Shown piece after piece: positions 1 to 64,000 of a DNA stretch of 64,000 bases. A program made the translations under genes and the position numbers. The first letter of the stretch is position 1; every line of letters starts with the position of its first letter. A model generated the notes under the pieces. That model worked only from the letters and a program-made list of their open reading frames with translations, made no database searches and had not been told where the DNA came from. Source of the stretch: Mrakia gelida (lineage: Eukaryota > Basidiomycota > Tremellomycetes > Cystofilobasidiales > Mrakiaceae); assembly GCA_024345305.1 (NCBI GenBank), contig BRON01000006.1:186001-250000 (forward strand), given 5' to 3'.

Positions 1-160
1 GGGCGGCTTCGCGATGATTGGTGCCCGACCTCGAAAATATACAGAAAATAGGCTCCGCTCAACTCCGAAGCTCGACCATGCGAAACCCTGAGCTCGCTCG
101 CTTCACTTTCCAACCTTTGCGGATTGTTGTCTCTCAACTACATCTTGCTCTTCCAACGAC

Positions 161-3100
161 ATGGTTCTAAACGAGAAGACTCGCCTACCACAGCCAGCCA
201 CTTCGTCTTCCCCTTCCGTCTCTCGGAAGCAGCAGGACGACGCTCTCTCCTCGAACGCCTCGGAGGCCTCCCCATCTCGATGGCTGAAGGGCTTGAAGTT
301 CGCCGTGGTCGCTGCGATTCTTCTTCACGTCTCTGGATGCAAGCTCGGATGGAACGGGAAGGTCAGTACCAATATTACATCGAGAGCTCGTTCTCGGGAG
401 TAGGGCATCAGGCGGAGGAAAGGAGAGAGACGAAGCTGAAGCTGACCGCGAGCTCGACCTTCCTTCTTTCCTCTTTCACTCGATGCAGACTCCTCGAGAT
501 CGCTTTAACTCCGTCGACTGGCAGCCTTGCCTTGATCACCCTGACTTCCTCTGCGGTACTCTCGAGTAAGTAAGGCTTCTACGCGACACTGGTTATCGAG
601 CAAAGCCTCAAGCTGACCTCCCTCCCCTCCCTTCTCCTTCACGTCGCAGCGTCCCGACCGATTACTTCAACACCTCTTACGGAACGACCACTCTCGCTCT
701 CTCCAAAGCTTCATTCTCTAGTCATCCCTCCAAGCGGATCGGGACTCTGTTCCTCAACCCCGGAGTGAGTCCCTCTCGTCGTTCCTCTCTTCGCTCTCCA
801 GGGATCTGATGCTCTTCGCGTCGCCCCCCTTCGCCTTTTGCTTCGACTTTAACAGGGGCCTGGAGGATCTGGAAGGGACTTTACCTTCCGTCTGAAGTGG
901 ATGGAGCTCCTCAAGGGTCGATACGACGTCGTTGGTGAGTCCGAAATCTCAACGTCTCAAACGCTCGTCGTCGCGTCGGCTTGCTGACTTCTCTCCCTCT
1001 CTCCTTCCCCTCAGGCTTCGATCCTCGAGGAATCGCTAGGACTACCCCTCGAGTCGATTGTTTCGAGTCAGCCGAAGACTACGCTCTCTTCAAGAAGTCC
1101 ACCGTCCTCTCTCAGTCCTTCAACATTCCTCCCACCGCGAACGTGACTTGGGAGAGCCTGCTCGAACAGAACAAAGAGCTTCGAGCTCTCAAGGAGGTCG
1201 AGTTCACTCTATGCGCTCAGAAGATGGGAAGCGAGCTTGACTACATGGGGACATCGACGGTCATTCGGGATATCGAGAGGATGAGCGCGGTGCTGGTTCG
1301 TCTGCTTTCGTCGTCCTTTCTTTTCACGAGACCCACATCGCTGATCTTTCACTCTGTACTCCAGGATGGACCGGAGGCTCCCATCAACTTTTACGGGGGT
1401 AGCTACGGAACCATCGTCGGAGCCTACCTCGTCAACATGCTGCCTGGCAAGGTCGGACGTGTGTTGATTGATGGCGTCGCCTCTTCGCCTCAGTGAGTGT
1501 ACATCATCTCGCTCGTCCCTCCTCCCCTCATTGAGCTCTGACACCCAACCCTTCTCGTACCTTCTTTCAGATGGGCGAACGTACGAGCCGATCTCATGAT
1601 CTACGACTGGCTGGACTCGACAGAGTAAGTTCAGTCCGCGCGAAGCCCTGCTTCTTCTTTTTTCGACTTCAATTCGCTGATCGTTATCCCCTCCGTTCGC
1701 CTACAGAGACACCTTCGCCTGGTTCCTTCGAGATTGCGCCGCTGCTGGTCCAGAAGGATGCGCTCTCGCTCTCGAATCCGACAAGGACGCGTCTGGTTCC
1801 GAGATCGAGGAGCGTCTCACCACCTACCTCGACGAACTCTACGTCAAACCCGTCGCCGTCTCAGGTGGAGATGCTCCTGGTATCCTCTCTTCTGGTTCGG
1901 CTCGATGTTCGTACCCTCTCTCGACCTCCATCCTTTCGCTCGCTTCCCTTTCTCTCAAGCTCAAACTCATCCCTTCCTCCCTCCCTCTCGTTCTTTTGTC
2001 ACAGCTCGACTCTACGCTTCCACCAACGCTCCTCACTCCTGGGAACTCGTCGCTCAACTCTTCGCCGAAGCGATGTACAACTCGAACCCTCTTCCTCTCT
2101 ACATGGCGACGCGAGCTGGATCAGGAGGATTACCCGTCGGTGAACCTGGGCCTGACGGCTATATCCCCTCGGGGCAGTCTGATCTCAGTCGAGCGGCTGT
2201 GGGATGTGCCGATGGACCTTCGTCTGGAGACAGGTCGGATGGACCCACTGCTGAGGAGATGAGCAAGGAAATGGTGAGGGTCATCAAGGAGAGAAGTGTT
2301 CATTTCGGAGGCTCGTAAGTTTCGTCTCTGCCCTCTGAACCGTTGGTGTCGGGCTCTCAGAACTGACTCAAACTATCTCCTTCCCTCGTCATCAGTGTCG
2401 CTATCATCGAACCCGACGGAGGGTGAGTCGCGAGAAGAAAACGCGTCGACCCTCTGTCGTCCTCGCTCACACCGTCTCTCTCTCTTTCCTTCTTCAGCTG
2501 CGAGTTCTGGCCTCGAGGAGAGCACCCCGAAGGTTTCCGTTTCTCTGGACCTTGGAACGTGAGATCCCCGTCCCGCCTCAATCCTCTCGTTCGTTCGCTC
2601 TTCGACGTTCGACGCTGACCTCTGCTCGTTGTCTTTGATCTACAGGCGACTCTTCGCACTCCTATGATGATCATCAGCAACACCGCCGACCCCATCACTC
2701 CCCTCTCCTCGGGACACGAGATCAACGACCTCATGGGCAACTCGTCTCGTCTGCTCATCCAAAACTCGCCAGGTGAGTTCGGTCGCGACGCGTCGTCGAA
2801 CCAAGAACGTTCTGACTCCCTCTCTTCCTTCCTTCCTCTTACAGGTCACTGCTCCTCAGGCGTTCGTCCTATCTCCATCCTCTCCTTCGTCTTTCATCGA
2901 GCCCTCCTCTAACCCTCATGTCTCCTCGTTTCACTCGCAGAGCACCTCGATCTGCACCCTCAAAGCCATACAATCCTACCTCCTCGACGGCGTCCTCCCC
3001 GAGGACGAAACCCACTGCGAGATCAACGACGCCTACTTCCCATCGCCAGCAACCAAGGCAAGTCTCCTCGAGGCGGAGAAGGCGATGAGCTTCGAGGAGA

Positions 3101-3165
3101 GGAAGTTGATGGAGATCGGGAGGCTGAACGCGAGGGCTTGGACGGAGATGTTGATGGGGTGGTAG
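161..3165 (+). CDS. TAP-like alpha/beta hydrolase (S33-type peptidase), membrane-anchored or secreted
   Basis: Multi-exon gene of about ten exons. The start at 161 is followed by a Ser/Pro-rich cytosolic-type stretch and then a hydrophobic segment (FAVVAAILLHVSGC), which would act as signal anchor or signal peptide. Spliced exons give the usual order of the tripeptidyl-aminopeptidase-like hydrolases: WQPCLDHPDFLCGTLEVP, the oxyanion-region NPGGPGGSG, GFDPRG, the nucleophile elbow GGSYGT near 1400, the acid in ISNTADPITPL near 2680, and the catalytic His in GHCSS near 2850, followed by the family's Cys-rich TAP-like C-terminal domain (ICTLKAIQSYLLDG). The complete Ser-Asp-His set suggests an active exo-peptidase or esterase acting outside the plasma membrane or in the secretory route. 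The substrate is unknown. The stop is at 3163-3165. One small exon at about 2845 (GHCSS) makes the C-terminal splice model slightly uncertain. Confidence 0.85.
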
Positions 3166-3452
3166 ATTCGACTCTTCACGTCGGTTTTTTCTCTCTTCAT
3201 CTTGGTTTTCGATCTCATCTTCTGGTTCAGCTCCTTGAAAATCATCTCCTCTGTCTCGGAAAGATAAAACTTTGGACCAGAACATGTGCTCCTCGCTCTC
3301 GTCGCTCCTCTCTCCGGAAACCGAGCGACGCTTACCCGAGGCGGTCCCTCCCCTCCTTCCCTTCCCAAACTTCCCTCTTTCCTCGCTAACTACATCCCGA
3401 CCAACCTCTCTTCCCCTCACCTCACCTCTTCCCTCCTTAACCTACTTCAAAG

Positions 3453-5604
3453 ATGAACGAGAGTGTGCTTCAATCTATCGCTGGATCCGTGGGAGGAATG
3501 GGAGCGATGGTGAGTCGACGAGCGTCTAGTCCTTCCCGAACCTCCTTCCTTCTCGCCTTGCTCACCACGTTTCTGTTTTTGTTTGGGATCGGACTTTGCA
3601 GTGCATCACCTACCCCCTGGTCATCGCTTCTACCCGAGACGCTGTTGCTGATAAGCAGAAGACCGTCGCCAAAGTTGAGGGAGAGGTCGAGTCGAAGGTC
3701 AGTCCGTCAGCCGTCGTCGAGCTAGAGGAGTGGGAGGGAGGAGAGAGGAGGTTTGAGAGCGACCAAACTTCGAGCTCGAGTATAGCCAAGCTTGGCTGTC
3801 GACTCTCTATACTTTCTCGAGCCCCTGGGACGCGAGCGAGAGCGAGGAAACATGGGTGGAAACCGGGATGGCAAGATCGTGTTTGGCTCGAGCTGACCTG
3901 CCTTCTCCCTTTGCACTTGCTCAGACCAAGAAGTCTCCTTACGACTCCACCATCGTCAAGATCTTCACTGAGGAGGGTCTCGGAGGTCTCTACGCTGGAT
4001 TGGGCTCGTCGGTAAGTCCCTCTCCATGCCCTCTCTAGGTTGTTTGGGAAGGTTGAGCTCGGGAGGAGGAAGCCGTCGACTCCTCAGCCCACACCCGAGA
4101 GGCGAAGCTAAGCTGACTTGTGCCATCTTCTCTTCTGCAGCTTTTCGGTATCGGAGTTACCAACGCTGTTTACTGTTCGTTTACTTTCCATCTTGATCGC
4201 GTTGTAGCTCGCTTGAAAACGGCGTGCTGACCATCTCTCCGCCTCGCGTCCCATCCCTTCTCGCAACACAGACTTCGCTTACTCCCTCTCCAGTGAATCT
4301 GCTCGAGCCGCCGGAGGAGGACAGCTCACCGTCAAGCAGTCCATCCTCGCTGGTCTCATCGCTGGTTCAGCTACCACCGTTCGTTCCCTCCTCCTCGCGA
4401 TTCTCCTGAGCTCCCTCCTCGCCGTCGCTGACCATCTTCAACGCATGTCGTTCGGCTGAAAACAGGTCATCACCAACCCTCTCTGGGTCGTCCAATCCCA
4501 CCAATCCACCTCCACCCTCCTCCACCCTGGATCTCCTCGTCCCTCCATCCCCGACTCCGTTCGAGCCATCCTCAAGGTCGACGGTCCCGGAGGGCTCTTC
4601 AGGGGACTCAAGGCTGCTCTCATCTTGGTTACCAACCCTGTTCTTCAGGTCCGTATCATCAGTCGTACCTCGTAGATTCAGAGCGTGCGGGGACAGACGC
4701 GAGAAGGAGAAGTGGAACGAAACGCGTTTCGTCGAACGAACGAACCGAAAACTGACGCGTCGTTCGTGGTTTGCTTTGGTTCTGCGCTCGGACAGTACAC
4801 TGCCTTCGAGCAGTTGAAGAACCTCCTTCTCGCTCAACGTCGGAAGGGAAAGGGAGGAGCGCTCGCCGTTCTTTCCGATCTCGACATCTTCGTTTTGGGA
4901 GCTTTGGCGAAGCTTTGTGAGTCGTCGTCGCGCTCGCTCTCCATCCCTCTCTTCTCCCTTCTCCCCCTTTCGTCCTTCTCTTTCCCTCTCACTGACACCC
5001 AACGCTCTTGATTGACTTACCTCGCTTCGGCTCACAGTCGCCACCTCCCTCTCCTACCCTCTCGTTCTCCTCAAGTCCCGACTCGTTCGTCCTCCCTCTT
5101 CCCTCCCTCCCTCCCACCATCCTTTCCCTCTTCCCTCACTAACCCTCCCCTTCGTTCTGTTTCGATCTACCAGCAATCCGGCTCCCACGCCTACCCCTCC
5201 CTCTCAGCGGCGCTCCTCCACATCCTCAGGAAGGACGGTCCTGGTGGTGCGTCGCTCCCCTTTTCCTCCGCGTCGCGCGCATTTCGTTCGCTGACCCTCT
5301 CCCCTCCCTCCAACCCCGTTTCACTAGGACTCTACAAGGGAATCACCACCAAGCTCTTGCAGTCGGTGTTGACGGCTAGTTTCCTGTTCTTGGGACACGC
5401 GAAGGTTTTGGAGGTGGTGAAGAAGGTGCGTCGCTCTCGCTCCCCCGTCTCTCCTTTTCCCTTCATCCCTCCTTCTTTGCTCCTCGCTCCCTCCTTCCCT
5501 GCAACCCTCCTTCAACCCCGAGCCGACTCCTTTCGCTCCGAACGAACGAACGCTGACCTGTTCTCCGTTGGGTACGACAGGTCCTCGCCGCGAAGGCTGC
5601 TTAA
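3453..5604 (+). CDS. Peroxisomal mitochondrial-carrier-family protein (PMP47/ANT1-like)
   Basis: Spliced exons encode a three-fold repeated SLC25 carrier. The carrier signatures appear as YPLVIASTR (repeat 1), NPLWVVQSH (repeat 2, near 4475) and YPLVLLKSR (repeat 3, near 5055), each followed by an amphipathic stretch and a GLYAGL/GLFRGL/GLYKGI motif. The form NPLWVV and the short C-terminus are typical of the PMP47/SLC25A17/Ant1 branch, which exchanges adenine nucleotides or cofactors across the peroxisomal membrane to support fatty-acid beta-oxidation. That role is family knowledge. The first exon starts MNESVLQSIAGSVGGMGAM. The last exon (5581-5604) encodes VLAAKAA and stop, spliced after VVKK. 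Introns are short, and one carries GACGCGTC overlapping the branch region at 4754. A mitochondrial relative of the same carrier family cannot be fully excluded. Confidence 0.87.
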
Positions 5605-5945
5605 AACTGGTCGTCGACGAGACGTTGGGTCGGGGGTGGGAGGTGGATCCGCTTGCTTGAGATACGTTATGGTTGCATGAGTTTTTCGTTGTGCTTGCGA
5701 GAGAGAGAGGAGAAAGAGGGTTGGGAGGGGAAAGGGGCATTGGATTGGGAGGAGAGGAAAGGAAAAGCGAACGAGCGAGCAAGCTGGAAGATCGTCGCAA
5801 CGGGGAGACGAGAGCTTTAGCCCTCTCAGCAGCGAGGAGACTGAGCTGTTGATGGCTGGAAGGAAGGTGTGGCGAGGTTGTTGACGGCGGAAGGTGGAAG
5901 AGGACGAGCATCGACGAGGACGAGGCGAGAGCGAGCTCAGAATCT
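5605..5945. other. Convergent 3' intergenic interval
   Basis: Purine-rich non-coding stretch between the carrier gene and a possible small minus-strand gene. It probably holds both 3' untranslated regions. No further open or structured element was recognised. Confidence 0.5.
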
Positions 5946-6347
5946 TCAGCCCTCCCAATCTCCCTCCTCTTCTCGTCCCTCACTCCACCTCAACTTCCAA
6001 CCCACAACCTCCAGCACCGGCGTCCCAACCCGAACGATCCCCCAGATCAAGGATTTCTCCAAAAGCCTGTAAACACGAACGAAAACGAGCAAAGGCCAAG
6101 GAAGGTCAGCACTCTTGAGACCGAACGAAAAAAACGGAGGGACAGATGTAGGAGGGCGTGGAGGGATCATAAAAGTATAAGCAAAGTTTTTCTGCATTAT
6201 TGATAAGCAAGACTAATCGATATTTTGTTGTGTCTAATCATTCGTGGGCGAGTAGGGAGGGGGAGGGGAGGGAGAAGGAGAGAGGAGGGAGGAGAGGGAC
6301 TCACGAGTTGGCTTCGTTTGCTCGCTCTGCCTGCTTTGGAGCGGCAG
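5946..6347 (-). CDS. Tentative small single-span membrane protein (5' end unresolved)
   Basis: Two minus-strand exons join in frame. Exon 6347-6305 lies after a CTCCAG acceptor and before a GTGAGT donor and reads AAPKQAERANEANS. Exon 6066-5946 follows TTTACAG and reads LLEKSLIWGIVRVGTPVLEV, then a charged tail ending EEEGDWEG and stop. The intron between has a CTGAC branch site. A TATA-like TATATAAAA lies upstream at about 6546-6556 on this strand. The product would be a basic N-terminus, one hydrophobic helix and an acidic tail, the shape of small mitochondrial or ER membrane subunits. No ATG joins this frame cleanly: the only nearby ATG (about 6400) is in another frame, so the first exon is missing from the model. 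The position, convergent with the carrier and divergent from SEC13, is typical of a real gene. The family was not recognised. Confidence 0.35.
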
Positions 6348-6545
6348 CTGGAGAGAAGAAGAGAGAGGGGCGAGGTTCAGGTTGGGATGGTGAGCATGTC
6401 GTGCGAGCCGGGAAGAGAGAAGGGGGAGACGGGGGGTCGCGGTTGGGGAGAGACGAGAACGAGAAGGAGGAGGGAGGATTTGGAGGAGAGGAGCGAGCCG
6501 TTACGCCCTGACTTGTCGTTACCCTCTCCCCTACTCAACTCGTCG

Positions 6546-6556
6546 TTTTTATATAT
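6546..6556 (-). promoter_or_regulatory. TATA-like element in SEC13 divergent region
   Basis: The minus strand reads ATATATAAAAA here, about 200 bases upstream of the small minus-strand exons and 180 bases upstream of SEC13 on the other strand. TATA boxes are otherwise hard to find in this GC-rich window. Its assignment to the small gene is inferred from orientation only. Confidence 0.4.
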
Positions 6557-6730
6557 CCGGGACTATCTTGAGATCAAGATGCACCCAGATCAACCATTCT
6601 CAGAACCAAAAATCTGCGTTTGGTAGGAAAACGAAGCGAAAGTAACGACCTCTCGACCCTCTCGCGAGATGGCGCTCGTCGTTTGTTCGAGCTCGCTCGC
6701 CTCTCTCTCTCTTCATCAACATCCACCATC

Positions 6731-8702
6731 ATGGTGAGTCCTTTTCGTCCCTCTCAGCAGTCTTACAGGAGCTATTGCTGACATATTTGCTGCTCGTTTC
6801 AATCAGGCTACCAAATCCATCTCCAAATCGCACACGGTCGAGACTCAACATGAGGAGATGATCGTGAGCTCGCACCTTTCCCTTCCCTCCTTCCTTCTTC
6901 CTCGTCATCCCTCCTTCGCTCTTCTTTCCTTGATATTAAGAGCTCATCAAGCTGACTTGGCCATCGTTCGTTGCTATGTTCGTTCAGCACGATGCTCAAC
7001 TTGACTACTACGGGAAGCGACTCGCGACGTGTTCGTCCGACAAGACGATCAGAGTCTTCGACGTCGTAGATGGAGAACAGAAGGGTCAACCAGACATCCT
7101 CAGAGGGTAAGCACTCTCCCTTCCTTACTAGCGCATACACTCCATCTCGCCCTTCCCCCCCCCCCCTACAAACGCTCTCAGCCTTCCCTCTTCGTCGCTC
7201 ATCCGAAGCTCACACCCTCCTTCCCTCCCCCCCCCCCCTCTTCCTCCCTGCAGCCACACCGCTCCCATCTGGCAGCTCTCCTGGGCTCACCCATCCTTCG
7301 GACCCATCCTCGCCTCAGCATCCTACGACGGCAAAGTCTTCATCTGGAAGGAGAAGGGAAGAGCAGCTCTCGGAGCTCCTCCAACCAAGGCCACAGCTGC
7401 CTCCAGTAGAGCTGGTTCGAACGCTGGAGCAGGGGAGAAGTGGGAGGTCATCAAGGAGCATAACCTGCATGCTGCTAGTGGTGAGTCCGGCTGGGTGAAG
7501 GAGGAGTGGGTGGGGAAGGGAAGAGAGACGGCAGGGAAGGGAAGGAGGAGGAGAGGAGAGAGCTGACCTCGACGTGGCATCTCGTTCTTGCTTCGATTCA
7601 CAACTTATCAGTCAACTCCGTCGCCTGGGCTCCCTACGAACACGGTCCTATCCTCGCTTGCGCTTCTAGCGATAGCAAGGTCTCCATCGTTACCTTCAAC
7701 AGTCAGTATCCCTCCTCTTCCAGCCTCGACTCTCCAACTCGTCCCATCTCTCCTTCCCTCCGTTCGTTCGAGCTCACCTTTCCCTTCCTTCCTTCCTCTC
7801 GTCCTCTCTTCCCTCTTCTCCTCCTCCTCCCTCGACTACCTTCTCATCTGCTCCCCCAGACGACGGCTCCACAGAATCCTTCGTCGCTATCGCCCACCCC
7901 ATGGGAGCCACCTCCGTCTCCTGGGCTCCCTCCGTCGTCCCTGGTTCGCTCACTCGTCCGGCAGCTCCCGTCCCAGGAGGAGTCTCAGGTTCGGGACCGG
8001 AGAAGCAGAAGAAGTTTGTTACCGGAGGGTGTGATTCGAAGGTTAAGATTTGGGGGTGGAGGTGAGTGCCAACGGTCACTTTCTATCTGAGCGAGAACGA
8101 GGGAGAGGGGAAGGGAGGCGAACCAACGCGCGACGTTTGAGAGAGGGAGAGAGCTGACTTTTCTTGGTCCGTTTGGTTTGGGTCTGGGATTTCGCCAGGG
8201 AGCAAGAGCGTGAATGGGCCGTGGAGGACACGCTCGACAAGCACACGGATTGGGTTCGAGACGTTTCGTGGGCTCCTAACATCGGACTCCCGACTTCGTA
8301 CATCGCTTCGTGTTCTCAAGTTCGTGCCGTCTCTTCTTCTCCCTCTCTATCTTCTTTCCCTCGTCACCTCACTGACTCAACCCTCTCACTCCTCTTCGCT
8401 CCCACCCTCCCAACCCTCCCCACCCTCTCCCAACCTTCCCTCACCACCACCTCCCTCGCTCGCTCGCTCGCTCACAGGATCGAACCGTCCTCATCCACAC
8501 CCGCTCCACCCCCACCTCCCCCTGGCTCACCACCTCCCTCCTCCCCGAGGGGGAAACCTTCCCCGAAGTCGTCTGGAGAGTCAGCTGGTCCCTCGCTGGG
8601 AACGTCCTCGCCGTTAGTGGAGGAGATGGGAAGGTTAGTTTGTGGAAGGAGAAGGGGGGGAGTAAGGCTGGGTGGGAGTGCGTTAGTGAGATGAGCTCGT
8701 AG
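6731..8702 (+). CDS. SEC13: COPII coat / nuclear pore WD40 protein SEC13
   Basis: Sec13 forms the Sec13-Sec31 cage of COPII vesicles and is also a nuclear pore Y-complex subunit. The spliced product begins with a one-codon exon (ATG, then GTGAGT), followed by [19 protein letters not shown] and then [20 protein letters not shown], which is the characteristic Sec13 N-terminal blade. Later blades are visible as [75 protein letters not shown] and [16 protein letters not shown]. Six WD repeats and total length fit the family. The stop is at 8700-8702. Several introns contain long C runs (about 7157-7166 and 7226-7238) in the polypyrimidine tract. GACGCGTC lies just past the 3' end at 8789. Confidence 0.93.
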
Positions 8703-9038
8703 ATACGTGGCGCTGGTGGGAGATCGATGGTGTTTGGTTCTAAGTAAGTTGGTCTGAGGGGAGGGAAAGGGAGAGAGGGAGAGTGACGGACGCGTCGAGG
8801 GAGAGTCGAGTTCGTCGTTTGCTTTCGAGCTCGACAGAAGATCGACTTGCAATCGATAAACAACGAGAGAGAGAAAGGAACACAGCATTTGCCATGTTTT
8901 GGTAAAGATAGAGTATAACGAACCGAACGAGCCAACCGAGCAGAAAAACAAAGCGAAAAGCAAAACAAAGCCGCGAAGAAGAGCAGCAACAAACAAAACA
9001 CACCCACCCACAGACACCCCATGCCGACGCGAAAAGTT
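8703..9038. other. Convergent 3' intergenic interval
   Basis: About 340 bases between the ends of SEC13 and the amino-acid permease. AT content rises locally (runs of aaac/aaag), as expected for overlapping 3' untranslated and polyadenylation regions. No gene was seen. Confidence 0.5.
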
Positions 9039-11921
9039 TTAACCAGAGTTATCAGCACACGAGAAAGGCGATCCGACGGTCCCGTTGTTGAACGAGGCTT
9101 GGATCGACAGGACGCAACCGTAGAATCCTAGAGAAACGGACGCGAACGAGGAGGAGAGGAGAGGTTAGTTGAGTTTGGTTGAGTGTGAGCTGTCAAGAGA
9201 GGGTAAGAGGGGAAAGGCGTGGGAAGGAGGACGACTCACCAGCAACGAAGATGAACGATCCAACAACGATCATCATGTAAGCGTTGCAGTAGAGGAACTG
9301 ATAAACAGCGACGACGAGGACGAGAAGAGAGGGGGCGGTCAGCTTTCGTTCGAGAGCGCGAGGTGAGGTACAGAGAGATGAGGAGGCAAACGAACTTTGT
9401 TAGTCCATCGCCGAGGTCCAACCTGTTCTCCAGACTTCTTCTTCTCGTTGTCGTCAAAGAGCCACATGAATCCGCTGCGAAAGAAGGGCAAGGAAAGAGA
9501 CGCGACGGGTCAGCTCTCGCGTTCGAGTCCGAGAGGAGAGGGAGGGCAAAGATGGGACGACTAACAAGAGAGTAATGCAGAAGAACGAAGCAAAGACGGC
9601 TCCGATGAGACCGATCAGATCGTCGAAGAAGGGGATGACCTGCGAAAGGAACCAACAGAGAAGAGAGCGCCAGTCAGCGACGAGTTCGAGTTCGTTCGTT
9701 CGAAGGGAGAAGTTGTGCTCACCTCAGCGATGATGAAACTGAAAGAGACGACTCCGACGCAGAGGGAGATCCAGGAGATCCAGTGAGTGGGAGTGGAGTG
9801 CTGGAGATGGTGGGAGCCTCGAAGGAGTCGGACGAAGCAGAACTTGATGGCGAGATCTGGGAGACGAAGGAGCGGGAGGTCAGTTTGGTGAGGTGAAAGG
9901 GAAGCTTTGGAGAGGTGATGAGGGGCGAGAACGAACGAGAGTAGATGATGGGGGAGGCGAGGAGTCCGGGGATGGCAATTCCTGTGAGATGAAAGGGGGA
10001 AGAGGAAGGACGAAGGTCAGTCTGAGTTCGACCTCGACGTGAGGAAGGTAGATACACGAACCGTAAGCGATCTTCTTGATGAGAGGACCAGCAGATCCAA
10101 GAGCAGGGGAAGCGACGTATTGTCCACAGTAGAACCAAAGGACGGTCTGCGAGGCGGGAGGAGGAAGAGATAGAAGGTTCAGCGTCGTCGTCGCGTCGAG
10201 CTTCAGACGATGAGAAGAGGACGAACAGAGATGGTGATGTAGAGAACCATGGCGAATCCCTGAGCGCAGAACATGGCCTTGTTGTAATCGAGAGGGTTCT
10301 TCATCTCAGCGATGATGGAGAAGTAGCCAGGAGATCCTCCGTAAGCCTGGACCACCGACGCCCGTACGAACAAAAAGGAATGAAGAGCGCGAGATCAGCT
10401 CGAGGTTCATACTAGAAAATCCCGATCCGCGAAGAAGACGAAGAGGTCCGATAACTCACGAAGAGGATGTTGACAACAGCGACCATGGCGTTACCGAAGG
10501 TAGGGCTGTTGAACGCTCGAAGCTCCTTGTCGAAAATTCCAGCGGGAGCCTGAGGAGGTCGATCCGAGACTCCACAGGCGATGGTGACGAGGAAGATAGC
10601 AGGAAGAATGCAGCAGATACCGACCCATCCCATCCACGAGATCTGCTTGAAAGCTGCGAGTTTGAGAACGCGGGGAGTCAGTCAGGAGTGGGAGCGAGAG
10701 GGGAGGAGAGGGAAGCTCGAACGAACTCCTAGCGGATCCGAGAACTCCAACGATGACGGCTGCTGTGACGGTGAAAGCGACGGTGCAGGTAGCGTGTCCA
10801 CTGATGAGAGAAGAGACGAAGAAGGAAGGGAGTCAGCGAAATGGGCGAGAAGAGGAGGGAGCGCGACGGAGCGGAGCGGGAAGCGAAAAATCAAGAAGAA
10901 GGACGAACGTGACGGCGTTGAGGGCAATGGAAGTGGCGAGCATTCCACTCGCGGCGTTGAAGCATTGGTAGAGCCTGGAAAAAAAGCGAGAGCGAGCAGA
11001 GCAGGGAGGGAGGAGGGTCGGCCGATCAGCTTCAACTTCTTCTCACTTCGTCCGCCTTCGTTCCCTCTCGAGATGTTCCTCTCGTTTCTGAGAGTTTGAA
11101 GAAAGATAGAACTCACCAGTAGCTCCATCCCATGATCTCTCGACCGAGCACTCCCCCCATCACGTATCCAACATCTCCAACGCTACAGAAACACGAACAG
11201 AACAGTCAGCGTCGAGGAGCGTCGAGAAGCAAGAGCGACGAGAGACGAGAGACCCACGAATGCACACCCGCATACCGGTTTCGGAAACGACCAATCTCGT
11301 AATCTCCGTAGGTGCTATTGGTCGCCGACGAGATAAGGAACCACGCGGGGAGGGAGGAAGAGAGGAAAAAAGAGAGCAGAGAACGAGGGAGGTCAGCACT
11401 CGGCGACACAATTCTCAGCTCAGACGTCCCATCTGCCTCGAGAAATCTGCTACAGGAGCTCAAGACTCACGTAATAACTCCCAGGAAGATGACGAGCAGT
11501 ATTCCCGGAACGTATCCGAGCGTGTTCATGGTGTGTGGCAGCGAAAGCACTCCAAGACTGAGAGGGAAGAGAAGAGAAACGATCAGCTCGCTGCGAAGAG
11601 TCGTCTCAACCCATCGCCGTCGAGCTCAACATGTACGAGTCTGAGCGTCGCGCCTATCTGGACTCACCCAATCTGAGATTTCATCATGAGAACGAGAGCT
11701 GCTGGCCATGTAACTCCTCGGTAGTCAGGAGATCCCTCGATTCCGTCAGCGAAGACATCGTCGACGGCGATGGTCTCGACGGTGAACTTCGACTTTCCTG
11801 GTCGGGAGGTCGAAGGAGCTGAAGCTCCATTCTTCTCGGCGTCGAGGTTGGCGAGGTTCTTCTCCGCTTCGAGAGAGGTAGGAGTGACTGTCCGCGATGC
11901 TTCAGCTGAGCTTTCGGCCAT
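9039..11921 (-). CDS. Neutral amino-acid permease of the AAAP family (MTR-like)
   Basis: About a dozen minus-strand exons encode a polytopic permease. The soluble N-terminus starts MAESSAEASRTVTPTS at 11921. It leads into YRGVTWPAALVLMMKSQIGL, the first helix typical of fungal AAAP (PF01490) permeases such as N. crassa mtr, then LGVLSLPHTMNTLGYVPGI, and later helices including MGWVGICCILPAIFLVTIAC and GFAMVLYITI. The C-terminal exon ends NGTVGSPFSCADNSG and stop (9039-9041). The helices spread over many short exons, so the exact intron set was not completed. Role by family: proton-coupled import of neutral and aromatic amino acids at the plasma membrane. The exons alternate with purine-rich spacers because the gene is on the minus strand. 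The substrate cannot be fixed from sequence. Confidence 0.82.
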
Positions 11922-13820
11922 CTTGAGTGCGAGGGAAGGGGAGGAAAGAGGAAAGAAGAGGAGGAGGAGGAGAGCTCGAACGAGAGAGCGAGAGGTGTCG
12001 AAAGAGCGAGGTGGTGGTTGGAGGTCGGCAGTTGACTCGCAAACCGTTGGGAAAAAGACGGGGGACGGAAAAAGAAGACTAGCGAAGGGGCCGCAGACAG
12101 CAAATCTGTGGGAGGATTTGATCCTTGAGCATTTGAAGGAGGTTGAGAGTTGAAAGAGTCGAGTTGGCCCCCCTTCTCTCCCCCCGACCTCCCCGATCGA
12201 CTCCAGGTTTGTTCGATTTAATCTTCGCCATGCAGCTCACCTCCTTCATCATATCTACAACTCGGTGCTGGAAGTCTGCTATCAAAATGTCGGTGCGAAC
12301 CAGGGAGTCGTTCAAGAGATCTCGAAGGAAAGAGGAGAGACGCGTCGCCGCGACTTTTTTCTCGCTCCTGCGTTTCGACTCTGACCTCGATCTGGTGACC
12401 AGTCCCAGCGATCCTCGACCTCCACTCCAATACGAAAACCGCTGACCTGGCTCCCACCGTCGCTGTGACTCGTCGGCGAACGGAAAAAGATTATCGAGCC
12501 ACGAAGAAAGTCAGCAGTCGTCGAAGAAGTCCGAAAACCTTCACGACTCGTCACTTTCGACGGCACCGAGCACGGGCAGCACTGAGAGCGGCCTCCTTGA
12601 AGCATGAAACAGGACGATGAGGTCAGGCTGGAACGGTAGCGGATGAGAAAACGGGCCTCTCGCGTGCGTTCGAGACTCGAACTCGGCGCGTCTGGAAAAG
12701 ACGTCTCCCTCTCGCTCTTCCTGGACCAGCGAAAAGTGTTAGACTGGTATCAGCCAAACCGCGAGAGACTTCTGCTTCACTTCAGAAAGCCATCTACCCA
12801 GAAACCAAACGAGGAAAAGACGAGGAGCGTTCAGACAGAAAACCGCGTCGTCGAACTCTCGACCTCCTCGCTGAGTCTTCCTCCCCGCCTCCTCTTCGTT
12901 CCTGCCACGAGCCAGCTTATCTCTAGTTGGAGATGCGAGTTGGATTCAGCGGCTCTCGGAATGCTCACCAAGCAAGATCTGTGGTGGAGAAGGAGGAGGA
13001 TTTGAGAGGATTTGAGAGAAGGGGTAGGAGTTGTCAAACCGAGCGAGGTCGGATTTTCAGATCCGACTCCGTTGGCCTGGACCTGAGACTCGGAGCTCAT
13101 CTACCTTTTCTCCTTCCTTCGAACACTCCCTTTGATCACTTTCACTGTTAGAGGAAGCTGATGAGGGTACGTTGGACGACGTGAGAAGGTGTAGGAGGAA
13201 GTCGTCGTACTGAAAGAGGACGAGCTATTTGCGTCCGCTACCGTCGAGTGCGAGACGAAGACGCGTCGAGCTTGCTTTGTAGGATCAGACCTGGCTAGGG
13301 AGACGGCACAAGCTCGATGCACGCCGATGACAGGAGATGGACGGCGACAGAGCTCTGCGAGGTGATGAAAAGATGATGGAGTCGATGAAGCGACGCGAGC
13401 GAGCAGAAGTCGAGATCAACGCTTTCGACGGCGGACGAAGACCAGAGAAACCATCCCATGTGATAGACGAAGGCGGCGGTCGTGACGTAAGAGATCCGAG
13501 GTGTTGCTGACCGAGGGAAGAGGAGAAAGGAGAAGGAGCGACGCGTCAGGAACGAAGTGCGACGAAGGGAAGGGGAGAGGTTGCGCTCACGTTCGATTCG
13601 AAAGAAGAGGAACGGCCGAGCAGTTGTGGTCGATAGAGGGATCGTCGTAGAGGTAATGGGTGGAAGTCGGGGCTGGTCCGCGAGTGAGGTAAAGGTCCGA
13701 GGAAACTGGAGGAGGACGCGTCGCGAAGAAGAAAGGAAGGAAGGAGGCGTGAGCAACTTGACTCGATTGAGGCGCAACCTCGTAAGGGAGATCGAAAGGG
13801 AGACTGGGGATGGTGCTCAC
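11922..13820. other. Unassigned 1.9 kb; possible small intron-split minus-strand gene
   Basis: No recognisable family. On the minus strand, an ATG at 13100 opens MSSESQVQANGVGSENPTS up to a possible GTGAGC donor near 12965. A TCTAAC branch and CCAG acceptor lie near 12727. Short plausible exon pieces follow, including EAALSAARARCRRK (about 12600) and LLNDSLVRTDILIADF continuing QHRVVDMMKE (about 12315-12240) before another GTGAGC. The helical character of the last piece suggests a small coiled-coil protein, but no joined model stays open with confidence. The part from 13110 to 13820 may also hold decayed 3' exons of PPR-like copy A. GACGCGTC occurs at 12339, 13260, 13540 and 13715, as it does in introns elsewhere, which suggests transcribed intron-like sequence. 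Confidence 0.25.
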
Positions 13821-15469
13821 TCGACGGTTTATATCCTGACCGCTGCCTCCCACGTCCCCCCCCCCCCCACCCCCCCTTGATCTTCTCCTCGAAACGATCA
13901 AACTCCTCCCAGCTGAACACACGAAGACTGCTACCAAGAGGGTGCTTGACGATCTTTATGCCTTGCGTGAGGGCCAGGGGTGGATTGGTGGTGGGGTCGA
14001 GTATCAGGTGCAGCTTGTTCTTCACTGAGATGGTCGAAGTGTCCGCATCGGGCGAGAGCGTGGTTGTAGACGCGGTGGTTCGTCTCGTTGAAATCGAATC
14101 CACTGGTTCGAAGGTCCTCCCATGTCGCGAGAGCTCGAGGGAGGGATCCACTGGAGACGGAGAGAAAAAAGCGACGCGTCAAAACAGTAGTCTCTCTTGC
14201 TTCTTCGTAACTTCTGGGCGACAAAATATCGCTCTCTACTCACCTGAATCCACAAGCGTCGAAGTACTGTATCGAAGAGGACGATTAAAGAGTCAACGTT
14301 CTGCGTCGAAGAAAAGAGGACGCGTCGACGAGGGAAAGACGAAAGACTCACCACTGAAACAGATCTTTGGTTGATCCCCACTCCTCCCTCCGACCTCAGC
14401 AGCTTCCAAACTTCCTCCACTTCCTCAAACGCACTTCCCCACTTGTAGGAGTCCATCAGCGAGGTGCAGCTCCGAACGGTGAAGACGTCCTCATCGACCT
14501 CCTTCATCGCCTGATGGATCGCTCGAACGGCGTCGAGGTGTTGAAGACGAAGGGATTCCAGCTCCGCGAGGACGTTGGGAAGGGGTGCTGCTGCTGCCGG
14601 ATCGAGCCGTCGTCGATCTTGGGTGTAGCGACGAGCGTAGACCTCGAGAAGGCCGACGAGAGGGTTCTTGGATCGGCTGAAGGAGAGTCGAAGTCGAGCC
14701 TGGTTGGCGAGGAGGAAATGGAGGATCGGATCCGGATGTGGGCGAGGTTGAAGACGAAGAAGCAGAGTAACGAGTTTTTGAGCTCCAAAGTAGACCAACA
14801 TACTGACTCCCCCGCCCCGTTGCTTCTCCTCCGTGACGCGAAACATCCAACTCGCGACGTCGACCCCTCCCTCCAAGCTGCTCGCCCCCTCCATCAACCT
14901 CCGCGCCAGTTCCTCTACCTCTTCCTTCGTACTCGTCACCTCCAACGAAGCCTCTCCAGAAACCAGGGCGACCAGATCTGCCGAAGCAGCACGAGGCGAC
15001 GAGGGGTTCATTTCGCGGTCTCGAAGGGCGGAGAGGAAGGAGGTAGAAGTGGTGTAGGGAGCAAGGGTTCGTTGGGAAGGAGATCGTCGGTGGCGAGAAA
15101 GGGGCGGGGATTCCAAAGTGGGTTTGTGATGGGGAGAAAGTTGGAGGAGGTCTCGTTGGGGGGAAGGAAGAGGGGAGGAGGTCGACTTCGTTTTGGAATC
15201 GAGGAGGGGAGGAGGAGTGGCCTTCAAGAGCGCAAAAAGAGCAGCGGGAGTGAGCTACCTTGCATACAGGCAATTTTGAGACTGATAGAGAGGCTCACAG
15301 AGGTTGGATCGTATGCGAAGAACTGAGACGACGTGCTTGGGGGAGGGTCCCGAAGATCGACCGGGTCGAGAGGTGAGCTCGACTTGAATCGAAGGAGGTC
15401 TCCGATCCTCGTTGTCCTTCCTGCGAGTCCAGCGAGAGTCCTTCCAAGCGACGAAGTCGAGAGAAGCAT
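13821..15469 (-). pseudogene. PPR-like mitochondrial family, copy A (frameshifted in exon 4)
   Basis: Exon 1 (15469-15299, 57 codons) encodes a mitochondrial-type presequence (MLLSTSSLGRTLAGLAGRTT). Exon 2 (15221-14352, 290 codons) is fully open and carries the family core: TSTKEEVEELARRLMEGASS, FLLANQARLRLSFSRSKNPL, RRYTQDRRRLDP, LESLRLQHLDAVRAIHQAMK and the PPR-like helix pair ending SEGGVGINQRS. Exon 3 is the 23-nt microexon (14266-14244). Exon 4 starts at 14150 with SGSLPRALATWEDLRTSGF, then lacks four codons and gains one base near 14001-14020 relative to the other copies. The normal frame ends at a stop soon after, while the homologous text (TTNPPLALTQGIKIV) continues in the next frame. 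A C13-A-C7 run at 13856-13876 follows. It is probably a pseudogene or a C-terminally truncated protein. Confidence 0.72.
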
Positions 15470-15867
15470 CGCGGTCGTCCGATTCCCGTCGAAGAGGGTG
15501 GGAAAGGAGGGGAAGAAGAGGCTGGGGCGAGGGTGAGGGATGGGAGGGAAGAAGGAGGAAGGACCGTCGACTTTTTGAGCTCGAGCTCGCACTTTCTCGT
15601 CCTTCCTCGACGTGACCCGTCGTCCATGAGAAGCCTCGTTTTTTTTTTTGTCCAATCGCTTCTTATCTGCCACCTCCCCTTGTTCGAAGTTGGCCTAGAC
15701 ACAAGAATCAGCCGAAGATCCACCAGCGTCGCTTCAGGCTGAAACCTCATCCTTCCCGCACCCCCGTCTCACCCACCTCGTCCCTCCCCGTCTTCTCTCC
15801 TTCCTTCCGAAATCCTCTCCTCTGCCCTTTCCCTTCCAACCAACACTCCCAAACCGACGTCTTCAAC

Positions 15868-18059
15868 ATGCTCCTCAACCTTCTCCCCGTTTTCTTACTA
15901 GCCGAGGTCATGGCGGTCGTTCAGGCAGCTCCTCTCTTGCAAGAGGGAGTGAAGAGCTTGTTCGATCGAGGAGGAGGAGGAGGTCATTCTTGGGGAGGTC
16001 TAGCACGAAGGGGAGCTCAGATGCCAGAGATTGGAAGTGCCGGTGAGTCCACGCACGGGTTTCCTATCGTCCCGTCTGAGAGCTGAAGGAGGGAGTGAAG
16101 CTTGGGGAAGGTGGCAGCATCGAGAGGGAGGGAAAGGAAAGAGAGGAGGATGTTGAGCTCGACTCGTTCCTCCCTCCCTCTTCCCTCTACATCCCCCTAC
16201 ATCCGAAGAAGTCCTCCAATCTTTCATCACACTCTACAACAGCCACTGACTCGTCTCTTCCTCTTCTCGTCCCACTCTCATCAGAATGGAAAGCCCTCTA
16301 TCCTCCTCTCGACGTTCCTCCCACCGACATGCCTCAAGCCTGGCTCGACGCACTCAGAGCAGTCGAAGCTGCAGGTCTCATCCCTTCTCCTTCTATCAAC
16401 CCGATATCTACCCTTTGGCCCGATGGATCGTGAGTCCCCTGTCTAGCCTGGACGATCTCGCGCGGCTTCAGCTCGACGTCTCTTTCGCGACGCGTCCTGA
16501 CCATTCTTCTTACTCATCTTCCCCCGCAGACGTTCCTACGGAGACCTCTCGGGAGTCAGTCCTGAGATCTGCAACAACGGACTGGGATGTGGTTCGCCGC
16601 TAGACACGTCGGTAGCTCCAGAGGGAATGCTCGGAGTGAGTCGATCTCCTTGCCTCGTCGAAACCCCAACCGCCTCTGACAATCCACCTTCGATTCGGCC
16701 AGGTATCTCAAGACGACGGACCTCTCGGACCTGGAGTGCGACTCTACGAGTACTTCGAAGCCCAGAACATCTCCGCAACTCATTTCTATGTTGGGTGAGC
16801 ATCCCACGTTTACCTGCTCACGTCGAGCCTCCTACTGACATTCCCTTCCCGTCTTCCAGGTCCAACGTCGTTCGAAACTATGGAATCTTCCTCCAAGCGC
16901 GAAATATCCCCGGTCAGCACTTCGCCGTTCACACTTGGAGTCACCAGTACACGACCTCTCTCACGAACGAGCAGGTCGTCGCCGAGGTTTGTCGATTCCT
17001 CCCTTCGCCAGCAGCAGGTCTTCAACGAAATGACGCGTCCTGACCTTCGGTCTTGCTTCAGATCGGCTGGACGATGCAGATCCTCGCCGACAACAACTTC
17101 GGTCTGATCCCAGCTCACTGGAGACCTCGTCAGTTCGCCTTCTCGCGCCTTCCCTCGAGCCACGATTCTGACTGATCTCCGTTTCGTTTCCCCTCGTCCA
17201 GCTTACGGAGACGTCGATAACCGTGTTCGAGCCATCGCTAGAGAGGTATTCGGACTCAAGACGATCACTTGGAACCCAGGTTAGTGCAAGAGTTGATTCT
17301 TTCGTTTTCGTCCGAGTTGAGAGTTGACGCGACCGCTCTTCGTCCTCAGACCCCCAAGACTACTTCATCCACGTGGGTCTCAAGGCCAAGCAAGCTGTCA
17401 AAGGTGAATATCTTTCTATTCATCCATCCTCGACCCCTTACTGACGCTCTCGCCTGTCCTTCTTTCGTTCAGACGAGTACGAAGCTCGAGTCCGAGGACC
17501 GAAGTCACCTGGATTGATTCCTCTCGAACACGTTACTTCTGTCGAGGCTGTTGATGGTGAGTCCACTAGGCTCCGACTTTTGCGCCGTATACCCCAGTAC
17601 TGATCATCAACCCGCTCTTCCTCCAGTCTTCATTGAGACCTACCCTCTCTTCCTCTCCGAAGGATGGAACGTCACCAACATCGTTCGTCGCCTCTCTTTT
17701 TCCTCCTACCACCCTCTTCCTTTCCCTTTTTCTTGCTAACGCGATGCTTTTCTCCTGATTCTCTCTCTCAGCCCGATCTCTGGTCCGAAGCCTGGTACAA
17801 GAACTCCCACTCCGGCGATCTCTCGACGCGTCTCACTCCAGGAATCTCCATCGTCTCACCTCGCCTTCCCGATGGCTCCTTTGTTGCCGTAGCTTCAGGA
17901 GGAGCATCCGCTGCTGGAGATCTAGGATGGGGACGCCTTTTGCTGTGGTCCGGAGTGCTCGTGGGAGCTGTGGGAGCGTGGAGAGGGAGGAGTGGGCGGG
18001 TCGGGGTGCTCGTCGGAGCACTCGCGATTTGGGGACTCGTTTCGACGTGGAAGAATTAG
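15868..18059 (+). CDS. Chitin deacetylase, GPI-anchored type (NodB polysaccharide deacetylase)
   Basis: Removes N-acetyl groups from chitin to give chitosan in the cell wall (carbohydrate esterase family 4). The product has an N-terminal signal peptide ([20 protein letters not shown]). After a linker comes [20 protein letters not shown], then the NodB domain: motif 1 [10 protein letters not shown] with both aspartates, the metal-binding [15 protein letters not shown] (motif 2), and [17 protein letters not shown] (motif 3). The C-terminus has a Ser/Gly/Ala stretch followed by a hydrophobic tail ([17 protein letters not shown]), as for a GPI signal. The length and order fit basidiomycete Cda proteins. 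Two introns carry GACGCGTC immediately before CTGACC (16489 and 17032). The stop is at 18057-18059. It diverges from PPR-like copy A, whose start is only 400 bases away. Confidence 0.9.
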
Positions 18060-18336
18060 ATCAGATCGTCTCGTTTTTGATACCTCTCCTTTACATCTCT
18101 CTCGGTATACATTGATTCTTAGTTTGGGAAGATTTTCTGCCACCGAAAGCTCGTCATTTCGACTCGACGAGTCGTTGCTAGCTCAGCAGACCTCCCTCCC
18201 CTCCTTCAACCCAACCCCCCACCCTCTGCTTCTCTCGAGAAGATGCTGGCCTCTCCATAAAGCAACCCCTCCAGGCCGACGAAACAGATCCTCTTGATAC
18301 CTTTGTCTCTCGCCTACCCTCTCCCTACCCCCCTCG

Positions 18337-19440
18337 ATGTCGATCTTGCTTCTTCCTCAAGAGGTTCTCGAGCCCATCCTCCACCTGGCCATCCGACCTT
18401 CGACGACGGAGGGAGCTTCGATCCTGCTGGTCTGCACACTCTGGCACAACCTCGGGAGGGAGAAGCTATACGAGCATGTCACAGTGAGCTGTTTCATTCT
18501 TCGATCATCGTGTGGCGAAGAGGAGAGAAGGGAAACCAGAAACGAGTCGAGCTGACAGACCTCCCTTCCCTCCCCTCCGACCTCTCTCCCTTCTCAGCTC
18601 TCCAGTCAAGCAGCCTACGACTCCTACTTCCTCCTCGGTGGATCCAAAGCCTCTTGGCGACCCTTGGCTCAAGCTCAGCGCTCTCTCGACTACCAGAACC
18701 TCCGCTCCCTCCACCTTCGATTCGGACCCCTCACCAAGCTTCCCTTCTCCCTCTCCTCTTCCAACCCTTCCCCTCCCTACCTCCCTCGCTTCCCAAACCT
18801 GAAACTCATCCACCTCGACCTCGCCAAGGGATCTTCGTACCTCTCCTGTCGTCCCAAACCAATGGCCAGAAGAGTGGCGAAGTTGATGGGCGGGTTCAGC
18901 CCTGAGACCATGCTCGTCGCCAGGAGCAGCTCTGCTGAGATCAGTTTGAGTGCTGTAATGCCTCATCATCTTCGGAGGACGAAGTACCTGCTGCTGGCGA
19001 GTCATCATATCTCGCATCTGCCGTCGTTGACTCCTCAGAGCTGTCCGGCCATGATCAAGAGTGAGTAGTCTCTCGTCGCTCGTCTCGATTCCCCGCCTCG
19101 CAACTCTTCGTTCGAGCTCACAAGCTGACCTGTTCGCCTTCCGCTTCCTCGTTGCCCAGTCCGAGTCATACCATACCCAGCAGTCCGTACGCGAGACCTC
19201 AAGATCCTCTGCCTTGGCTTGAGAGGAGGAGGAGTTCGAGTCGAGGTTCGATGGGTTCGGAGGAAGGAGGAGAACTGGTGGGATCGAGAGATGAGGGAGG
19301 GTATGGAAGTTGAGGTGGGACTGGCGAGGGAGGCTGGAGAGGAGTGGGTTAAGTGTGTGGAGCTGCTGAGGGAGGGTGAGGACGAGGAGGAAGGGGACAC
19401 GCTGGTGCTGGAGAGGGAGAAGGACGAAGACGAGGATTGA
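18337..19440 (+). CDS. F-box-like protein of unknown target
   Basis: Three exons. The product starts MSILLLPQEVLEPILHLAIR, with an ILLVCTLWHNLGREKLYEHV segment that resembles the L-P-x-E-hydrophobic pattern plus C-x-x-W-x-x-L of F-box domains in fungal proteins. The middle part (SLDYQNLRSLHLRFGPL, PNLKLIHLDL) has leucine-spaced strands, as in degenerate leucine-rich regions that follow F-boxes. The C-terminus is very acidic (EGEDEEEGDTLVLEREKDED). Its role would be a substrate adaptor for an SCF ubiquitin ligase. That is inferred from the N-terminal pattern only, and the target is unknown. The stop is at 19438-19440. It overlaps no neighbour and runs in the same direction as the chitin deacetylase upstream. 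Confidence 0.6.
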
Positions 19441-19982
19441 ACGACACCTAAGTGAGTCTCGTCGCTCTCCTAGGTCCTAAGGTGGAGCTGGTACCGTAGC
19501 GCTAAAAAAATCCTCGCTGACCTGAACATTTCGTCTCTGCTCTTGTTCTTCTCTCAGCAACGACGAGCCGTCTACTCGCTCGTCGCTCTCATCGTCCGCC
19601 GTCGCAGGCTTTCAGCTCTTCCTCCTTCGGGAGCTTCGACGTTCGCTGTGTATCACTATGTTGCTAGCTTAGTAGGTTGCACGTTCGCGGTCGTAGTCCT
19701 TTGGTGTTGAAAGGTGGAGGAGGTCTCGAAGCACAACAAGCGGGCTGAGCGTGTCGGGACGCGTCGTCCGCCGCCCGCTGCCCCGTTCGACTCGATTTTT
19801 TGACACGAACCTAGCTTTACTTGATATGTCACTCGTCACCGCTACTCAACAGCGCAAGTCAACGAAAGTACGAAGAGGAAAGCCTTCTTCCGTTCCGATT
19901 TCAGGTCTGCGCCCGAACCTCTTCTCGCCGCCGCGAGGGTGCAGCCTTCGTCCTCCCAACTCCATCCCCACTTTCCACCATC
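19441..19982 (+). other. Intergenic / 5' leader of COX2B
   Basis: 540 bases without a recognised protein. It includes a CTGACC...CTCTCAG sequence ending at about 19558 that looks like an intron in the F-box 3' untranslated region, one GACGCGTC at 19758, and the CT-rich leader before the COX2B start at 19983. Confidence 0.4.
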
Positions 19983-21318
19983 ATGTTCGCCTCCCGTCTC
20001 GCTTCTGTCGCCAAGACCGTCCCCGCCAGGGTACGTCCCATCGCCTCCCTCCTTCAAAGAGTCTGGTTCGAGGACTTGTAGGAGTGGAAGGAAGGCGAAA
20101 CCAATCAGCTCACATCTCTCTCATCCCTTCCTTTCTTGTTCCCTTCGTCCCCTCCCCAGGCCTTCTCTTCCACCCCTCGATCGGCTCCTTCTGCTGCCAT
20201 CGTCGGAAACTCTATGCTCGCTGCCTCCGGAGCGTGAGTTCGATCTACCATTATCTTGTTGGAGGATGGGAGGGGAGGCAGGAAGGGGAGGGGGACGAAT
20301 GCGAAAGGGAAGGACGAGCTGACCTTTCTCGTCGGATCGAAATCAAACAGGTTCGCTGCCTACAACCTCAACAACTACCTCAACGAGAAGAACCTTACCC
20401 TCAAGGAGCTCGCTGCCTCCGCCAAGACGTATGTACTCGTTCAGTTCGATATCGGGGAGAAAGGGAAGAGGAGCCGACCTTTGGAGTGAGCTGACCTCGT
20501 CCTCTTCCTTCTTCTTCCCCCTCCTTCCTATCACGTTGTATCCATCCTCCTCGTTCAACCATCCCCCATCGACAACCTCACTCTTCTCTCCACCCATGGA
20601 TACCCAACCGCCTCATCTTTCATCTCCACCACCACCAACTCCCACCCTTTCCTTCTGTCCAAAACTCCTTCGACGAACGCTTTCAGCAACCTCGGATCCC
20701 TTACCACCTCCCTCCTCGCCCACGCCGATGAGGTTGGAGTCTCGTTCGATTCCTACATGGTTCCCGATAACGAGATCGCGGACGGACAACCCCGACTCCT
20801 CGACGTTGACGCTCGAGTCGTCCTCCCCATCGAGACCCACACCAGGTTCATCCTTTCCTCGACCGACGTTATCCACGATTGGGCTGTCCCTTCCCTGGGT
20901 ATCAAGATGGACGCCATGCCCGGAAGGTTGAATCAGACCAGTACGCTCATCGAGAGGAAGGGTAAGTCTCTCCACCATCTATCATCGATTCCGGAGGAGT
21001 TCGGACGGGGAGGAAACAGACGAAGAAGAAGGCAGAGGGACGAGACCGAAACTGACGACCTCACCTCCTCCTCCTCCCTTCCTCTTCGAACAGGTCTCTT
21101 CTTCGGACAGTGCTCCGAGCTTTGTGGAGTCTACCACGGATTTATGCCTATCGGTGAGTCCTTTCTTGTCTGCTTGATTCCGACGGAGGAAATCTCACGA
21201 CTCCTGGGCTGACCGACTCCCTTCGTCTCGTTGGTTCGCTCGTTCTCGCTTCTCTCTCTCAGTCGTTGAGGCCGTTGAGCTCCCCGAGTACCTCGCTTGG
21301 CTTCTTGCCCAGGAGTAG
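19983..21318 (+). CDS. COX2B: Nuclear-encoded C-terminal half of cytochrome c oxidase subunit 2 (CuA domain)
   Basis: Six exons join cleanly (19983-20030, 20160-20233, 20351-20428, 20687-20961, 21094-21153, 21263-21318) into 591 nt, 196 residues. Residues 1-30 look like a mitochondrial presequence ([20 protein letters not shown]). A weakly hydrophobic linker follows ([18 protein letters not shown]). From residue 86 the sequence is unmistakable COX2 C-terminus: [77 protein letters not shown]. The six CuA ligands are present: His130, Cys165, Glu167, Cys169, His173, Met176. The two transmembrane helices and the WYW region of normal COX2 are absent, so the other half must come from elsewhere, presumably a truncated mitochondrial cox2. 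Tryptophan is encoded as TGG and introns are spliceosomal, so this is an adapted nuclear gene, not a stray mitochondrial fragment. MIC60 lies 360 bases downstream. Confidence 0.93.
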
Positions 21319-21675
21319 AAGGTTTCTTTTAGGTTCTCCGTTTCCGTTTGATCTTTGGGTAGTTCGTATTATAGTAAAGGAGGGAGAGATCAGGATGTCT
21401 AGTTCTTTCGCGGATCGTTCCGACGTCGTGGAGAGCGACGAGGGAAAGGGATTCCTACAGGCTCACCTGAATATCAGAAAAAGCGCCTCTACCGCGTGCA
21501 CCAGTCTGATCTCGAGCTCTGTCGACCTCGAGATCGAATCGTATAACAACCCAGGAAGGACGACCGAAAGGATGACGATCCGACAAGTCCGACTCCTCTT
21601 TCGCCTTCAACGTCGACCTCTCCTCCCCCCCCTTTTCCTTCTCTCCCTTCTCCTCTTCTCCGGGTGTTTCTCTAG
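21319..21675 (+). other. Intergenic between COX2B and MIC60
   Basis: Holds the COX2B 3' region (AT-richer near 21340-21390) and the CT-rich leader of MIC60. No other gene was seen. Confidence 0.45.
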
Positions 21676-24600
21676 ATGCCTATCTCGTCTTCTCTCGCCC
21701 ACCGGGCTTCGCTCTCTGCTCGCTCTGCTGCTTGCTCAAAATCTTTCCCTCAGGCTCTTAGGGTGAGCTCTCCTCCCTCCTCTCTCGCTCGTCTCCTTCT
21801 TTTCTCGCTCCGAGGCCATCTCTTCCTTCCCCTTCTCCCTCTTCCCCTCGCACTCAAGCTCACCCACCCCCTCCCTTCCCTTTCGTTGACTCTTCTCAGT
21901 CCTACGCGATCCCTCCTGGAGCTACCCCTTCCCCCCTCCCCGCTTCTGCTACGATCCCTACGACGCCCAACTCTGTCGTCCAAAAGCGAGTCGTCCCTAC
22001 AGTCGCGACTCCCTCCTCCCAGGCGAAGACCACCATCCCTGTCGTCCCCGTCGTTCCTCCTCCCTCGGACTCAAACCTCATCACTCCAGCTGAGGTCCAC
22101 TACAAGAAGAAGGGATCCTACAAGGGGAAGGCTGGTTGGATCCTGTTCACCGTGTTCGTCCTTCCTCTCTTCGCTCGCTCGACGACTCCTTCCGAGGACG
22201 TCTTCGTCCTGCCTCTCGAGCTGACCTCACTTCCCTCGTCCTTGATTTGACTCGACTACAGGCTGAACTCGTACATCATCGCCACCTACGTCGCTCTTCA
22301 CAACGACACCTTCGAGGAGATCTACACCCAGTACATCCCAGGAGGAGGAGCCATCTTTGATTGGGCGGACGACAACGAGCTCGATAAGGTCGGAGTCGCT
22401 TCAGCCGTTGATGCTTACAACAAGGTCGCAGAGTGAGTACAGTCTCATCGTTTATATGTTCCCCTTGAAGCTCGCGTGAAGGTGTGGGAGCTGAGGATGG
22501 GGCGCGAGTCGAAGAGTCGAAGGGAGCTCTCAAACGCGGAAGCTCATCTCTCGCTCCTTTTCTTCCTTTCCTCTCCCTTTTCCCCTCCTCCTCCTTTGCC
22601 CTTACAGTACCTCTAAGTCCCTCTACCGAGGCATCACTGGACAGACCTTCGATCCTCCTGCCACCTCCACCAACCCCAACCACTCCTCCGAACGACTCGC
22701 CGCCCTCCAAAAGTCCATGTCCTCCTCCGCCTCCGACATCAAAGCCAAAGCTGCCTCCGCTGCCGAACCCGTCACTCAGTACGCTTCCGACGTCAGGGAG
22801 CGAGCTGCCAAAGCTCCCGCAAGGGACTTCGAGGCTTCCAAGGCTTCGACTCCTTCCAAGGGAGAGGACGCTCGAGCGAAGGCTTTCGCTGCCGTCGACG
22901 ACTCGAAGCTCGTGCTCGAGAGGAAGACCGAGGAGGCTAGGAAGAAGGCTGAGGATGCTAAGAAGGAGGCTGAGAAGGCGGTCGAGGAGGCCAGGAAGAA
23001 GGCTGGAGAGCTCAAGAAGGACGTTGTGAGCAAGGTCACCGCTGCTGAGGTCGCCGTCGAGAAGAAGGCTCACGACATCAAGGAGGCCGTCGTCGAGAAG
23101 GCTCAGGACCTCAAGGAAGCCGTCGTTGGAACTCCTCACTCGTTCGCCGACCTCAAGGAGGAGGCTCTCAAGGGAATCGAGAGCATCAAGGCCGCTGGAG
23201 GAGTCGTCGCCGACAAGGCTGCCGACATCTTCGACGGAGCGAAGGTCGAGACGGAGAAGGCTCGAGCTTGGGTCTGGAGCGAGGGAGTCGAGGATCTCGT
23301 CAACCAGGCTGAGAGTGCTCTTGGATTCGCGAAGGACAAGGCTGAGACCAAGGTCGAGGAGGTCAAGGAGGCTGCTGGTCAGGTCAAGAAGGATCTCGCT
23401 CCCGTCGCTCCTGGAGACAAGGTCGCTTGGACTGGAGGACCTCTCCCTCTCGGATTCGAGCCTCCCCCCGGTTACTTCGTCCCCAAGTCCTCCTCCTCCT
23501 CCCCCAACGGAGACGCTCTGCCTCTCATCGCACCCAAGGTCCAGTCCTTCTCCACCTCGGAACCCATCATCTCCCAACTCGCGTCCACCATCGACTCCCT
23601 CGCTTCCTACCTCTCCTCCCACGCGTCAGGTCCTCAGAAGCTGCCCACCACGTCGTCGTACACCTCCGCCGAGCAGGCCAAGAAGCTCATTGACAACGCT
23701 GTTGGAGACCTTGAGGCTCTCGGAGGGAGACTGCAGAAGGTCCAGGAGGACGCGAAGAAGGAGCTGGAGACGGGGCTGGAGAGGAGGAGGGTCGAGTTTG
23801 AGAACGAGGTGAAGAGGAGGGAGGAGGTTCTGGAGAGTGAGTTGGAGAAGAGGGAGGAGGGGTGGAAGGGTGTTGTGGAGGATGAGAGGAGGAGGTTGGT
23901 TGAGGTGTTCAGGGAGAAGTTGGAGAGGGAGCTTGAGGCTCAGAGTGAGATTATCAACGAGAGGTTAGTCGAACGTCGAACGCGTCCTTTCTTCCACTTT
24001 CCTTTGCCTTTCTTCTCCTTCCTCGCGTCTCGAAGAAACAGAGCTGACCTTGCGCGTGCCGTTTGGCTTTGGTCTGTGGGTTTGAATCGAACAGACTGAA
24101 GGAGGAAGTCCTCGCTCAGGGAATCGAGCTTCAACGTCGGTGGATCCGAGAGATCAAGCTCCAGGTCGAGACCGAGCGAGGAGGACGACTTTCCAAGCTC
24201 GAGGGACTCGAGAAGGGGTTGAAGGATCTCGAGAAGGTCACCTTGGATAACTCGGCTGTTCTCGACGAGAACGTTAAGCTTCACGTACGTCTCGCCCTCC
24301 CTCCTCCCGTCCCCGCTCCTTTGCTCTCTCCTTCTTCTCTCGCAACGCAAATCACCTTTCGCTAACCCTTCCCTCTTCTATTTTTTCTTCCTTGATTGCG
24401 TCCCCCTCTCAGACCCTCTGGTCCGCCCTCCGAGCCGTCCAATCAGCCATCAATACCCCCCGTCAACCCTTCACCACCCAACTCGCCGCTCTCTCCTCCC
24501 TCTCCCCCTCCTCCTCCTCCTCCTCTTCTTCCACCATCTCCACCGCCCTCTCCTCCATCCCCCGCTCCACCTCCTCTCAGGGAGTCGAAACCCTCCCCGA

Positions 24601-25098
24601 CCTCACCTACTGGTTCACAACCAAAGTAGCCCCTCGAATCCGATCCGTCGCTCTCGTACCCGACTCAGCAGCAGACGCGGGTGTCCTCTCCCATCTTGCT
24701 TCTGCTATCCTCTCCCCCATTCTGTTCAGGAAGCAAGGAAACGTGGAAGGCGGGGATGTGGCTAGTGTGTTGGCGAGGGCGGAGGATAGGTTGAGTAGGA
24801 AGGATTTGGATGGGGCGGCTAGGGAGGTGAATTCGTTGAAAGGGTGGGCGGGAGTGTTGGCGGGGGATTGGTTGAAGGAGGCGAGGAAGAGGTTGGAGGT
24901 TGAGCAGGCGCTGGAGGTGAGTTTGATTCGGCTCTACTGGATTGAGGATTGGGTGAGGTGGTGAGAGGGAGAGGGGGAGGGACGCGTCGCGGAAAGAGAG
25001 GAGACGGAGAGCTGACTCGTCGCGTTTCTTCGTTCGTTTCCGTTCTCTCGCAGGTCGTCGCCACGGAGGCTACCCTCTCGTCCCTTCTCCTCGTTTAG
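21676..25098 (+). CDS. MIC60: MICOS complex subunit MIC60 (mitofilin)
   Basis: MIC60 is the core of the MICOS complex that shapes crista junctions in the mitochondrial inner membrane. Exon 1 gives a presequence (MPISSSLAHRASLSARSAAC). A Pro/Thr-rich linker follows, then the single transmembrane helix spliced at KGKAGWILFTVF and LNSYIIATYVALHND, then a very long charged coiled coil (repeated EARKKAEDAKKEAEKAVEEA pattern near 22920-23040). The C-terminal mitofilin region is visible as LKEEVLAQGIELQRRWIREI, TLWSALRAVQSAINTPRQPF and the final VVATEATLSSLLLV. The stop is at 25096-25098. The order of presequence, one helix, coiled coil and mitofilin domain matches the family. The coiled coil produces a long antisense open frame (22276-23622), which is an artefact. 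Confidence 0.9.
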
Positions 25099-25718
25099 GT
25101 CGTTGGGGTGGTCCTGTTTTGGGCGGGAGTTTAGAAGAGTAAATAGTTGTTCGTTCTTGATTTGGTAGCGGATCTCATCGAGGTTTGGTTTTAGTTCGTC
25201 GTCGACGAGAGCGAGACGAGCGCTGTTTGAGAGAGAGAGAGCACGCGAGCTTCGGAGGGAGAGAGACATGAGGACGCGCAAATCTTCGCAAGCTCTCGAG
25301 CTGGAATCGTCGCGAGGAGCTAGAAGAAAGGGGGGAGGGGAAGAGGAGCATGAAAGGGAGGACGAGGCTGTTTTCGGTCAAGATCCGTCCCCCCTCTTCG
25401 ACGTCAGCCGCAGAAGCCGCAGAACCTGGTGGGGAAGCAGATTTTCTGTCGTTCTTCGAGTCGCTTTGTAGTAGGAAAGTTTTTACCCAGAGGAGGCTGT
25501 AGGAAAAAAGTGTAGATCCCCCTCTCGAAACGTCATCATCAATTCACCTCAATTTCCTGCGTTCCTCTTCCCCTTCCCCAGCCCTCTTCTCCTTCGCGGC
25601 CTTCAACCATCACACCACCTTCCTCCCCTTCCCCTCTAACAGATCCCAACCCACCTACCCACCACACCCGCTCACCCACCCCCAGCCCACTCTTATCGAG
25701 CTCTCTTCTGCGTTCACG
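25099..25718. other. Intergenic, trehalase promoter side
   Basis: 620 bases. The first part is MIC60 3' region. From 25530 a C/T-dominated, G-poor leader runs to the trehalase ATG at 25719. Nothing else was recognised. Confidence 0.45.
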
Positions 25719-28700
25719 ATGAGCACTCGTCCTCAAATCAAGACGAGCCACTCCCTTCTCTTTCACGACGACCACACCCATCTCACAGCTTCCCCTCTCA
25801 CAGCTCATCCTTCGTCTCAATCAGCCCTCTCCGTCTCTCCTGGTAGCAAGATCCCGGCCTTCAACGCGGATGCTTCCGAGTACTACGGTGGGAAGGAGGT
25901 TCACTCAAGGGGGAGGACTTACAGCTCAGTCAGTGAAGCATCTCTCTCGTCTCGTCTCTCGTTCCTCTTTGTTCTCGCTGGAGGGACATGGGCTGGCTGG
26001 AGGGAGAAGCAAGGGTAGGGCGAGCTCGCAGCATACACCCCCACTCATCTTCAGGGCGAGAAAGGAGAGAGGGACCTCGCAAAGAAGGGAAAGGCTCGAG
26101 CGAGATAACGAGAGCTCCCTCCTCCTTCCCGCACCATCTCCTCCCTCCTCCCCATCTCCTCTCCTTCCATGCTCTCTTCTTCATCTCTCAAACTGACCTT
26201 GAGTTTTTCGTTCTTTTCAGGCTGCTCCTCCTCGAGGTGGAGTTGGAATCAACAACGATCTCATGAACAGACAGAGGAGATTGAGTCATGGTTCGTTCAC
26301 TCTCCTCCCTTCGCTCTCCTTCGCCTCCCTTCTCTCGTTCAGCCCTCCCGCGTACTCAGGCTGATATCTTCGCTCGTTCATTGGCTCGTTCGACAGACGA
26401 AATCACCAAATCTGCGCCTCGACGTTTCCTGATTGACGTGGAAGAGACGCTTAGGCTCGTGCTCGAGCAGGAGGATACGGATGGAGACTTTCAGGTCAGT
26501 CCTCGTTTCGCTCGTCTCTTCTTCGTTGCGTTTGTTCGAGAGAGAGATAAAGAAGCTCAAACTGACTCTTTCGTTGTATACAGATCTCCATCACCGACTC
26601 TGGACCCAAGGTGATGACTCTAGGAACGGCCACCTCGAACGGATACAAGTCCTTTGACGTCAGAGTCAGTGATCACTCTCTCTTTCCCTCTCCCTCTACC
26701 TCCCTCCTTTCCCTTCCCTCTCTCCCTACTAATCGCCCCTTCAAACCCTTGGACGCGTTCAGGGAACCTACATGCTCTCGAACCTCCTTCAAGAACTCGC
26801 TCTCGCCAGGGATTACGGTCGGAAACGGATCGTGCTCGACGAGGCTCGACTGACCGAGAACCCGGTCGATAGACTGAGCAGGATGATCAAGAACTCGTTC
26901 TGGAACTCGTTGACCAGGAGGATCGATGGAGATGGATTGGAGATCATCTGTGCGGATCCGAAGAATCGGTGAGTGGCCTCGTTCAGGAAGGAGGGCGAGG
27001 GGGAGGGAGGAGTTGAGCTTGGAAGGAGGAGGGAGGGAGGGCTGAGCTGAAGCTGACTCTCGTTTTGGGTTTGGGTTTGGGTTGGGCTGGTGGATAGAAC
27101 GAGCAACGTCAAGCCTTTGATCTACGTTCCTTGTGGAGAGCCCGAGATGGCTGAGTACTACCGAGAAGTGTGAGTCTTTTCACCCTCTCCGTCCGAACTC
27201 ATTGCCTCGCTCGTTCCCTCCCTCTCTCGAGCTCACGCCCCTCCCTTTCCTTCGCGCGTCGCAGCTCCCGTCAAAAACCCCATCTCGGCCTCCAAGTCGA
27301 GCTTCTCCCTCCCAACCCTTCCGACCCAGCCTTCGTCAAATCCCTCAACGACCGACCTGGAATCCTCGCTCTAGCCATGCGCAAGACGGTCGATCCAGCC
27401 ACGGGGAAGAAGACGTTCAAGGGGATCCCGTTCGTCGTGCCTGGAGCGAGGTTCAACGAGTTGTACAACTGGGATAGTTACTTCATCTCCCTTGGACTGC
27501 TGGTGGACGGGAAGGTCGAGATGGCGAAGGGGATGGTGGAGCATTTCATCTTTGAGATTAAGCATTATGGTGAGTTTCGAGCTCGCTCGTTTGTACGTGT
27601 TCGTTCGTCGTTCTCGAGCTCGTACTGATCCACCTTTGACTCTTACTTTCTTCGATGGTTGTAGGCAAGATCCTGAATGGAAGTCGGAGCTACGTGAGTC
27701 GAACAAACGAAGGGAAGGGAAGAAGGGGAAACTGACGCGTCTTTCGTTTCATTCCGTTCGAGCAGTACCTCTGTCGCTCTCAACCTCCCTTCCTCACCGA
27801 CATGGCTCTCCAAACCTACAACCAGCTCGATCGAACAGAGGACAAGGAGAACAAAGTCTGGCTCAAAGCGGCCATTCAAGCTGCCATCAAGGTTCGTCTT
27901 CTTCCCCTCTCTCCCTCTCCCTCCCTCCTCCCCTACCCTTCCTCTTCCCTTCCTGTCCCTAACCCCACCCCCCACCCCCCTCCCCCCTCCCTTCGCTCGC
28001 GCTTGCAGGAGTACCACACCGTCTGGGTCGCCGAACCACGCATGGATCCCGTCACAGGACTCTCTCGCTATCGTCCAGACGGACTCGGAATCCCTCCTGA
28101 AACGGAAGCCACCCACTTCACCCACATCCTCCAGCCGTTCGCGGAGAAGCATGGGATTTCGGTGCTCGAGTTTGCGGATGCGTACGATGCGGGAGAGTTG
28201 AAGGAGCCGGAGTTGGATGAGTACTTCATGCATGATCGGGCGGTTAGGGAGGTGAGTGCTTTTGAGTTCGAGCTTGGGTTGGGTTTGAAAGCGGTTTGGG
28301 AAGGGTGGTGGGAGGGAGGGCGGTGGGAGAGCTGGGGATGACGGGTGGGAGCTTTGGAAGGAGGAGTTGGTTGAAGGAAAGAAGGAGCCGGGGGGAGGGA
28401 AGGAGGACTTGTTGAGCTCGAGCTGACTTTCGACGCGTCTTGCTTTTGGTTTTGGTCTTCGCGCGATTCAGAGTGGACACGACACGACCTACCGATTCGA
28501 GAAGCGATGTGCCAACCTCGCTACCATCGATCTCAACTCTCTGCTTTACAAGTGAGTTCCGTCGTCCTTTCCTTGCTCTTTGCTCGTCGCGTCTCTACTC
28601 TCTCTCGTGTTGTTCCCTCGAACCCCGAACTCACCTCTCCGTCCCTCCTCTTCTCCGTCCGTCCCTTCTCCCTTCCGATAGGTACGAAATGGACATCGCC

Positions 28701-30145
28701 ACCGCCATCCGAGACGTCTTCAACGACTCCCTCGACATGGACTCCTTCGACGACATCTTCCCTCTCTCTCCCTTCCCCATCTCCCCTGAAACCTACGCCA
28801 CCCCAGTCTCCTCCTGGCCCAGATCCACCTCCAAACGTCAAACCTCTGCGGAATGGTTCGCCCGAGCAGCGTTCAGGAAGCAGCAGATCGACAAGTACCT
28901 CTGGAACGAAGGAAGCAAGCTGTACTACGACTACGATACGAGCAAGAAGAGGCAGAGCAGGTACGAGAGTGTGACGGCGTTCTGGGCCATGTGGGCGGGG
29001 TGTGCGAGTGAGGATCAGGCGGAGAAACTTGTGTACATCCAGCTTTTCCTCTTTCGTCTGGGTGGGGGTGGGTGGTGGGGGCGGGGCGGGCGGTGGAAGG
29101 GAACGAGCGAAACGGAACGAAACTAACGCGTCTTCGTTTTCGTCTTGCTCTCGAAACAGTCGATACTCGCTCTCCAAGTTCGAAGTCATCGGGGGTCTCG
29201 TTCCTGGAACCGAGGAGTCTCGAGGAAAGATCTCGCTTTCGCGGCCGAACAGGCAGTGGGGTTCGTCCCCTCCCTCCTTTCTCCCTCTCGTCTCTCGTCT
29301 CGTCTCGCCGCGTCGAACTCTCGCTGACCTAATTCGCTTTCTTTGTGGTGTTTCGCTTTTGATTTGGCGCCTTCCAGACTTCCCCTTCGCGTGGCCACCA
29401 CATCAGATCATGGCCTGGGTTGGACTGGAGCGATACGGGTACGAGATCGAGGCGAGGAGGTTGGCGTACAGATGGGTTTACTTGATGACGGTCGCGTTTG
29501 TGGATTGTGAGTCTCGCGTCGAGTCCGCTTCGTCTCCTGTCTGAGAGGATCGTTGCTGACGAACGTTTCGATTTCACAGTCAACGGAGTCGTGCCGGAGA
29601 AGGTTCGTACAGAGACGGACGAGAAACGAGACGACGCGTTTGGACGACGACGAAGAAACTGACCTTCCCCTCGTTCGTTTGGTTTGTGATACAGTTCGAC
29701 GCTGTTAAGCTCTCACACATGGTCGACGCCGAGTACGGAAACCAGGGAGTCGACTTTAAGTTCGTTGCGAGGGAAGGTTTCGGGTGGACGAAGTGAGTCG
29801 CGTCTCTTCGTCTCGTTCTCGTCTTGTCTTCGCGTCGAGCTGACCCATCTTCCTCTCTTTCTTTCCCCTTTCTCAGCTCGAGTTTCCAAGTCGGAGTTTC
29901 CTTCCTCAGGTACGTTCCTCTCATTCCCTTCTCTCTTTCCCGTTCGTTTCGTCCCTCAAAACTGACTCTCGTTCCCTCCACCCTCTCGTCCTCACAGCGT
30001 CGCCGAACGACGAGCCGTCTCCGCCTGCATCTCCCCCGAGGTCTTCTACGCCGGTCACACCACCGCCTCCTCCGAGTCGGTTGCTCCTCTCGTGGATCCC
30101 ATCCAGGTAGCTTTGCAGGGAGTTGACTTGAACGCGTCGGGTTGA
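25719..30145 (+). CDS. NTH1: Neutral (cytosolic) trehalase, GH37
   Basis: Hydrolyses the storage and stress disaccharide trehalose to two glucose units in the cytosol. The product starts [24 protein letters not shown]-type RRLS site lies in [10 protein letters not shown] near 26280. The calcium-binding loop of neutral trehalases follows as [17 protein letters not shown]. Trehalase signature 1 is [14 protein letters not shown] near 27440 and signature 2 is [13 protein letters not shown], spliced near 29380. Other hallmarks are [34 protein letters not shown] and the C-terminal REGFGWTNSSFQVG. The gene has some fifteen exons and ends at 30143-30145. Regulation by PKA phosphorylation and calcium via 14-3-3 is known for yeast Nth1. 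The RRLS and the loop suggest the same here. There is no signal peptide, which separates it from acid trehalases. Confidence 0.93.
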
Positions 30146-30540
30146 AGGTCTTCTTAATCGTTTCGTTTCGTTTTGCCGCTTTCTCTCTCCATGCGAGAGT
30201 CTTCTCTCTCCCTTTCTTCTTTCTTGAAGTTCTATGCTCTCTTGCTTATTTCTTTCTTCTTCCCTCCACCGGCTTCGTTCTCTCCTTCTCCTGTACATCC
30301 TATCTCGCTCCCATCACCGCTCGTCTCATCCTTCTCCCTCCATCTGGTTTTAGACAGTCTTCCCTCGCTCCATCCCTTCTTCTTTCTTTGCTTTTCCCTC
30401 CCCTCACCCGCTTCCCGAAACAACTTATGTAACAAGTATCTTGATCCGTCGCTTTTTCTTGCTTGAACGGAGGCAAACTCGCGAGCTCTCGAAATCGTTG
30501 AGCTCAGCTGAACTCCTTCTCCTTCCCCTCCCATCCACGA
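30146..30540. other. Intergenic
   Basis: T/C-rich 3' region of trehalase and short promoter of the next gene. No coding or RNA element was recognised. Confidence 0.4.
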
Positions 30541-31539
30541 TGTCCGTCCCCATCACCGTCTCGCCCGTCTCAGCCTCAAGCTCTTCGCCTCCTCTCAGTA
30601 GGAAGTCACCTCCCAAGCCGACTGCTACGACTCTCAAGTTTCAGTACTCTCCTTCGAGGGATGGGAAGGATCGCAATCTGCTCATCCTCTTTCACGGACT
30701 TGGTGAGCTCGACCTTCTCCTCCTTCTTTCGCCCATCCTTCCCTCCGCTGACTCGACCTTTTGGCTTCTGTTGGGGTCCAGGGGATACGAGTCAACCCTT
30801 CTTCGACCTAGGCAAGAAACTCAACCTCCCTGAAACTGCTATCATGGCTGTTCAAGCTCCTTTGCAGTTCGTTTCCTCCCTCCCTCCCTCCCTCTTATCC
30901 CTTTCCTCTCCTCCCTTTCCCCAAACTGACTTCCCACCCCTTCTCTCCTCCAGAATCCCCCTCCTAGACGAACCCTCCTTCATGTTCTACCCCTCCTTCA
31001 CCATCCCAGACTTCACTCCCATCCTCAACCCCAACCCCTCCTCCGTCCTCACCCTCCTCTCGTCCCTCCTCACCCACCTCACCTCTCCAGCATGCGGGTC
31101 CTGGCCCCTCTCGTCCATCCATCTCTTCGGATTCGGTCAAGGAGGATCTGTAGCAGCCGAACTAGCTCTCCTTTCGTCCTCCAAACCATCTTCGCTCTCC
31201 TCAGACGCGGGAGCGACTCGACTAGGCTCCCTCGTAACCGTCTCAGGTCCTTTACTCTCCCTCCCTACCCCCCCACAAGGCAAGGAAAACCAAACGCCCG
31301 TCCTCGCACTGCATAGGAGCGGGGAAGCGTACTCAAAGACCGATTTGGGAGCGTTCGGGAAGGGGTTCCGGGAGGTGAAGGAAGTGAGGTTTGTCGGGGG
31401 GCAGCAGGGGATGGTGAAGGGAGAGGGAGAGTGGAGGGTTGTGATGAAGTTTTGGAGTGAGCATTTGGAGAGGGAGAGCAAGATGGGTGGGGGAGGGGAG
31501 ATGTATGAGGTGTTGGAGGGGGGACCGAAGATGGGATGA
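30541..31539 (+). CDS. Esterase-like alpha/beta hydrolase (phospholipase/carboxylesterase group)
   Basis: Three exons. Strand and oxyanion region appear as DRNLLILFHGLGDTSQPFFD (spliced at about 30702 and 30781), followed by LGKKLNLPETAIMAVQAPLQ. The nucleophile elbow is FGFGQGGSVAAELALL near 31130, a GxGxGG variant where acyl-protein thioesterases have GFSQGG, so the usual serine position is glycine-flanked glutamine and then glycine (FGQGG). The later strand TPVLALHRSGEAYSKT would carry the acid position, but no clear D is seen there, and no clear C-terminal catalytic histidine was identified (a possible one is WSEHLERE). The fold assignment is sound, but the catalytic triad may be altered, so the protein may be a non-classical or inactive hydrolase. 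No signal peptide. It ends at 31539. Confidence 0.7.
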   Translation, partial: CPSPSPSRPSQPQALRLLSVGSHLPSRLLRLSSFSTLLRGMGRIAICSSSFTDLVSSTFSSFFRPSFPPLTRPFGFCWGPGDTSQPFFDLGKKLNLPETAIMAVQAPLQFVSSLPPSLLSLSSPPFPQTDFPPLLSSRIPLLDEPSFMFYPSFTIPDFTPILNPNPSSVLTLLSSLLTHLTSPACGSWPLSSIHLFGFGQGGSVAAELALLSSSKPSSLSSDAGATRLGSLVTVSGPLLSLPTPPQGKENQTPVLALHRSGEAYSKTDLGAFGKGFREVKEVRFVGGQQGMVKGEGEWRVVMKFWSEHLERESKMGGGGEMYEVLEGGPKMG

Positions 31540-31903
31540 TTGAGTTGAGTTGATAGTTTGGGAGATGGTCGAGCGCGACGCGAGGAAAGAGAGAGAGACA
31601 GAGAGACAGAGAGAGAAGGATAAGCAAGAATTTGGAATGTCTTTACATTGAGGTGCGGGAGCTGAAATTTTAGGCTCAAGCAGACGATCGACGAGAAGAG
31701 GGCCTTTCTCGTTCTCGCTGTCGCTCGACTTGACAACGCGACTCGCGAGCGAAGCGACGACCACGGCTTGAGAAGATGTTGGGATTGAGGGAAGCCTCAT
31801 GTTGAAATCGGGAGAATATTCTTCGAGGAGCTATCCACCCTTTTTTTTTACGGATGCCCAGCCAAACAGCTGAGACCGTCGGGGCGGAAGAGGAAGCAGG
31901 AGG
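31540..31903. other. Intergenic
   Basis: Non-coding spacer between the hydrolase and the promoter block of PPR-like copy B. It includes a GAGA-rich stretch near 31585-31615. No gene was seen. Confidence 0.4.
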
Positions 31904-32035
31904 AGGTTCGTGCGAGCTCGAGCTCGAGCTCAAAAAGTCGACGGTCCTTCCTCCTTCTTCCCTCTCAGCCCTCACCTTCGTCCCAGCCTCACCTTCCCCT
32001 TCTCTACCCTTTCCGACTAGCTCAGCGACCTCGCT
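31904..32035 (+). repeat. Shared PPR-family promoter/leader block, copy B
   Basis: A block of about 130 bases ends at the ATG. It contains TTCGTGCGAGCTCGAGCTC, then GTCGACGGTCCTTCCTCC, then a CT-rich leader. Close matches precede copy E (56958-57077, plus) and, on the minus strand, copies D (46350-46490) and A (about 15470-15600). It is missing from copy C. Because it is retained outside the coding exons in four copies, it was duplicated with the gene and probably includes the core promoter. Confidence 0.65.
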
Positions 32036-34462
32036 ATGCTTCTCTCGACTTCATCGCTTGGGAGGACTTTCGCTCGACTCGCAGGAAGGACAACGAGGAT
32101 CGGACACCTCCTTCGATTCAAGTCGAGCTCAGCTCTCAGTCGACACGATCTCCTCTACCCTTCTCCGGAGAATTCGCCTTGGATATCACCATCCAAGTTG
32201 ACTCCTGTAAGCAGGTAATATAGTCGCGAACTTGAGATGAACTCAAGGAGGCTGACTCTTCTCCTTGTTTCGCTGTTGAAAGTCGACTCCCCCTTCGTCT
32301 CTCCCTTCCAAAACCACGTCGACGCCCTCCTCCTCCCCCCTCTCTTCTACCCAACGGCCGCTTTCACGTCATTCCCAGTCCGAATTCAGTTCGAAGAAGC
32401 CCCTTCCTCCTCGAAGCCGTCACCCTCCTTCCAAACAAATCTCTGGCGTTCGCGTCAACTCCTCCTCCCTCCTCTCCCTCCTTCGCGACCTCGCCCAAAA
32501 CCCAGGTTCACCTCCCACGCCTTCAGCAGATCTGGTCGCTCTCTTCGCTGGGAAAGGATCGTTAGTGGTGACGGGTACGAAGGAGGAGGTCGAGGAAATT
32601 GCTAGGAGGTTGACGGAGGCGGCGAGCAGCTTGGAAGGTGGGGTTGACGTCGTGAGTTGGATACTTCGCGTCACGGAGGACGGTCTACGAGACAAGAGAG
32701 TCGGGACGTTGGTATATTCGGTCATCAACGCTCTTCTCTTCCACCTTGGATCCTTTCGACCTCGACCACCTCCGGATCTCCTCCTTCAATTCCTCCTCGC
32801 CAACCAGGCCCGAACACGTCTCACCTTTGGTCCCAACCAGAACCCTCTTGTCAAACTCCTTGAGGTCTACGCTCGTCTCTACACTCAAGATCGACGTCGA
32901 CTCGACCCCTCAGCAGCAGCGCCCCCTCCCAACGTCCTCGCCGAGCTGGAATCCCTTCGTCTTCAACACCTCGACGCCGTTCGAGCGATCCATCAGGCGA
33001 TGAAGGAGGTCGATGAGGACGTCTTCACCGTTCGGAGCTACACTTCGCTGATGGAGGCATACGAAAAGGGAAAGTCATTTGAGGAAGCGGAGGAGTTTTG
33101 GATGCTGATGAGGTCGGAGGGAGGAGTGGGGATCGATCAGAGAGTGGTTTCGGTGGTGAGTCTTTCGTCTTTCCCTCGTTGACGCGTCTTCTTTTCTTCG
33201 ACGCAGAACACCTGACTCTGCAATCATCCCTTTCGATCCAGTACTTCGACGCTTGTGGATTCAGGTGAGTTGAGAGCGGTGTTTGTGGCTCAGACGCGCG
33301 AAAAAGCAAGGAAGCCTACTTTTTTGACGCGTCGCTTTTTTTTCTTCGTCTCCAGTGGATCCCTCCCTCGAGCTCTCGCGACATGGGAGGACCTTCAATC
33401 GAGCGGATTCAAACTCGATGAGAACAACTACTACGCCTATCAAGAATGCCTCACTCGATGCGGAGCCTGGGACGAACTCCTCGTTTTCCTCAGCGAACAA
33501 CAAGCTCAACACCTCATTGACTCCACGACCAATCCTCCCCTCACCGCTCCTTGATTGGCAGCAGCCATCAAGCTGGCGAACCGGATGGTCTACCAACCCC
33601 GCCATCGAAGTCTTCGTCAGGTTGACAGGGAGGATTACAAGCGTTTGGAGGCGAAGATGAAGGCTTTGGTTCCGAGGGAGACGTGGAAGGAGGTGATCAC
33701 GATCTTGAGGGCAAGGAGCTGGCACGCGGTAGGCGGAGGTGTCAAGATTGGGAATGGAAGAAGGCCAGATCGAGAGAGTGAGTATCGTTTCTTAGCTTTC
33801 TCTGCACGATCGACGCTTCAAGCGGTTCGCTTCCCGTTTCGTCTTTTCTCCTTTCCTTCCCTCCCTCAGGATTTCAGTAGGAACCTTTGTCGAGCGAGCA
33901 TCGGGCGCGAAACAACTTCTGCCTTCTTCGAGTGAGTGCCTCGACGTGTTCTCCTTTTCCTTCCTTAACCTTCGCCTCATCCAACCTCTCATCCCTTTCG
34001 TCAGACCGTCGTCGGACCCAACTCAACTCGAAGTCCAACTCACTCTCACCACCCTCGCTCCCGACCCCCCACTCATCAACCTCACGTCTCCCATCTCAAA
34101 CCAAAGAGTTCAATCACCTAGCTCTCACCGAAAGTGAGCTTCTCCGGTCTCTCGCCGTCATCTTTTGCTCGTCGCGCGAGTTTGTTTCTGACGCGTCTTT
34201 CCTCCCACTCCGCCTCGTCTCGTCCAGCTGTGTGCCTTCCTTTCTCTTCGCAAGATCTAAAAGCTTGAAAGTCTCGCTTGGTAAATTTTTTCGTCAAGCG
34301 ATTTAGGTTCGTTCCTTCATTCATTCGTTCTTGTCCTCGCGTCGCCCTTCTCCTCGTCGACGCGAGTCGAAGCTCACCAACTTCCATCGCCTTCCTCTTT
34401 GTTCGCTTTCTCAGGACCTTCGGATGCCCACTTTTCAGCTCACCCTCGACGCTCCCACTTGA
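32036..34462 (+). pseudogene. PPR-like mitochondrial family, copy B (in-frame TGA in exon 4)
   Basis: Exon 1 (32036-32206, 57 codons) begins MLLSTSSLGRTFARLAGRTT, a likely mitochondrial presequence. Exon 2 (32283-33155, 291 codons) is open and carries TGTKEEVEEIARRLTEAASS, FLLANQARTRLTFG and the PPR-like pair SYTSLMEAYEKGKSFEEAEE / EFWMLMRSEGG. Exon 3 is the 23-nt microexon (33242-33264). Exon 4 starts at 33356 with SGSLPRALATWEDLQSSGF but meets TGA at 33552-33554 (codon 422), where copies C and E read GGA in PG(L)A. The frame downstream stays intact (LAAAIKLANRMVYQPRHRSL ... GNGRRPDRE), and later exons up to about 34462 are recognisable, so the nonsense change looks recent. Product: a 421-residue truncated protein, or a pseudogene. 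It is tail-to-tail with copy C. Confidence 0.75.
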
Positions 34463-34679
34463 GTAGCAGATAGTCTACAGGAACTGGACAGGCGGAAGGG
34501 ATTTCGGAGGAGAGACGCGTGGCACCCCTCTTGACAGCTCGGTCCTTTCTTAGCAGAAGGATGGGAGGAACGAGTGTGTCACAACGAGCTGTAGATAGGA
34601 TAGAAATTGCTGTTCGGTGATAGATAAGTAGATATGCAGTGGAACGAGCGACGTGAGAAAGAAAGAGCAAGAAGTATAA

Positions 34680-37121
34680 TCAAAACGCAACAGCCGACCA
34701 CGGTTGGGGACGATCCAGTCTCGCGTTCGCCTCGGAACGAGCACAGGTTCCTCCAAAATCCTGGACGGGGAGTTGAGTGGTATGATTGATCTGTGAGAGC
34801 GAGAACGAGAGAGCCGAGTGAGTACGTTCAAGAGAAAGGGAAGACGAGCTCGTCGACGCGACGAGGAGCGGAACGAACGTACGAACGCGAGCGAGGTTGG
34901 TGCTGGAGACGTGGCCGAAGAACGGATAGGCGGTTTCAGTCGAGAGGCCCCGAGTGTATGGCTGTCAAGCTAGATCAGGGACTCTGGGGGACTAGGGGAG
35001 AAGAAGGGAGCGTCAGCGACGAGCGAGCGCCTGCGAGCGAGAGACCGACGATCGACGAAACCGAGGTTGAGAGAACGAGTGCACTCACGTCCGACAATGA
35101 GGACGGCTACGATATTGGGTGGTGTACCGGATGAGGGAGGATCGTCGAGTGAGAGAGGTTCGAGGAGGGGAGGAGCTGGGCCCGAGTGGGCTTCAAAGTG
35201 GGGGGAGTCGGATCAGCAGATGGTCGAACGCGAAAGGGAGGAAGAGATGGTTCTACTCACTCGAAGCTGGAGAAGAGGTGGAACATACCCGAGATTCTCT
35301 GGGAGTGAGAGAGGAGGCGAACGAAGAAAGGACAAAACGACGAGCAAAGGCGGTAAGAGGATCGATCGTGCAGAGGAAGGTGCGATAAGATACTCACTCT
35401 CTCGATCAGGTCTCCTTCCGTTACCCGTCTTTGGACTCGTAGGTATGAATATCCGGCCCTTCGTGTCCAAAATCCTCTCCACCTCCTCCCACGTCTTCCT
35501 CGGAACCAAAGCCTCAATCTTCGCCTTCAAACGCTTGTACTCCTCCCTGTCGACCTCCCGAAGACTCCGATGGCGAGGATGCACGACGATCTGACTGGCT
35601 AGCTTGATGGTTGCTGCCAATCCGGGAGCGGTGAGGGGAGAAATGACGGTGGGGTCGACGAGGTGTTGAGCTTGTCGTTCGCCGAGATGGGCGAGGAGTT
35701 CCTCCCACGCTCCGCATCTGTCGAGGCATTCGACGTAAGCTTGGTGGTTGTTTTCATTGAGATCGAATTCACTGGTGCGAAGGTCGTCCCACGTCGCGAG
35801 AGCTCGAGGGAGGGATCCACTGAAAGGAAAGCAAGGAATGCGACGCGTCCAAGAGGCTTGATTCCTCCTTCGCTTCGTGTGAGCGACGGACTTGGCTCCC
35901 AACTCACCTGAATCCGCACGCATCGAAGTACTGAATTGAACAGGACAATTGAAGAGTCAGTGTTCTGTGTTGAGATACAGAGGACAGGTCGACGAGGGAA
36001 AGACGAAAGACTCACCACCGAGACCGCTCTCTGATCGATCCCCACTCCTCCTTCCGACTTCATCAACCTCCAGATGTCCTCCACATTATCGAACGACTTT
36101 CCCTTGTCGTATGCCTCCATCAGTGACGTGTAAGTCCGAACGGTGAAGACGTCCTTGTCGACCTCCTTCAGGGCCTGATGGATCGCACAAACGGCGTCGA
36201 GGTGTTGAAAACGAAGGGATTCCAGCTCGGCGAGGACGTTGGGAGGGGGCGCCCCTGCTGAGGGGTCGAGTCGACGTCGATCTTGGGTGTATAGACGAGA
36301 GTAGATCTCGAGAAGTTTGGTGAGAGGGCTGTGGAACGGGTCGTAGAAGGAGAGACGAAGTCGAGGTTGGTTGGCGAGGAGGAATTGGAGCAGGGGATCC
36401 GGTTGTGGTCGCGGGCGGAGTCGCCGAAGAACCTCGTTGAGATGGTGGACTGTTTCACAGAAGAGAACTTTGACTCCCTTGTCTCGTCGACCGTCCTCCG
36501 TGACGCGAAGAATCCAACTCGCGACCTCGACGCCTCCCTCCAAACTGCTCGTCCCCTCCATCAACCTCCGCGCCAGTTCCTCCACCTCTTCCTTCGTCCC
36601 AGTCACCTCCAGCGAGCCCTTGTTGGGTACCAGAGATGCGAGATCGGGGGGAGGCGACGAGGCGTTCCCGTCGCGGTCGCGAAGGAGGGAGAGGAGAGAG
36701 GAAGTCGTTACTACTCGTGCGAGCAGGTGTTCGTTTGGGAGGAGGTTGTGGTTTGCGAGGAGGGGGAGCGTTCTTCAGGCTAGGTTTAGGCTGGGGTATT
36801 CGGGGACGCGAGCGTTGGGTAGAGTGGGGGGAGGAGGAGGAGGGCGTCGACGCGGTTTTGGAAGGGAGGAGGGGAGGAGGAGTGAACTTTCAACGGCGAA
36901 CCAAGGAGAAAAAGTCAGCTTCCTTGCGGGTATCTCAAGCTCAAGACCAAGGGACCTGCTTACAGGGGTTGATCTGCGTGATGAGAGGCTCCGGAGAAGG
37001 GAAGAGGAGACCGGCCGGCTGGGAGGTGAGCTCGAGTTGAATCGAAGGAGAGGTCTCCGATCCTCGTCCTTCGTATGACTCCAGCTGGAATGTTCCCTAA
37101 CGAGCGGGCGGCGAGGATCAT
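34680..37121 (-). pseudogene. PPR-like mitochondrial family, copy C (5' end replaced, two frameshifts)
   Basis: Homology to the family begins near 37070 (RRTRIGDL). Upstream, the shared promoter block and MLLSTSS start are replaced by unrelated sequence offering only ATG ILAARSLGNIPAG (37121). Two extra bases near 37050 shift exon 1. About two bases are missing near 36714 relative to copy D (GCACGAGT versus GCACCCGAGT), and the shifted frame between them hits a stop. The rest of exon 2 from 36606 (TGTKEEVEELARRLMEGTSS), the 23-nt microexon near 35910-35935 and exon 4 (SGSLPRALATWDDLRTSEF to GNGRRPDRE, ending 35398) are open. Further 3' exons are shared with copy D (NIVAVLIVG; LSTETAYPFFGHV; HTTQLPVQDFGGTC), with a stop near 34680. 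It probably no longer makes the full mitochondrial protein. Confidence 0.68.
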
Positions 37122-37965
37122 GGGAGGGAGGAGGAGACCACCGAGTGGGAGTGCAGGTGAGTGATACGCTGGGCTGGTTGGGGACGAGGCGAGGGGGTCG
37201 TGGTTGAAAGAGAAGGAGGAGATGGTGAAGACAGAGGTGAGCTTCGTTCGAGTTTCGTTCAGCCCCTTGTCCTTTTTCGATGGCAGATCCTGATTGAATC
37301 TCGACATTCTTTCCTACCCTTTTTGAGAGAAATGTGAAGATTTTCATCTTCTCTTTCGATCTCTCAGCGAAACTTTTGTTGTTGTTGTTTACGGTTGTTG
37401 TGAAAATTAAGGCTTTGTCGATCTCCCCACTTTCCAGAAGCGATCTCCCTCCTCGAGCTTCCCTCTCCCTAAACCGCCAGCTCGTTCTTCGCAGGGAACC
37501 CATCTCTCTCTCTCTCGTACAGCCCCCATCCACCCAAGCCATCATCGACCTCATCACCTCCTCCCTCCTTCCCCTCCCCCTGCCTTGATGGCTTCCCTCC
37601 ATCTCGCCAACGTTCAAGAGGAGCCTTCCTCCTCGAGCTCTGCTGGTCCTCCTCCTCAGTGGGCTTCGTTGGTCTCGTCCGATGGGTCGCCTCTTCACAC
37701 TCCAAGTCTAGGAGGAACCGTTCATCACGGTCAAGAGTGAGTACAGCTTTCGTCTTCGTTTTCGAGATTTCGAGCTTGGACCCTCTCTCGGTGAGACGGA
37801 GTCAAACGAAACAGAGAGAGCACGGAGGGAAGGCAGAGTGGGCCTCGAAGGGGGAGGGAGGAAGGAGAGGGGACGAGGGAAGGCTCTTACAGGGAGTTGA
37901 ATCCCTATCAACCAGCTCCTCCCTCTCTTCTTCTTTAAGCCGAAGATCTCACTCTTGCTCTAGAG
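37122..37965 (+). other. Divergent promoter region and KIN1/2 leader with a 50-codon open frame
   Basis: Between copy C and the kinase. Local AT enrichment at about 37320-37420 fits a promoter. An ATG at 37588 opens 50 codons (MASLHLANVQEEPSSSSSAG to HHGQE) and stops at 37738-37740, right where a GTGAGT-like donor also sits. It is either an upstream open reading frame or a first coding exon of the kinase whose junction does not keep the main frame in my reading. Confidence 0.4.
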
Positions 37966-40900
37966 ATGGCCGAAGTTCGCACTTCTACCCAGTACGAGGA
38001 CGGCCACGAAGCTCCTCCCTTCAGCACGTTCGACGTCGCACCTCCTCCTCCTCCTCCCTCCTCTGCTCCTCCTCCCTCCTCCTCCTCCCGTCCTTCTCCC
38101 TCTCGATCTCGCTCTTTTCAAGCGTTCGGAGGACAAGCGAGAGAGCACACCAAGCTCTCTTCGTTCATCACCAAACTCAAACCCAAGCTCTCGCTTCAGT
38201 TCAGAGCTGACTCCCTTCGTCCTCCTCGCTCCTACGACTCCTCCCCTTCCCCTACTCCCTCCTCCTCCAACTACTCGCCTTACTCAACTCCTTACGACCC
38301 TTCCTCACCTTCCAACGCTACTTCTAATCGAAATCGATCCCCTTACGGCAACTCTACTACCACCTCTCCTCCTCCTCCTCCTCCTCCTGTACCTCGGAAA
38401 TCCAACTCTCGTCCTCTCTCCTGGTCACCCGCTACACTCCTCGCCTCCTCCTCCTCTCCCTCCTCCTCTCCCTCGCCTCTCCCTCCTCTTCCGTCTCCTT
38501 CTATGGACGACGATGGAATCAGATACGACATGCCGATATCACCCAGAGCGAGAGCGGCCATCCAGGACGACGAGGACGATTCCCCAGACAAGAGGAGGGA
38601 GTTCAGGGAGAGGGAGATCAGTAGAGAGAGAGCTTCAAACGAGAACGGATACGAGGAGAGGTTAGTCCCTCCCATGCTCTCTCTGTATATCTACACTCTT
38701 CGAGGATAGGTCTTGTATCGAAGGAGCGACTCCCAAAGCAGCAACAGAACCGCGGCCGAGCTGACTCTCCCCATCTCCCTCTGCCTCCCTCGCTCCTCCC
38801 CTTTCATCGTTGTTGTCCTTCGTCACTCCTAAGATACGTTCCTTCACCTCAACCTCAATCATCCTCCCAACCACCTCCCTCTCCACGTTCCTCCACCTCT
38901 CGTCGTCCACCCTCTCCAGGTCCCTCGGCTTCCATGACCTCCTCCCCTCAACCGTCCTCTTCTCGAAACGGCTCAAACTCAGGGACCTCGCGGAGACCTC
39001 AGAGACAGGTCGGAGACTACCTGCTTGGGAAAACCCTAGGAGCTGGAAGCATGGGGAAGGTCAAGCTCGGGACTCACATTCACACTTCGGCTAAGGTGAG
39101 TTCATTCGTTCTTCTTCTCTGTTTGTTCGAGGAGGGAAGGAGCAGGTCCAACAGGAGGAGTGCGAGCTCGTTCATCCTAGTTCCCTTCTTCTGACGCGCG
39201 CTCCTTCCCTCCCTCCCTCGTTCCATCTCCCTCGCCGTTCAGGTCGCCATCAAAATCATCCCTCGAAACCCACCTCACCTCCATCGGAACCCTCCTCCTC
39301 CCTCAGGTCTCGGTCCAGACGGAGCTCCCTTGCCTCCTCCTCCTCCTCCCACCGCTTCCTTCATCGCCAGAGCCATCGCCAAGGAAGCTTCCAAAGAAGT
39401 TCGAACCATTCGAGAAGCAGCTATCGTCCTCCTCCTGCATCATCCTCACATATGTGGGATGACGGAGATGATGATCCACACGAATCACTACTACATGGTC
39501 TTCGAATACGTCTCTGGAGGTCAGATGCTCGACTACATCATCAGCCATGGGAGGTTGAGGGAGCGGGCGGCGAGGAAGTTCTCGAGGCAGATTGGGAGTG
39601 CGTTGGAGTACTGTCACAGGAATTCGATCGTTCATCGAGGTGAGTCCTGCCAGAAATGCGAGGCGAGGCGAAGGAGGGGAGTCGTCGAACGAGGAGTCGA
39701 GCTGATCGTTCCATTCCTCCCTTCCTCCCCGTCTCTTCACCCTCTTCTCCACCTTCTCACTCCGCCCTCTCACACTCTACTCTCCCGCCCTGTCGCTCTC
39801 CCCACTCCCTCATCTCGCAGATCTCAAGATCGAGAACATCCTCATCTCCAACACGGGAAACATCAAGATCATCGACTTCGGACTCTCCAACCTCTTCTCC
39901 CCTTACTCCCAACTCTCCACCTTCTGCGGTTCCCTCTACTTTGCCGCTCCCGAACTCCTCAACGCTAGACTCTACACCGGTCCCGAAGTCGACGTCTGGA
40001 GTTTCGGAATCGTCCTCTACGTCCTCGTCTGTGGAAAGGTCCCCTTCGACGATCAGAGCATGCCAGCCTTGCACGCGAAGATTAAACGAGGAGTCGTCGA
40101 GTACCCGAACTGGCTCAGTGCTGGTGAGTTTACTTCCTTCATGAACGGTCAGAGTATACGAGCCCTTGGAGGAGAGACGGTGGCTGACGTGACTTCGCTC
40201 TCGTTCCGTTTCCTTCTCGTCTCGCAGAGTGCAAAGCTCTTCTCATGAGGATGCTCGTCACAACGCCTCAGTACCGAGCTCCTCTCCCCGAGGTCATGGC
40301 TCATCCCTGGATGACGAAGGGATTCGACGGAGCTCCCGACGCTCATCTCGTTCAACGGGAACCTCTTCGACTGGACGAGCTCGACGGCAAGGTCATCGAA
40401 GGCATGACGGGATTCGAGTTTGGAACCAAGGAGGACATCGAGACGCGGTTGAGGGAGGTCCTCGAGAGCGACAACTACCGCTCAGCTCTCTCGGATTGGG
40501 AGGCTCGTCGAGACGGAGTGCGAGGATCGAGGAGCGCTTGGAAGGGAACCGTCGGAACGACCGCCAGCAGCACGAGCTTAGGAGGTCTCAGCACCCTCTC
40601 GGACAGCAACTTCTCGGAAACCTCAGGGTCGTCGCCGTCGAAGAAGTCGTCGAAACGGTTCTCCGGATTCGACTTCTACCGGAAGAAGCTCTTCTCGTCG
40701 TCGCCCAAGGAGGAGAAGTCGCACGCTCACTCCCTCGCTGGATCGAACGGTCACAACTCGCACGTCCAGAGCCATACGGGACTCGGATCTCAGCAGCTCG
40801 AGGTCGTCAAGGAGCCACTCGATCCTACAAGAGGATTCCATCCTCTCATTTCGATCTACTACCTCGTTCGAGAGAAGATGGAGAGGGAGCGCGTCTACGG

Positions 40901-43171
40901 TCCAGGTCACTTCGCGTCGTCGGAACTCTCGGTCATCCCAACGTCGGCGGACATCTACGCTCAACAGCCTGCCTCCCTCAATGGTCGAGCTTCCCCAGCA
41001 GCAGCGATCAACGCTCTCAACTCCCGAGCTCCCGTCCCAGACTACTCGATGCCTCTCCCTCGTCTCCCAGCTCCAGCATCCTCCGTCGCGTCCCAATCGA
41101 GTCGGGCACCAGGTCCAGCCGTCGAGCTCCCCAGTCGAACAGCAGCAGTGCCTCGAACCCGAGCAGGAATCGACGAACCAGGACTCGGAGAGCCAACCAC
41201 TCCCGTCATGCAGCATCCCAGCGCAGACGAGGCGACCTCTCGACTTCTCTCGACTCCATCCTCGCCCGTCCCAGGAGCGACGATGCCTCGATCTCCCCAG
41301 GCCGCTACCCATCGTCGGAGTCACTCCCTCTCTCAAAACCCTACGAGACCCCTCTCGGAAGCCATCCCCATCCCTCAATCCGCCTCGGCAGCTCAGTCGA
41401 TGTTCCCTCGAGCGTCCGTCGAACACCCCACAGCTCGACAGGTCCAAGCCAGCTTCTCCCCTCCCCCTCGCGAAAGCAACAACCTCCCCGCTCTCCCTCC
41501 CATCGAAGACGACGAGAACCAGGACTTCGCTCCTCCCAGACGGACCGGCGAGTTCGACAAGCCAGCTCAGGCTACTCCTCTGTCCTCCTCGCCGTCAGGA
41601 TCGACGTTCGCGAGACGGTTCAGCTCGATCCTCTCCATCTCGAAGGCAGGAGGAGGAGGAGACGACGCGGCCAAGAAGATCAACAAACGGCAGAGTCTTA
41701 CCCTTCCTCGGTCGTTCTCTCGTCCAGCCACGGACGACACGGAGAAGCCGCTCGCTTCGATAGCAGGCGAGACGGAGGATCTCGCTCCTCCCTCCGCTCT
41801 CCTAGCTTCGCAGTCGGCTCCCATGCCTGGAGCAGCTTTCCACAAGCGAGCAGCTACCGTTCTCGAGCCTGGACCCAACGGACGAAGGAACCACGAGCGA
41901 CGGACCTCGATCGGAGGATCGATCTCGAGGAGCGCGACGACGGCTTCGAACTCGAATCGAAGGGCCTCGGGTCAGCAGAGACCTAGTTCGGTGGTTGGTT
42001 CGGTGAATGGACCTGGTGGAGGTGGGACTGGGGGAGCCGCTGCTGGAGAGTGGGGAGGATTGGATACTGCTGATGAGAAGGAGGAGGATAGGAACCGAGG
42101 GAAGGAGGAGCAGGCTGCTCCTGAGGAGTTCAAGCCTCTTTACGCGAAGGGGTTGTTCAGGTTCGTTCTCGTCGCTTTCTCTTCTTCTCGTCCTATCGTG
42201 GAGCGAACGCTGACTCTCTCTTCCCTCTTCTCTCTCTCACAGCGTCGCCACCACCTCGACGAAATCAGCAGCAGCTCTCTCGGAGGACATCAAACGCGTC
42301 CTCGACCGTTTCGGGATCCAGTACCGTCAAGTCAAGGGAGGCTTCGAATGCGTTCACACCCCTTCCATCGACCTCTCTTCCGTCGCTGCTCCTCCGAAAA
42401 CCTCCTCGTCACCGATGGACGCGACAGGATCGATTCGTCGGAAACCCAGTCTCAAGAGGAAGACCTCGAAGGGACTGCTCGGAATCGTCACCTCGTCCTC
42501 GAAGGACAAAGGTCTCGTCGCTTCCACCTCTCCTACCTCCCAACTACCTCCTCTCCCTCCTACTCCCATGGTTGCTCCTCTTCCTCCTCCTCCCATCGGA
42601 AGCGACACCTCAGGCGACTCCTCGTTCGTCACCGTCCCAACAGCAGCGAACGCCAACCTCGACGACTCCGCCGGAGCAGGACCTTCGACCAACACTCCCG
42701 GAGCTTCGACGAACGGATTCCCAACAGAGTCTGGATCGGCTTCGACAGCTGTGGCCAAGACGATCGTGGATCCTCTCTCCCCTCCCGTTTCGCCGAGACC
42801 CGTCAGGCAGGAGACAGCTCCGTTGCCCAAGACGCCTGTTCCTTCGTCGACGCCGGTGGGAGGAGTGAGCGGTGGAGAGGAGGATGGAGCGAACGGGTGG
42901 ATGTTTGGTGGGAGTAGTGGAGCTGGGAATGGAGGTGGGATGAGCGAGATGGTGGTGAGGTTTGAGATCAATGTGATCAAGGTGAGTCGCTTTCGCGTCC
43001 TCTTCCTCCCTCGCTTCGTTGCTCGTTTCTGACTCTTTCCATCCGTTATTCGCTGGTCGATCGCAGGTCCCCTGGCTTCCACTCCACGGTATCCAGTTCC
43101 GCCGAGCAGGAGGGAACGGTTGGGCGTACCAGCAACTCGCGAAGAGCATCCTTCAGGCTCTCAAGCTTTAG
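37966..43171 (+). CDS. KIN1: KIN1/KIN2 (MARK/PAR-1 type) serine/threonine kinase with KA1 domain
   Basis: Polarity and exocytosis kinase of the plasma-membrane cortex in fungi. The N-terminus ([20 protein letters not shown]) is Pro/Ser-rich and disordered. The kinase domain starts [20 protein letters not shown] near 39020. It has the VAIKII lysine, the [10 protein letters not shown] catalytic loop split by an intron near 39640/39822, [10 protein letters not shown] (DFG), [15 protein letters not shown] activation segment, and HPWMTKGF at the end of the domain. A long Ser/Pro-rich middle follows, with [20 protein letters not shown]. The C-terminal KA1 lipid-binding domain reads [40 protein letters not shown] and ends [15 protein letters not shown]. 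The stop is at 43169-43171. All catalytic residues are present. Whether ATG 37588 adds an N-terminal exon is open. Confidence 0.9.
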
Positions 43172-43743
43172 CTTTGTCCTCTCCTCCCTTTCCCCTTCGT
43201 CCTCGGCTCGGCCCACTCCCCCATCCATTTCACACCTTCATCTCCTTCCTTTCATACCTCTTCCAGTTCTTCGTTTCCCACCTTCTCTCCCGTTCACGCT
43301 TTTCACGCCCTCCTCTCGTTCGTTCTTTCCTCCTGCTCGTCTTCTTTCGCCTTCGCATCTTCGTTTCATGGAACACTCTCCTCTCTTCTCTCTTCTTTGC
43401 TCTCATGGTCCCTTTCGTTACACAACACAGCACCCGTTTCATTTCGTTTCGTTTCGTTTCTCGTGCACGCGTCCTTCTCTCTCTTCTCCCTTTCTTACCC
43501 ACTACGTTACGTTTGACAATCATCACCCACACCCACCCAGTACAATCTTCTCGAAAAACCAAGGATACCATGAGTCTCGTAAGGCTTGCTTCCTTCTTTT
43601 CGGACGTCGTGAGAGGGGAAAGAAGGGGGAGGAAAGAGGGAGCGAGGAGGGGAGACGCGTCGAACGAACGAACGGCTGACTTCTCGTCTCGTTTCGGGGC
43701 AGGTTCCAACGACAACAAGGTGGGATGTGTGTACGACAGTTTC
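43172..43743. other. KIN1 3' region, convergent with copy D
   Basis: T/C-rich, with repeated TTTCGTTTCG near 43440-43460. A minimal ATGAGTCTC with a GTAAGG donor (43570) and a CTGAC...GGGGCAG acceptor (43703) could splice to a 40-codon frame, but its content is not protein-like. It is more likely an intron in a long 3' untranslated region. Confidence 0.35.
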
Positions 43744-46349
43744 TACGAGGATGAAAAATGACTGGGTGTTACGACTGGTTCCAGTGGACTACGATGAAAG
43801 ACAGCAAGACAGCTAGATAATCTACTTGAGAAGGACGAACGCGCGTCGACGATCCAGTCTCGCCACCGTCTCGAACAAGCACAGGTTCCTCGAAGATCCT
43901 GGACGGGGAGGTGAATAGTGTGATTGATCTGGAAGAGCGAGAGCGAGAAAGCCGAGTGAGTACGTTCGAGAGAAAGGGGAAAGGGAAGACGAGCACGTCG
44001 ACGCGACGAGGAGCAGAACGAACGTACGAACCCGAGCGAGGTTGGTGCGGAAGACGTGGCCGAAGAACGGATAGGCGGTTTCAGTTGAGAAGCCCCAAGT
44101 GTATGGCGGTCAGGCTAGGTGGGTGACTCTGAGGGATTGGGGGAGAAGAGGGAAGCGTTGGCAACGAGTACGGAACACGAGCGAGCGAGCGAGCGACAAA
44201 AAGGAGAAGAGAAAGAGGGTGCTCACGACCGACCACACGAACGACTGGACCGATGTGTGCCCTACCGAGCGAGGAGACAGTGGCAGGTGCGAGATGCTCG
44301 AGGAGGAGGAGGAGAAGAAGCTGAAGTCCAGTCGAGTTGGGGTTTAATTGGTGGGAGGGGTAGTCTGATCAGCGCGCTGGGACAGCGAGAAAAGAGGATT
44401 TGTACGCCACGAGCGATAGATGAGGAGGACGTCTACTCACGAGGAGCCGAAACGAAGATCAATCGCAGCTCTCCACCTCGCTTACACTATCTCACTCAAG
44501 TTCTGAGAGAAAGAAAGAAAGAAAGAAAGAAAGAAAGGGAGACGCGACCGTCAGCACGTTTGCTAGACTGTCGAGCACTTAAGAGAGTCAGAGAGAGCCC
44601 ACGAACTCACTAGCACGATCCGCCCTCCTTCCAGCCCCAATCTTCGTCATAATCCGAGTATCCCATCTCCCCTTCGTATCGCCCAATCTCTGCGCCTCGT
44701 CCCAGATCTCCTTCGAAACGACCTCCTCCTCCTTGCCTTCAGGCGACCAAGCTCCTTCCGATCGACCTGTCGCAGACTCTGATGACGGGGATACATGACG
44801 AGCTTATGTGCTAATGCGATCAGACGTGCCAGCGAACCAGGGTGGAGGGAGGGAGCCGACGATGGGTCAACGAGGTGTCGAGCTTGTTGTTCGCTGAGAA
44901 AGACGAGGAGTTCGTCCCAGGCTCCGCATCGGTTGAGGCACTCGATATAGGCTTCGTACTGGTTCTCATTAAGCGCGAATCCACTTGTTTGAAGGTCCTT
45001 CCATGTCGCGAGAGCTCGAGGGAGGGATCCACTGTAGACGGAGACCAAAAAGCGACACGTCAAAACAGTGGTCTCCCTTGCTTCTTCGCACTTCCGAGCG
45101 ACGACCTCCGCTCTCTGCTCACCTGAATCCACAAGCGTCGAAGTACTGTATCGAAGAGGACGGTGAAAGAGTCAACGTCCTTCGTCGAAGAAAAGAGGAC
45201 GCGTCGACGAGGGAAAAACGAAAGACTCACCACCGAAACAGATCTTTGGTTGATCCCCACTCCTCCCTCTGACCTCATCAGCCCCCAGACCTCCTGTACG
45301 TCCACGAATGACTTCCCCTTGTCGTATGCCTCCATCAGTGAAGTGTAACTCCGAACGGTGAAGACGTCCTTGTCGACCTCCTTCATGGCCTGGTGGATCG
45401 CTCGAACGGCGGCGAGATGTTGAAGACGAAGCGTTTCCAGCTCGGCGAGGACGTCGGGAGGGGGTGCTGCTGCTGATGGGTCGAGTTGGCGTCGATCTTG
45501 GGTGTAGAGACGAGCGTAGACCTCGAGAAGGCCGACGAGAGGGTTCTTGGATCGGCAGAGGGAGAGTTGAAGTCGAGCCTGGTTGGCGAGGAGGAGTTGA
45601 AGAAAGAGATCCGGATGTGGTCGCGGGCGGAGTCGCCGAAGAACCTCGTTGAGATGGTGGACTGTTTCACAGAAGAGAACTTTGACTCCCTTGTCTCGTC
45701 GACCGTCCTCCGTGACGCGAAGAATCCAACTCGCGACCTCGACGCCTCCCTCCAAACTGCTCGTCCCCTCCATCAACCTCCGCGCCAGTTCCTCCACCTC
45801 TTCCTTCGTACCAGTCACCTCCAGCGAGCTCTTGTTGGGGACCAGAAATGCGAGATCGGGGGGAGGCGACGAGGCGTTCCCGTCGCGGTCGCGAAGGAGG
45901 GAGAGGAGAGAGGAAGTCGTTACTACTCGGGTGCGAGCAGGTGTTCGTTTGGGAGGAGGTTGTGGTTTGCGAGGAGGGGGAGCGTTCTTCAGGCTAGGTT
46001 TAGGCTGGGGTATTCGGGGACGCGAGCGTTGGGTAGAGTGGGGGGAGGAGGAGGAGGGCGTCGACGCGGTTTTGGAAGGGAGGAGGGGAGGAGGAGTGAA
46101 CTTTCAACAGCGAAACAAGGGAGGAAAAGTCAGCTTTCTCGCGTGTGTCTCAGGCTCAAGACCACGGAAGCTTCTTACAGGGGTCAATCTTGGTGATGAC
46201 AACCATGGCGAGTTCTCCGGAGAAGGGTAGAGGAGATCGTGTCGGCTGGGAGGTGAGCTCGAGTTGAATCGAAGGAGGTCTCCGATCCTCGTCGTCCTTC
46301 CTGCGAGTCGAGCGAGAGCCCTCCCAACCGATGAAGTCGAGAGAAGCAT
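43744..46349 (-). pseudogene. PPR-like mitochondrial family, copy D (one-base frameshift in exon 4)
   Basis: Exon 1 (46349-46179, 57 codons) starts MLLSTSSVGRALARLAGRTT. Exon 2 (46100-45231, 290 codons) is open and includes TGTKEEVEELARRLMEGTSS, LLLANQARLQLSLCRSKNPL and SYTSLMEAYDKGKSFVDVQE. The 23-nt microexon is at 45146-45124. Exon 4 (SGSLPRALATWKDLQTSGF, CLNRCGAWDELLVFLSEQQ) loses one base near 44721-44740. After that the annotated frame runs to RRGDGILGL and stop (44647), while the homologous text (EIWDEAQRLGD ... GAGRRADR) continues in another frame. Downstream exons match copy C: VSSLGRAHIGPVVRVVG, FSTETAYPFFGHVFRTNLA and NHTIHLPVQDLRGTC. A GAAA microsatellite sits in one intron. Its full promoter block is retained, so it may still be transcribed. 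Confidence 0.68.
44508..44538. repeat. (GAAA)n microsatellite
   Basis: About seven tandem GAAA units inside the 3' intron region of copy D. A length-variable simple repeat. Confidence 0.85.
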
Positions 46350-46490
46350 AAGCGAGGTCGCCGAGCCAGACGGAGGGGCTAGAGAAAGGGGAAGGAGAGG
46401 CTGGGACGAGGGCGAGGGATGGGAGGGAAGAAGAGGGAGGAAGGACCGTCGACTTTTTGAGCTCGAGCTCGCACGAACCTCCTCCGCCTC
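46350..46490 (-). repeat. Shared PPR-family promoter/leader block, copy D
   Basis: On the minus strand it reads the same order as copies B and E: GAGGTTCGTGCGAGCTCGAG, an AAAAAGTCGACGGTCCTTCC core, then a CT-rich leader into the ATG at 46349. A second partial GAGCTCGAGCTCGCGCGAAC lies further upstream at about 46604. Confidence 0.6.
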
Positions 46491-47304
46491 CTCGTCCTTT
46501 CCTTCCCTCCTCCGCCGTCGCGCCGTCTCCCGGAGCACGACTTTTTCCATCTCTCCGGAACATATTCGGAAAAGCAAGAAGGAGGAAGGATTCAATCTGC
46601 TCTTTTGAGCTCGAGCTCGCGCGAACTTTCCTCCTCGTCCCTTTGCGTTGAAGACGACGCGTCGGTTTTTTTGCACCTCATCATCTTCTTCCTCACTCAC
46701 GACGATACTTCTCTGCCACTCAAGAGGGACGTTCGTTCCTCTTCGTCCACTTGGAGTTCTCCTCGCGGTCGAACACCCTCTCGAGACTCCTTCTCCTTCT
46801 TCAACACGTCCAGCCCTCGTCGTCTCCGTTCCTTCGTCTTCCCGCTCTCCACTCTCTTCTTCTTCTCTTCTCAACCTCTCACCCATCTCCTCCCCTCAAC
46901 CTCAGATAAAGGAACGTGGGTAGATACTCCTTCGTCGTCATAACAGAAAATCGTTTTGAGAATCGAAGCGACGAACGAACGAAGGGCAAGCAAAAAAAGG
47001 GGAACGAACGATGCAAAACAGAGGGAACGGCGATCAACACCGGAGGGGAGAGAGCGTGCGCGTGCGAGGGTTTTCTGTGCAAGTGGAGGATGAAGAGAGA
47101 AGAGTGTAAAGGACAAAAGAACTGCAGCTAAACAAAGGAGCGAATCACGAGAGGGGTGGTGTGTCCATGGTTCTTTCGGGGTGCTTCTAGAGAGAGTGGA
47201 GAGCAAGAGAGAATAAAAAAAAGGGAGCTAAACGTGGATGGAGTGCAAGGAGAGGAGAGAGAGAAAATGCGAAGAGGAAGCAGAAGGACGACGCGTGTTC
47301 AGGC
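46491..47304. other. Intergenic
   Basis: 800 bases between copy D and the GPI-anchored wall protein. It contains one GACGCGTC (46656), CT-rich sequence up to 46910 and a purine/A-rich part to 47280 that is likely the 3' region of the wall protein gene. No gene was recognised. Confidence 0.4.
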
Positions 47305-48852
47305 TTAAGCGAGGGAGAAGACTCCAAGGGCGAGGGCTCCGAGTCCGACGAGGGAGGAGAGAGCGAAGGTGGAGGAAGCGGCTCCGGTAGCGGCGGTGGT
47401 GGCGGCGGCGGCGCTGTTGAAGATAAGAGGAGGTAAGAGGTCAGTGGAGAGTTGAGGGAGGGTGAAGGGAGAGAGGGAGGAAAAGGGAGGTCGCGAAGGG
47501 ATGAGAGAACTCACGCGGAAGAGACGGCAGAGGATCCAGAGGCGGCGGCGGCGGAGGCAGCCTTGATGGCGGAGGTGGCCTTGGTGGTTCCTGTAGAACA
47601 GAAGAAGGGAAAAGCGTGAGCTTCGAAACGAGAGCAGGGAGGAGGAGAGGTCGCGACGAACCAGAGGCGGCAGCGGCGGTTCCAGCAGCGGTGGTGGTGG
47701 TTCCAGCAGCGGCGGCAGAGGTAGCAGCAGTAGCTCCAGAGGTAGCGGCGGCGGCTCCGGAGGTGGCTCCAGAACTGTAGAAACGCGAGAAGGAAGGGAG
47801 GGAGAGGTCAGCGCGACGTCGGACGAAGGACATTGCGATGAAGGGAGATGAACGAACGCGGAAGCTCCGACACACGAGGTATCAGATCCAGCGACGATGG
47901 TGGTCTGTCCAGAGTAGAACTGTGAAGGGGCAGAAGGGTTATGGTCAGCTCAGGAGTCAGTCGAAAGAAGAGAGGAAGTTCGACGCGAGAGGGCTGAGAA
48001 CGTACGACGGCTCCAGTCGAGTCTGTGGACGATCAAACACAGGGAGAGCGAGCAGGTCAGCGATCAGAGATATGAGGAGTACGTTCTCGCAGCTCGCTCG
48101 TATGGGTCTAGCGGGGTAGAGTAGAGTGAGGAGGAGCGAGCGACGCCGAGGAGAGAAACCAAGGGGGACGTGGTCCCTCCCCCTCCCTCTCGTCGTCCTC
48201 CTCCTCCTCTTCCCATCTCGACAGCTTGGGAGAGGTGAACGTACCCTTGAGAGCGATGGTGACGGAGGTTCCGGCAGCGAGATCGACCTAGTAGACGTGA
48301 TGAGAAATGAAAGGAAGGGGAAGAGGGAAAAAGTGAGCTCGATCGTTCGAAAAACAACACAGCTCCCGACCCCTTCAGCCCACCGCGGCGCGACGATGGG
48401 AAGGATGTGAAAGGTTTTGAGGACTCACGGTCCAGGTGTAGGAGGTGGTGGTGAAGGTTCCCAAGTCCTCGAGGACGGGTCCGCTCGAGTCTCCTCCAGG
48501 GATGATGGTGAGGTAGTAAGGGGACTGCGGTAGGGAACGAACGAACGAAACGAAAACGAGGGTGGGAGGGAACGAGGAGAGGTTAGCGCGTTTCCTTCTT
48601 CTTTGGATCGAAGGTGGAAGAAGAACGAGAGGAGAGGAAAACTTACGGTGGAAGCGTCCCAAGAGAGGAGCGAAGGCTGGCAAGTGGTCAATCCAGACTA
48701 AGATAAGAAAAAGAAGGGAGGGAGGGAAAGGTCAACGATCATCGAAGGGAAGGAGAGGGAGAGAGCGTGAAAGAACGAACGACCGAGTTGACGACAGCGT
48801 TGGTTCCAGTAGCGAGGAGGGCGACAGCAGCGAGGGAAGCGAAGGCGAGCAT
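47305..48852 (-). CDS. GPI-anchored Ser/Ala-rich cell-wall protein with Kre9/Knh1-like N-terminal domain
   Basis: About eight small exons. A signal peptide (MLAFASLAAVALLATGTNAV) starts at 48852. Next comes a compact beta domain: CQPSLLSWDAST, PYYLTIIPGGDSSGPVLEDL, GTFTTTSYTWT and VDLAAGTSVTIALKG, then DSTGAV and SGQTTIVAGSDTSC. This pattern is that of the fungal PF10342-type (Kre9/KNH) extracellular domain. A low-complexity Ala/Ser/Thr/Gly stalk follows (SGATSGAAAATSGATAATSA), and a C-terminal hydrophobic tail ends LSSLVGLGALALGVFSLA, a standard GPI attachment signal. It is probably a wall mannoprotein of the outer surface. The stop is at 47305-47307. The stalk is encoded by several exons of repeating GCC/GCG-type codons, a likely site for length variation. 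Confidence 0.8.
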
Positions 48853-49837
48853 CTTTAAGTAGTAGAGAGAGGGTAAGGGTTGGAGGTGGGTGGGAAAGAA
48901 GAAGAAGAAGGGAGAGGGAGAGGGAAGTTGTGGTTTGAGGAGAGAAGCAGGTCGGGCGATCCCTTTTCACTCCTCCCCCCTCCTTTCCCTTCCGCAGAGA
49001 GAAGACGCGTCAGGGTTTGATTTCTCCTCCCAAGAGTCAAACTCAAACCAAACCGATACAGAGAGAAAAGAAGGCTCGTTCAGACGGAGATTGATTTACT
49101 CGCGATTACTGAGAGAGGCTGGACATGAGAGGATCTATATACTCGATTGCAAGCGCCTCAGTTCTTCGATCTTGATTGCCTCGTCGCGTTTCGACTTTGT
49201 TTTCGACCCCTTCGCTTCTCCCTCGGTCATCGATGGAATCACGAGCGGAGAGAAGAAAGAGAAAGACAGCCAACCCATCCTGTGCTGGGACGAGCAGCGC
49301 TGCGAAGAACAGTGGGAGAGGAGCGTGTAGGAAAAGAAACGAGGGGTGGGGAGTGTCGCTCCTCGTATCCGCGGACGGCGTCTCTGTCTCTTCCTCCTCC
49401 TTCTCCCTCGCGGTTCAGAGGACGGGTTGCACTGCTCTCGGTCTACGGCTCGAGGCTTGGTTTAGCTGTACACATAAACAGCGGCGAAGAGCCGACGAAG
49501 AGAACGACGAAGAGAAGGTTTGCGACGAAGGGTCGATTAAAAGATGCGACGCGTCGAGTTGAGACGGCGACGTTCTCCTTTCGTCTCTTCCAGAACGCAA
49601 GACGAACGACGAGCATAGCATTAGTGAAAGAGAAGGGAAACAATAAGACGATCCACGACAGACTACTGGCGAGAGAGAGGGAGAGAGATCAACATGGGAG
49701 GCGAATAAAGTGAGGAACGGAATGTCGTGAGTAAGCGAGCGAGGGAACGAGATCCGAACGAGGAGTCGAGAGAAAGAGAGATAGCGATTAGACTAGACTA
49801 GGACTAGGTAAGATGGTGGTGGTAGGTAGGTAAACGA
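48853..49837. other. Intergenic between two minus-strand genes
   Basis: About 1 kb, with GACGCGTC at 49004 and 49549. It contains the promoter of the wall protein gene and the 3' region of the coiled-coil gene. No open frame with protein-like composition was seen. Confidence 0.4.
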
Positions 49838-51379
49838 TTACTTCCTCTTGATGGATCCGATCTTCTCAGCCCTGGCTCGGTCGTCGAGCGACTTGGCTTC
49901 ACGAAGCTGATCGACCTTCGCCGACTGCTCTTGGAGGAGTTGAGTCTGTCGAGCGGTTTGAGCTTTGGTGATCTGATGAAAGGAGAGGAGAGGAGAGAAG
50001 GGAGGGTGAGTTGAGCGAAGGGAAAGCGAGGGAGAACGGACGAAAAGGGGAGGAGGAGAGAAGGAAGAGAGGGAGCAAAACGAACCTCGAGCTCCTCCTC
50101 TCGAGCCTTGAGTCCAGCCATAGCCTCGTCATGGATGGCCTTGTGCTTGAGGTAACCGACGTTCGCCTTCTGCTGAACCTTGAGAGCCTCGTGATGGTAC
50201 TTCGCGCTCTTGGCTTCAGCGGAAGCGGCGTCGCGTTGAATCTTCTGAAGGTTGGAGAGCTCCTTGATCGCGTTCTCGAGAACCTTCGCCTCGTCCTTCT
50301 CCTCCTGCTTGAGGATCTTGGCGACTCGCTTGCCGTCCTTGTCTGCATCGTTCCAGCCCAAGTACAACGAAGAGTCAGCTCGAGTTCTCGTCCGAACAAC
50401 AAGAACGAAGACGCGAAGACGACGGCGAGCGCACACTCAGCCTTGTGGATCTTAGCGAGAGCCGAAGCGCTCAAAGGACTAGCAGCGTCGTGGGCAGTAG
50501 GCGAGGCAGCACTGTTGGGGAGGCTCGAGTCGGGGGAGGAAGCGGCGAGGTCGGTTTGGATGGGAGCAGGGACGTGTTTCTCCTCTCCGTTTCCGTTGGC
50601 GTTCTCGACGAGGGACCTGGCGACGAGAGAAGAGTGAGAGGTCAGCTTCGCGTTTCTGTCCACGAAGAGAATATGAGGTACTCACTTGTCGGTTCCGTCG
50701 TGGGATCCAGCTCCAGCAGCTCCGATCCCAGCGAGTCCTCCGACGGCAGCTCCCTCGACGAGGTGATGGTTCGACTTCTCGTCGACGGGAGCAGAGGCGC
50801 TCGTGTTGGAGAGGTTGGATCTGAGGAACACAGAAGGAGTAGAAGATGAGAAGGTCAGCTTCGAGGCGAGAAAGGTGAAAGGGAAAGGAGAGGGAGGGAG
50901 GGAGGGAAGAAACGAAGACGAGCAACTCACCCTTCAGCCGAGTGTCCTCCAGCGGGAACGGCAACGAAACCCTTCATCATCCCATCGTCGACGATTCCGT
51001 TGGAAGCTCCGACCTTCTCAGCAGGGTAGGTCTCGTTCTCAGTGTGAGCGGCAGATCCCAATCCTCCTCCAGCGATGGCTTCTCCTCCGAAAGCCTCCCT
51101 CTCCTGCTCAGCGGATCGGTCGATGGTCTGCTGTTGCTCAGCCTCCCTGGCGACGACATCCCTCTGGTGCTGATCCGCGTCGACGGTGTCGTCGGTGGAG
51201 ATGGCGTGGGTGGTGTTGGTGTTGGAAGTGGTGGGTTCGTCGATTTGAGCGAGAGGAGGAGCTGCCGTCTCGTTTTCAGCGACGGGAGAGACTGGACGAG
51301 CTGGGAGGGGAGGAGCTGCGACGACGGTTTCGGAGGAAGGTTCCTTAGCGGCGACAGACTTTTTCCTAAAGAGACCCAT
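49838..51379 (-). CDS. Coiled-coil protein of unknown function
   Basis: Five or six exons from MGLFRKKSVAAKEPSSETVV at 51379 to ARAEKIGSIKRK and stop at 49838. The N-terminal half is Pro/Ala/Glu-rich and probably disordered (ENETAAPPLAQIDEPTTSNT). A short Gly/Ala-rich hydrophobic stretch follows (LVEGAAVGGLAGIGAAGAG), and then a long charged helix: KADADKDGKRVAKILKQEEK, DEAKVLENAIKELSNLQKIQ, KANVGYLKHKAIHDEAMAGL and QTARQTQLLQEQSAKVDQLR. The shape recalls fungal stress-induced coiled-coil proteins with a Gly-rich hinge, but I do not recognise a specific family. No signal peptide. The start is chosen at the first ATG after an upstream non-coding CT-rich leader. Confidence 0.68.
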
Positions 51380-52207
51380 GTCGGAGGATTCGGAGGAGGG
51401 GATGAAGGTGGTGGTGGAGGTAGAGGTGGGGTCGGTGGTGGTGGTGGTAGTAGAGGTTGAGGACTCGACGAGGGGAGGGAGGGCTGAGGTCTTGGATGCT
51501 TCTTCTTGTTCTTGTTCGATTCTGTCTTGAGGACCTGGAGTTGTACCGGCGGCGAAGATTGCGACGAGACCGAGGGAAGCTGCTTGGACTGGGTGGGTGG
51601 TAGGGAAAGAGGGAAGGAAAGGGAGTCAGCCAACTATAAAGAGAAGGGAGGGAGCCCGTTCTGAGTCTGTCGGTTGTTGACCTCGCTCGCTCGTGCGATC
51701 CGATCGTTCCCTCATCTTCTTCACTCTCAGACCCTCCCTCTCAAAGACAACACTAACACAAGCACATCCTCTGGGAGGTTGCGCTCCTTCCTCCCCGAGG
51801 AGAACGAGGGAGGATGCTTCCCACGCCCGTCCTTCCCTCGAGGAGAGACGTCCAAGAGGAAGGAAGGGAGGAGGGAAGCACACCTCCTCGCCGGAAGCGT
51901 CACTTCACCTCCTCGCTCCCCTTCTTCTTCTCCTCCTCCTCAAACCTTCAAAGCGACATGCGAGAGGATCGACTCACCTAGAGAAGACAGTTTGTAGGGT
52001 AAAGGGGAGAAGGGTAGGGCAAGGAGAGAGATGTGGTTGGGGGAACCTTTGAACGAGGCTGCAGCAAAGCGAGGAGCTTCAGCTTCAATTTCGATGACGC
52101 GTTTCTCGTTGCACGTCCCTCAAAAGAGAAGGGAAGAGAAGCGGAGGAAAGGAACACTAGTAGATACCAAGAAAGGAAAACAAGCGTATATAGAGAAAGA
52201 GAAGTTC
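51380..52207. other. Intergenic, leader of the coiled-coil gene
   Basis: Upstream of MGLFRKKS there is a long purine/pyrimidine-biased leader (51400-51620) with GTGGTGGT-type runs, then a spacer to the 3' end of the S41 peptidase. Open frames here are low complexity and not convincing. Confidence 0.4.
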
Positions 52208-55200
52208 TCAAGCGTATCCTCCACCAGTAGTTGGTCGTCCTTGGTACAGTTCGAAGGAGCCGAGCGGCGCTGTTGACTTTCCGACCTCGACGTATCGACC
52301 CATCTGAGCTCTCCTGCTTCGTCGTCGAACAAAGTAGAAGATGAGACCCGCTACTCCAGCGACGAGAGCGGCAGCTGGTCCAAAAACAAAACACGAACGA
52401 GAAGAAGGGTGGGAGAGAGAGGAGCGATCAGCGAGAGACAGGATTTAAGCTCGACGCGTCTTCGCTTTGCCTTTGAAGCTGCGAAGACGAAGACGAGAGA
52501 GAGAGACGGGAGCGTGGTAAACTCACAAACAACTCCTACAGCGACCTTGATCGTCGTACTCTTCGACATCCCCAGAACTCCCTTCTCGCTCGACCCAGTT
52601 GATCCAGAGTTCGTCGCGTCCGTGTTCGAGTTCGAGGCTGGAAGAGAACCTCCCCATTTCGACTGCGCGGCCTTCGCGTACATCTTGAGAGGATCGAGGT
52701 ACTCCTCAGCGGTGAGGGCGAAGGTCTTCTCGGCGGGCATCGACTTGTACTCTGGCGAGCGAAGAGAGAAGAGGAGAACGCGTCAGGATAATTTGGAAGC
52801 GAGGTCGCGTCTCGAGCGTTCGATGGGATCAGACTCACGAACGAGATCCGTCGAGTTGGGGAAGTAGAAGCCTCGGATCGGGAAGGCGAACTTTCCTGCG
52901 ACGAGAAGAGGAGGAGGAGCAGACGGGTCCGATCCGACTCCGGTGACGGCGATTTCCTTGTAGAGTGAGTCGGTGTTGAAGGCTTGAGCAGCGAAGGAAC
53001 TGTACTCGATGGGCTCGTCTGAGAGGAAACAAGAGCATCAGTGGGATCTGACCGAGGGAGGAAGGGAAGGTCGTGGCTCACCAGGTCGAGCCGTCGCGAG
53101 GTGAGCGTCGACTCCCAGTTCGATGTTCAAAAACTACGGAAGAGGACGGGGTCTCGTCAGTTTGAAGAGAAAAGTGACACAGAGTAATGATTTGGTAGCT
53201 CACAGTGGTAAGAAGAGAGCAGGCAGATCCACAGGTCCCTCCGTTCGAGAAGATGAGCAGGTTCTCGAAGGCGAAAGGAGGTTTCGACGGGTTTTCGATG
53301 AGAGAGTCGACCTCCTGCTGAACGTTGAAGATCCCATCACGAACGCTGAAGCACAAGAGAATGAGAGGTAAGGATCCGGAAGAGAGAGATAGAGAGGAGG
53401 AGGAGAGGAGAGTAGGCTTACACCTCAGTCACGGGTAAAAAATTCCCGTTGATGTCGAGGGTCGATCCGCCGCTCGCGAAGATGTCGTGGTTGGCTGGGA
53501 AGGGCTTCCCTTCGCCGTCCGTCAAGCCTGATGCTCCGAAAACTGTTTTCGAAGCAGAAACCAGGTCAGGTCAGGTCAGTTCAAAGATTGAAAAGGGAGA
53601 GAGCGCAAGTGAAAAGCGACGAACAGGGATCCTTGTCGAGACTTCCCTCCTTCGTTCCGGCAGCAGTGAACTTGTTGTACAGATCGGCGTCTCGGTAGAC
53701 TCCATCGAATCCGATGCTCCTCTCGTGTCCGTCCCTTCCCGGCGAAGACTCGTTGCCCTGCGAACGAAAGGCAGAGAGGTCAGCGAACGCATTCGAAGGA
53801 TCGGAATCGATCGAGTCGAGGACTGGAACGAACAGAGCATGCTCAAGGCGATGAACCCTCCTCCGTCGTCGGTAGTATCGATGATCACTCGCTCGACTCC
53901 AAGCTTGGTGAAGTTCTGTGAAAGACGAAGGGGAATCGGTTCAGAGAAACGAGTGAATTAGCGAGACGCGTCGACCTTGTTGACTCACGGCCATTCCCGC
54001 TCCAACTTCCTCCACGAACGCCTCCACGCAGCTCGACGTCTCCTCGTCGACATCTGGAGAGAACGTGGTGATCTGGCGAGAAAGAAAAGGAGACTGTCAG
54101 TGAAGATCCATCGCGACGAGGACGGAGATGGAACGGCTCACATAAATCACTCCAACCTTTCCTTGATCCGTCGTAGGAAGAACGTAGAACTGCGACCATC
54201 GTCCTCCAATGTAGGCCGAGGAGGCTCCAGGACTTTTGGCTAGAGGGAAGTCTTGCTTCGTCGTCGCTGGTTTGCAGACCGAAGGCGAGGAGTCTTGTCG
54301 AGGAGCGAGGGAAAGAGAATGGGAGGGGCCGAGACTTCTACGCGAGGAGGCGGTTGAGTTGGCAGAGTTCAGGAGGCAATGCTCGTTGAAGAAGGCTTCG
54401 GCAGTGGTGAAAGTGACGGTAGGAAGAGCGAAGTAGGGGACCTGGGGACAGACTCGAAGTGAAATCAGCAAAGACAGACGCGACCGAGTTCGAACATCGA
54501 ACAACTGAAACGAACGAACCATCACGTTCTCCTTCTTTCCAGAAGCAAAAATGACCTCGTAAGTGATGTTGTCGCGGGTTGGGAAAGCGGGACGAGCGAG
54601 GGATCCGATGGCTCGATACCTGAGAAGAAAGAGGAAGAGCGTCAGATCTCAGAGGTTTGGTCGAGTTCGACGCGTTTTTCCCACTCGAGAGGCTCACCAG
54701 GAGTTTCCAGAGGCGGCACCGTCAGCAGCATAGCTCGAGAGGGTAGCACTTCGTCGAACGTTTCGATCTTGGTAGGTTCCAGTCTCGGTGTCGGCGATGT
54801 TGTCGATGCTGTGGCGAACGAAGAGGGAGGAGTGAAAATGAGCTTCGTCCCGACGAGCACAAACGCGAGTGCAGCGACCAGAAGCTGCTCACTAAGTCCA
54901 AGGATCCATCCCATCGATCTTCGTAACCTCCATACCAGCGAGCTCGGAGACCTGGCCAACCAACGAACCAAAAGCAGAGACTCGATATCAGCTTGGTCCG
55001 CTCGATAACAGCTCGGTCGTCAAGCGAACGACGCGTCAAGCTTCGAGCCGAGTTGACGACGCAAACAAAGAGAGAGCGACTCACGTCGACGTTGTAGGTA
55101 TCCTTGTAGATCTTGGTAAATCCCAGAGCAGCGGTCAACTCTACTGCATCAGGAACGATGAAGACAGCGATGTCTCCGCTCGAAGAGTTCGAAGACGAGT

Positions 55201-56255
55201 TGGAAGATGAGGAGGATCGTGCGAGGGAGACGAGAGGAAGAGTTTGCAGGGTGATGAAAGCAGACTGGTAGCAGGAGACTGAACAAGAAAAGAAAGTCGA
55301 CGTCAGAAGAAACTTTTAGAGACCTCTTCGTTCAAGTAGGACGTACTCCATCCTCGGTGTCCGTCGTTGAGGCCGTGAACTGGTTCGAAGACGAGCGCGC
55401 GCGATGATCAGCTCAGCTCGTGCCACTATCAAGAATCTGAGAGAAGGTCGACTCACTCGTCTTGTACAGATCGTACTGAAACTCGAAGTCACTCTTGTAG
55501 GTCTGCTTGCTCATTCTCTGGATCTCAGCCCTGAAACGACGAGGGAGAAAGGTCAGCCTCAGCGACAGCAAGTCAGTCTCGATCTGCCTGGCCGCGAGCT
55601 CCGCCCTCGTTCCTTCATTCTGCCGTAAGCGAGAAAAACTGACCTGACATCGGTAGCCTGAGTCAGAGGAGGAGGAGTCTTGAGGTTGTTGAACTCGTAG
55701 ATATCGAGGTCATAGCTCTGGAGTCCATCGATCGAAGAGAGGGAGAGGTCGGTCAGCTTTCATCTTCTGCGAGCTCACCATCTTCCTTCTCATGTGATCC
55801 CTTTTCTACCCCTCCACGAAGGCCATGTAACAGAAGCTCACCTTTGAGACTACCTCCAGGACGTTGTCCCTAACCTTTGAGACGAAAGGAACGCTCCTAT
55901 CACAAGGTTCGAGGAGAACGAAAGCCAACGAGATCGATCAGCTTCATCCTCCTCGCTTCCGACGTCCAGCTCAGCCTCCTTCCTCCTTCTCAGTCTGGAA
56001 ACTTGAACACTCACGACAAACACGCCCAAGCACTGCTAGGTCTAAAGTCTGCAGAGATATGAACAAAGAGTCAAAAAAGAGAGAGATTGGAACGAAGAGT
56101 GGGGGAGCAAGATCGACGGACTCACCAGGCGAGCTCCCATCTTTCGACTGAGCGAGGGCAGCACAAGCGTCCTCCTTCTGAGCTTGAGCTTGGTTCAAAA
56201 AAGGGAGAGCAAAGAAGATAAGGGCGGTGAGGAGGCGAGGGACGAAAAAGAGCAT
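52208..56255 (-). CDS. Membrane-anchored extracellular S41-family peptidase (CPAF-like)
   Basis: About seventeen short exons. A signal peptide (MLFFVPRLLTALIFFALPFL, then NQAQA) starts at 56255. The ectodomain includes DACAALAQSKDGSSPGE, SELAGMEVTKIDGMD, the long middle part FALPTVTFTTAEAFFNEHC, and a predicted core sheet VGVIYITTFSPDVDEETSSC. The catalytic part has FTKLGVERVIIDTTDDGGGF and the nucleophile region LLIFSNGGTCGSACSLLTTF, which fits the S41 serine in a GSxCxS-like turn. After AEEYLDPLKMYAKAAQSKWG comes one transmembrane helix (KVAVGVVCAALVAGVAGLIF) followed by RRRSRRAQMG, so the topology is type I with a short cytosolic tail ending TTGGGYA. Fungal members of this group resemble chlamydial CPAF-type tail-specific proteases. 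The substrate is unknown. The stop is at 52208-52210. Confidence 0.78.
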
Positions 56256-56957
56256 GCTCGCAACTTTGTCGGGTTCGTGATGGTTGAAAGAGAGGAAAGG
56301 AAAGAGGCGTTCGCTCGGATCAGGGGGGCGAGGGAGACGAGGCGGTGAAGAGTGATTCAGGCAAGAAGCTGTCCTTGAGAGGGACGCTAAAATATCTGGA
56401 TCTCGATGGGAAGCCGGTCGCTGAAGATGAATCTGGTCGCGAAGGAGGGGAAGAGCAAGCTTCGACGGAGCGGAATCGCGACGCGTTGGTCTTTTCTCGT
56501 TCACTGCAATCGACGCTCTTCACTCCCTCTTTAGTCGCAGACGAAGCTTGCAGAAAGATACGGAGTGATCAGTTGATAGGCTGCTTGGAATGCAGAATCT
56601 GCGATGGAAACCTCTCAGACTTGAGCTTCGACGCGTCGTCGCCCTCATCTTCGTCGAAGATCGTAGTCAGCTGGCATTTCAGTATGCAAGGCTAGCTACA
56701 GCTCCCAGAGATCCTAGCTCGAATTCTGCTTTCTCGCGTGAATCATCTTGAGAGCTAAACTTCGTAGGGCGAGAACGTGGGCGAAGAGATCGAGTGCGAC
56801 GACAGAGAAGAGAGGAGGGGGGAGAAGAGAGCAGGATTTCTGATGAGACTTCGTCTTGAGATTCCAGAGCAGTTATGGTTTTTCGAATATTTCTCGGAGA
56901 GGTGGAGAACGTTGTGATCTGGGAGACGGCGGAGGAGAGAAGGAAAGGACGAGGAGG
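56256..56957. other. Divergent promoter region, S41 peptidase and PPR copy E
   Basis: 700 bases between divergent starts. One GACGCGTC at 56630. No coding sequence was recognised. Confidence 0.4.
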
Positions 56958-57077
56958 TTCGTGCGAGCTCTCGAAAAGTCGACGGTCCTTCCTCCTTCTT
57001 CCTTCTCAGCCCTCACCCTCGTCCCAATCCCACCTTCCCCCTCCTCTAGCCTCTCCGTTGGGCTCAGCAGTCTCGCT
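56958..57077 (+). repeat. Shared PPR-family promoter/leader block, copy E
   Basis: GAGGTTCGTGCGAGCTCTCG, then AAAAGTCGACGGTCCTTCC, then the CT-rich leader CTTCCTTCTCAGCCCTCACC up to the ATG at 57078. The GAGCTC repeat is shorter than in copies B and D. Confidence 0.65.
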
Positions 57078-59597
57078 ATGCTCCTCACGACTTCATCGCT
57101 TGGGAGGACTCTCGGTCGACTCGCAGGAAGGACAACGAGGCTCGGAGACGTCCTTCGTTACAGCTCGAGCTCACCTCCCAGCCGGCCGGTCTCCTCTTCT
57201 CTTCTCCGGAGCCTATCATCACCCAGATTGATCCCTGTAAGCAGGTCCCATGGTCTTAGCTTGAGACACCCGCAAGGAAGCTGACTTTTTCCCCTTGTTT
57301 CGCCGTTGGAAGTCGACTCCCCCTTCCTCTCTCCCTTCCAAAACCACGTCTTCGCCGATCTCGTCCTTCCTCTCATCAATCCAAGGACCCCTCTACCGTC
57401 CTGCTCAGTCCCGAAGGGCTTCAACCCCGCCATCTTATCCTCGCAAACCACAACGCCGTCCCGAACGAACACCTGCTCACGCCCAAGTGACGACCTCCTC
57501 CCTCCTCTCGCTTCTCCGCGACCGCGACGGGAACCCCTCGTCGCCTCCTACTCCTTCCCCCGATCTCGCATCTCTGGTACCCAACAAGGGCTCGCTGGAG
57601 GTGACCGGGACGAAGGAAGAGGTGGAGGAATTGGCGCGGAGGTTGATGGAGGGGACGAGCAGTTTGGAGGGAGGGGTCGACGTCGCGAGTTGGATTCTTC
57701 GCGTCACGGAGGACGGTCGACGAGACAAGGGAGTCAAGGAGCTGGTTTATCAGACGATTCAAGCACTCCAGAACCTCGTCAAGGCTCAGCTTCAACCTCG
57801 ACCAAATCCGGGTCCCCTCCTCCAGTTCCTCCTCGCCAACCAACCTCGACTTCGTCTCTCCTTCTACGGCCCAGTTCCCAACCCTCTCGTCCCCCTCCTC
57901 GAGGTCTACGATCGTCTCTACACTCAAGATCGACGACGACTCGACCCTTCAGCAGCAGCACCCCCTCCTAATGTCCTCGTCGAACTGGAATCCCTTCGTC
58001 TTCAACACCTCGACGCCGTTCGAGCGATCCATCAGGCGATGAAGGAGGTCGACAAGGACGTCTTCACCCTTCGGTGTTACACTTCGCTCATGGATGCCCA
58101 CAGCCAAGGTCGATCGTTCCAGGAAGTGGAGGAGATTTGGGAGCTGATGAAGTCGGAGGGAGGAGTGGGGATCGACCAAAGATCCGTTTCGGTGGTGAGT
58201 CTTCGTCTTTCCCTCGTCGACGCGTCCACTTTCCTTCGACGCAGAACACTGACTCTGCAATCATCCCTTTCGATCCAGTACTTCGACGCTTGTGGATTCA
58301 GGTGAGTTGAGAGCGGCGTTTGTGGCTCAGACGCGCGAAAAGGCAAGGAAGCCTACTGTTTTGACGCGTCGCTCTCCTCTCTGCTTTCCAGTAGATCCCT
58401 TCCTCGAGCTCTCGCGACATGGAAGGACCTTCGAACCAGTGGATTCAAATTCAGCGAGAACAACTACCAAGCCTACCGCGAATGCCTCAACCGATGCGGA
58501 GCCTGGGACGAACTCCTCGTGTTTCTCGGCGAACAACAAGCTCGACACCTCGTCGACTCCACCACCAGTCCTCCCCTCGCGGCTCCCGGATTAGCAGCGG
58601 CCCTCAAGCTATCAAGACAGATCATGATGCACCCTCGTCATAGAAGTCTACGCGAGGTCACGCAGGGGGATTTCGATGCTTTGAAGAGGAAGGTGAAGGG
58701 GCTGGTTCCGAGGGAGACGTGGGAGGAGACGGAGAGATTTTTGAAGACGAACGAGCGATTGACTACCGTATCGACGAGCCATACGAATGGCAAAGGGAGG
58801 AGACCGGATCGAGTGTGTGAGTCTCGTTTTGAATCTCTCACTGCACGATCGTTCCTCTGACCGCGTTCGCTCCTCGTTTCGTCCTCGTTCGTTCGTTCGC
58901 GTCTTTCTTCTAGGACCTCAGTAGGACCTCGCGTCGAGGCGGAGGAGAACCGGCCGTACCCGAGGACTTGCCTGCTTCAGGTGAGAGTTCTAAGGATTCC
59001 CTTCCCTGCATCGAATTTCTTCCTGATCCGAACCTTTCTTCAATTCTCGCTCATCTCCTGACTGTCGTCGGAGCTCAACCTCGCTCGGCTGGAGTCCTTG
59101 TCTCCCTCCCTCATCACTCCCCCTCTCATCAACTTCCCATCCCTCTGCAACGATATCAAGATCATAGCGACCGTCTATCATCAAACGTGAGTCGGACCCT
59201 TCTCTCGCCCTTCCGTTCTTCTCGTTTCACGCGTTCGTTTCTGACACGTCAATCCCACCTCTTCATCCAGCTCACCTCGCCAAGCTCAGACGAAGCAACA
59301 CCTTCCTCTTCGCCACTTTAACCTCGTCGGATCCATCAAACTCATCTCCACCCTCCAGGTTCGTTCCACATCTCGTTTTTTTTGCACCTCACGTACTTCT
59401 CGACGCGTCGTCGTCGTCCCTCGTTCCTCCCTCTCCCGATGCTGACCCTCGAAACCCTTCTTTCTCGACCCTTCCTTCCGTTCGAACAGAACCTGATCCT
59501 TCTATCTCGCTTGAAGGTCGACCGCTCTGGACGTCGGTCGAGCTCTCGAGGAGGGAAAGGTTTCGTTCGCTTTGCTTTGCTTCGCTTACTAGACTAG
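57078..59597 (+). CDS. PPR-like mitochondrial protein, copy E (the intact member)
   Basis: Eight exons join without a break: 57078-57236, 57313-58194, 58279-58301 (23-nt microexon), 58392-58816, 58922-58980, 59074-59186, 59271-59358 and 59490-59597, total 1857 nt, 618 residues. The N-terminus is a likely mitochondrial presequence (MLLTTSSLGRTLGRLAGRTT). The core is helical: TGTKEEVEELARRLMEGTSS, FLLANQPRLRLSFYGPVPNP, LESLRLQHLDAVRAIHQAMK, then two or three consecutive units of about 35 residues resembling pentatricopeptide repeats (CYTSLMDAHSQGRSFQEVEE; GFSRSLPRALATWKDLRTSG; CLNRCGAWDELLVFLGEQQA). The C-terminus differs from copies C and D (NFPSLCNDIKIIATVYHQT). PPR proteins bind organelle RNA, so a role in mitochondrial transcript processing or translation is the family-based guess. 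Exon 5 uses an acceptor eight bases inside the first AG. Confidence 0.78.
58279..58301 (+). other. 23-nt microexon conserved in all five PPR-like copies (copy E instance)
   Basis: TACTTCGACGCTTGTGGATT plus CAG, flanked by a CCAG acceptor and a GTGAGT donor. It encodes YFDACGF with a split last codon. Equivalent microexons lie at 14244-14266 (A), 33242-33264 (B), about 35913-35935 (C) and 45124-45146 (D). It links two helices of the PPR-like array. Confidence 0.75.
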
Positions 59598-60886
59598 GAT
59601 TCGTGCGTGCTTCGTGTTGTAGATCATAGAGCCATGATGCGTTAGTTGGCCTCCATCGTCCGAAGTGACCTCTTCCCCTCATCGTCTCCCTCTGATCTCG
59701 AGCAAGACGAAACGAGAACGCGACGCTCGTCTCATCGTGGCTCGTCGTTTTCGCTCCCGCGCCCTCCCCCTCTCGCAAACCAGACCAACCACTGAGCCGC
59801 AAGCCAAGAAATCAAAACCCTCTCTTTCCCTTCGTCCGTTTTCGCTCACCGCCACCTCTCCCTGCTCTCTCAGCCCAGCCCACCCACTCCCGCTCCCTCC
59901 CGCTCGAGCTCGTCGCGTCCCTCCCCTCCCCTTCCTCCCCTCTCCCTCCCACCCTTCCTTTCCCTCTCTTCACACAACGCACATCAGTTGAGTGTAGAAC
60001 ATCAATCAAAAACGTCAAAACAAAAAACCGAATCAAAAACCGAAACCGAAAGCGCGCGAAGTGAAACAAAAGAAGAGAGGTGTGGGAGATCCGGGTTGAG
60101 TGAAGAGAAAAAAGAGACACGAGTAGACGAAACGACGAGAAGAGACGAATCAAAGGTGTAAGGAGGTTGAGAAACAAAGAAGAAATAGGGCCCTGTAGAG
60201 CAGCGACCGATCAAGTGAACGATAGAGAAAGGGTTGGGGGTGGGGAAGGAGGAAGGGGATTAAGAAGAGCAGAGCGTTAACGTAGGTGAGTAGGTTGGAG
60301 GTGTTTTTTTGGAGAGTCGTAAAGGAGAAGGGAGAAGAGAGATGAGAGAAGGGAAGGGAGACGGACGGATGGACGAGTGGGTAAAGGGAGTGGAGAGTTG
60401 GGAGTGGAGTTGAGGGTGGTGATTGACAAGGGAGGGGTGGGAGAGGTGGTAGGGGAGAAGCGTAAGGTAGGGTAGCGAAACGAGAAGGGAGACGGACGGA
60501 CGGGACGGAGAAGAGAGGGACGTAAACGAGGAACGAAACAGAAGAAAAGGGAAAGAAACGAAAAGGGGGAGGGTGAACCCGCGATGAGTTCTTTTGTTGT
60601 GTTTGGGAGAGGGGAGGAGGGTTTGCGGCGCCGAACGACGGAGGAAGGACGACCGTGGATGGGTTATTGTGATGGTGGTGGTGGTGGTGGTGGCGATGGT
60701 AGACGAGGATAGAGTTGACGAGAGAAGAGTAGCCGTAGACGAAGACAGGAAGACCGAGTTGACGAGGGAGGGAGGAAGATTCGAAAGAGGGAGGGGGACG
60801 CGCATCGCCAACTAGAACGACGACTCCCCTCCTTCTCCCAGCAGTAGTAAAAGAGACGGGAACGCGTCTCCAACCACTCCCTCCCT
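59598..60886. other. Convergent 1.3 kb non-coding interval
   Basis: Between the ends of copy E and the SFP1-like gene. CT-rich to 59990, then an A-rich then G-rich stretch with purines on this strand (the 3' untranslated region of the minus gene). A (GGT)n run lies at about 60674-60694. No gene was recognised. Long open frames here are composition artefacts. Confidence 0.45.
60674..60694. repeat. (GGT)n microsatellite
   Basis: About seven tandem GGT units in non-coding sequence. On the other strand it would read as a histidine run, but no gene supports that. Confidence 0.75.
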
Positions 60887-63759
60887 TTACTCCATCTCCA
60901 TATCCACATCGTCGTCGTCCTCCACCACGGTAAACAGCACCTCGTCCCCGTTCGCTCCTCCTCCCGCCTGCTCCCACGCTCCAGGTCGTCCCAGCTGGGA
61001 CAAAACCCCACTCCCTCCACCCAACGAGATCCCACCCATCGCGCTAACTCCCGCTCCAACTCCTCCCGATCCAGCTCCTCCTCCAACGGAAGTGGTGACT
61101 CCTCCCATCGCCGTCGTCGCGGTGAATCCGTTCTCTCCTCCTCCAGGCGCCATTCCACCTCCAGGCAGTCCCTTGGGATGTCCGTGCTTCCCCTGAGCGA
61201 CGAGTGCGAGTCCGATGGCTCCGTGAGCTCCAGAGTTGAGGTAGTGGTACCTCAGTCCGTTCATCTGACGGTATCGCTTCGTGCAGCCTCCTCCGACCTG
61301 ACAGACGAACGGTCTCGACTTCTCCTCCGCCTCGGCTTCCGAAAGTCCGTTCTCCACGGCGTCTCGAACCTCGAAGTTGCACTGGCCGACCTTGAGATGG
61401 TACTTGAGTCCGTTCTGCTGCTTGTACGACTTCTGGCACCCTGGCGTCGGGCACTTGAAGATCTTCTGACCTGAGCCTGGAGGAGGAGGGACGCCGCCGG
61501 GGTGAGCGAGGGAGAGGGCTGGGATCGTGGTAGGGTGTTGGTGAAGGGTGGAAGGACCGGCTCCGGGGGTGGAGTGAGCGGACGAGGGAGACGCAGAGTT
61601 GGACGCGGCTTGTTGAGCGAGAGCGAGGATCGTCGCGGCGTCGGTCGCGTTGGCTGAAGGGTTGGCCGACGAGGGGAAGAGGAGGGTAGGAGGGATGCAC
61701 GACGAGGGTGTAGGAGGAGGGATGGATCGGTTCTTGTTGACGGAGGGAAGAACGCCGGGGGTCGAAGGAGAGTTGGAGAACTTGAACTCGCCCTCCCAAA
61801 CGGTCGAGGGAGCCTTGCTTCCAGCGGGAGAGTTCCACTCCGAGGTAGGAGCCATTCCTCCCTGACCAGCGTTCACGAACGCAGCTCGACCGGCGAGAGC
61901 CTGCTTGGTCTTCTTCCTTCCAGCAGCGGCGGCTCCGACGCCTCCAGTGAAGGCGGTCGTTTCGAACGAGGAGTTGGTGGGAGGAGCGAGGACGTCCGAG
62001 AGTTGAAGGGGAGCCGAAGCAGGGATGGGTTGACGCCTTTTGAGGGGAGGAGAGTTGGAGTTGGAGTTGTTGGAGGACGAAGAGGAGGAGGAGGAAGCAG
62101 GCTCGGAGTCGAGGTCCATCGAGTCGACGTCGTGGGAGGCGGTCCCTCCAGTGGGGTTGGTTTGAGGCGAAGGAAGGATGATGACGTGGACGTCCTCGTA
62201 CTATAGTTCCGAGATAAGGTCGTAAGGAGGAGGAGAAGAACGATGAAGAAAGAGGAGAAGGGAGGGAAAAGGTCAGCCTCGAGTGTGGGAAGGTGAAGGA
62301 AGAAAGGGAAGTGGGAGGGAGGGATGGGCTGAGGGTGACTGATCCTCGAAACCAAACAATCAAGAAAGAGGGACGTACGTGTTCGAGGAGATCGTGCATC
62401 GACGAGAGCTCTAGTCCACAGCAGTTGTAGTTCTGGCACTGAGAAAGTTGAGGGAACGAAAGAAAGGGGAAAGAAGGGAAGCGATCAGCCCAAGACGAAC
62501 GAAGCTAGAGGCGGAGGAGCACGATGGTTCGTTCCGGAAGAGTCCTCCCTCGGTCTATAGAGGCTACTCACATAATCTGCCTCGTTTCTAGCCATCTTCA
62601 TCGAGCCTCCGTTGGATTCGATCGAAGTGGACATGGCTGCCATCGAGAAGTCGTGAGCACTGGAAGGGGGGAGGGTCGGAAGGAGGATCGAGTTGAGACA
62701 GGAGGAGAGCGAGCGCGGGAGGAGGAGGGAGGGGGGTGGAGGTGGATGGTGGTGGTGGAAGGGAAAGGGGGTCGAACGAGGTCAGCTCTGGTTCTTGTTC
62801 TCGTTCTACATATCTCTAGATGGGGTGGCCAAGGAGGAGTGTATGCTATCGAGGAAGAGAAGCGAGGGAGAGATCGGGATGGATGGATGCAAAGAGAGTT
62901 GAAGGAGGGGAGGGGAGGAAACGCCACTCGAGAGACGGACGAGAGAGCGAGCGTCGACATTCTCAGACCACTCCATCCACCCTCCCACATCCCCTTACAA
63001 CATCTATACTACTCGACGAAGCTCGAGAAGAGGGCGGAGTACTCACTCTATGCTTGAAGACCAAGGTTGACCTGCTTCCTGGCCGAGGAACCTTCCCTTC
63101 CAACTCCCCATTCTCATCCTCTCTTCGAACGAGTTGACTCCCATGCCTCCGAGATAGGATCCCATGTACGATCCTCCTCCCATCCGAAGGGACCGAGCGA
63201 GAGAGTTCCCGTAAGAGCCTACACCCGAGTTGGAGGTTCGTCGATCTGGAAGAGGGATGGGAGTTGTCTTTTGAGGAGGGGAGAGCATTGAAGTTGAGGA
63301 GGAGGACGACGACGAGGGGAGCTGCTGGTTGCGTGAAGGGAAAGGGAACACTTGGGGGATGGAGGACGAAGTCGAAGAGGATCCGGAGTGGGAGGAGCTG
63401 GAGGAGGAGGATGGGTTACGGATAATAGGAACGGCGGAGGACATAGAGAGGGGGGAGAGGGAAGAGGAGGGAGGGAAGAGGAGGGAGGAGGGACGAGGGA
63501 GGGGAGGTGGTCGTGAGAGGCTTGGGAGGGAAAAGGGGGGTCGTCGTTCCTCGAAATTCGGGCGGCTCGAAGGGAGAGAGGGGGAAGTTGCTGGGTCGCT
63601 GAAGTCCGACGGGGAAGTAGAAGTAGAGCTACGAGAAACTCGTCGAGGAGTAGGAGTATAGAGAGAGAGAAGGGTTGGGTTTGGTGGTTTGGGGGCAAGG
63701 GATGAGCGAGCGAGAGCAGCGGTAGCAGAACCTGTCTCACAGCCTGCGAAGCTCCGCAT
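60887..63759 (-). CDS. SFP1: C2H2 zinc-finger transcription factor, SFP1-like
   Basis: Sfp1-type factors couple nutrient/TOR signals to ribosome biogenesis. Exon 1 is Ser/Pro-rich (MRSFAGCETGSATAALARSS) and ends SLGGMGVNSFEERMRMGSWK...SSI; it joins in phase to DAHDFSMAAMSTSIESNGGS, then CQNYNCCGLELSSMHDLLEH, then YEDVHVIILPSPQTNPTGG. This CxxxxC...H...H unit is the first finger. After a long linker come the two split C-terminal fingers: FKCPTPGCQKSYKQQNGLKY-HLK and FVCQVGGGCTKRYRQMNGLR-YHY, hallmarks of the Sfp1 family. The C-terminus is Gly-rich and ends acidic (EDDDDVDMEME), with the stop at 60887-60889. The frame is also open to an ATG at 63849 (MPKQFLDLRRPRERERKKRE), so the start could be 30 residues earlier. 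The basic composition of that extension argues against it. Confidence 0.85.
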
Positions 63760-64000
63760 CTTCCCCCAGCTCTCTGGATTTGACGCTTTCTCCCTTTTTT
63801 TTCTCTCTCTCTCTCTCGGCCGTCTGAGATCCAAAAATTGCTTAGGCACTACGCTGCGCCCCTCCTTCGAGGTAAAAGCTGCTATGACCTCATGTAACTC
63901 GCTAGTCTAAGAAGCCCATCTAGTCCGAAACCAAAGAAACGGAACTCGACTCGACGCGCCCACCCTTCCTTCCCTCCCTCGACCAAGTCCGGCTTTTCGC
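63760..64000. other. Upstream region of the SFP1-like gene, to window end
   Basis: A CT-repeat (CTCTCTCTCTCTC) near 63801-63816 and a short promoter-like interval. Nothing further is recognisable before the window ends. Confidence 0.4.

Follow-up and report, generated by a model that had tools for sequence, protein, structure and literature searches.

The window, a stretch of 64,000 nucleotides (C6:186001-250000) of the 2,054,456-base contig C6 in the assembly of the cold-loving yeast Mrakia gelida (34,857,517 bases, 25 contigs), carries on its forward strand, at window positions 19983-21318, a nuclear gene for the CuA half of cytochrome c oxidase subunit 2, referred to here as COX2B. Six exons, separated by five introns that all follow the GT..AG rule, join into a 591-nt open frame encoding a protein of 196 residues. 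In the spliced frame, exon 1 (19983..20030) supplies the start codon and residues 1-16, the N-terminal part of a presequence-like extension, while exon 2 (20160..20233) holds the remainder of that presequence-like part and most of an uncharged hydrophobic stretch at residues 27-45, which continues into exon 3 (20351..20428), a part of the N-terminal extension that gives no BLAST alignment to Cox2. Exon 4 (20687..20961) encodes the end of the extension and the bulk of the CuA domain, including the ligand H130; exon 5 (21094..21153) carries the CxExCGxxHxxM block with C165, E167, C169, H173 and M176; and exon 6 (21263..21318) encodes the C-terminal part, predicted to be helical in the AlphaFold model of the Mrakia frigida protein, and the stop codon. 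The Pfam COX2 family PF00116 matches residues 80-183 (E=1.1e-47; family positions 17-120 of 120), and all six CuA ligands are present; at each of these positions two alignments of relatives, of 20 and 23 rows, show either no variation or a conservation of 90% or more. When the assembly was searched in six frames with PF00116 (E<=0.001), COX2B was the sole gene matched, in two of its exons. Directly downstream lies a gene for mitofilin, an inner-membrane protein (window 22495-24099, forward strand; PF09731, E=1.1e-20).

The best match of COX2B is an annotated M. frigida protein, P0001 (196 residues), named Cupredoxin or cytochrome c oxidase subunit II, which is 95% identical over the full length with nine substitutions in 196 positions and no gaps. 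Seven of the nine substitutions fall within the first 61 residues, and the residues flanking the introns are unchanged at four of the five junctions, the exception being A15S beside the first. P0001 thereby corroborates the gene model independently. The original prediction, made from the DNA letters, of a six-exon, in-frame nuclear gene with a complete CuA ligand set at these residues is thus borne out by the spliced frame, the M. frigida protein and the PF00116 match; a chance origin of the gene is excluded.

The N-terminal ~80 residues of COX2B give no BLAST alignment with Cox2, and a search of the assembly for their origin returned, outside COX2B itself, just weak matches (E=0.19 and 0.57). 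Four basic residues precede the first acidic residue at position 53, and an R-x-F/S motif (RAFS) at residues 16-19 is presumably a presequence-type feature. It had also been predicted that COX2B has no transmembrane helices. No cox2-like transmembrane helix was found in COX2B, and to this extent the claim stands; its unqualified form goes too far, since the stretch 27-45, free of charged residues and of moderate hydrophobicity (mean Kyte-Doolittle 1.15), may form a weak membrane or sorting segment. From its residue composition, COX2B may carry a two-part signal that would sort it to the intermembrane space. The AlphaFold model of the M. frigida protein (mean pLDDT 57.4; residues 1-79 below 50) is too poor to support a conclusion on the hydrophobic stretch.

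In fungi and animals, cox2 belongs to the core set of mitochondrial genes, and it is almost always a single mitochondrial gene; atp9 is nuclear in some fungi. The remaining half of Cox2 was expected by the original prediction to lie in the mitochondrial DNA (mtDNA), an expectation that failed: the transmembrane half is nuclear too, and present in two copies. PF02790, the Cox2 transmembrane family, matches two further nuclear loci in the assembly, COX2A1 (C6:552170-550207, reverse strand; nine exons, an open frame of 795 nt, 264 residues) and COX2A2 (C1:3134758-3132845, reverse strand; nine exons, an open frame of 768 nt, 255 residues). Both encode a long N-terminal extension followed by both transmembrane helices and stop a little past the WYW block, soon after GHQWYWSYEYCDFINS; their Pfam coverage is PF02790 1-88 of 88 plus PF00116 1-21. 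Nine basic and no acidic residues precede residue 68 in COX2A1, and seven and none precede residue 69 in COX2A2; the best amphipathic moments near the N-termini are moderate (0.31 in COX2A1, 0.34 in COX2A2 and 0.43 in COX2B). An assembly search for the origin of the COX2A1 presequence returned solely COX2A1 and COX2A2 below E=1e-4, followed by eight weak loci, the best on contig C18 (E=0.0087). The two copies are identical at 113 of 128 mature residues. By the Nei-Gojobori method, the mature part has a dN of 0.066 and a dS of 1.007 (dN/dS about 0.07), and the part before the mature region a dN of 0.242 and a dS of 0.666, which shows that the pair is under purifying selection.

The transmembrane half also recurs outside M. 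gelida. The M. frigida counterpart of COX2A1, P0209 (132 residues), is identical at 131 of 132 positions and ends at the same C-terminal residue, and was apparently annotated from an internal methionine, without the N-terminal extension. The longest contig given for P0001 has 362,040 bases, as has that given for P0209, and the two are therefore probably on one contig; in M. gelida, COX2B and COX2A1 lie about 343 kb apart on C6. A metagenomic open reading frame, P0121 (155 residues), is a third COX2A-type protein, covering PF02790 1-88 plus PF00116 1-21 only; it joins COX2A1 and COX2A2 at 100/100 in the tree, on a long branch, and to judge by its sequence the frame may run on into an intron at its end. 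Two other short proteins turned up in the searches. P0046, with 146 residues, consists of the CuA part only and carries the label of a Rickettsiaceae MAG; it may stem from another split cox2 or from eukaryotic mtDNA that was binned wrongly. P0289, a metagenomic 122-residue open reading frame with a Cox2 transmembrane domain only, ends in GHQWF on a longest contig of 4.3 kb and may be a fragment or, again, another split cox2.

Aligned to the mitochondrial Cox2 of Cryptococcus neoformans H99 (P0135, 251 residues), the nuclear genes are complementary. COX2A1 covers residues 10-136 (64.6% identical), COX2A2 residues 10-138 (64.9%) and COX2B residues 136-250 (64.3%), so that the halves meet at residue 136, between the transmembrane and cupredoxin parts. 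The way in which the halves abut at this residue would suit a mechanism that rejoins them into one Cox2 polypeptide, by RNA trans-splicing or protein splicing; every gene, however, is complete in itself, from start codon through N-terminal extension to stop codon, COX2B begins with the ~80 residues that do not align with Cox2, and the M. frigida annotation stops COX2A at the same residue, all of which makes rejoining very improbable. No complete or further cox2 was found in the assembly, either with the Pfam profile or with the two halves as queries: the latter search gave 12 matches at E<=1, and all 12 lie inside COX2A1, COX2A2 or COX2B.

Nuclear insertions of mtDNA (NUMTs) seem to be present in this genome, and non-functional copies of this kind might be suspected at COX2A1, COX2A2 and COX2B as well. 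A stretch of cox3 interrupted by two in-frame TGA codons (C8:1516680-1516850, reverse strand), situated by eye inside an apparent other gene, is likely a NUMT. The three cox2 loci, on the other hand, contain eight, eight and five introns, respectively, together with open frames, presequence-like extensions, conserved ligands and low dN/dS, and they have near-identical orthologues in M. frigida; a reading as NUMTs can be given almost no weight. Their identity as such was rejected on the ground that they show open, spliced and conserved frames and not degenerate mitochondrial-code sequence.

The mitochondrial side has in part been described by others. cox1 was not found in the assembly, and the mtDNA is therefore presumably missing from it. 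A 2025 study reported, in its available text, that the mtDNAs of M. gelida PAMC 26583, M. robertii and Tausonia pullulans lack cox2, PAMC 26583 being a different strain from the one analysed here and the first two mtDNAs being linear molecules of 20,924 and 21,508 bp (PMC12749792). Nuclear copies of cox2 are not mentioned there: the main text as available lacks the words "nucleus" and "transferred" and uses "nuclear" once, in another sense (PMC12749792). That COX2A and COX2B are redundant copies, with an intact cox2 still at work in the mitochondrion, gains some room from the lack of cox1, and presumably of this organism's own mtDNA, in the assembly and from other doubtful absences in the published annotation, which was made with MFannot and MITOS: nad3 and nad4L are also called missing, nad3 being possibly fused to nad2, and a puzzling cox6 is listed, so that misses in the annotation are possible, judging from the text at hand (PMC12749792). 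Against it stand the reported absence of cox2 from all three mtDNAs; the fact that a redundant copy would need neither a complementary split nor strong purifying selection; and the finding that, among the 120 matches listed for COX2A1, no full-length Cox2 exceeds 71% identity. We consider redundancy very unlikely, and complete relocation of cox2 to the nucleus remains the preferred reading. atp8 is also reported missing from Mrakia and Tausonia mtDNA in the available text (PMC12749792); PF05933 (ATP8) gave no match in the nuclear assembly, a profile that was likewise silent in 14 of 14 control genomes. In the parts available, a paper on T. pullulans does not name cox2 (PMC11803393), and the Phaffia genome paper mentions mtDNA and uses the word cox2 zero times.

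The origin of the split genes was approached by trees and by similarity scores. The original prediction had placed this DNA in Microbotryomycetes, which is to be corrected, M. gelida belonging to Tremellomycetes, Cystofilobasidiales, Mrakiaceae. In trees built without any algal or alveolate split COX2A or COX2B gene, COX2A falls among basidiomycete-type Cox2, separated by a 100/99 branch from a red algal group, its position within the basidiomycete type being weakly placed. COX2B forms a 100/100 group with two Mrakia-like relatives on a long branch, next to an unstable neighbour group (89/99) of the metagenomic proteins P0002, P0007 and P0009, the first of which may be a chimera, judging by its residues. 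Bit scores against COX2A1 are 201 for Cryptococcus, 144.2 for Vigna, 104.3 for Chlamydomonas and 28.7 for Perkinsus; against COX2B they are 184 for Rhizoctonia, 155.9 for Vigna, 129.7 for Chlamydomonas and 127.5 for Perkinsus. The Vigna plant chain scores on a par with ascomycete yeasts, which counts against a simple fungus-only reading of these values. One public record, P0025, named for the bacterium Prescottella soli, is identical to C. neoformans mitochondrial Cox2 at 249 of 251 residues and is likely a contamination.

The breakpoint and overall architecture are those of chlorophycean algae and alveolates, as far as these are set out in the available text of a 2017 review (PMC5664110), and the split genes might have been gained horizontally from a green alga or alveolate that possesses COX2A and COX2B. 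The placement of COX2A with basidiomycete-type Cox2, apart from red algae, speaks against such a transfer, as do the scores, in which named basidiomycetes exceed Chlamydomonas and Perkinsus for both halves; moreover, no solved structure matched the part of COX2A1 from residue 73 to where the homology with Cox2 begins. Horizontal gain is extremely improbable on this evidence. By the COX2A tree and the scores, the Mrakia split genes are closer to fungal Cox2 than to algal or alveolate COX2A/B, so that an origin of their own within Fungi has the best support.

Comparison with known systems, for which the available passages of the cited papers were used, places the Mrakia genes beside several precedents. 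In the chlorophycean algae Chlamydomonas and Polytomella, as in Mrakia, both halves are nuclear, at separate loci, and are divided at the same breakpoint (PMC5664110; PMC5855863), and Polytomella COX2A has a presequence of about 130 residues (PMC5664110; PMC5855863); the Chlamydomonas chains 9f5x_2B and 9f5x_2C match the two Mrakia halves. The systems differ in that the sequences point to a separate origin of the Mrakia split within Fungi, in that COX2A is duplicated in Mrakia and extends at most four residues past the Cox2 alignment at its C-terminus, as against about 20 in the algae, and in that Polytomella Cox2b lacks a cleavable targeting signal (PMC5855863), whereas Mrakia COX2B has a presequence-type N-terminal extension. 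The alveolates Toxoplasma, Plasmodium and Perkinsus likewise have two nuclear genes with the same breakpoint (PMC5664110). Compared with the M. frigida COX2B model, which is poor outside the CuA core, the Perkinsus chain 9fq8_4N (131 residues, COX2B by size) ranks first; the alveolate sequences are more diverged, as the low Perkinsus COX2A score illustrates, and appear to have a separate origin. In Dielis/Campsomeris wasps, cox2 is also divided into cox2a and cox2b, but both pieces reside in the mtDNA, a nuclear cox2b copy being a preliminary suggestion (PMC5664110). The same review, in its available text, states that recent functional relocations of organelle genes have not been described in animals or fungi and gives nuclear split cox2 for chlorophycean algae and alveolates only (PMC5664110). 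No report of a split or nuclear cox2 in a fungus was found among the literature matches listed, a search over titles and abstract openings with preprints and most subscription journals outside its scope.

Nuclear relocation of cox2 has elsewhere been accompanied by changes in the first transmembrane helix. Legumes moved cox2 to the nucleus with the hydrophobicity of helix 1 lowered (PMC5664110; PMC5855863, available passages), but as a single, unsplit gene. Yeast Cox2 expressed from a nuclear gene requires a less hydrophobic helix 1, for example through W56R, according to the text available (PMC12005268; PMC11917479). As a yardstick, the Kyte-Doolittle peak over 19 residues was computed for 150 full-length Cox2 proteins, presumed mitochondrial, out of 307 fetched. 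Helix 1 peaks range from 1.83 to 2.99 in these relatives (mean 2.48; Cryptococcus 2.65), and the values of COX2A1 (2.35, with 28 of 150 lower), COX2A2 (2.19, 13 lower) and P0121 (1.88, 2 lower) place COX2A1 among the bottom 20% and COX2A2 among the bottom 10%, both within the relatives' range. A narrower set of 66 proteins out of 208, in which 6, 0 and 0 of 66 were lower for COX2A1, COX2A2 and P0121, overstated the signal; it was biased because an ELIW filter had dropped Cryptococcus and other sequences. Helix 2 has no consistent shift (COX2A1 2.18, COX2A2 2.23, P0121 2.27; mean of the relatives 2.21; 16, 86 and 131 of 150 relatives lower, respectively). The residue aligned with S. cerevisiae W56, a position fixed by alignment to 6giq_b, is Tyr in COX2A1 and COX2A2 and His in P0121; of the 150 relatives, 144 have Trp at this position, 5 have Tyr and 1 has Phe, and Tyr is also found in the Komagataella Cox2 (8ucj). 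COX2A1, COX2A2, P0121 and P0209 also have in common two arginines after helix 1, R185 and R187, which 8 and 3 of the 150 relatives possess, respectively. The hydrophobicity signal is weak, and together these changes are no more than suggestive of an adaptation of COX2A to import. Engineered COX2-W56R resembles the Mrakia case in its need for a less hydrophobic helix 1 and in the position concerned, but is unsplit and partly functional, as far as the available accounts go, while Mrakia seems to present a natural fungal solution.

The reading that best accounts for these observations is that cox2 has moved completely to the nucleus in Mrakia, piecewise, as split COX2A and COX2B genes that arose independently of those in algae and alveolates and at the same breakpoint; we put its probability at roughly 0.92. 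This estimate is unaffected by the recount of helix 1, because what it rests on is the complementarity of the nuclear genes and the reported absence of cox2 from mtDNA. The central claim of the original prediction had been that a basidiomycete has, through piecewise transfer, a split COX2 whose COX2B is nuclear; it is supported by the complementary COX2A genes, by the assembly searches and by the mtDNA loss reported in the text available, and the case is stronger than first held, because both halves are nuclear.

The break in the ancestral mitochondrial cox2 would have come after the WYW block and before the CuA domain, and each piece would have become a nuclear gene that has introns and a targeting extension; the piece with the transmembrane helices would have been duplicated into COX2A1 and COX2A2, with cox2 gone from the mtDNA. 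We infer the expression, import route, assembly and activity of the two halves as follows. Synthesis of COX2A would take place in the cytosol. Its N-terminal extension, about 133 residues in COX2A1 and 123 in COX2A2, would act as a long presequence, and the protein would enter through TOM/TIM23 and be inserted N-out/C-out, a passage that the somewhat less hydrophobic helix 1 may ease. COX2B would have a presequence of its own for separate import, and the stretch 27-45 would probably direct it to the intermembrane space; it would be supplied with copper by the usual chaperones and dock non-covalently on COX2A in complex IV.

Because the CuA half would be imported separately, Mrakia may be able to do without exporting the C-tail of Cox2 out of the matrix, and COX18, the dedicated exporter, may have been lost, a proposal that we regard as tentative and on balance doubtful. 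A search for the YidC/Oxa1/Cox18 family (PF02096) found one gene in the assembly, read as OXA1, with sensitivity lowered by short exons and with no fungal control; some 440 bases downstream of the OXA1 match a further, weak one scored 15.1 bits and was taken as the same gene. The Cox2 chaperone COX20 appears to be retained, a COX20-like exon lying at C9:643700-643828 on the reverse strand (PF12597, 26.9 bits against a cut-off of 25). In soybean, where nuclear Cox2 is unsplit, an Oxa2-like gene is kept, according to the available text (PMC5855863).

Loss of cox2 from Mrakiaceae mtDNA is already in print, in the passages available, and the nuclear COX2A and COX2B genes described here explain the published gap in the mitogenomes of this family. 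As a natural fungal counterpart to attempts at a nuclear yeast COX2, they lead to predictions on helix-1 hydrophobicity, on splitting and on the need for Cox18. A further origin of the split, in a fungus and at the same breakpoint, argues for a favoured position at which Cox2 can be cut and yet assemble.
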